Source of the DNA: Hyphomicrobiales bacterium
GTDB taxonomy: Bacteria; Pseudomonadota; Alphaproteobacteria; Rhizobiales; Aestuariivirgaceae
Direction of reading: 5' to 3'
DNA length: 36,627 bases
Assembly: GCA_026982665.1 (NCBI GenBank)
Contig: JALSGQ010000161.1
Coordinates: 1 to 36,627, forward strand
The notes under the pieces were generated by a model that saw only the letters and a program-made list of their open reading frames with translations, was not told the DNA's origin and did not search any database. Below are positions 1-36,627 of this stretch, piece by piece. Every line of letters begins with the position of its first letter. Position 1 is the first letter of the stretch. The position numbers were made by a program, and so were the translations under genes.

Positions 1-460
1 CATCTTGAAGAAGTCTTGTAAGGTATCGCTCCAATGAACGTGCTTTTGTTCTTTGGCCTTCTATGAGACCGACATGATTTCCATTCACAAGAAAATAAAG
101 CACACCCTCCACAATTCTGGCGGCATCGCCAAGCTGCAGATTGCATAGCTCCAGCTCGGGCACAGACTGATCAAGGTCTCCATTGATCCCCGGAACATCA
201 ACGCCCGCCTTTACGTGCAGCAATTGCCCGCAAAAGAAAGGGCCGTTCCATGTCTGTGGATCAGACATCTTGTTGAGCACTACGTAGGTTCCATCCTGAT
301 CCAGATCCTTCTTGCGAGCGCTGACATCTTCAAAAAGTTGAGTCTGCTCGTCGCTACGGGCCGCACGCCGCAATATGTCAACCACCATGTCCTTGAGGTT
401 GAAGTCTTCCCATAAATGCTCTGTGTTCACGTATCTGTATTGAACTGTTGCATATTTCAC
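1..460 (-). CDS. Partial hypothetical protein (runs off the window start), in an operon with the prophage repressor
   Basis: Manual minus-strand translation from GTG at 460 is open to position 1: VKYATVQYRYVNTEHLWEDFNLKDMVVDILRRAARSDEQTQLFEDVSARKKDLDQDGTYVVLNKMSDPQTWNGPFFCGQLLHVKAGVDVPGINGDLDQSVPELELCNLQLGDAARIVEGVLYFLVNGNHVGLIEGQRTKARSLERYLTRLLQD. GGGGGAGAG Shine-Dalgarno upstream; starts 17 nt after the repressor stop. Absent from the supplied ORF track (GTG start and window edge). Confidence 0.75.
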   Translation of the reverse strand, partial: MKYATVQYRYVNTEHLWEDFNLKDMVVDILRRAARSDEQTQLFEDVSARKKDLDQDGTYVVLNKMSDPQTWNGPFFCGQLLHVKAGVDVPGINGDLDQSVPELELCNLQLGDAARIVEGVLYFLVNGNHVGLIEGQRTKARSLERYLTRLLQD

Positions 461-477
461 TGCTTCTCTCCCCCTGA

Positions 478-1119
478 TCACCGCGCCCGCCGCCAGATCC
501 ACACCACCCGGCCCAGAATGTCCAGCCGCTCTATGTCCTCCGGCGCAAAGGGGCCGTATTCCGGGTTGTCGCTGCCAAACATGATGCTGCCGTCATGCGG
601 GCTCACCTTCACCCGCTTCACCTGCAGGTGGTCGCCGGGGCGGAACACGTAAATGCCGCCCAGCCGCGGGTCGCGCTGGGCGGTGTCCACCAGCAGCATG
701 TCGCCGTGCGCAATGGTCGGCTCCATGCTGTTGCCGTGCGCCTCGATGATGCGCGCCGCCTCCGGCTGGCAGCCCAGCGAGCGCAGCAGCTGCTTCGTCA
801 TCGGCAAAAGCTCCCGCACCTCGTCCGCCTCGTTGTAGCAGCCATGCCCGGCTGAGGCCCGCACGTTCAGCACCGGCACCCGCACCAGGTCGCCCGCCGC
901 CCCCGCCTCCGGCGTGCCCTCGCCCGTGGCCAGCCACGCGAAGTCCACACCAGCCCCTGCGGCAATGGCCGCAATGGTGTCCAGGTAGGGGCGCTTCCCC
1001 TTCATGATGCCCCTGATCGTGGCCTCGTTGATGCCGACCTTCTCCGCGAACTTGCGCAGAGACATGTCGCCAATGACCTGCTTCAGGCGCCGGGAAATCC
1101 CCTCAGCGTCAGCACCCAT
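478..1119 (-). CDS. CI-like phage repressor: N-terminal XRE-type HTH plus C-terminal S24/LexA-like peptidase domain
   Basis: HTH (LRKFAEKVGINEATIRGIMKGKRPYLDTIAAIAAGAGVDFAWLATGEG) and S24 region (GNSMEPTIAHGDMLLVDTAQ...GGIYVFRPGDHLQVKRV). Start set at 1119 (MGADAEG) because of the GGGGAG SD; the ORF-track start at 1149 is TTG. Confidence 0.9.
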   Translation of the reverse strand: MGADAEGISRRLKQVIGDMSLRKFAEKVGINEATIRGIMKGKRPYLDTIAAIAAGAGVDFAWLATGEGTPEAGAAGDLVRVPVLNVRASAGHGCYNEADEVRELLPMTKQLLRSLGCQPEAARIIEAHGNSMEPTIAHGDMLLVDTAQRDPRLGGIYVFRPGDHLQVKRVKVSPHDGSIMFGSDNPEYGPFAPEDIERLDILGRVVWIWRRAR

Positions 1120-1131
1120 GCGTTTCTCCCC

Positions 1132-1187
1132 ACGCAAAATGCGTCCCAAGTGTTGACATGTGTCAACTTAGAACGCATTATGCGTTC
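1132..1187. promoter_or_regulatory. Divergent repressor/early control region with three palindromic operator candidates
   Basis: ACGCAAAATGCGT (1132-1144), GTTGACATGTGTCAAC (1152-1167), GAACGCATTATGCGTTC (1171-1187). Central palindrome gives TTGACA on both strands; rightward TTGACA-N16-CATTAT. Confidence 0.7.
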
Positions 1188-1220
1188 AGTTATTCGCAAA
1201 CACATCAAGCCAACACGCAC

Positions 1221-1565
1221 ATGGTTAACGGAATGCCTCGCTGGGACAGACATGCCATCAAGGCCGAGATCTACCGCCGCGGCCAGACCCTGACCGGTCT
1301 CGCCCGGCAGGCAGGGCTGGCTGACAACGCCATCCGCATGGCCCTGATGGGCAAGCGCTGGGCAAGGGCCGAGCAGGTCATTGCCGACTTCCTCGACGTG
1401 CCTGCCGACGCCCTTTTCCCGCTCCCGAGAAACATTCCGTTGCGCAGCTCAGACTCTGGCACATCGCGCCGTCGGCGGCAACGCCGCGGTGCTTCGGGCG
1501 GTCGCCGCATCCGCGGCGGCCAAAAGAAAGCGGCGGCACGCCCCGCAAAGCGCACCGCCGCGTGA
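1221..1565 (+). CDS. Ner/Nlp-like HTH regulator of the Mu-like early operon
   Basis: WDRHAIKAEIYRRGQTLTGLARQAGLADNAIRMALMGKRWARAEQVIADFLDVPADALFP; first gene rightward of the repressor, as ner in Mu. Start 1221 or 1233. Confidence 0.8.
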   Translation: MVNGMPRWDRHAIKAEIYRRGQTLTGLARQAGLADNAIRMALMGKRWARAEQVIADFLDVPADALFPLPRNIPLRSSDSGTSRRRRQRRGASGGRRIRGGQKKAAARPAKRTAA

Positions 1566-1590
1566 ACTCTCCAAAGAAAGGAGAACCATC

Positions 1591-2193
1591 ATGAGCAACA
1601 TTATCACATCCACGGCAGATTTCAACGGTGTCGAGCTCACCATCATCCACAAGGACGGCCAGCGCTGGCTCACCGCCGAGCAGGTCGGCATCGCCCTGCA
1701 GCTGAATTTCCCGCGCATCGCCGCCGCCAAGATTTATCGCCGTCATAAAGACGAGTTCGAACAAGGGGTTGATGTAGCAGAAACCAAATTGGTTACGGCT
1801 ACCGGTGCAAAGGACGCGCTCATCTTCAGCTCCACCGGCTGCATGCTGCTGGCCATGTTCGCCCGCAGCAGGCGGGCCAAGGAGTTCCGTCGCTGGGCCA
1901 AGCATGTGCTGGCCGGCGCGGCGGCAGATCATGATGCCCTGGTGCGCGAGCTGCTGGCCGCCCGTCCGCTGTGGCGGCAGATCCTCTCGCTCAAGGGCAT
2001 GATGAACGACCGCGGCGAGCACCTGCCCAACAAGACCATCGCCGCCGCCCTCGGCATTCACAAGGACACCCTGCGCAAGCACCTGCGCCGCATGGAGGCG
2101 CTGGGCATCATCCCGCGGCCCGAGAACTACGAGCGCTATCGCGCCATGGCCGCCCACCTGCCCACCATCACCCGCCGCAACCACCAGCACTGA
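1591..2193 (+). CDS. BRO-N domain (antirepressor-like) protein with C-terminal HTH-like region
   Basis: MSNIITSTADFNGVELTIIHKDGQRWLTAEQVGIALQL...KRRHKDEF-type BRO-N pattern; C-terminal NKTIAAALGIHKDTLRKHLRRMEALG. Start at 1591 after AAAGGAG SD. Confidence 0.75.
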   Translation: MSNIITSTADFNGVELTIIHKDGQRWLTAEQVGIALQLNFPRIAAAKIYRRHKDEFEQGVDVAETKLVTATGAKDALIFSSTGCMLLAMFARSRRAKEFRRWAKHVLAGAAADHDALVRELLAARPLWRQILSLKGMMNDRGEHLPNKTIAAALGIHKDTLRKHLRRMEALGIIPRPENYERYRAMAAHLPTITRRNHQH

Positions 2194-2208
2194 GAGGAGG
2201 GCTAGGCC

Positions 2209-2490
2209 ATGACCATGCAAAAGGCATTCACCACCCCGCCCAGCACCCACCCGGTCATGGAACGGTTGCTTGCGTGCGGCTGCCCCGTCTGCGGGGTCAA
2301 GGCCCGCCGGGTGCAGCAGCGCAGCGCCATGGAAAGCTGGCGTGTGCACTGCTCCTGCCTCGTCCGCATCGTCGGATATCCCGGCATCGTGAGGGTGGAG
2401 CGGCGCTGCCGTCATGCCGCCTTCTCCGATCTCACCCAGCGCCGCCTGCGCCTGCTGGTGAAGGACGAGCGCATCAAGGTGGAGGGCTGA
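2209..2490 (+). CDS. Small Cys-containing (CGCPVC) protein of the early operon
   Basis: ORF in tandem with neighbours; ACGCPVCGVKARRVQ...VHCSC suggests a zinc-binding motif. Confidence 0.55.
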   Translation: MTMQKAFTTPPSTHPVMERLLACGCPVCGVKARRVQQRSAMESWRVHCSCLVRIVGYPGIVRVERRCRHAAFSDLTQRRLRLLVKDERIKVEG

Positions 2491-2493
2491 GCC

Positions 2494-2784
2494 ATGACCA
2501 GGTTGCAGATCCTTGCCCAGGCCCTGCGCGAGATGGCCACCGCGGCAGAGGAGGGCCGGGTGGCCGGCGCCTCCATCGTCTGGCTCGATGAGCAGGCAAA
2601 CTCCCGCGCCATCGTTTATTCGCCGCGCGTGAAGGACGAGGCCGGCGCACTGTTCGGCGGGCTTGTTGTCAACGCCGCCATCATGGCCATAGCCGCCGGT
2701 ATTTCGCGGGAGCATGCCGCGCAGATCATGCGTATGAGTTTCGCCACCGCCCTGCGGGAGTGGGAGGAGGTGGATCATGCGTGA
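2494..2784 (+). CDS. Hypothetical protein of the Mu-like early operon
   Basis: ATG shortly after the previous stop; overlaps the next ORF start (2777). Confidence 0.5.
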   Translation: MTRLQILAQALREMATAAEEGRVAGASIVWLDEQANSRAIVYSPRVKDEAGALFGGLVVNAAIMAIAAGISREHAAQIMRMSFATALREWEEVDHA

Positions 2785-3040
2785 GCCGTCCATCGTCTCC
2801 CATCCCGGCGCCGGCTGGCGCGGCGAGCCGCTGATGCCGCCGCTGGACGAGGCCGAGTGCCTGCCCACCATCGTCGGGGTGCCGGCCACGCCGGCACCTG
2901 CCGGCGCTGCCACCGCCAGCACGTCCGGCTGGGGCTGGGCCTGTCCGCTGGCCGGCGCCGCGGTCTTCCTCGCCCTGCTGCTGGCCCTCGTCATCTGGGG
3001 CATCTGGCACGATGCCCGCCACGGCATGGAGGGTTACTGA
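2777..3040 (+). CDS. Small membrane protein (one predicted TM helix)
   Basis: Hydrophobic WACPLAGAAVFLALLLALVIWGIW; overlaps the upstream ORF. Confidence 0.5.
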   Translation: MREPSIVSHPGAGWRGEPLMPPLDEAECLPTIVGVPATPAPAGAATASTSGWGWACPLAGAAVFLALLLALVIWGIWHDARHGMEGY

Positions 3041-5232
3041 TGCCCCCGCGCTGGCAGACATCAGACTGGCTCACCGCCGCCGAGCTGGCGGAGCTTCAGC
3101 TCGCCGGCCTGCCGGGCACCAGGCGAGGCATGCAGAAGCTCATCCGGCGGGAGGGCTGGCAGAGCAGCGGCAAGGCCCGCCGCCGCCAGGGCCGCGGTGG
3201 TGGCTGGGAATATCACCTCTCCCTGCTGCCGGAAGCCGCGCTGAACGACCTGCTCGCCCGCCGCTTCGCCGCCTGCGCCCGCGAGCAGTCCATCGAGCTG
3301 CCGCCGGCAGACAGTCCGGAGATGGCCCGCGCGCTCGCCCGCGCCCAGCTCGTCATGGCCGCCCAGGCCGACCTCGGCGGTGGCCGCGCCTCCTCCCTGG
3401 AGCGCTTCTGCCACCTTTATAATAATGGTGTCCTGCCGGTCTCTGATGCCATCCGCCAGCTCGTCCCTTCCGTCAGCCCCGCCTCCATACGCCGCTGGCG
3501 CCAGGCCCTGGCCGCTGGCGATCTGCCCCGCCTGGCAAACACTCGCCGCCGCCGCGCCGGGCGCTCGCCCATCGACCGCGCCAACGATGGTGCCCTGGCC
3601 CGCCACGTCGCCGCCCTGCTGCTGGCCCGCCCGCAGCTCTCCGCCGCCCAGATCCGCGATCTCGCCATCGCCGAGTTCGGCGAGACCGTCGATGTAGGCG
3701 GCCATCGCCGCCCCATGCCCACCCTGCGCAGCTTCCAGCGCTGGCTGGAGCGCTACCGCCGCCAGAACGCCGCCGCCATCGCAAGGGTGGCGGATCCTGA
3801 TGGCTACCGCAGCAAATACCGCCACGCCGGCGGCAGCCGCGATGGCTGGGTGAAGGCGGTCAACGACCTCTGGGAGATCGATGCCTCGCCGGCGGACGTC
3901 ATGACCACCGAGGGCCGCGCCTCCGTCTATGTCTGCATCGATGCCCACAGCCGCCGCATGCTGGTGCACGTCAGCCGCACGCCGCGCACCCAGGCCATGC
4001 TGGCGCTGGTCAATCGCGCCATCATCGAGTGGGGTGTCCCCCGCGTCATCCGCTCCGACAACGGCTCCGATTTCACTTCGCATCAGGCCCGCGCCACCTT
4101 CCAGGCCCTCGGCATAGAGCACGATGTCTGCCCGCCCTTCCAGCCGCAGCGCAAGGGCAAGGTGGAGCGCGCCATCCGCACCCTCATGCATTCCTTCATG
4201 CCGCTGCTGCCCGGCTACGTCGGCCACAATGTCGCCGAGCGCAAGCAGCTCGAGGCCCGCAAGGCCTTCGCCCAGCGCCTCGGCCAGCAGCCGGAGAAGC
4301 TGCTGCAGGTGGACATGTCCATGGCCGAGCTGCAGCAGGCCATCGACCGCTGGGTGCAGCATGTGTATGAGCACCGCCCGCACAAGGGGCTGGGCGGGCG
4401 CACGCCGTTTCAGGTGGCCGCCGCCTGCACCGCCCCGCGCCGCCGGGTGGAAACGCCCGAGGCTCTCCACCTGCTGGCCGCGCCGCTGGCCTCCGGCGGC
4501 GGCCTGCGCACCGTCGGGCGCGAGGGCGTGCGGGTGAACGGCCATCTCTACATCACCCGCCATGTCGCCGCCGGCCAGCAGGTGCTGGTGCGGCATGACC
4601 CGGCAGACCTCGGGCGCATCTGGCTGTTCGACCCCACCACGCAGGAGCTGCTGGATGAGGCCATCTGCCCGGAAGTCGCCGGCATCGACCCGGAGGCCGC
4701 CCATGCCGCCGCCCGCCAGGCCCGCGATGCCCTGGTGCGCGACGCCGTCGCCGATGCCAGGGCAGAGGCCCGCCGCCTCGCCCGCAACCCGCGCCAGCTC
4801 ATGGAGCGCACCCTCACCACAGCCGAGCGCCGCCATGCCGCCGTGCTGCCCTTCCCGCCACGAGCCGAGGAGCACACCACCGATGCATTGCAGGCCGCCG
4901 CCCAGGCCACCGGCGAGCGCCCCGCCCCCACACCCGCCAGCCAGGTCTCGCCGGAGATCCGCCAACGGGTGGAGCAGCAGATACTGGCCGAGTGGCAGCA
5001 GCAGCAGGCCGGCAACATCACCCCGCTGCCCCCGCGCGAGGAGGAACCTGACGATGTTGCCCGCTTCAAGCGTGCCCTGCGGCTGGAGCGGGCGCTCGCC
5101 GCCGGCGAGGCGTTGGAGCAGGAAGATGCCGCCTGGCTGCGCGGCTATCAGCGCACCGCGGAATACCGGGCGCAGCAGCGCCTGATGGAGGATTTCCCCC
5201 AGCTCTACGGGCTGGCGGGCAATGGTCAGTAG
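3041..5232 (+). CDS. MuA-type DDE transposase (Mu HTH, rve core, Mu C-terminal domain)
   Basis: N-term WLTAAELAELQLAGLPGTRRGMQKLIRREGWQ; rve core WEIDASPADV...VYVCIDAHSRRMLVHVS...IRSDNGSDFTS...PQRKGKVERAIRTLMHSFMPLLPGYVGHNVAERK. Start at 3041 (MPPRWQTSDW) after the upstream TGA; the ORF track extends further 5'. Confidence 0.93.
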
Positions 5233-5273
5233 CCAATGGTCAGTAGCGTTTCGTGCAACAGGAGCAACCAACC

Positions 5274-6014
5274 ATGCAGGGGAACCATCTCATGATCACC
5301 GTGGCACCGCTTTCCAACGTGCGGGCCTTCGCCGCCATGCTCGAGCAGCTGGTGGATCGCCACCCCAGCCTGCCCGGCATCGGCGTCTTCTACGGCCCTT
5401 CCGGCTTCGGCAAGACGGTGGCCGCCACCCAGGCCATCAACCGCTTCAACGCCGTCTGCATCGAGGTCGGCTTTTCCTGGACATCCCGCGTGCTGGTGGA
5501 TGCCATCCTGCGCGAGCTGGAGCTGGCCCGCACCCCCACCGTGGCCGAGGGCGTGCAGGCCGTCATCCAGGCGCTGGGAGAGCAGCAGCGCCCGCTCATC
5601 ATCGATGAGGCCGACCACCTGCTGCAGAAGCGCACCATAGAGCTGGTGCGCGAGATCCACGACCGCACCGGCGTGCCCATCGCCCTCATCGGCGAGGAGC
5701 AGATGCCAGCCAAGATGACGCGCTGGGAGCGCTTCCACAACCGCGTGCTGGTCTGGGAACCGGCCCAGCGCGCCACCATGGCGGATCTCAAGCTGCTGGC
5801 CGGCATCTATGCCGATGGCATCGACATCGACGAGATGCTGCTCGCCCGCCTGCTGAAGGAATGCGCCGGCGTCGTCCGCCGCCTCTGCGTCAACCTCTCC
5901 CGCATGCGGGAGGAGGCCCTGCGCCGCGGCGCCACCCGCCTCACGCTGGCCGACTGGAGCGATCAGCAATTCTGGACAGGCCAGGCCCAGCCCCTGGCCA
6001 GGAGGGCGTCATGA
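5274..6014 (+). CDS. MuB-type AAA ATPase (transposition target/activator protein)
   Basis: Walker A GVFYGPSGFGKTVAA, Walker B RPLIIDEADHLL; directly downstream of MuA. Alternative start at 5292. Confidence 0.9.
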   Translation: MQGNHLMITVAPLSNVRAFAAMLEQLVDRHPSLPGIGVFYGPSGFGKTVAATQAINRFNAVCIEVGFSWTSRVLVDAILRELELARTPTVAEGVQAVIQALGEQQRPLIIDEADHLLQKRTIELVREIHDRTGVPIALIGEEQMPAKMTRWERFHNRVLVWEPAQRATMADLKLLAGIYADGIDIDEMLLARLLKECAGVVRRLCVNLSRMREEALRRGATRLTLADWSDQQFWTGQAQPLARRAS

Positions 6015-6664
6015 ACAAGGGCATCATCAACAACCGGCAGAACCCCACCGCCCGCGTGCTGCACCGGCCCGTCGGTTCCAGGGCGCGTTCGCGGCTTAAC
6101 CAGCGCCCGCACATGTGGCAGGTCATGTGCAATCTCTCGCGCAGCGGCCCCTTCACCATTGCCGACGTGGTGGGCCGCCTGAACAGCGCCACCGCGGACA
6201 GCGTGCGCAAATACCTCCGCGCCCTGCTGGCTGCCGGCTACGTGCACCGGCAGGACAACCGCGCCGCCGGTGGCAGCGTCCTGTGGCAGGTCGTGCGCCC
6301 GCAGGCCCAGGCCCCGCGCCTGCGCCGGGATGGTGCGGCCAGCAGCGACGCAGGGCGCGGCCAGCAGCACCTGTGGAACGCCATGCGGCGGCTGAAGAGC
6401 TTCGACTATCACGAGCTGGCGGCCCTGGCCTCCACCGAGGAGGTGCGCATCAGCCCCGCCACCGCCCAGCGCTACATCGGCCTGCTGCACCGCGCCGGCT
6501 ACCTGCAGGAGGTGCAGCGCCCCCGCCCGCGCCATCGCGGGCGCTATCGCCTCAAGCTCAATACCGGGCCGCGGGCACCGCGCATCATCCGCACCCTGCA
6601 TGATCCCAACACCGGCGATGTCATCATCGGCGAGGAATGGCTGAAAGGGGAGGACGCGGCATGA
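6011..6664 (+). CDS. Protein with two tandem winged-HTH-like segments
   Basis: PFTIADVVGRLNSATADSVRKYLRALLAAGYVHRQ and DYHELAALASTEEVRISPATAQRYIGLLHRAGYLQEV; ATGA overlap with MuB stop. Confidence 0.6.
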   Translation: MNKGIINNRQNPTARVLHRPVGSRARSRLNQRPHMWQVMCNLSRSGPFTIADVVGRLNSATADSVRKYLRALLAAGYVHRQDNRAAGGSVLWQVVRPQAQAPRLRRDGAASSDAGRGQQHLWNAMRRLKSFDYHELAALASTEEVRISPATAQRYIGLLHRAGYLQEVQRPRPRHRGRYRLKLNTGPRAPRIIRTLHDPNTGDVIIGEEWLKGEDAA

Positions 6665-7044
6665 GCACCACCACCCACAGCGCCATGGAGCGCGCCCGCG
6701 CCGCCTGGGGCGATGCCCTGCCGGACTGGGTGGCGGAACTGGCCGCCGCCTGCGACGCCAGCAGCCAGAGCCGGGTGTCCCGCCGCATCGGCTATTCGGC
6801 CAGCGTCATCAGCCAGGTGCTGTCCCGCACCTACCGCGGCTCGCTCGCCACCGTGGAGCAGAAGGTGCGCGGCGCGCTCATGCAGGAAACCATCGACTGC
6901 CCCGTCATGGGCGAGCTCTCGCGAGACCGCTGCATCGACAACCAGCGCCTCGCCGCCCGCGGCGTCATCGCCACCAGCTCCATGCGCAGCCGGCTCTATC
7001 ACGCCTGCCGCCGCTGCCATCACTCCAGGATGAAAGGGGAATGA
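6661..7044 (+). CDS. Small HTH-like protein of the Mu-like early operon
   Basis: SQSRVSRRIGYSASVISQVLSRTYRGSLATVEQKVRG; ATGA overlap with the previous gene. Confidence 0.6.
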   Translation: MSTTTHSAMERARAAWGDALPDWVAELAAACDASSQSRVSRRIGYSASVISQVLSRTYRGSLATVEQKVRGALMQETIDCPVMGELSRDRCIDNQRLAARGVIATSSMRSRLYHACRRCHHSRMKGE

Positions 7045-7373
7045 CCATGCAGATCAAGCTCTCAACCACCTTGCGTAACATCCGCGACCAGCTCCGCGGC
7101 CACGAGATCGCCGACGGCCAGGTCATCATCCGCGGCGAGGCCCTCTCCAGCCTGGTCGAGACACTCGGCCTCGCCGCCGATGCCGCTGCCGCCCTGGAGC
7201 GGGAGCTGGAACAGGCCCGCACGCAGCCACGGGTGCAGGCCCGCCCGGCGGGCCGCGTGTTGCCGCTGCCGCGCCGGGCGCATCACGCCCGCCGCCATTC
7301 TCCCTGGCGACCAGCGCACCACGCCACGCCCGGGTATGTGATCGACGATGATGACGGAGGAGACGCGGCATGA
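7041..7373 (+). CDS. Hypothetical early-operon protein
   Basis: ATGA-overlapping ORF. Confidence 0.5.
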   Translation: MTMQIKLSTTLRNIRDQLRGHEIADGQVIIRGEALSSLVETLGLAADAAAALERELEQARTQPRVQARPAGRVLPLPRRAHHARRHSPWRPAHHATPGYVIDDDDGGDAA

Positions 7374-7582
7374 AACAGCTCAGCAAGCAACAACTGCGCC
7401 AGCGCCTGCATGAATTGCAACGCGCCCGGCGCAACATCCGCCGCCAGGCGGCGCAGTGGAACCACGAGGCCGACGTGCTGCGCCGTAAGGCCGATGAACT
7501 GCTCGCCACCGATGCCCTGCTGGCCGACGAGGAGCAGGCGCTGGCGCAATACCTGGATGGGAGGGAGCAATGCCACGCGTAA
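7370..7582 (+). CDS. Small coiled-coil-like hypothetical protein
   Basis: MKQLSKQQLRQRLHELQRARRNIRRQAAQWNHEADVLRRKADELLATDALL; ATGA overlap. Confidence 0.55.
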   Translation: MKQLSKQQLRQRLHELQRARRNIRRQAAQWNHEADVLRRKADELLATDALLADEEQALAQYLDGREQCHA

Positions 7583-8085
7583 AGACCATGGCCCGCAATC
7601 TGCCGGTGCCGCAGGACGAGGCCGAGGCAAACGATTCCATCGCCCGCATCGGCAAGATCGACCGCGAGATGAAGCGCCTTGAGGCCGACCGGGATGACGA
7701 GCTCGCCCGCATCAAGGATGCCTACGGCCAGCGCCTCAAGCCGCTGAAGGAGGAGCGCGAGGCCCTCATCGCCGGGCTGGAAACCTGGGCTGCCGGCCAT
7801 CGCCGGCAGCTGCTGAAGCACGGGCGCAAGTCCGTGCGCTTTCCCGCCGGCGAGTTCGGCTGGCGCCTGCGCCCGCCCAGGGTAACCATCAGCAGCAAGG
7901 TGGATGTCATTGCCGAGCTGCAGGCCCGTGGCCTTGAGCGCTTCATCCGCGTCATCCGCCAGGTGAACCGCGAGGCCATCCGCGAGGAGCCGCAGGCCGT
8001 GGCCGATGTGCCCGGCATCAGGGTCGGCTCCGCTGGCGAAACCTTCTGGGTGGAGCCCTTCTATGCCGACAAGCAGGATGCCTGA
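7570..8085 (+). CDS. Mu Gam-like host-nuclease inhibitor / DNA-end-binding protein
   Basis: Long helical segment with AYGQRLKPLKEEREALIAGLETWAAGHRRQLL...KSVRFPAGEFGWRLRPPRVTIS...RGLERFIRVIRQVNREAIREEP, typical Mu Gam. Confidence 0.88.
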   Translation: MPRVKTMARNLPVPQDEAEANDSIARIGKIDREMKRLEADRDDELARIKDAYGQRLKPLKEEREALIAGLETWAAGHRRQLLKHGRKSVRFPAGEFGWRLRPPRVTISSKVDVIAELQARGLERFIRVIRQVNREAIREEPQAVADVPGIRVGSAGETFWVEPFYADKQDA

Positions 8086-8092
8086 ACACCAT

Positions 8093-8121
8093 CTCGAAGG
8101 GGCCTTCACCGCCCCTTCGAG
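8093..8121 (+). terminator. Stable intergenic hairpin between gam and gemA (attenuator or processing site; no clear U-tract)
   Basis: CTCGAAGGGGC (8093-8103), 7-nt loop, GCCCCTTCGAG (8111-8121): perfect 11-bp stem. Confidence 0.5.
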
Positions 8122-8156
8122 CATGCATTTGAGCCTTTTGAACACGGAGCTTTTAC

Positions 8157-8657
8157 ATGCCCGCCGCAGCCCGCAACAAGACCACCCCGCAGCGCCGCAG
8201 CCTGCTGGCCCAGGTGCACATCGCCCGCAAGGACATGGGGCTGGATGATGACACCTACCGCGCCCTGCTGCATCGCATCACCGGCGCACGCTCCGCCGCC
8301 GACATCGAAGACGCCGGCCTGCGCCAGGTATTGCGGGAGATGCGCCGCCTCGGCTGGCGTCCTGCGGCCCGCCAGCGCACGGGCCGCGCGCGCCGCAGGT
8401 GGCGCGCCGCCTCGCCCTATCCGCACGTGCGCAAGGTTTTCGCCGTCTGGGGGGAACTCAAGCGCCGTGGCATCTGGCGCGATCCTCGCCGTTCATCCCT
8501 CGCCGCCTTCGTCCGCCGCATGACCGGCGTCGATGACCCCGACTGGCTTACTGCCTCCCAGGCACGCCTTGTCATCGAGGCCCTGAAAGACATCGGCACT
8601 CGCGCCGGCATCGACTGGCAGCAGGTGGAGGCCCAGGCCCGCCGGCAACGCCGCTGA
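8157..8657 (+). CDS. gemA: GemA (Mu gp16-like) regulatory protein
   Basis: LLAQVHIARKDMGLDDDTYRALLHRITGARSAADI...LRQVLREMRRLGWRP; C-terminal KVFAVWGELKRRG...SSLAAFVRRMTGVDDPDWLTASQARLVIEALKD. Confidence 0.9.
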   Translation: MPAAARNKTTPQRRSLLAQVHIARKDMGLDDDTYRALLHRITGARSAADIEDAGLRQVLREMRRLGWRPAARQRTGRARRRWRAASPYPHVRKVFAVWGELKRRGIWRDPRRSSLAAFVRRMTGVDDPDWLTASQARLVIEALKDIGTRAGIDWQQVEAQARRQRR

Positions 8658-8793
8658 TGGTGCCATCCCCAGCCCGCGCCGCCCTTTGGCGGCCTTTCTT
8701 CGGCCCGGCATTGCAACCGTCGGTAGAGATTGCCCACCCCGACTCCGGCCCTGCACAAAAATCGGCAACCAATTGATATTTCGTGATTATTTT

Positions 8794-8838
8794 GGAAGTG
8801 GGAACTCCCGCATGGAAGTGCGAACAGGTTCCCACTTC
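8794..8838. repeat. Three copies of a GGAAGTGsGAAC motif (two direct, one inverted)
   Basis: GGAAGTGGGAAC 8794-8805, GGAAGTGCGAAC 8814-8825, inverted GTTCCCACTTC 8828-8838. Confidence 0.7.
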
Positions 8839-8921
8839 TGCATCAACCGCCAGGCCGCGGTGCGTCCTGATTTTTTCCGGTATTTCAGCAGGCTGCTGTC
8901 ATTCTGCCGCGCCCCGCCCGC

Positions 8922-9133
8922 TCACGAATGGTGTCGCCCAGGGCCGCTTTCCACGCCAGCAGCACCCCGATCCGATCACGAATTGTGTCGCCCACTAAAA
9001 AAGGGGCCGCGCCCACCAGCGCCGCCTCAATTCCCGACAAAGCCCTAAATCTCCGCGCCTTTTCCCGCCAATTCCCGCCTTTTCCCACCTATTCCCGCCC
9101 CCTCCCTCCAATCACCAATTCTGTCGTCTTACA
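8922..9133. repeat. Three direct copies of a transposase-site-like repeat; candidate end of the Mu-like element
   Basis: TCACGAATGGTGTCGCCCA (8922-8940), TCACGAATTGTGTCGCCCA (8976-8994), TCACCAATTCTGTCGTCTTACA (9112-9133, ending in CA). Confidence 0.6.
9061..9106. repeat. Four 10-bp-phased WTTCCCRCC repeats; G-tract array / G-quadruplex motif on the minus strand
   Basis: TTTCCCGCCA ATTCCCGCCT TTTCCCACCT ATTCCCGCCC then CCTCCC. Confidence 0.7.
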
Positions 9134-9293
9134 CCTCAAGCGCCGCCAACACAAGCCAGCAGTGGCCAATTTCGTCAGGCAATGGCTGGATCATCCTTCC
9201 CCACGCTTGCCCGCGCGCCATTGCAACGCGCGCCCGCATGACCAGGCATAGGCCACGCGACCATGCGTTCATGCCAGCGGAAGGAACGATGCA

Positions 9294-9500
9294 ATGGAGA
9301 AGAAAACCAGCCATGACGACCAGCCCGGCAAGGCGGAAACCCTGCTCACCACGGAGCAAGCCACCCAGCTGCTGCGCATCTCGCGCAAGACGCTGGAGCG
9401 CATGCGCGTGGAAGGCCGCGGCCCGAAATTCGTGAAGATCGGCAGATGCGTCCGCTACCGCCAACGCGACCTGCTCACCTGGATCACGATCAACACCTGA
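9294..9500 (+). CDS. AlpA/excisionase-family HTH DNA-binding protein
   Basis: LLTTEQATQLLRISRKTLERMRVEGRGPKFVKIGRCVRYRQRDLLTWI is the standard HTH_17/excisionase-like pattern. Confidence 0.85.
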   Translation: MEKKTSHDDQPGKAETLLTTEQATQLLRISRKTLERMRVEGRGPKFVKIGRCVRYRQRDLLTWITINT

Positions 9501-9530
9501 AGCAGGCGTTGGCTTCATGAGCAACACCAA

Positions 9531-10736
9531 TCACCCCTTGCGCCGCAGCTTCGCCTCGGACGGGTCGTAGGCATATTCCGTGATGGTGCCATCCAGCAGA
9601 TGCTGCACGGCCTCGTCGATGGCATCCAGCGGCACCAGGAACCATTCCCGCGGCTTCAGCGCCCGCCCGAAGCGGTCCTGGATCTCGACATCGAGCCGCG
9701 CATTGTCGAAGAAGCGATGCAGCAGGTGCTCCAGCCGGTAGCGGTCGATATTGTATAGCTGCCAGGTGGCAACCACCTCCACGTCGGCCATCAGGAATGT
9801 CGGGTCCTCCGCGGCATTGGCAATACGCTTCTCCACCTCGCCGGAGGTGATGCCGATCTTGTGCAGCGTGTCCCTGATTTCCCTGATCTGCGGATGGTCG
9901 GACTTGCTGCGCAGCACATACAGCGTGCCGCTGAAGACATCGCCATCTTCCTGCTCGCCGGAGAACAGGGGCCCGGGTTTCGGTTCGCTGATACGCCGGC
10001 CCGCCCTGTCCTTGTGCAGCGCGCGCTGCAGGGAGCGCATCAGCAGGTTGCTCTCCGTGCCATTGTCGTAGATGACGCGCAGGCGGCGGTCCGGCCGCTC
10101 GCTCTTCGTGCGGCGCTCCTCTTCTCCCTCCTCGGCCACGTGGATGATCTGGCCGTTGAGGATGAACCAGTCCCCCTTGCGGATGGAGGCATCCTTGCCG
10201 AAGCGGCTGGCCGTGCGCACACCGGTCTCCAGCTCCTGCCTGACCTGCTCGAACAGCGGGCGGAAGCGCTCGAAGTCCTCGCACGGGCGCTGCGATGCCA
10301 CGTCATCGGGCATCTGCGGGCGGGCACCTGAGCGCACATGGGCAAGGCGCGTGAGTTCATCATCGGCGGAGATGCCCAGCTCCGCCAGCAGGGCATCGTC
10401 ATCCAGCTCTTCCGCCGCCAGCGAGGCATCCGCGGCGCCATCCGGCGCATCCAGCAACCGCAATGGATCATGCGGCTCAAGCAAGCTGCACATCTCCTCA
10501 TCGGCGCGCATGCGCTGCAGCCGGCGCGCGTATATCCGCTCGAAGATATCGCACCCCTCGGCATCGACCGGCGCTCGCCCATGCTCCTGCACGAAGCGGA
10601 CGATCTCCTCGAAGCTGGCGATGACGTATTCCTGCTGCGATGTCAGCTCGCGCGCCGGGGCGGGGGCAGTATCCACGCCCAGCTCCGCCAGCAGGGCATC
10701 GTCCTCCTCGGTCAGGCGCTCATTCCACTTCGGCAT
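9531..10736 (-). CDS. GIY-YIG nuclease family protein (T5orf172/MUG113-like C-terminal domain)
   Basis: C-terminal GTLYVLRSKSDHPQIREIRDTLHKIGITSGEVEKRIANAAEDPTF...DRYRLEHLLHRFFDNARL...KPREWFLVPLDAIDEAV. Starts inside the helicase gene (17-nt overlap). Confidence 0.85.
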   Translation of the reverse strand: MPKWNERLTEEDDALLAELGVDTAPAPARELTSQQEYVIASFEEIVRFVQEHGRAPVDAEGCDIFERIYARRLQRMRADEEMCSLLEPHDPLRLLDAPDGAADASLAAEELDDDALLAELGISADDELTRLAHVRSGARPQMPDDVASQRPCEDFERFRPLFEQVRQELETGVRTASRFGKDASIRKGDWFILNGQIIHVAEEGEEERRTKSERPDRRLRVIYDNGTESNLLMRSLQRALHKDRAGRRISEPKPGPLFSGEQEDGDVFSGTLYVLRSKSDHPQIREIRDTLHKIGITSGEVEKRIANAAEDPTFLMADVEVVATWQLYNIDRYRLEHLLHRFFDNARLDVEIQDRFGRALKPREWFLVPLDAIDEAVQHLLDGTITEYAYDPSEAKLRRKG

Positions 10737-12822
10737 TGCGCTGTCGCTCCTGCTCCCGCTTCAGCCGCGCCAGATAGGCCACGCCCTCGGCCATGCGCCG
10801 CTCCCAGGGGTCTGCCGCGTTCATCTCCGGCAGACGGCCATGGCGCTTCTTGAAGTCCAGGGCTCGGCGGGCCAGCAGGCGCGCCTCTTCCAGATCCATG
10901 CTCAGCCGCTTCGCCGTGATGATCTCGTGAATGCGCTTCAGCCGCTCCTCGTTCATTGCCTTGGCGAGGATGGAATAGGCCTCGCTGAACGGATTGACGG
11001 CATCGATGAGATCCACATCCAGCTCCCGCACGTCCATGACGAAACGGCGCACGCCATCGATGAAGGCGGTATTGGCCTCCACCTGCTCGCCGTCATGGGC
11101 GGCAGCCACCTGCTTGGCCTGCTGCACCAGATTGAGGGCGGCAACGGCACGCTGGCGGATGGCCTCGCGGTCTTCCTCGTCCAGGTGCGGATACTTGTCG
11201 CGCACGATCTTGCCCATGCGCTCGATGGTGATCTCCTGCGGCATCAGGTTCTCGTCGAACAGGCCACGCTGCATGGCCTGCCTGTCCTGCAGGAAGGAGG
11301 CGACCACCTCGTGCAGGTCTTCCTGGCAGATCTTGCGCGCCTCCTCGCTCTTCGGTTCGGCCAGCCCCTTCACCTCCACCAGCAGCGTGCCGCGCTCCTC
11401 GTTGAAGCCGACGTTGCAGCCTTCAGGGTCATAACCGCCAGGGCCGTAGTCGAAGCCCTTCTCCGGACCGCTGTCCGGCCTCTTGGGGCGGAACTCGAAG
11501 CGCGGCACCAGCACCTGCTCCATCAGCAGCGAGGCGGCAATGGCCTTCAGGGTGTCGTTCACCGCCTCGGTTACCACATCCTGCGATGCATCCGGTTCGG
11601 CGATGAGGTTGGTGAAGCGCGCGCGCGTCTTGCCCGGCGCATCGCGCGTGGTGCGGCCAATGATCTGCACCACCTCGGTGAGTGATGAGCGATAGCCGAT
11701 GGTCAGGGCATGCTCGCACCAGATCCAGTCGAACCCCTCCTTGGCCATGCCCAGCGCGATGATGATGTCCACGTGGTCGCGATTGTCCTGCTGCGCCGGG
11801 TCGCGCAATGCCCGCACCACGTGGTCGCGCCTGGCCGGGTCATCCTCCACCAGGTCGGCGATCTTCAGCACGCGGCCATCGGGCCTGAGCACGCGATGAA
11901 AGCCGGTGGCCTCGTCCACGCCCAGCCATTCGCCGAGCGCGTTCATGATGGCGTCCACTTCCGCATACTTGTCCTTGGTGCTCTCGCGCGAGCCGACGTG
12001 CGGGATGTGGATGATGGTCTTCTCGTCCGCATCCAGCACCGCCAGCAGCTCGTCCATCCAGCGCCCGGAGTAGAAATAGTAGCCGATGTGCAGCTCCTTC
12101 AGCCAGGTGTAGCCATTGAGCTGCTCGTAGTAGGTGAAGGTTACGGTCTCGAACTTCTCCTCGTCCTCCGGCAGCAGGATGGGAATGGCATCGCCGCGGA
12201 AGTAGGAGCCGGTCATGGCCACCATGTGCACACGGTTGCGGGCAATCAGCTCGGAGAGCTGCCGGCCCAGCACGTTGGCGTCGGTATCGGCGCTGACGTG
12301 GTGAAACTCGTCAATGGCGATGAGGCGCTCATCGAAGACTTCGATGCCGAACTGCTCCACGGCGAAGCGAAAGGTGGCATGGGTGCAGATGAGCACCTCG
12401 TCATCGCTGTTCAGGAACTCGCCCACCGCCTTCACCTTGCTGCCATCGGTGCCCGGCGCCTCGCACAGGTTCCAGCGCGGGTTCACCTCCCAGTCGGCCC
12501 AGAAGCCGTTCTCACTCAGCGGCAGGGAGTTGAAGCTGGCACCGATGGAGCGCTCCGGCACGGCGATGATGGCCTGCTTCAGCCCCTGGTGGCGCAGCTT
12601 GTCCAGGGCGATGAACATCAGCGCCCGGCTCTTGCCCGAGGCCGGCGGCGACTTGATGAGCAGATACTGCTCGCCGCGGCGCTCGTAGGCCCGCGCCTGC
12701 ATGGGCCGCATGCCCAGCTCGTCCACCTGATGCGTGCGCCCGGTGGCGGCGTATTTCACCTTGATGGCGGGGATGTCTGCCCCTGCTTTCACCTTGTCAG
12801 GCATATTGTCGCTGCCGGTCAT
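10720..12822 (-). CDS. SF2 DEAD/DEAH-box helicase family protein
   Basis: Walker A LLIKSPPASGKSRAL, Walker B LIAIDEFHH, motif III-like VAMTGSYF, motif VI-like VVQIIGRTTRDAPGKTRARF. Confidence 0.9.
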   Translation of the reverse strand: MTGSDNMPDKVKAGADIPAIKVKYAATGRTHQVDELGMRPMQARAYERRGEQYLLIKSPPASGKSRALMFIALDKLRHQGLKQAIIAVPERSIGASFNSLPLSENGFWADWEVNPRWNLCEAPGTDGSKVKAVGEFLNSDDEVLICTHATFRFAVEQFGIEVFDERLIAIDEFHHVSADTDANVLGRQLSELIARNRVHMVAMTGSYFRGDAIPILLPEDEEKFETVTFTYYEQLNGYTWLKELHIGYYFYSGRWMDELLAVLDADEKTIIHIPHVGSRESTKDKYAEVDAIMNALGEWLGVDEATGFHRVLRPDGRVLKIADLVEDDPARRDHVVRALRDPAQQDNRDHVDIIIALGMAKEGFDWIWCEHALTIGYRSSLTEVVQIIGRTTRDAPGKTRARFTNLIAEPDASQDVVTEAVNDTLKAIAASLLMEQVLVPRFEFRPKRPDSGPEKGFDYGPGGYDPEGCNVGFNEERGTLLVEVKGLAEPKSEEARKICQEDLHEVVASFLQDRQAMQRGLFDENLMPQEITIERMGKIVRDKYPHLDEEDREAIRQRAVAALNLVQQAKQVAAAHDGEQVEANTAFIDGVRRFVMDVRELDVDLIDAVNPFSEAYSILAKAMNEERLKRIHEIITAKRLSMDLEEARLLARRALDFKKRHGRLPEMNAADPWERRMAEGVAYLARLKREQERQRNAEVE

Positions 12823-13411
12823 CGCTCAGCCAATTCTTCTCGTGCAGCACATCCCAGGCCACCCCCAGGTGATGCTTGGTGAACTGGAACTTGCGCCGGT
12901 TCCAGGCATAGGTCTCGCGCATGACTTCATCGAAGGTCGTTGCGCCATTGCGGGTGGCCACCCAGTGCACGGTGCCCAGCAGCTCCAGCCCGAAGGATGT
13001 CTCGAAGCCCTCGATGAGGTCGATCACCTGTTCGAAATGCCGCTGCGTATGCTGATGCGCCTTGAGGATGGCTTCGGCCTCCTCCCGTGCGCCGGGAACG
13101 AGGCGCAAGGTCTTGTCGGGCGTATCCCCGCCATCTCCGTAACCGGAAATGTAATGCCCCTCCATCTCGTTGAGCACATGGCGAAGATTGCGTGCATAGG
13201 GCCCGTATGGCCCTTTCTGGAAGTGCAGTTTGCTGACGCTCTCTTCCCCCGCCTCGCACAGGAAATACATGAGCTTGTGCAGCTCCAGCAGGGTGATGAA
13301 GGGGTCGAGGAATGCCGCCAGGTAGCGATCCATCAGGCCGATGAGCGCGGCGCGGCCCGGTGTCATGGGGGGAGCCTTCCCCTGAATATCTGCCTCGAAA
13401 TCGGTGGCCAT
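12797..13411 (-). CDS. Stand-alone protein resembling the C-terminal domain of the DarG antitoxin (no macro domain)
   Basis: MTPGRAALIGLMDRYLAAFLDPFITLLELHKLMYFLCEAGEES...FQKGPYGPYARNLRHVLNEMEGHYISGYGDGGDTPDKTLRLVPGA...VIDLIEGFETSFGLELLGTVHWVA...HHLGVAWDVLHEKNWL resembles the DarG region after the macro domain. In-frame TGA just upstream and a good SD show the N-terminus is real. Confidence 0.78.
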   Translation of the reverse strand: MATDFEADIQGKAPPMTPGRAALIGLMDRYLAAFLDPFITLLELHKLMYFLCEAGEESVSKLHFQKGPYGPYARNLRHVLNEMEGHYISGYGDGGDTPDKTLRLVPGAREEAEAILKAHQHTQRHFEQVIDLIEGFETSFGLELLGTVHWVATRNGATTFDEVMRETYAWNRRKFQFTKHHLGVAWDVLHEKNWLSDDRQRQYA

Positions 13412-13615
13412 GATTCCTCACTCCCTGCCATGATCAATAATACCAGTCCGGGCAGGTTTGCACAGTGGGATGATGCACTATGGCATCAAAACCCGGCACG
13501 ACATGCTGGAAAGCACGAATTCCCCACATTTGTTCCATTGCACTTGATTCTTGCGTGAAAATATGATAACTACATCATATGGGCTGGCCACTGCGTAGCG
13601 GGGGCTGGCCCTGTT

Positions 13616-14350
13616 TCATTTGGGCAGCACAACAAGGCCATAACCGTCCACCCTTCCATTCCAGCTCCGGCGAAACTTGCGCTCAATGATATTCCAATCT
13701 TCTCTTGTCTCCTTTCCCAGTACCTTTCGACCAATTGGTGAAACCACGAGGTCTGCCAATTGCAAGCCTGCGATGTTTTCCTTTTTTCCACGCAGGTGGA
13801 GCGCCTGAATCCTGTGCCTTATGTCCTTTGCCTGCATAAATTGCGTACCTTGCACTTTCAGATTGATCCACGCCAACTCCATCTGTCTGTCCAGCAGACC
13901 TCCTCGCTTTTCCGCAATGATCATGCCCCCGTTTTGTACATTTCCAATTTCCATGCAGAAACGCTCCACCAATATGTCCAGGCTCAACATGTAAGGGTCA
14001 AGCGCTGCCACACCATAACGTTGCAAATGTTCTTCTTTCCTGACCACACAAGCAACCACCTTATATTCAAGCTCAGCCATCAATCGGTTCAGATGATCAT
14101 AAAATCGGCTGCGAACGGCAACATCCTTCAAGCACTCGAATCCATTTCTATTGCGGGTTATGTCTGCAGTATGCAGAATCATATCCGCCGTTCCAAAAAT
14201 TTCTTCCTTGAAGGCAGTCAGGGCAGGCTCCATCACCTTTTCGGCATATTCCAAGTCAACGATGATTCCTCCCAGCACGAAAAGTGGATACGCTGGATCA
14301 ATTATCGAAAGATTGTGATCACCTGATTCGTCCAGAAATAAAATCTTCAT
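13616..14350 (-). CDS. DUF3800 domain-containing protein
   Basis: MKILFLDESGDHNL...YPLFVLGGIIVD; later IIAEKRGGLLDRQMELAW and GLQLADLVVSPIGRKVLGK. ATGA overlap with the methyltransferase stop. Confidence 0.85.
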   Translation of the reverse strand: MKILFLDESGDHNLSIIDPAYPLFVLGGIIVDLEYAEKVMEPALTAFKEEIFGTADMILHTADITRNRNGFECLKDVAVRSRFYDHLNRLMAELEYKVVACVVRKEEHLQRYGVAALDPYMLSLDILVERFCMEIGNVQNGGMIIAEKRGGLLDRQMELAWINLKVQGTQFMQAKDIRHRIQALHLRGKKENIAGLQLADLVVSPIGRKVLGKETREDWNIIERKFRRSWNGRVDGYGLVVLPK

Positions 14351-17118
14351 CGCTTGTTATTCTCCCGCATCATTTCCTCATACATCGCCAGCAGCTTTTC
14401 GAGGCGTTCGGAGTCGGAGGTGAAGCGGCGGCCTATGGTGATGCGCTCGATGAGTTCGTCGTTGTGCTCATGGGCGGTGCGCAGCTCCTCCGGCATGGCG
14501 TCCAGCGACTTGTAGAGATCGGCCAGCGAGGCGGGGAAATGCGCGGCGCGGGCCAGCAGGATGCGCTCGGCGGCTGCCGTCAGCGCCTGCTTCTGCGGCG
14601 TCGTCAGCCGCGGCACCGGAAAGGTGTGCCAGCCAAGGGTGTTGGAGTAGGAGAAGTCTGTTTTGAGCCTGCCGCAGACGGTGGCGATCCACACCAAGTG
14701 CAGGCGCGAGGCCAGCAGCGCCAGGTTCCACAAGGGCGCGTCATACAGGGCAAAACACTTGTTTGTGATTCTGGAGAACCTATCGACAATTCCTACAGGC
14801 AGCCAGTAACGATTTTCCGAACTTACTTCTGGCACCACGATGGTATGGTGCCCAATTTCTTCTGGAGAGCGAATTTCTCCGAATTTGTGGGCAATGTCTG
14901 CAATCTTGCGAGTTGCTGCCTTGCGGCTCTCCAGCCGCTTCTGGCGCACCTTCTCCACGCGCTCGGCAATGGCGGGGATGGCCAGGGCAGCGTCCTTGTC
15001 CGCGTCGCGGATCCACAGGCAGTAGCGCACCTCGTTGTTGATGAATTCGCGCGAGCCGTAAATGCGGCGGATGAAGCGGCGCTCCTCCGCCTCGCTCAGC
15101 CCCAGTGCCCGGCGCTCCGCATAGGTCAGCAGCAGGTGGCCACCATCCGTAGGTTGATTGCCCTTGTCCATCGCCGGCAGCCCGTTGATGGGGCGGGGTG
15201 CCTTGTGCACGATGATGTCCGGCCCGGCCACCAGGTAGGCATTGATGTTGTCCACCTCGCGCATCAGCACCTGGTCATCCTCCTGCGTGATGAACAGCCG
15301 GCGGCGGCCCTTCGGCTGGCGCTTCAGCCCGGCGACGATGACGGTAACGCCGGCATTGTGCCGCGCCAGGTTCTTCCACCTGAAGCTGGTGTGGGCGAAG
15401 TGGATGGCCACGCCGCCCTGCAGCACTGCCGGCCACAGGATGCCCACCTGCTGCCCCTGGCAGATGGAGTTGGTGGAGACGAAGGCGCTGGCCGCTTCGC
15501 CGGGCGCGGCGCGCAGGTAGTCCGCCGCTTTCAGGAACCAGCCGCAGACGTAATCCAGCGAGCGCCAGTTCTTAACCCGCCCGTCGAAGAGTTGCTTCAG
15601 GTCTTCCTTCTGCTCCTTCGACTGCCACGTGCTGCCCAGGTAAGGCGGGTTGCCGCAGATGTAGAGCTCGCCGCCGCGCGTCTCGAAGGCGATTTCCGGT
15701 TGCTCGAGCGGCGTGGCGAAGAGGTCGTCATCCTCGCTCTTCACCTGCACCTCGCGGCCCAGCGGCGGGCAGATGCTCAGCCAGTTCAGCCGCAGTGCGT
15801 TGCCGGTGGTGATCCAGTTGCGCCGGTTCAGCGGCAGGAACTCGGCCAGCGCCAGGTCCTTGCCGCGATACTGCACGTTGGCCTGGTATTCGGCGATGAT
15901 GAGCGCCAGCCGCGCCACCTCCGCCGGGAAGGACAGCAGCTCGATGCCGCGAAAGTTGGTGAGGCGGATGCCGGTGGGCCGCTGCGGCTCGCCCAGGCGG
16001 GCGTTGATCTCCGCCTCGATCTCGCGCAGCGCCTTGTAGGCGATCACCAGGAAGTTGCCGGAGCCGCAGGCGGGGTCGAACACACGGATGTTGGCCAGCC
16101 GCCGGCGCAGGTTGAGGAGCTTGCGGCGGTTGTCGCCGGCGGCTTCCAGCTTCTCCTTCAGCTCGTCGAGAAACAGCGGCCCCAGCACCCGCATGATGTT
16201 GGGCACGGAGGTGTAGTGCAGGCCGAAGTCTCCGCGGTGTTCCTCGTCCGTTACCGTCTGGATCATGGAGCCGAAAATGTCCGGGTTGATGGCGCTCCAG
16301 TCCAGCTCGCCGGCCTGCAGCAGGTAGGTGCGCGCGGCGCGGCTGAAGCGCGGCGTTTCCACCGAACCGGCAAACAGCCAGCCGTTGACCAGCGGAAAGG
16401 CATCGGCCCAGCGCGGCAGGCCGGCGGCGCGGCGCTCCTCTGCGGGCAACTGCATGGCGCGGAACAGCGTCTGGATGATCTCGTGGGTATCCGAGCCGTC
16501 CGGCGCGCTCATCTGGCTGACGGTGGCGGTGAACAGGTTGTCGCCGATGAAGATGCCGGTGTCCTCGGCGAAGAAGCAGAAGATGAGCCGGGCGAGGAAA
16601 TGGTTCATCTCGTCGCGGCGCTCGCCCCAGTCCGGATCGTGCTTCAGCAGCTCCACATACAGGCGGGAGAGGCGGGAGACGGCGCGAATGTCGATGGGGT
16701 TGTCGCGCAGGCGGCGCTCGGCGGTGTCATAGCCCGCCAGCGGCAGGAAGAAGGCGAAATGGTCGGGGAAGTCGGCCCAGCCGGAGGTCAGCACATCGCC
16801 GGTGGCGAGGTCTTCGGCCAGCACCTGCTCGCCGTCGGTGGCCAGCAGGAAGCGCGCCTTGTGCCGCGCCGTGGCCTCGCTGGCGCGCAGGCGCCGCATG
16901 GCCTCCTCCACCGCGCCCGGCTCGGCCACCTTGATGTGGATCTGCCTGCGTTGCAGCACGCCGCCGATGTCGGAATGGTTGGTGTTGCCCTTCTTCAGGC
17001 GCTTGATGGTGGTGTCCTTCGCGCCGTGGGCGCGCAGGAAGGCATAGGGAAACTCTTCCGCATCCAGCGGCTGCCGGAACAGCTCCGAGACAGCCTGTTC
17101 TATCTCCACCGGGTTCAT
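14347..17118 (-). CDS. Class I SAM-dependent DNA N6-adenine methyltransferase, MmeI/YeeA-like
   Basis: FPYAFLRAHGAKDTTIKRLKKGNTNHSDIGGVLQRRQIHIKV...DFPDHFAFFLPLAGY; motif I VFDPACGSGNFLVIAYKAL; motif IV YICGNPPYLGS. Start set at 17118 (MNPVEIEQ) after GGAGGGGAG; the ORF track starts at 17151. Confidence 0.9.
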   Translation of the reverse strand: MNPVEIEQAVSELFRQPLDAEEFPYAFLRAHGAKDTTIKRLKKGNTNHSDIGGVLQRRQIHIKVAEPGAVEEAMRRLRASEATARHKARFLLATDGEQVLAEDLATGDVLTSGWADFPDHFAFFLPLAGYDTAERRLRDNPIDIRAVSRLSRLYVELLKHDPDWGERRDEMNHFLARLIFCFFAEDTGIFIGDNLFTATVSQMSAPDGSDTHEIIQTLFRAMQLPAEERRAAGLPRWADAFPLVNGWLFAGSVETPRFSRAARTYLLQAGELDWSAINPDIFGSMIQTVTDEEHRGDFGLHYTSVPNIMRVLGPLFLDELKEKLEAAGDNRRKLLNLRRRLANIRVFDPACGSGNFLVIAYKALREIEAEINARLGEPQRPTGIRLTNFRGIELLSFPAEVARLALIIAEYQANVQYRGKDLALAEFLPLNRRNWITTGNALRLNWLSICPPLGREVQVKSEDDDLFATPLEQPEIAFETRGGELYICGNPPYLGSTWQSKEQKEDLKQLFDGRVKNWRSLDYVCGWFLKAADYLRAAPGEAASAFVSTNSICQGQQVGILWPAVLQGGVAIHFAHTSFRWKNLARHNAGVTVIVAGLKRQPKGRRRLFITQEDDQVLMREVDNINAYLVAGPDIIVHKAPRPINGLPAMDKGNQPTDGGHLLLTYAERRALGLSEAEERRFIRRIYGSREFINNEVRYCLWIRDADKDAALAIPAIAERVEKVRQKRLESRKAATRKIADIAHKFGEIRSPEEIGHHTIVVPEVSSENRYWLPVGIVDRFSRITNKCFALYDAPLWNLALLASRLHLVWIATVCGRLKTDFSYSNTLGWHTFPVPRLTTPQKQALTAAAERILLARAAHFPASLADLYKSLDAMPEELRTAHEHNDELIERITIGRRFTSDSERLEKLLAMYEEMMRENNKR

Positions 17119-17135
17119 GGTGTGCTCCCCTCCCG

Positions 17136-17173
17136 CCTTGCACGGTGGCAACTATACCCGCCACATGGCAAGG
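17136..17173. promoter_or_regulatory. Imperfect dyad around a TATAGT -10-like box upstream of the methyltransferase operon
   Basis: CCTTGCacgGTGGC-aactataccc-GCCACatgGCAAGG; TATAGT on the minus strand at 17156-17151, 33 nt from the start codon. Confidence 0.45.
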
Positions 17174-17481
17174 ACGAAAGGTGGCGCGCCTTGATCACAC
17201 AGGGAACGCCCTTTCTGCCGCCGCGCACCGAAGCCCTTTACCTTGTCATCCCAGATGGTTTCGCCTGATTGCAGGGCCCCGATATTCCTTGATCCCGATG
17301 CGCTTTTCCATGGCAGCTACCCCGAAACAGCCACCACATTTGCGCGTTTCGAAAACAATCACGAAACCTGCCAAGAGAAACTCTTGACCAGCGGGGTCGG
17401 AATGCGGTTCCCGCGGGCCTGCCATCCTGCCCCGAGGCATTGCTGTCAGGATACCCCAATTGCCCCGGGGCATGGCCGGGT

Positions 17482-17928
17482 TCACAGGAATTCCGCCAGT
17501 CGTTGCCGCAGTTCGTGGATGCTCAGCCTGGTCAGGTCCTTGTCCACCTCGCGGCGCACCAGCTTCTTCAGCGGTTCCGGCATGGCATCGCGCAGGTAAC
17601 CCAGCATCTTCGGCGGGGCGATGATGACAAGTTCGTCGAAATCGTTCTGCGTGCGGTGCTTCTCCAGCAGTTCGATGACCTCGTGCGCAAATGCCTGCCG
17701 GGCATGTTCGTGCGCGTCGGTGGAAGGCTCCAGCGCATGCCTGCCATGCGCCATGCGGTCTTTCGTGCGGCCCGGGCGGTCGGCATCGATGTCGCGGCTG
17801 GGCCGCCTGTCCGCCACCAGCTCCATGTTCAGCGCCGGCTCGATGTGCGTGCCGCCGGCATTGCTGCGGAAGAAACGCGCCCGCGCGCCATCGGCCACCG
17901 TGATCCAGATGGTCTTGCCAGTTGGCAT
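17482..17928 (-). CDS. Host attachment family protein (Host_attach-like)
   Basis: MPTGKTIWITVADGARARFFRSN...DAHEHARQAFAHEVIELLEKHRTQNDFDELVIIAPPKMLGYLRDAMPEPLKKLVRREVDKDLTRLSIHELRQRL. Confidence 0.88.
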   Translation of the reverse strand: MPTGKTIWITVADGARARFFRSNAGGTHIEPALNMELVADRRPSRDIDADRPGRTKDRMAHGRHALEPSTDAHEHARQAFAHEVIELLEKHRTQNDFDELVIIAPPKMLGYLRDAMPEPLKKLVRREVDKDLTRLSIHELRQRLAEFL

Positions 17929-18121
17929 CTCATGCTCTCCCTGTTGTTGATTGCATGCCTTATGCCCCCTTGCTTCCTTCCATATATGGGGTGGCATGGG
18001 CCGATTTGCAGCTTCTGCCACAAGCATGCAGATGACGACCTTGACGGCTGCGGAAACGGCCTGCACGCATATGCCTGCATGACGTTCGAGGGGCTGGACC
18101 ACAACCTGAGAGGCGGAACGG

Positions 18122-19012
18122 ATGCCCGAATTGCCGGAAGTGGAAACCGTCAGGCGCGGCCTGCTGCCCGCGGTGCGGAACCGGCGCATCGTGGAAGCTC
18201 GCCCGTCCGGGCAGCGGTTGCGGTTGCCGTGGCCGGAGGGGTTCGTGCAGCAGATCACCGGCAGGCAGGTGGAAGGCATCGAGCGGCGCGGCAAGTATCT
18301 GCTGTGGAGGCTTTCCGGTGGCCTGTGGATGCTCTCGCACCTTGGCATGAGCGGCCGCTTTTCCGTGCTGCCTGCCGGGGGTGCCGGCAAGGACGGCGGA
18401 CAGGCGCTGGGAGCGTTCTACTTTCATGACACCGTGGAAAAGGGAGATGGCCCGCATGATCACCTGCAGCTGCGGCTCGATGACGGCACGCGGCTGATCT
18501 ATACCGACCCGCGGCGCTTCGGCTTCTTCGACCTTGCGGAAAAGCCGGAGCAGCACCCCATGCTGCGCCACATGGGGCCGGAGCCGCTCTCCGCGGCCTT
18601 CAGCGCCGCGCACCTGGCACGGGCCCTGCATGGCCGTTCTGCACCGGTGAAGAACGTGCTGCTGGATCAGGGGGTGGTGGCGGGGCTGGGCAACATCTAC
18701 GTGTGCGAGGCACTGTTCCGCGCCGGCATCTCGCCGCGGCGCAAGGCAGCCTCTCTCAGCCCCGCGGGGCGGCCCACCGCGCGGGTGGAGCGGCTGGTGG
18801 CAGCAGTGCGGCAGGTGCTGGAAGAAGCCATTCGTGCAGGCGGCTCCACCCTGCGTGATCATCAGGGGGTGGATGGCGCAGCAGGTGCCTTTCAGCAGCA
18901 GTTTGCGGTATATGACCGCGAAGGTGCGCCTTGCCCGGCCTGCGGGCACGCCGTGCAGCGCATCGTGCAGGCCGGGCGCAGCACCTTCTTCTGCAGCCAT
19001 TGTCAGCGCTGA
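18122..19012 (+). CDS. mutM: Formamidopyrimidine-DNA glycosylase
   Basis: MPELPEVETVRRGL start; C-terminal zinc finger CPACGHAVQRIVQAGRSTFFCSHCQR. Confidence 0.97.
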   Translation: MPELPEVETVRRGLLPAVRNRRIVEARPSGQRLRLPWPEGFVQQITGRQVEGIERRGKYLLWRLSGGLWMLSHLGMSGRFSVLPAGGAGKDGGQALGAFYFHDTVEKGDGPHDHLQLRLDDGTRLIYTDPRRFGFFDLAEKPEQHPMLRHMGPEPLSAAFSAAHLARALHGRSAPVKNVLLDQGVVAGLGNIYVCEALFRAGISPRRKAASLSPAGRPTARVERLVAAVRQVLEEAIRAGGSTLRDHQGVDGAAGAFQQQFAVYDREGAPCPACGHAVQRIVQAGRSTFFCSHCQR

Positions 19013-19134
19013 GTCGGCGTTGACCAAGGTGTGCGAGGGGGTTCTGCAAGATCGTGGAGGAACGGCTTCACGGTGCAATGGCGTGATCGTGATGAGGCCT
19101 GGCTGCCGGATGGTGTTAATCCAAGAGAACGTGC

Positions 19135-20025
19135 ATGGCGTTGGCAAATGAGGATGACATGGTGAAGCGCGGGCAGATGCCAGGATTGCTGCTGTTGCCT
19201 GTTCTGCTGTTCTGGATGCTGTTGCCAGGTGCAGGCATGCCGCCGATACAGCCCGCGCTGGCCGCAGAGGACATCGACCCTGCCCATGCCGTGCAGCTGC
19301 AGCTGGTGGATGGCGGCAGGCATGGCGAGGCGCGGCTGGCGGCAGTGGTGCTGCGCCTGGCTGATGGCTGGAAGACCTACTGGCGCGTGCCCGGCGATGG
19401 CGGCCTGCCGCCGCGCTTCGACTTTTCCGCCTCCGACAACGTGGCGGATGTGCAGGTATTGCTGCCTGCTCCCCGGCGCTTCTCCGACCCGCTGCTGGGC
19501 GAGACCATCGGCTACGAGAAGGAGGTGGTGTTTCCGATCCTGGTGCGGGCGCGGGACAGGTCCGGGCCGGTGCGTCTGCAGGTGAAGCTCGATTACGGCA
19601 TCTGCGGCAAGGTCTGCGTGCCGATGCAGGCCACGCAAGGGATAGTGCTTCCGCCTGTCTCCGCCTCCCGCGTGGATGATGCCACCCGTGAGATGGTGCT
19701 GCGATGGCTGGCCAGAACACCCTTGGCCGATGATGCCGACGTGCAGGTGCAGGGGGTGCGCCTGTTGCAGCAGAATGATGCGCTGCTGCTGGAGGTGCGC
19801 ATGAACGGAAAGGCCGCCACGCAGGTTTCCGACATACTCGTGGAAGGGATGGAGCTGGCGGTGTTCGGCAAGCCGAGCCAGGTTTCGGGCACGAATGAAG
19901 CAGTCATCTTCCGCATTCCGGTGCGCGGGCTGGCAAAGGCAGGGGACTTTGCCGGCAAGATGCTGCGGCTGACCCTCGTCCTGAACGGTGAAAGGGCGGT
20001 TGAGCGCAGCGTCCGCCTGCCGTAG
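19135..20025 (+). CDS. DsbD N-terminal-domain-like secreted protein
   Basis: Signal peptide then DGWKTYWRVPGDGGLPPRFDFSASDNVADVQVLLPAPRRF...LDYGICGKVCVPMQ. Confidence 0.85.
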   Translation: MALANEDDMVKRGQMPGLLLLPVLLFWMLLPGAGMPPIQPALAAEDIDPAHAVQLQLVDGGRHGEARLAAVVLRLADGWKTYWRVPGDGGLPPRFDFSASDNVADVQVLLPAPRRFSDPLLGETIGYEKEVVFPILVRARDRSGPVRLQVKLDYGICGKVCVPMQATQGIVLPPVSASRVDDATREMVLRWLARTPLADDADVQVQGVRLLQQNDALLLEVRMNGKAATQVSDILVEGMELAVFGKPSQVSGTNEAVIFRIPVRGLAKAGDFAGKMLRLTLVLNGERAVERSVRLP

Positions 20026-20100
20026 CTTCCCTGCAGGACGAATCGCCATCAGGCGGGTCATCTCAAGCAGGATCATCAACAGGCAGGGAGGAGCTTCATC

Positions 20101-20586
20101 ATGGCCATCGCCAAGGGGGATCGCATTCCGGAGGCCACCGTGTTCGTCATGGGCGAGGGCGGCCCGGAGTCGGTGAAAACGACGGATTTCTTCGCCGGCA
20201 AGAAGGTGGTGCTGTTCGCCATTCCCGGTGCCTTCACCCCCACCTGCCAGGCGCAGCACATTCCCTCCTACGTCAACAACGCCGATGCACTGAAGGCAAA
20301 GGGCGTGGACGAGGTCGTGTGCATGGCGGTGAACGATCCGTTCGTGCTTCAGGCGCAGGCGGCGGCGACTGACGCGGAGGGCAAGCTCACCTTCCTGTCC
20401 GACGGCAACGCCGAGTTCACCCGGGCGCTGGGGCTGGAGCTGGATGGCTCCGGCATCGGCCTTGGCACCCGCGCGCAGCGTTTCGCCATGATCGTCAACG
20501 ACGGCGTGGTGGAAGAGATCTTCGTCGAGCCGGATCCATCGAAGATGACCGTCTCCTCCGCCGAGAACGTGTTGCAGCACCTGTGA
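20101..20586 (+). CDS. Peroxiredoxin (Prx5-like)
   Basis: VLFAIPGAFTPTCQAQHIPSYVNNADALKAKGVDEVVCMAVNDPFV. Confidence 0.93.
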   Translation: MAIAKGDRIPEATVFVMGEGGPESVKTTDFFAGKKVVLFAIPGAFTPTCQAQHIPSYVNNADALKAKGVDEVVCMAVNDPFVLQAQAAATDAEGKLTFLSDGNAEFTRALGLELDGSGIGLGTRAQRFAMIVNDGVVEEIFVEPDPSKMTVSSAENVLQHL

Positions 20587-20591
20587 ACACC

Positions 20592-20609
20592 AGGGGCGCT
20601 GCCGCCCCT
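20592..20609 (+). terminator. Short GC hairpin downstream of the peroxiredoxin gene (no U-tract)
   Basis: AGGGGCG-CTGC-CGCCCCT. Confidence 0.35.
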
Positions 20610-20662
20610 TGCGACAGGATGCCGGCTTGTGCTTATTCCCCCTCGGCACTGGTTGTTGATGA

Positions 20663-21883
<1,221 letters not shown>

Positions 21884-22118
21884 TCAGCCCTTGCTGAGAC
21901 ACGACGCATGGGCCGGCTCGGTGAATGCCGGGCCGGCTGGTACTCCTGCCCTGCAAGTCGAACGTGAAGAAAAGCGGGAGAGGCAACATGAGTCATGTTG
22001 CGAGTTCGAGATGCGAGGTATGCCGCAACCGATCAGGGAAACTGTCGTTCTGCAGGTATCCGTGCGGCTTCTGCGGCAATGAAACGAGCTGCAAGACGCC
22101 GCGCATCCCTGACTTTGG

Positions 22119-22195
22119 TGGTAGCGGGGGAGGGACTCGAACCCCCGACACGCGGATTATGATTCCGCTGCTCTAACCAACTGAGCTACCCCGCC
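22119..22195 (-). tRNA. tRNA-Met (anticodon CAT), CCA encoded
   Basis: Reverse complement GGCGGGGTAGCTCAGTTGGTTAGAGCAGCGGAATCATAATCCGCGTGTCGGGGGTTCGAGTCCCTCCCCCGCTACCA folds as a cloverleaf; anticodon loop ATCATAA. Confidence 0.95.
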
Positions 22196-22337
22196 AACCA
22201 AGGGTGCATCGTTGCACCGGATGACGCCGCCGATATAGGGAGATCAGGCCGCTTTCGTCAAGAGACAATGCGCATGGGATGCATGCATCGGCCAGCCTTT
22301 CCGTGAACCAACTGGCCTGTTGCGCCAATTGGCAATG

Positions 22338-23081
22338 TCAGCCGGCAATGGCGCGAGCGTCAGCCTCTGGCTGCCGTTGGCATGTATCAGCCGCCTGCAC
22401 GGCCTCGGCCTGCTTGCGAAAACGCAGCATGGTGAACAGGCCCATCGGCTTCAGCGGCAGTTCTTCCTCCACCACCAGCTCGTCGCACACCATCACCGTT
22501 TCCTTCGGAAACTCCGGCCGCCAGCCCAGGTCCTCGGCAAACCGCGCCATGGTCTTCTCCACCCTGCCACGCAGCCCCTTCTCGGTGCTGAAGTGATTCA
22601 CCAGGATGACCTCGCCACCCGGCTTGCATACCCGCGCAAGCTCGCGCATCACCTTTTCCGGGTCCGGCACCACGGTGAGCACATACATCGCCACCACCAC
22701 GTCGAAGCTGGCATCGTCGAAGCGCAGCTCGCCGGCATCCATCTCCAGGATGTCCTCAACGTTGGAAAGCCCGCGCCGCTGCACCCGCTCGCGCGCCTTC
22801 TTCAGCATCTCGGTGGAAAGGTCGATGCCGGTGATGCGATGCTTGCGATCATAGGCCGGCAGCGAGATGCCGGTGCCCACTCCCACTTCCAGGATACGCG
22901 ACGGCGGCAGCGTGTTCATGTAGCGCACCGCGCGCTTGCGTCCGGCATCGGCGATGATGCCGAAGGTGAGATCATAAACAGGTGCCCAGCGGGCATAGGC
23001 CTTGCGGATGGCCTGCTCGTCCATCTCCGCCAGCCCTGCCTGCCCGTTGCGGCGCTTGCCGTTGATGCGTGATTCCGTCAT
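22338..23081 (-). CDS. Class I SAM-dependent methyltransferase, PmtA-like phosphatidylethanolamine N-methyltransferase
   Basis: YARWAPVYDLTFG...ILEVGVGTGISLPAYDRKHRITGIDLSTEMLKKARERV...VVAMYVLTVVPDPEKVMRELARVCKPGGEVILVNHF. Confidence 0.82.
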   Translation of the reverse strand: MTESRINGKRRNGQAGLAEMDEQAIRKAYARWAPVYDLTFGIIADAGRKRAVRYMNTLPPSRILEVGVGTGISLPAYDRKHRITGIDLSTEMLKKARERVQRRGLSNVEDILEMDAGELRFDDASFDVVVAMYVLTVVPDPEKVMRELARVCKPGGEVILVNHFSTEKGLRGRVEKTMARFAEDLGWRPEFPKETVMVCDELVVEEELPLKPMGLFTMLRFRKQAEAVQAADTCQRQPEADARAIAG

Positions 23082-23278
23082 GTATCCGTCCCCTCGCCGA
23101 TATGACGAGCCGGCCCCGTGGCACGTTGCCTGCCTTGCGCAATTTGCGGCAACCTACACGAGGTTGCCCGCCACGTCCAGCAAAGGCAAATGAAAAGCCC
23201 GACAGGCAGGGCGTGAGGACCTTGTCCAATGGCGCAAACGGCTCGAGCAAACCGCCACGCGGTTGCTGCCGCAGTCAT

Positions 23279-24475
23279 TCAGTCGGCATGGGCGCTGCTG
23301 ATGACACCACCGCCGAACACCCGCGCGCCGCTGCCTGCGTGTTCGTAGAAGACGCAGGCCTGCCCCGGTGATACGCCGTATTCCGGCTCCTCCAGCAGCA
23401 CCTGCACGCAGCCCTGTGCCGCTTCGCGCCACACCCTGGCCGGAGCCGCCGGGCGGGTGGAGCGGATTTTCACATGCAGTGCCACCGCGGCATCGGCATC
23501 CGTGGGCAGCGGCGCATCTCCCAGCCAGTTGACCGCCTCCAGCACGATGCGCCGCCGCGCCAGCGCCTGCTTCGGCCCCACCACCACGCGCCGCGCCGCC
23601 GCGTCGATGTCCACCACATACAGCGGTTCGCCGATGCTCACCCCCAGCCCGCGGCGCTGGCCGATGGTGAAGTGGGCAATGCCCTCGTGCCGCCCCAGCA
23701 CGCGCCCGTCCACGTGCACGATTTCGCCCGGCGCATGCGCTTCGGGCCGCAGCCGTCGCACCACGCTGCGATATCCCTCCCGTGGCACGAAGCAGATGTC
23801 CTGGCTGTCGTGCTTGCCCGCCACTTCCTTCAGCCCCATGCCGGTGGCAATGCGCCGCACTTCCGGCTTTTCCAGGAAGGCAAGGGGAAAGCGCAGGAAG
23901 TTCAGCTGTTCCTGCGTGGTGGCGTAGAGGAAATAGCTCTGATCGCGCGCCATGTCGCGCGGGGTGAACAGGCCGAAGCGCTCCTCGCCGCGGCGCAGCC
24001 TGCGGATTTCCGCATAATGCCCGGTAACCAGCGCCGCCGCTCCCATTTCCCGGGCCTTCATCAGCAGGGCGGAGAACTTCACCGTGCGGTTGCAGTCCAC
24101 GCAGGGGATGGGCGTGCGCCCCTCCACATAGGCCTGCGCAAACGGTTCCACCACGTCGCGCCGGAAGGCATCCTTCAGGTTCATCACGTGATGCTTCACG
24201 CCCAGCCGCCGCGCCGCCAGCTTCGCATCCATGATGTCGCGGCCCGTGCAGCAGGCATCGCGCTGCCTGGCCATGTGCGCATCATCGGCAAGCTTCAGGG
24301 TGATGCCGATGACCTCGTAGCCGGCAGCCGCCAGCAGCCCTGCCGTTACGGTGGAATCCACCCCGCCGGACATGGCCACCACCACCTTCGCGCCGGCCGG
24401 CAGGTCGCAGGTGGCGCGCACCTGCGTCAGCAGGCCTTCCGGCAGCCGGGGGGGTGTATGTGTCATCATCGGCAT
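23279..24475 (-). CDS. mnmA: tRNA-specific 2-thiouridylase
   Basis: VVAMSGGVDSTVTAGLLAAAGYEVIGITLK...CVDCNRTVKFSALL...RDQSYFLYATTQEQLNFLRFPL...GQRRGLGVSIGEPLYV. Confidence 0.95.
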   Translation of the reverse strand: MPMMTHTPPRLPEGLLTQVRATCDLPAGAKVVVAMSGGVDSTVTAGLLAAAGYEVIGITLKLADDAHMARQRDACCTGRDIMDAKLAARRLGVKHHVMNLKDAFRRDVVEPFAQAYVEGRTPIPCVDCNRTVKFSALLMKAREMGAAALVTGHYAEIRRLRRGEERFGLFTPRDMARDQSYFLYATTQEQLNFLRFPLAFLEKPEVRRIATGMGLKEVAGKHDSQDICFVPREGYRSVVRRLRPEAHAPGEIVHVDGRVLGRHEGIAHFTIGQRRGLGVSIGEPLYVVDIDAAARRVVVGPKQALARRRIVLEAVNWLGDAPLPTDADAAVALHVKIRSTRPAAPARVWREAAQGCVQVLLEEPEYGVSPGQACVFYEHAGSGARVFGGGVISSAHAD

Positions 24476-24583
24476 GGTCGCGAGGTTCCATGTGTTCGGC
24501 CATGATGCAGGGCATTGCATCTGCCGCATTGTCCTGTTCTGGGGCAGCGGCGGCCGGCATCTTAGCAAATTGTTTGCCTTCGC

Positions 24584-24598
24584 TTAGACGTTTCTTAA
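24584..24598. promoter_or_regulatory. Candidate CtrA box upstream of sciP
   Basis: TTAG-ACGTTTC-TTAA against TTAA-N7-TTAA (one mismatch). Confidence 0.4.
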
Positions 24599-24814
24599 AC
24601 GCCGCTGCCCTACAGTGCCAAGCGGTTGCGGGGCATGTGCGGCAAATGGGGCAGGCGGCAGCTTTCCGCGTATGGGAAAGCGGCGGCAGGCAGCCCCGCC
24701 GGCCCGCACGGGCCGGATGGCGCAACAGCGCCAGGGCCGGCGTTGCATGCCCGGCTGCGCGTGATTGATGTGCAGTGTTGTGCAAGTGTGTGTGTGCGTC
24801 AGTAGCAAGGTGTA

Positions 24815-25096
24815 ATGCGTATGAACAATACCGTGCTTTCCAGGGTGAAGGTCGTCATCGGGCCGGATGGCTCTCCGCTGTCCATTGCCGACCTGCCGCC
24901 GCCGGGCACCCGGCGCTGGGTGATCCGCCGCAAGGCGGAGGTGGTGGCTGCCGTGCGTGGCGGATTGCTGTCGCTTCAGGAGGCGTGTGATCGCTACGCG
25001 CTGACGGTGGAGGAGTTCCTCAGCTGGCAGCGCGCCATCGACAAGTATGGCCTGAAGGGCCTGCGGACGACCCGGCTGAAGGAATACCGTGCCTGA
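24815..25096 (+). CDS. sciP: DUF1153 protein, SciP-like CtrA inhibitor
   Basis: GPDGSPLSIADLPPPGTRRWVIRRKAEVVAAVRGGLLSLQEACDRYALTVEEFLSWQRAIDKYGLKGLRTTRLKEYR. Confidence 0.93.
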   Translation: MRMNNTVLSRVKVVIGPDGSPLSIADLPPPGTRRWVIRRKAEVVAAVRGGLLSLQEACDRYALTVEEFLSWQRAIDKYGLKGLRTTRLKEYRA

Positions 25097-25143
25097 CCCT
25101 GATGGTGCGGCTCCTTGCGGCCACCCTGAAAAAACACCACAAC

Positions 25144-25182
25144 GGCCTTCGGTGCATTCTTGTGTGGAATGCGCCGGAGGCC
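25144..25182 (+). promoter_or_regulatory. 16-bp RNA hairpin just upstream of fmt (terminator-like or SD-sequestering)
   Basis: GGCCTTCGGTGCATTC / TTGTGTG / GAATGCGCCGGAGGCC; the two DNA mismatches are G:U wobbles in RNA; GGAGG lies in the 3' arm. Confidence 0.6.
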
Positions 25183-25195
25183 TATTTCTGTCAGC

Positions 25196-26242
25196 ATGAC
25201 GGATCGACAGACAAACAGATTGCGCCTCGTCTTCATGGGCTCGCCGGACTTTGCCGTGCCTGCCCTGCAGGCGCTGGCGCAGCGGCATGACATCATTGCC
25301 GTCTATACCCAGCCGCCGCGCCCGGCCGGCCGCGGCAGGAAACTGCGCGAAACGCCGGTGGCGCAGGCGGCGCGCACGCTGGGGCTGGAGGTCTTCTGGC
25401 CAGGCAGCCTGAAGGGGGAAGACGAGCAGCAGCGCCTGCGCGACCTGGCACCTGATGCACTGGTGGTGGTGGCCTATGGCCTCATCCTGCCGCAGGCGGT
25501 GCTGGACATTCCCCGCTTCGGAGCCTTCAACCTGCATGCCTCGCTGCTGCCGCGCTGGCGAGGTGCCGCACCCATCCAGCGCGCCATCATGGCTGCTGAC
25601 GAGCGCACCGGCGTGTGCGTGATGAAGATGGATGCCGGGCTGGACACCGGCGATGTCTGCGGCTGCCTGGAGGTGGCTATCGACGAGAACACGACGGCGG
25701 GCGAACTGCACGACGTGCTGGCCCGGGAAGGAGCAAGGCTGCTTTCCGCCGCCATGGACGAGCTGGCACAGGAAGGGGCGCTGGAGTGCATTCCCCAGCC
25801 TTCCCTTGGCATCACCTATGCGGAGAAGATCGGCAAGCACGAGGCGCGCATTGACCTTGCCCGCCCTGCGCGCATGGTGCTGGCGCACATTCACGGCCTC
25901 TCGCCATATCCCGGTGCCTGGCTGGAGCTTCCGCGCGCCGGCAGGGCATCGGAAACGCTGCGGGTGCGCATCCTGAAGGCGGAGCTGGCCGCGGATGCCG
26001 GCAGTGGCGCGCCCGGCGAGGTGCTGGATGACGACCTTGCCATTGCCTGTGGCGAAGGTGCCATTCGTCCGTTGCTGTTGCAGCGCGAGGGCAAGGCCCC
26101 GATGCCGCGTGATGCCTTCCTGCGCGGTTTTCCCGTGCCGCGCGGCACGCGCATTGCGCCCGGCGGACAGAAGGTGCACGGGGACAGGAGCATGTCCGGC
26201 GGGCAAAAGGCCGCGCCTCGGGAGCGGGAGGATGATGGCTGA
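25196..26242 (+). CDS. fmt: Methionyl-tRNA formyltransferase
   Basis: [18 protein letters not shown]...[46 protein letters not shown]. Confidence 0.97.
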
Positions 26243-27069
26243 TGCCCCGCTACGTGCTGCTGGTGGAATATGACGGCACGCCCTTTGTCGGCTGGCAGCG
26301 GCAGGCCAACGGCCTTTCCGTCCAGCAGGTGCTGGAAGAGGCCATCACCGCCATGACCGGCGAGCAGGCACGGGTGCAGGGGGCCGGGCGCACCGACACC
26401 GGTGTGCACGCGCGCGGGCAGGTGGCGCATGTGGACCTGGAGCGCGACTGGCCATCGCACAAGCTGCGTGCCGGGCTGAATTTCCACCTGAAGGCGCATG
26501 CGGTCGTCATCCGTGCCGCTGCCCGGGTGGCGGCAGACTTCCATGCGCGCTTTTCCGCCATCCGCCGCCACTATCTCTATCGTATCCTCAACCGCCCCGC
26601 GCCGCCGGCGCTGGAGAAGAACCGCGTCTGGCACGTGCCGCAACCGCTGGATGCCGGCATCATGCACGAGGCAGCACAGGTGCTGGTAGGCCGGCACGAC
26701 TTCACCACCTTTCGTGCCGCCCAGTGCCAGGCAGCATCTCCGGTGAAGACGCTGGAGGCCATCAGCGTGGAGCAGCAGGGTGAAGAGGTGCACATATCCG
26801 TTTCTGCCCGCTCCTTCCTGCACAACCAGGTGCGTTCCATCGCCGGCTCTCTGAAGCTGGTGGGGTTGGGCAGGTGGACGGCAGGAGATCTGCGCGCAGC
26901 GCTCAAGGCGCGTGATCGCGCAGCCTGCGGCCCCGTGGCCCCGCCGCAGGGACTTTACCTGATGCAGGTGGACTATCCGCTGAACCCTTTTGATGCATCA
27001 CAGGCACCGGCCCTGCCGGGACAGCAGGCGGACTCTGCAAGCCCGGTGGAGCCGCGGGCCGATTCCTGA
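26242..27069 (+). CDS. truA: tRNA pseudouridine(38-40) synthase
   Basis: [35 protein letters not shown]...[19 protein letters not shown]...[13 protein letters not shown]. Confidence 0.97.
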
Positions 27070-27171
27070 TATGCACGCCCCTGCTGCCGCGCCGGGATGA
27101 TGCATGCCCCGCCAGAGAAGGCAGTCCGGCGGGCCGGTGGCGGCAGGTGATGAATCTCGAGAGGCAGGAAC

Positions 27172-28686
27172 ATGGCAACCCGGCAGGCCACCACCTCCCA
27201 CCGCGCAAGGCGCGGCGCACCAAGGCGTGAACCGGTGGTCGACCCCTATCGCATCATGTTCGTGGTGGGCATGCTGATGCTGGTGCTCACCGCCTTCATG
27301 TTGCCGCCCATGCTGGCCGACCTGGTGGCCGACAATGATGACTGGCAGGTATTTGCCGGTTCTGCCGTCATCACCGGCTTCATCGGCCTGATGCTGGTGC
27401 TGGTCTCGCGCGATTCATGGTCTGACACGGTGCGGCTGAAGGAGGGCTTTGTCATCACCGTCGCCAGCTGGCTGATGCTGTCGCTGGTTGCCACCCTGCC
27501 TTACATGTTCATGCACAATCCGCTGGGGTTTGTCGATGCGTGGTTCGAGGCCGTCTCCGGGCTGACCACCACCGGTGCCACCATCCTCACCGGGCTGGAC
27601 GGCATGCCGGAGGGGATATTGCTGTGGCGCTCGCTGACGCAGTGGATCGGCGGGCTGGGCATCGTGGTGATGGCGCTCATCATGCTGCCGTTCCTGCGGG
27701 TGGGCGGCATGCAGCTGTTCCAGACGGAAAGCTCCGATCGCTCCGACAAGATCGTGCCGCATGCGCGCCAGTTCATCGGCTACCTGGCGCTGGTCTACGT
27801 GCTGCTCACGGCCCTGTGTGCCATTGCCTACAAGCTGGCCGGCATGCGCACGTTCGACGCCGTCAACCACGCCATGACCACCGTCGCCACCGGTGGTTTC
27901 TCCACCCATGATGCCTCTTTCGGCTACTTCACCAATCCGCTGCTGCACTGGATTGCCGTCGTCTTCATGATCGCCGGTGCGCTGCCGCTGGTGCTGTATG
28001 TGCGCATGCTGCGCGAGCATCGCATTTCCCCGCTGTTCGGCAGCGAGCAGGTGCGCGGCTTCCTCAAGATCGTGCTCGCTGCCGTGCTGGTGCTCACCAC
28101 CTGGCACATATGGGTGAAAGAAACGCCGCCACTGCAGGCCATCCACGAGGTCGTGTTCAACGTCGTCAGCATCGTAACCACCACCGGTTATGCCAATGCC
28201 GACTACAGCGGCTGGGGCATCTTCGCGCTGATGATCTTCTTCCTGCTGCTGTTTCCGGGCGGCTGCACCGGCTCCACCACCGGCGGCATGAAGGTGTTTC
28301 GCCTGCAGGTGATGCTCATGGCCATAGGTGCCTACGTCAAGCGCCTGGTAACGCCGCACCGCGTGGTCGGCATGGTGTATGAGGGGCGCACGGTTACCGA
28401 AGACATCGTGCTGGCGGTGTTTGCCTATGTCTCGGTGCTGTTCGTCAGCATTGTCTTCTTTGCCGTCATTGTCGCCTTCACCGGCGTTGATTTCATAACG
28501 GCCCTGTCGGCGGCGGTAACGGCGCTCACCAACGTCGGCCCCGGCCTGGGCGAGATGATAGGCCCTGCCGGCACCTTCCGCGCCATGCCGGAAGAGGCCA
28601 AGCTGGCGCTGACCTTTGCCATGTTGCTGGGGCGGCTGGAGTTCTTTACCGTGCTGGTGGTGCTGCAACGCGCCTTCTGGCGCTGA
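27172..28686 (+). CDS. TrkH-family potassium uptake protein
   Basis: Multiple TM segments with SGLTTTGATILTGLDGMPEGILLWRSLTQWIGGLGIVVMALIMLPFLRVGGMQLF; VATGGFSTHDASFGYF; TTTGYANADYSGWG; CTGSTTGGMKVFR. Confidence 0.94.
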   Translation: MATRQATTSHRARRGAPRREPVVDPYRIMFVVGMLMLVLTAFMLPPMLADLVADNDDWQVFAGSAVITGFIGLMLVLVSRDSWSDTVRLKEGFVITVASWLMLSLVATLPYMFMHNPLGFVDAWFEAVSGLTTTGATILTGLDGMPEGILLWRSLTQWIGGLGIVVMALIMLPFLRVGGMQLFQTESSDRSDKIVPHARQFIGYLALVYVLLTALCAIAYKLAGMRTFDAVNHAMTTVATGGFSTHDASFGYFTNPLLHWIAVVFMIAGALPLVLYVRMLREHRISPLFGSEQVRGFLKIVLAAVLVLTTWHIWVKETPPLQAIHEVVFNVVSIVTTTGYANADYSGWGIFALMIFFLLLFPGGCTGSTTGGMKVFRLQVMLMAIGAYVKRLVTPHRVVGMVYEGRTVTEDIVLAVFAYVSVLFVSIVFFAVIVAFTGVDFITALSAAVTALTNVGPGLGEMIGPAGTFRAMPEEAKLALTFAMLLGRLEFFTVLVVLQRAFWR

Positions 28687-28810
28687 TGGCGCAGGCTGGC
28701 GGGAACTCTCCCGGAGTCCGCAGGCATTGGCTGGCGCTTCTGCACTGCCACATGGCGAAAGCATGCGGCGGCAGGCTGCCACCCATGCGCCATGAACATG
28801 TTTTTCCCTC

Positions 28811-28837
28811 TTGACTATTCATTGGAATAATTCTAAC
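28811..28837 (+). promoter_or_regulatory. Promoter-like TTGACT with overlapping Irr iron-control-element-like box upstream of the rubrerythrin gene
   Basis: ATTGGAATAATTCTAAC (28821-28837), inverted repeat TTGGAA-TAA-TTCTAA. Confidence 0.45.
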
Positions 28838-29021
28838 TCGAAGACGGCTTTGGCGAAATCATGAAGCCATCATGCAATGCATCCTTTCGTGCCACGGGGC
28901 TGGTGCAAGCGCTGGCACCTGGGGCATGAAGGGGTGTTCGGAAAGGCCGCCGGCAGGCCGCTGCACGAGGTGCCGGCCTTGCTGTCGGTTGGGGGTAAAC
29001 AGCCACAGAGGAGAGAAAGTC

Positions 29022-29444
29022 ATGGCTGAGCTGAAAGGTTCCAAGACCGAGGAGAATCTGAAGGAAGCCTTCGCTGGCGAGAGCCAGGCCAACCGCCGCT
29101 ACCTCTACTTCGCCCAGCAGGCGGACGTGGAGGGCTACAACGACGTGGCCGCCCTGTTCCGCTCCACGGCGGAAGGCGAGACCGGCCATGCCTTCGGCCA
29201 CCTGGAGTACCTGGAGCAGGTGGGTGATCCGGCCACCGGCCTGCCCATCGGCAACACCGAGGACAACCTGAAGGCCGCCGTTGCCGGCGAGACCTACGAG
29301 TACACCGACATGTATCCGGGCATGGCCAAGACCGCCCGCGAGGAGGGCTTCGACGAGATCGCCGACTGGTTCGAGACGCTGGCCAAGGCCGAGCGCTCTC
29401 ACGCCAACCGCTACCAGAAGGCTCTCGACGAGCTGAACAGCTGA
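29022..29444 (+). CDS. Rubrerythrin family protein
   Basis: [52 protein letters not shown]...[15 protein letters not shown]. Start 29022 after GAGGAGAGAAAG. Confidence 0.95.
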
Positions 29445-29690
29445 TCCGCATCGGCATCATCCGCTGCTGTAACGGCGGCGGGTGGTGCCCGCTTCTCCGC
29501 ACCCATGGGAAGCACCAGTCCAGGCCGGCCCGGTTTTCGCGTGGCCTGCTTCTTTCGGCATCCATGCTCGGGCTGGCCTTTTTCTTGCGCCGGTATGCGT
29601 CCCGAATGACGGAAGGTCATCTCTCTGGCAGCCGGCAGCGCATTCGTTTGATTCTTTTGCAGGACCACACGCAGTTTCGGGAGAAAACCC

Positions 29691-31061
29691 ATGTCCGACA
29701 AGCCGAAGAGCGCGGAAGGCATCCGCGAGGGCAACCTGGAGGCACCGGAGCGCCACCCGGTGAACTGGCAGGATCCTGCCTTCTACGACGAGGAGGCGCT
29801 TCTGAAGGAGCTGGAGCGTGTCTATGACCTGTGCCACGGCTGCCGCCGCTGCGTGAACCTGTGCAACGCCTTCCCCACGCTGTTCGACCTGGTGGACGAA
29901 TCGCCGACGATGGAAGTCGATGGCGTGAAGAAGGAGGATTACTGGAAGGTGGTGGAGGAGTGCTTCCTCTGCGACCTGTGCTTCATGACCAAGTGTCCCT
30001 ACACCCCGCCGCATCCGTGGAACATCGACTTCCCGCACCTGATGCTGCAGGGCAAGGCCTTCCTGTTCCGCAAGCGTGGGGCGAAGTTCCGCGACAAGTT
30101 TCTCACCAGCACCGACATGATGGGCAAATTCTTCGCCAAGCCGCTCATCGCCCAGACGGTGAACGCGGTGAACCGCACCGGCTTCGCCCGCAAGCTGCTG
30201 GATGGCACGGTGGGCGTGCACCACGATGCATGGATCCCGCCCTTTGCCCCGAAGACGGCGGAAAAGCAGTTGAAGGGCTATCGCAATGCCGACGGCAATG
30301 CCGAGCCGGCGGGCCGCACGAAGGGCAAGGTGGCCGTGTTCCTCACCTGCTATGCCAACCACAACGAGCCGCAGGTGGCGGAAGACCTTGTGAAGGTGCT
30401 GGAACACAACGGCCTGGTGGTGCGCGTGGCGGAATACAGGAGCTGCTGCGGCATGCCCAAGATGGAGCTGGGCGACATGGAAGCGGTGGCCCGCATGAAG
30501 GAGGCCAACATTCCGTATCTCGCGCAACTGGTGGACGAGGGCTTCGACCTTCTCGCCCCGGTGCCGTCCTGCGCGCTGATGTTCCGCCAGGAATTGCCGC
30601 TGCTGTTCCCCGATGATGAGCAGGTGCAGAAGGTGGCCCAGGCCTTCTTCGACCCGTTCGAGTATCTGGCCGAGCGCCACCGCGAGGGGAAGATGAATAC
30701 CGATTTCCGCCAGGGGCTGGGCAAGGTGGTCTATCACGCCGCCTGCCATCAGCGGGTGCAGAACGTCGGGCGCAAGACCATGGAAGTGCTGAAGCTCATC
30801 CCCGACACGCAGGTGCGCATCGTCGAACGCTGTTCGGGCCACGACGGCACCTACGCGGTGAAGACGGAGCACCACGATGCGGCGGTGAAGATAGGCCGCC
30901 CGGTGGCGAAGCAGGTGCAGAGCCAGAAGGCCGATCACTATGGCTCCGACTGCCCCATGGCCGGACACCACATCGAGCACATCTATGAAGAGCACCTGAA
31001 GGCCGGCAACAAGCAGGTGGAACACCCCATCAGCCTGCTGCGCAAGGCCTACGGCATCTGA
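29691..31061 (+). CDS. Heterodisulfide reductase-related Fe-S/CCG-domain protein
   Basis: [40 protein letters not shown] and HAACHQR...[10 protein letters not shown] motifs. Confidence 0.9.
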
Positions 31062-31140
31062 TCACGCAGGCACGGCTCTGGCGAGAGGGAAATGGCAGGT
31101 TGGCGGCATCAGCCGCAACACATCTGGGAGAATGCAGACC

Positions 31141-31740
31141 ATGACGGCAGAAGTGCAGAACCGCAAGCTCACCCGCGAGGATCTCTACTCGCTGGAGGAA
31201 TACGATCGCGTGCGCCCCGAGTTCCGCAAGCGGGCAATGGAGCACAAGAAGAACCGCATCGTGAAGGTGGGGCCGAACGCCACCATCCACTTCGAGGATG
31301 CGCTGACCATGCAGTATCAGATCCAGGAGATGCTGCGCGCCGAGCGCATCTTCAAGTCTGAGGAGATCCAGGAAGAGCTCGACGTCTACAATCCGCTCAT
31401 TCCGGAAGGCTCCAACTGGAAGGCCACCTTCATGTTCGAGTGGGAGGACCCGAAGGAGCGGCTGGAGCACCTGAAGCAGCTCGTTGGTGCCGAAGACAAG
31501 ATCTACGTGCAGGTGGGCGAGCACGACAAGGTCTATGCCATCGCCAACGAGGATCTCGAGCGCTCCACGCCGGACAAGACCTCCTCGGTGCACTACCTGC
31601 GCTTCGAGCTGACGCCGGAAATGGTGGCGGACGTGAAGAAGGGCGCGCCTATCCGCGTTGGCGTGGAGCATGCCAACTACACCCACGAGGTGGAGCTGCC
31701 CGACAACGTCCGCGCCTCGCTGGCCAACGACCTGGCCTGA
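31141..31740 (+). CDS. DUF3501 family protein
   Basis: KLTREDLYSLEEYDRVRPEFRKRAMEHKKNRIVKVGPNATIHFEDALTMQYQIQEMLRAERIF; downstream of rubrerythrin and CCG genes. Confidence 0.88.
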   Translation: MTAEVQNRKLTREDLYSLEEYDRVRPEFRKRAMEHKKNRIVKVGPNATIHFEDALTMQYQIQEMLRAERIFKSEEIQEELDVYNPLIPEGSNWKATFMFEWEDPKERLEHLKQLVGAEDKIYVQVGEHDKVYAIANEDLERSTPDKTSSVHYLRFELTPEMVADVKKGAPIRVGVEHANYTHEVELPDNVRASLANDLA

Positions 31741-31776
31741 ACGGGCTCTTCGATTGACGTCTTGACGACGGTAGCG

Positions 31777-31812
31777 AACGCCTGCGGCCTCATTGTGCCG
31801 CAGGCGTTTTTT
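31777..31812 (+). terminator. Rho-independent terminator
   Basis: AACGCCTGCGGC (31777-31788), 8-nt loop, GCCGCAGGCGTT (31797-31808), continuing into TTTTTT. Confidence 0.9.
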
Positions 31813-31929
31813 GCCGGTCCTTTCAAGGACGATGGCCCAACGATTGTTTGCGCTTGGCAAGCACCGTTCTGTTCGGGCAGCATGCGGTGCATGACATCAC
31901 GACAGCAGACATGCACGGCACCCGGCCCC

Positions 31930-32703
31930 ATGCCCGACTGCACGGAAGACGCCTTCCTCGATGGGCAACTGCACATCCTGCAGCCGCGCAAGGGGTTTCG
32001 CGCCGGCATCGATTCGGTCATGCTCGCCGCCGCCGTGCCGGCACGTGCGGGGGAGAGGGTGTTCGAGGCCGGCTCCGGCCCCGGCGTGGCGGCCCTGTGC
32101 CTGCTGAAGCGCGTGGCGGATGTGTGTCTCACCGGCGTGGAGCGCAACCCGCAATACGCCGCGCTGGCCATGGAGAATGCCCGGCGCAACGGGCTTGGGC
32201 AACGCGCCACCTTCATTGCCGGAGATGCCCTGCTGGCCGGCAAGGCCAGCGGCCCGCCGCAGCTGGTGAAAGCGGCGGGTGGCTTCCACCACGCCTTCGC
32301 CAATCCGCCATTTCATCAGGCCCGCGCCGCGCAAATCTCGCCCGATGCCGGCAAGGCGGCAGCGCATGTGCAGGGGCCTGCCACCACTCTTGCCGACTGG
32401 GTGCGCGCACTTGCCCGCATGGTGCGCCCGAAGGGCACGGTAACGCTCATCCTGCCTGCCACCGCCCTGCCCACGTTGCTGGGTGCCATGCAGGCAGCAC
32501 ACCTGGGCGGCATCCGCGTCGCCCCGCTGTGGCCGCGCACAGGGCAGCCGGCCAGCCGCATCATCGTGCAGGGGCGGCGCAACGTGAAGACTCCTGCGCG
32601 CCTGCTGCCCGGCCTCGTCTTGCACGATGCCGCGAATGCCTTTACCGAAGAGGCAGAGAACATCCTGCGCCACGCCGCGGCCTTCGACTGGAAGGATGGC
32701 TGA
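31930..32703 (+). CDS. tRNA1(Val) (adenine-N6)-methyltransferase-like (TrmN6 family)
   Basis: LDGQLHILQPRKGFRAGIDSVMLAAAVPARAGERVFEAGSGPGVAALCLL...FANPPFHQA. Start uncertain. Confidence 0.82.
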   Translation: MPDCTEDAFLDGQLHILQPRKGFRAGIDSVMLAAAVPARAGERVFEAGSGPGVAALCLLKRVADVCLTGVERNPQYAALAMENARRNGLGQRATFIAGDALLAGKASGPPQLVKAAGGFHHAFANPPFHQARAAQISPDAGKAAAHVQGPATTLADWVRALARMVRPKGTVTLILPATALPTLLGAMQAAHLGGIRVAPLWPRTGQPASRIIVQGRRNVKTPARLLPGLVLHDAANAFTEEAENILRHAAAFDWKDG

Positions 32704-32705
32704 AC

Positions 32706-32930
32706 ATGACCGGCAAACTTCTCGGCTTCCTGCTCATGGTGCTGGCCGCCATCGTGGCCTGGAAGTGGCTGCGCCGTGGCAGTTCTGCTGGCCGGCCGCC
32801 TGCGCCGCGTCCACCGGATGGACAGCGACGCGCCGATACCGATGGCAGCGCTGCCCGGCGGGAAGGGGAGGAGAAGGTCATCGAGCTTGAGCGCGGCAAG
32901 GATGGCGTCTATCGTCCACGCGACGAATGA
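32706..32930 (+). CDS. Small single-TM protein
   Basis: MTGKLLGFLLMVLAAIVAWKWLRRGSSAG...EEKVIELERGKDGVYRPRDE; begins right after the previous stop. Confidence 0.65.
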   Translation: MTGKLLGFLLMVLAAIVAWKWLRRGSSAGRPPAPRPPDGQRRADTDGSAARREGEEKVIELERGKDGVYRPRDE

Positions 32931-32966
32931 ATCAGGTGCACCACCTGCAAGCCACTTGCAAACCAC

Positions 32967-33938
32967 ATGGACGAACCGGCCATGACCAGCACCAGCACGC
33001 AAGCTCCCCGCCAGCGCGACCCGAGGCGCTCGTTCCAGGATCTTGTCCTCACCCTGCATGACTACTGGGCAGCGCAAGGCTGCGTCATCCTGCAGCCCTA
33101 TGACAAGGAGGTGGGCGCAGGCACCTTTCACCCGGCCACCACGCTGCGCGCCATTGGCCCGCTGCCGTGGCGTGCGGCATATGTGCAGCCCTGCCGCCGC
33201 CCGGCAGATGGCCGCTACGGCGAAAATCCCAACCGCCTGCAGCACTATTACCAGTATCAGGTCATTCTCAAGCCCAGCCCGGACGACATCCAGGAGCTTT
33301 ACCTCGGTTCGCTGAAGGCCATCGGCATCGACCCGCTGCTGCACGACATCCGCTTCGTGGAGGACGACTGGGAAAGCCCGACGCTGGGCGCCTGGGGGCT
33401 GGGCTGGGAGGTGTGGTGCGACGGCATGGAGGTCAGCCAGTTCACCTATTTCCAGCAGGTGGGCGGCATGGACTGCAACCCCGTCTCCGGCGAGCTGACC
33501 TACGGGCTGGAGCGCCTGGCCATGTATGTGCAGGGGGTGGACAACGTCTTCGAGCTGAACTTCAACGGGCTTGAGGGCGAGCAGAAGGTAACCTACGGCG
33601 ACATCTTCCTGCAGGCGGAGCAGGAATATTCCCGCTACAACTTCGAGCATGCCGATACCGACATGCTGCTGGCGCACTTCGATGATGCCGAGCGCGAATG
33701 CCACCGCCTGCTGGAGGAAGGGCGGCAGGAGAACGGCCCGCACCTGCTGGCGCAGCCGGCGTATGATCAGTGCATCACCGCCTCGCACGTGTTCAACCTG
33801 CTTGATGCCCGCGGCGTCATTTCTCCCACACAGCGGCAGGCCTATATCCTGCGCGTGCGCAAGATGGCACAAGGCTGCTGCGAGGCATGGGCCACCACCG
33901 CCGCCGGTGGCGGCGCCAGGCCCCGCGACGATGCATGA
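32967..33938 (+). CDS. glyQ: Glycyl-tRNA synthetase alpha subunit
   Basis: [79 protein letters not shown]. Alternative start 32982. Confidence 0.97.
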
Positions 33939-33965
33939 GCCACACGACGTGGGAGGAAAGACATC

Positions 33966-34214
33966 ATGAGCGAGAAGTGCGATCCGGTAATTGCCGCAAA
34001 GCGCGCCTTTCCGGTGAAGGTGAAGAAGGGCGAAACCTACTGGTGGTGTGCCTGCGGCCGCTCCAAGGAGCAGCCCTTCTGCGACGGCTCCCATGAAGGC
34101 ACCGGCTGCGAGCCGCTGGAATGGACAGCGGAAGAGGACGGCACCGTGCTGTTCTGCGGCTGCAAGCACACGAAGACACCACCTATCTGCGACCTCACCC
34201 ACAAGGACCTGTAA
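33966..34214 (+). CDS. CDGSH-type iron-sulfur protein (tandem CDGSH-like motifs)
   Basis: YWWCACGRSKEQPFCDGSHEGTG and FCGCKHTKTPPICDLTH. Confidence 0.9.
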   Translation: MSEKCDPVIAAKRAFPVKVKKGETYWWCACGRSKEQPFCDGSHEGTGCEPLEWTAEEDGTVLFCGCKHTKTPPICDLTHKDL

Positions 34215-34303
34215 AAATCCCTCATCCCCTGCATGCGGGTGCTTGACAGGCGGGTGTAAAGCATGAACCTGTGCGGCATCACCTGCACGGGAGAAGATGA
34301 TTC

Positions 34304-36400
34304 ATGCCTGAGCTGCTGCTGGAGCTGTTCTCCGAGGAAATCCCCGCCCGCATGCAACGGCGCGCGGCAGAGGATCTGAAACGCCTCATCACCACCGGCC
34401 TGAAGGATGCCGGGCTTGAAGTCGGCGAGGCACAGGCCTTCGCCGGCCCGCGCCGGCTGGCACTGGTGGTGCAGGACGTGCCGCTGCGCACCCCGGACGT
34501 GGTGGAGGAGCGCCGCGGCCCGCGGGTGGATGCGCCGGAGAAGGCCATCCAGGGCTTTCTGCGCGCCACCGGCCTGTCGCTGGAAGATTGCGACATCGTC
34601 GATGATGCGAAGAAAGGCCCCTATTACGTCGCCCGCATGGAGAAGAAGGGCCGCCCCACGCAGGAGGTGCTGAAGGAGCTGATCCCGGAGGTCATCCGCA
34701 GGTTCCCCTGGCCCAAGGCCATGCGCTGGGGCGCACGTCGGCTGAAGTGGGTGCGCCCGCTGCATTCCATCATCTGCCTGCTGGGCGGCAGCGTGGTGAA
34801 GTTCGAGGTGGAAGGCATCGAGAGCGGAAACACCACGCAGGGCCACCGCTTCATGGCACCGGAGCCGTTCACGGTGAAGGGCTTTGCCGACTACGAGGAG
34901 AAGCTGCGCGCCCGTTACGTCATCCTGCGCGCCGGCGAGCGCGCCTCCATCATCCACGCCCGCGCCAATGCACTGGCGAAGGATGCGGGGCTTGAGCTGG
35001 TGGAAGACGATGCCCTGCTGCAGGAAACCGCCGGGCTGACGGAATGGCCCGTGGTGTTGATGGGCGCGTTCGACGAGGCCTTCCTCGACGTGCCGGAGGA
35101 GGTCATCATCACCGCCATTCGCGTGCACCAGAAGTGTTTCGCCCTGCGTCATGCGCAGGAAGAGGGCGGCAGGCTGGCCAACCGCTACCTGCTGGTGGCC
35201 AACATCGAGGCCCCCGACGATGGCGCGGCCATCGTGCAGGGCAACAACCGCGTGATTGCCGCGCGCCTGTCAGATGCCCGCTTCTTCTGGCAGCAGGATC
35301 TGGCCACGCCGCTCACCGAGCGGGTGGAGGAGCTGGACGACATCACCTTCCACGCAAGGCTCGGCAGCCAGGGAGACCGCGTGCGCCGCATGCAGCAACT
35401 GGCGCGCGACCTTGCCCCCTTTGTCGATGCCGACGAGGAGGAGGCAGCACTGGCCGCCCGGCTGGCCAAGGCCGACCTCGTTACCGAGATGGTCGGCGAG
35501 TTCCCGGAGCTGCAGGGCATCATGGGTTATTACTACGCCAGGAAGTCCTGCGTGCCGGAGCACATCGCCCGCGCCATTGCCGAGCACTACAAGCCACGTG
35601 GTGCCGATGACGACGTGCCCCTGCATCCTGTTTCCATCGCCGTGGCGCTGGCCGATCGCATCGACATGCTGGCCGGTTTCTGGGCGGCGGGAGAAAAGCC
35701 CACCGGCTCGCGTGATCCGTTTGCCCTGCGCCGCGCCGCGCTGGGGCTGATCCGCATCCTGCTGGCCAACAACATCCACCTGCCGCTGGCCGCCTTCATC
35801 GAGCAGCAGGTGCGCCTTTCCCCGGCCTTCGACGGCACGGAGGAGGGCGCGGCGGAGAAAGCGGCGGAAATCACCCGCGACCTGCTCGCCTTCATCCGCG
35901 AGCGGATGAAGATATACCTGCGCGAGCAGGGCCATGCGCATGACCTGCTGGAAGCCGTCTATGCCGCTGGCGCAGCGGATGACCTGCTGCTCATCCGCCA
36001 GCGGCTCGAGGCCCTGGAAAACTTCCTGAAGACGGAGGAAGGAGCCGACCTGCTGGCCGGCATCAAGCGCGCGCTCAACATCCTGAAGATCGAGGAGAAG
36101 AAGGAAAGGCGCGCCTTCTCCGGCCCGCCCAACCAGCACATGCTCATCGCCGTGCAGGAAAAGGAGCTGGCCTCCGCCATCACCCGCGCCCGCGGGCAGG
36201 TGAGCAAGGCCATCAAGGCCGAGGATTACGAGGCCGCGCTGGCAGCACTGGCCCGCCTGCGCACGCCGGTGGATGCCTTCTTCGAGCATGTAACGGTGAA
36301 CGCCGAGGACCCCACCTTGCGCGAAAACCGCCTGAAGCTCTTGAACGGCATCCGCGAGGTGGTGCAGCTCATCGCCGACTTCAGCCGCATCGAGGGCTGA
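34304..36400 (+). CDS. glyS: Glycyl-tRNA synthetase beta subunit
   Basis: MPELLLELFSEEIPARMQRRAAEDL...FAGPRRLALVV...RMKWVRP-like RLKWVRPLHSIICLL; follows glyQ. Confidence 0.97.
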   Translation: MPELLLELFSEEIPARMQRRAAEDLKRLITTGLKDAGLEVGEAQAFAGPRRLALVVQDVPLRTPDVVEERRGPRVDAPEKAIQGFLRATGLSLEDCDIVDDAKKGPYYVARMEKKGRPTQEVLKELIPEVIRRFPWPKAMRWGARRLKWVRPLHSIICLLGGSVVKFEVEGIESGNTTQGHRFMAPEPFTVKGFADYEEKLRARYVILRAGERASIIHARANALAKDAGLELVEDDALLQETAGLTEWPVVLMGAFDEAFLDVPEEVIITAIRVHQKCFALRHAQEEGGRLANRYLLVANIEAPDDGAAIVQGNNRVIAARLSDARFFWQQDLATPLTERVEELDDITFHARLGSQGDRVRRMQQLARDLAPFVDADEEEAALAARLAKADLVTEMVGEFPELQGIMGYYYARKSCVPEHIARAIAEHYKPRGADDDVPLHPVSIAVALADRIDMLAGFWAAGEKPTGSRDPFALRRAALGLIRILLANNIHLPLAAFIEQQVRLSPAFDGTEEGAAEKAAEITRDLLAFIRERMKIYLREQGHAHDLLEAVYAAGAADDLLLIRQRLEALENFLKTEEGADLLAGIKRALNILKIEEKKERRAFSGPPNQHMLIAVQEKELASAITRARGQVSKAIKAEDYEAALAALARLRTPVDAFFEHVTVNAEDPTLRENRLKLLNGIREVVQLIADFSRIEG

Positions 36401-36533
36401 TACCAGCGTCCCAATGCAATCACGCGCTCTCTTGCCACTACAACCAGCCTTGCAAGGTGGCATCTTCCTGCCTATCCTGCGCCGGCGTCAGCGGGGGCAG
36501 AAACCCGCGTGGGCAGACAGGAGCGAGCATATC

Positions 36534-36627
36534 GTGAGCAACGGCGTCATTTCTCCCGCCGAAGAGAAGGCATCCGGGCAGCCGGCGCAGCCATCCCTGC
36601 AGCCGCTGCTGGATCTCGTCGCCGCCG
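36534..36627 (+). CDS. Partial CDS running off the window, possibly polyprenyl (octaprenyl) diphosphate synthase N-terminus
   Basis: GTG start after AGGAG: VSNGVISPAEEKASGQPAQPSLQPLLDLVAA; the SLQPLLDLVAA pattern is reminiscent of alphaproteobacterial polyprenyl synthetases. Only 31 codons visible. Confidence 0.4.
   Translation, partial: MSNGVISPAEEKASGQPAQPSLQPLLDLVAA

Follow-up and report, generated by a model that had tools for sequence, protein, structure and literature searches.

A putative exchangeable effector slot in a DnmA-YeeB-YeeC restriction-modification operon of a Hyphomicrobiales bacterium

A contig of a Hyphomicrobiales bacterium (GCA_026982665.1, JALSGQ010000161.1) carries five neighboring genes coding for a DNA methyltransferase, a DUF3800 protein, a C-terminal domain (CTD) of DarG, an SF2 helicase, and a GIY-YIG nuclease. 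A sequence-only reading of this DNA proposed that the methyltransferase, the helicase, and the nuclease form a restriction core of the B. subtilis yeeA-yeeB-yeeC type, and that the two proteins between them are extra components of one unusual, possibly undescribed system. The question raised by the locus is whether five genes work together here or whether a known operon carries passengers. The window, i.e., the whole stretch of DNA analyzed, is 36,627 nucleotides long and contains the following features, given with the evidence used for each:

14347..17118, minus strand: MmeI/DnmA(YeeA)-type adenine methyltransferase containing a target recognition domain; the PD-(D/E)XK motif of its N-terminus is lost (Pfam, PADLOC, alignment)
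12823..14346, minus strand: putative cargo slot separating the modification gene from the restriction genes (insert frequency across related loci)
13616..14350, minus strand: DUF3800 gene (predicted RNase H-fold nuclease), probable present cargo (Pfam, GC3, position)
13434..13478, minus strand: darT relic, final 14 codons plus stop, VHHPTVQTCPDWYY (tblastn, PSSM)
12797..13411, minus strand: darG C-terminal domain without macro domain, open frame, well conserved (NCBIfam, alignment)
10720..12822, minus strand: YeeB-type SF2 helicase/translocase (Pfam DEAD, relatives)
9531..10736, minus strand: YeeC-type GIY-YIG (T5orf172/MUG113) nuclease (Pfam, gene order)

The five minus-strand reading frames and every overlap described earlier were recovered from the ORF positions. 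The methyltransferase and DUF3800 genes overlap by 4 nt, the DarG-CTD and helicase genes by 26 nt, and the helicase and GIY-YIG genes by 17 nt; the DUF3800/DarG-CTD junction, with a gap of 204 nt, is the only one without an overlap. An alternative start (TTG, 17151) exists for the methyltransferase ORF. The family assignments also stood, as all five proteins matched the expected families far above chance. Early genes of a Mu-like phage lie to the left of the operon. Similarity between sister genomes and the window begins only at about 19.3 kb and runs rightwards; what flanks it on the left in those genomes is found on other contigs of the host genome, which places the operon in an island. One IMG/VR contig (L060), 100% identical to the window, stops exactly at the helicase start. 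This end was read as trimming of a predicted provirus and not as biology.

The restriction-modification core

Relatives of the helicase and the methyltransferase were collected from genomes, plasmids, and viral contigs, and identical helicases were removed, leaving 107 loci with both genes. The order methyltransferase-helicase-GIY-YIG is conserved in these 107 loci, and the GIY-YIG gene directly follows the helicase in every relative locus examined. The methyltransferase contains all five MmeI domains of Pfam (MmeI_N, hel, Mtase, TRD, and C; MmeI_Mtase at 1.5e-109), scores 4.8e-271 with the PADLOC model REase_MTase_IIG, and keeps the NPPY motif. Its sole PDB match is the solved MmeI structure (5hr4). 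The helicase matches Pfam DEAD at the cut-off (9e-6) and has relatives of 60-70% identity adjoining a methyltransferase, while the GIY-YIG protein matches MUG113/T5orf172 (2.7e-16, Pfam).

The trio is thus the known DnmA(YeeA)-YeeB-YeeC restriction-modification operon: an MmeI-family methyltransferase lacking the N-terminal PD-(D/E)XK motif is followed in one operon by an SF2 helicase and a T5orf172/GIY-YIG protein. This assignment is one of families and gene order; a relative in Acetobacter carries the annotation YeeB. The restriction core proposed in the sequence-only reading was therefore upheld, and its gene order is already known in the literature. A PADLOC scan gave no strong match for the helicase, the GIY-YIG protein, or DUF3800, and no exact named system. 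In B. subtilis, DnmA methylates GACGAG and belongs to the MmeI homologues without an endonuclease motif that have helicase and GIY-YIG genes downstream, and a Type I-like restriction role has been proposed for the trio (PMC7261158; PMC9973331).

The missing nuclease motif is informative about how the work may be shared. In the aligned methyltransferases of the close-clade trios (defined below), the nuclease region resembles SD-GG-VLQxNNIH, with ‘NIH’ or ‘QIH’ where the E-x-K motif would otherwise stand. By this alignment, the methyltransferase lacks the active PD-(D/E)XK nuclease that a Type IIL (MmeI) single-protein enzyme carries in the same polypeptide. E-x-K-type residues are kept in two stand-alone MmeI relatives from Bacteroidota (L021 and L022; FIDLLWKGxILxEHKS), which have no helicase neighbor within the DNA examined. 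The loss of the motif in the trios and its retention in the stand-alone relatives make it likely that the methyltransferase and the YeeB/YeeC pair divide the work. The methyltransferase would most likely supply recognition and place m6A on a single strand of a non-palindromic site. As its own PD-(D/E)XK nuclease appears dead, cutting of unmarked DNA would fall to the ATP-driven helicase and the GIY-YIG protein.

Alternatively, restriction could be dead altogether, and the locus would then amount to an orphan methyltransferase beside remnant genes, a view put forward for DnmA of B. subtilis. The B. subtilis studies report deletion mutants without a restriction or phage phenotype, neither plasmid DNA nor phage being restricted by the trio (PMC7261158; PMC9973331). 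Nevertheless, the three core genes are open here and 60-70% conserved across proteobacteria. Moreover, mutants of the Vibrio crassostreae homologues are altered in phage sensitivity, as cited in PMC9973331, which supports a restriction role. Loss of restriction is thus considered unlikely, though it is the strongest of the competing explanations.

A slot between modification and restriction genes

The 107 loci were divided by the helicase score into a close clade (>800 bits, 90 loci) and a distant clade (17 loci), and the junction between methyltransferase and helicase was counted as occupied when more than 200 nt separated the two genes. It is occupied in 52 of the 90 close-clade loci and in 3/17 of the distant ones. 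The helicase/GIY-YIG junction never exceeds 200 nt (0/115 loci; maximum 185) and, as it is never occupied, acts as a control within the same operons. A helicase tree of the 90 close-clade loci, built with FastTree, gave at least 26 changes between occupied and empty and at least 48 changes of content, counted mechanically and from loci that are non-independent samples. Near-identical helicases can have unlike contents: L074 and L075 are empty and L076 carries RhuM, and L015 and L093 hold different cargos.

The occupants are diverse. Pfam and PADLOC identified nucleases and other proteins, i.e., RhuM, PDDEXK_4 (PD-(D/E)XK), YhcG/DUF1016, Mrr, Fic, a Schlafen-AlbA/HATPase protein, and a CoiA-like protein. 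Toxin-antitoxin-type occupants comprise a ParE/RelE-type toxin with its antitoxin, a HigBA-like arrangement of an HTH + M78 peptidase gene beside a HigB-like gene, BrnT, and DarTG; the labels BrnT, HigB-like, and phospholipase-D-like were assigned by eye. Several occupant families have no Pfam match. PADLOC classifies the RhuM-type family as PDC-S05, DUF1016 as PDC-S02, and PDDEXK_4 as PDC-S26, finds PDC-S67 as well, and calls the Mrr occupant a type IV enzyme. Relics of earlier cargo are present in other slots, for instance, 26% of RhuM in L077 and 35% and about 9% of DUF1016 in L171 and L097, respectively. Remains of DUF1016 were also found in the slots of L103 and L172.

Taken from these comparisons of sequence, the methyltransferase/helicase junction is best described as a slot where embedded effector genes are exchanged and which would be filled, emptied, and refilled by toxins, toxin-antitoxin modules, and nucleases. 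The ATGA overlap at the methyltransferase stop occurs in 31 of the 52 occupied and 22 of the 38 empty loci. Its presence in both indicates that translational coupling of this kind tends to reach whichever gene comes next. Cargo would mostly be coupled to the methyltransferase through these 4 nt, as the helicase would be when the slot is empty.

Present and former cargo

The DUF3800 gene has the usual start of a cargo gene, as its ATG overlaps the methyltransferase stop within ATGA. The protein matches PF12686 with 53.9 bits (cut-off 21; 4.3e-14), and it keeps D7, E8, D11, H12, E147, and D200, which are invariant in four homologues. DUF3800 has been modeled as an RNase H-fold nuclease by others (PMC10910872). 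No relative was found in the PDB, a single-sequence AlphaFold model was too poor for reading the fold (pLDDT 38.9), and Rfam revealed no DUF3800-linked ncRNA motif at E up to 1. The gene is compositionally foreign and AT-rich, with a GC content of 0.471 and GC3 of 0.51 vs 0.65 and 0.85-0.88 in the core genes. This base composition had been overlooked in the sequence-only reading. From its position, DUF3800 would be the current cargo, and this predicted nuclease probably acts as a second-line effector. It is absent from every other slot sampled among the 107 loci.

The DarG-CTD has another origin. The NCBIfam model of DarG was matched only at positions 160-338, its C-terminal half (2e-49), and the protein matches the solved structure 7yk3 (5e-22). 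The reading frame starts in the linker between macro domain and CTD of full DarG proteins, with homology from about DarG residue 160. In the alignment, 50/54 conserved CTD columns and 23 of the 24 invariant residues are kept. The gap of 204 nt between the DUF3800 and DarG-CTD genes contains the C-terminal tail of DarT, which had also gone unnoticed before. Tblastn alignments with several DarTs end exactly at this tail, and the DarG-CTD frame begins immediately after it. A PSSM built from 14 DarT tails gave VHHPTVQTCPDWYY with its stop a score of 27.4, against a maximum of 13.8 among dinucleotide shuffles of the gap, so that 0/20,000 shuffles reached it; the runner-up among the 866 stop-terminated sites of the window scored 0.17. 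No DarT was found in the host genome beyond this tail of 14 codons. From the sequence, the predicted DarT-binding domain would be what is left of a DarTG module, the darT gene and the macro domain being missing. DarTG was found in one other sampled slot, that of Chloroploca (L011), where a DarT-DarG module damaged in DarG occupies the same junction.

The simplest history would be that the slot once held DarTG, that the DarT body and the macro domain of DarG were deleted, and that DUF3800, a gene of foreign composition, came to sit at the place where DarT would begin and overwrote most of the earlier cargo. The DarG-CTD would then be a leftover reading frame. It may be a recent leftover or, as it is well conserved, may still be useful as a DarT-binding protein. 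A stronger version of the latter holds that the standalone CTD was selected as an orphan antitoxin disarming the DarT of incoming plasmids or phages. It draws on the intact frame, the invariant residues, the translational coupling to the helicase, and the inactivation of DarT by physical sequestration by DarG (PMC12255303). However, the host has no DarT, the intact frame is just as expected after a recent truncation, and the example is single: among 372 genomes of the class, the other DarG-CTD matches are all full-length DarG (13/13). Such selection is accordingly regarded as improbable, more so than the loss of restriction.

Still less credit is given to a new toxin-antitoxin pair, in which DUF3800 would be the nuclease toxin and the DarG-CTD a re-used antitoxin domain. 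The two genes are adjacent within a slot where toxin-antitoxin modules are frequent, and the conserved CTD columns and the DUF3800 active-site residues are kept. Nevertheless, the DarT relic lies between them, the plasmid DUF3800 neighborhoods examined contain no DarG-CTD partner, and a second example was found neither in the viral contigs and plasmid annotations examined nor, as a standalone CTD, in the 372 class genomes. One integrated, undescribed five-gene system with DUF3800 and the DarG-CTD as dedicated components, suggested by the shared direction and by overlaps at three of four junctions, is already largely refuted and was rejected on the comparison of related loci: in the 106 other loci, the junction has either no insert or unrelated genes, with a broken DarTG in L011 as the only recurrence, DUF3800 is foreign in composition, and a DarT relic precedes the DarG-CTD. 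The two genes that had been taken for extra components are thus one-off occupants of the slot, an outcome that the sequence-only reading had itself named as a refutation, and the second is what remains of DarTG.

A DnmA-YeeB-YeeC operon with an exchangeable effector slot, in which DarTG was replaced by DUF3800, is therefore very probably the right explanation. A further step can be proposed only tentatively: the slot might be dedicated and fast-turning, with occupants acting as second-line effectors coupled to restriction-modification, and DUF3800 and several occupant families lacking both Pfam and PADLOC matches might be unrecognized anti-phage effectors kept in check by, or expressed with, the trio.

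Relation to known systems

What looked like a five-gene novelty turns into a more general pattern, i.e., a widespread, little-studied restriction system with one precisely placed swapping slot and an otherwise fixed arrangement. The slot is a source of candidate defense genes, several of which matched nothing in the family libraries that were searched, and the half-erased DarTG would be a snapshot of cargo replacement caught midway. That restriction operons can contain embedded effectors is an established principle; a slot of this kind in DnmA-YeeB-YeeC operons, for which no published description was found, is provisionally considered new. This judgment is provisional because the guilt-by-embedding survey (Payne et al. 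2024 preprint), from which the PADLOC PDC families originate, is known through citing papers (PMC12988326; PMC12255303). Four of its candidates, PDC-S05, PDC-S02, PDC-S26, and PDC-S67, are present in the trio slot.

The operons of B. subtilis and Vibrio crassostreae share the gene families, the order, and the missing endonuclease motif with the window. In the published arrangement, however, YeeB and YeeC are the first and second genes downstream, whereas two genes intervene here, and no cargo slot is reported in the available parts of this literature (PMC7261158; PMC9973331). Embedded effectors are known from other restriction-modification types. TgvAB, for instance, lies within a Type I operon (PMC11411939). 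PrrC in EcoprrI and other embedded toxins likewise lie inside R-M operons, and in systems of Type I and Type III one toxin has repeatedly displaced another (PMC3874165; PMC3506569). A guard mechanism was demonstrated for PrrC; DUF3800 and the trio resemble it in position inside an R-M operon only, and any guard role of DUF3800 is inferred. A parallel to the former cargo is the RRDM island of EPEC, where DarTG2 lies between hsdS and hsdR and thus, as in the window, between recognition/modification and restriction genes. There, the surrounding genes are Type I hsd genes and DarTG is intact and active, whereas the window retains only the DarT tail and the DarG-CTD (PMC12255303).

Island boundary and left flank of the operon

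Homology with sister genomes places a boundary at about position 19309 of the window, and all DNA to the left of it behaves as an island. The flank that is present in the sister genomes is found on contigs C99/C100 of the window's own genome. Directly left of the restriction operon lie Mu-like phage early genes, which also include regulators:

2857-9251, plus strand, Mu-like phage early genes
2857-5232, plus strand, transposase
7570-8085, plus strand, Gam-like end protection gene

No phage structural genes were identified in the part that was scanned.

Possible second embedding site

On several plasmids (L093, L098, L101, L104, L090, L095), a HigA, VapC or PIN, or Fic gene stands directly upstream of the methyltransferase gene, which suggests that the 5' end of the operon is a second embedding site.

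Cargo of the slot in related loci

Several recurrent families occupy the slot between the methyltransferase and helicase genes. Three of them are without a Pfam or PADLOC match, and a smaller one, the most frequent small protein of the slot, is without a Pfam match; by the look of its sequence, the latter resembles a small nuclease.

L088 3737-4516, about 260 aa; also in L109, L111, L010
L099 1814-2695, about 290 aa; also in L100, L110, L173
L112 517-1467, about 320 aa; also in L124, L170, L173
L093 4079-4489, about 137 aa; also in L070, L098, L016, L121

The slot is seldom occupied in the distant helicase clade, the relatives outside the close clade (helicase scores >800 bits). Two loci of this distant clade, L134 and L133, carry slot genes without a family assignment, and two or more of these genes probably encode membrane proteins.

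A damaged DarTG module

The same slot of a Chloroploca operon holds a DarTG module (L011 12832-14228). Its DarT and the macro domain of its DarG are both intact, and the DarG CTD carries a partial deletion and a frame-shift.
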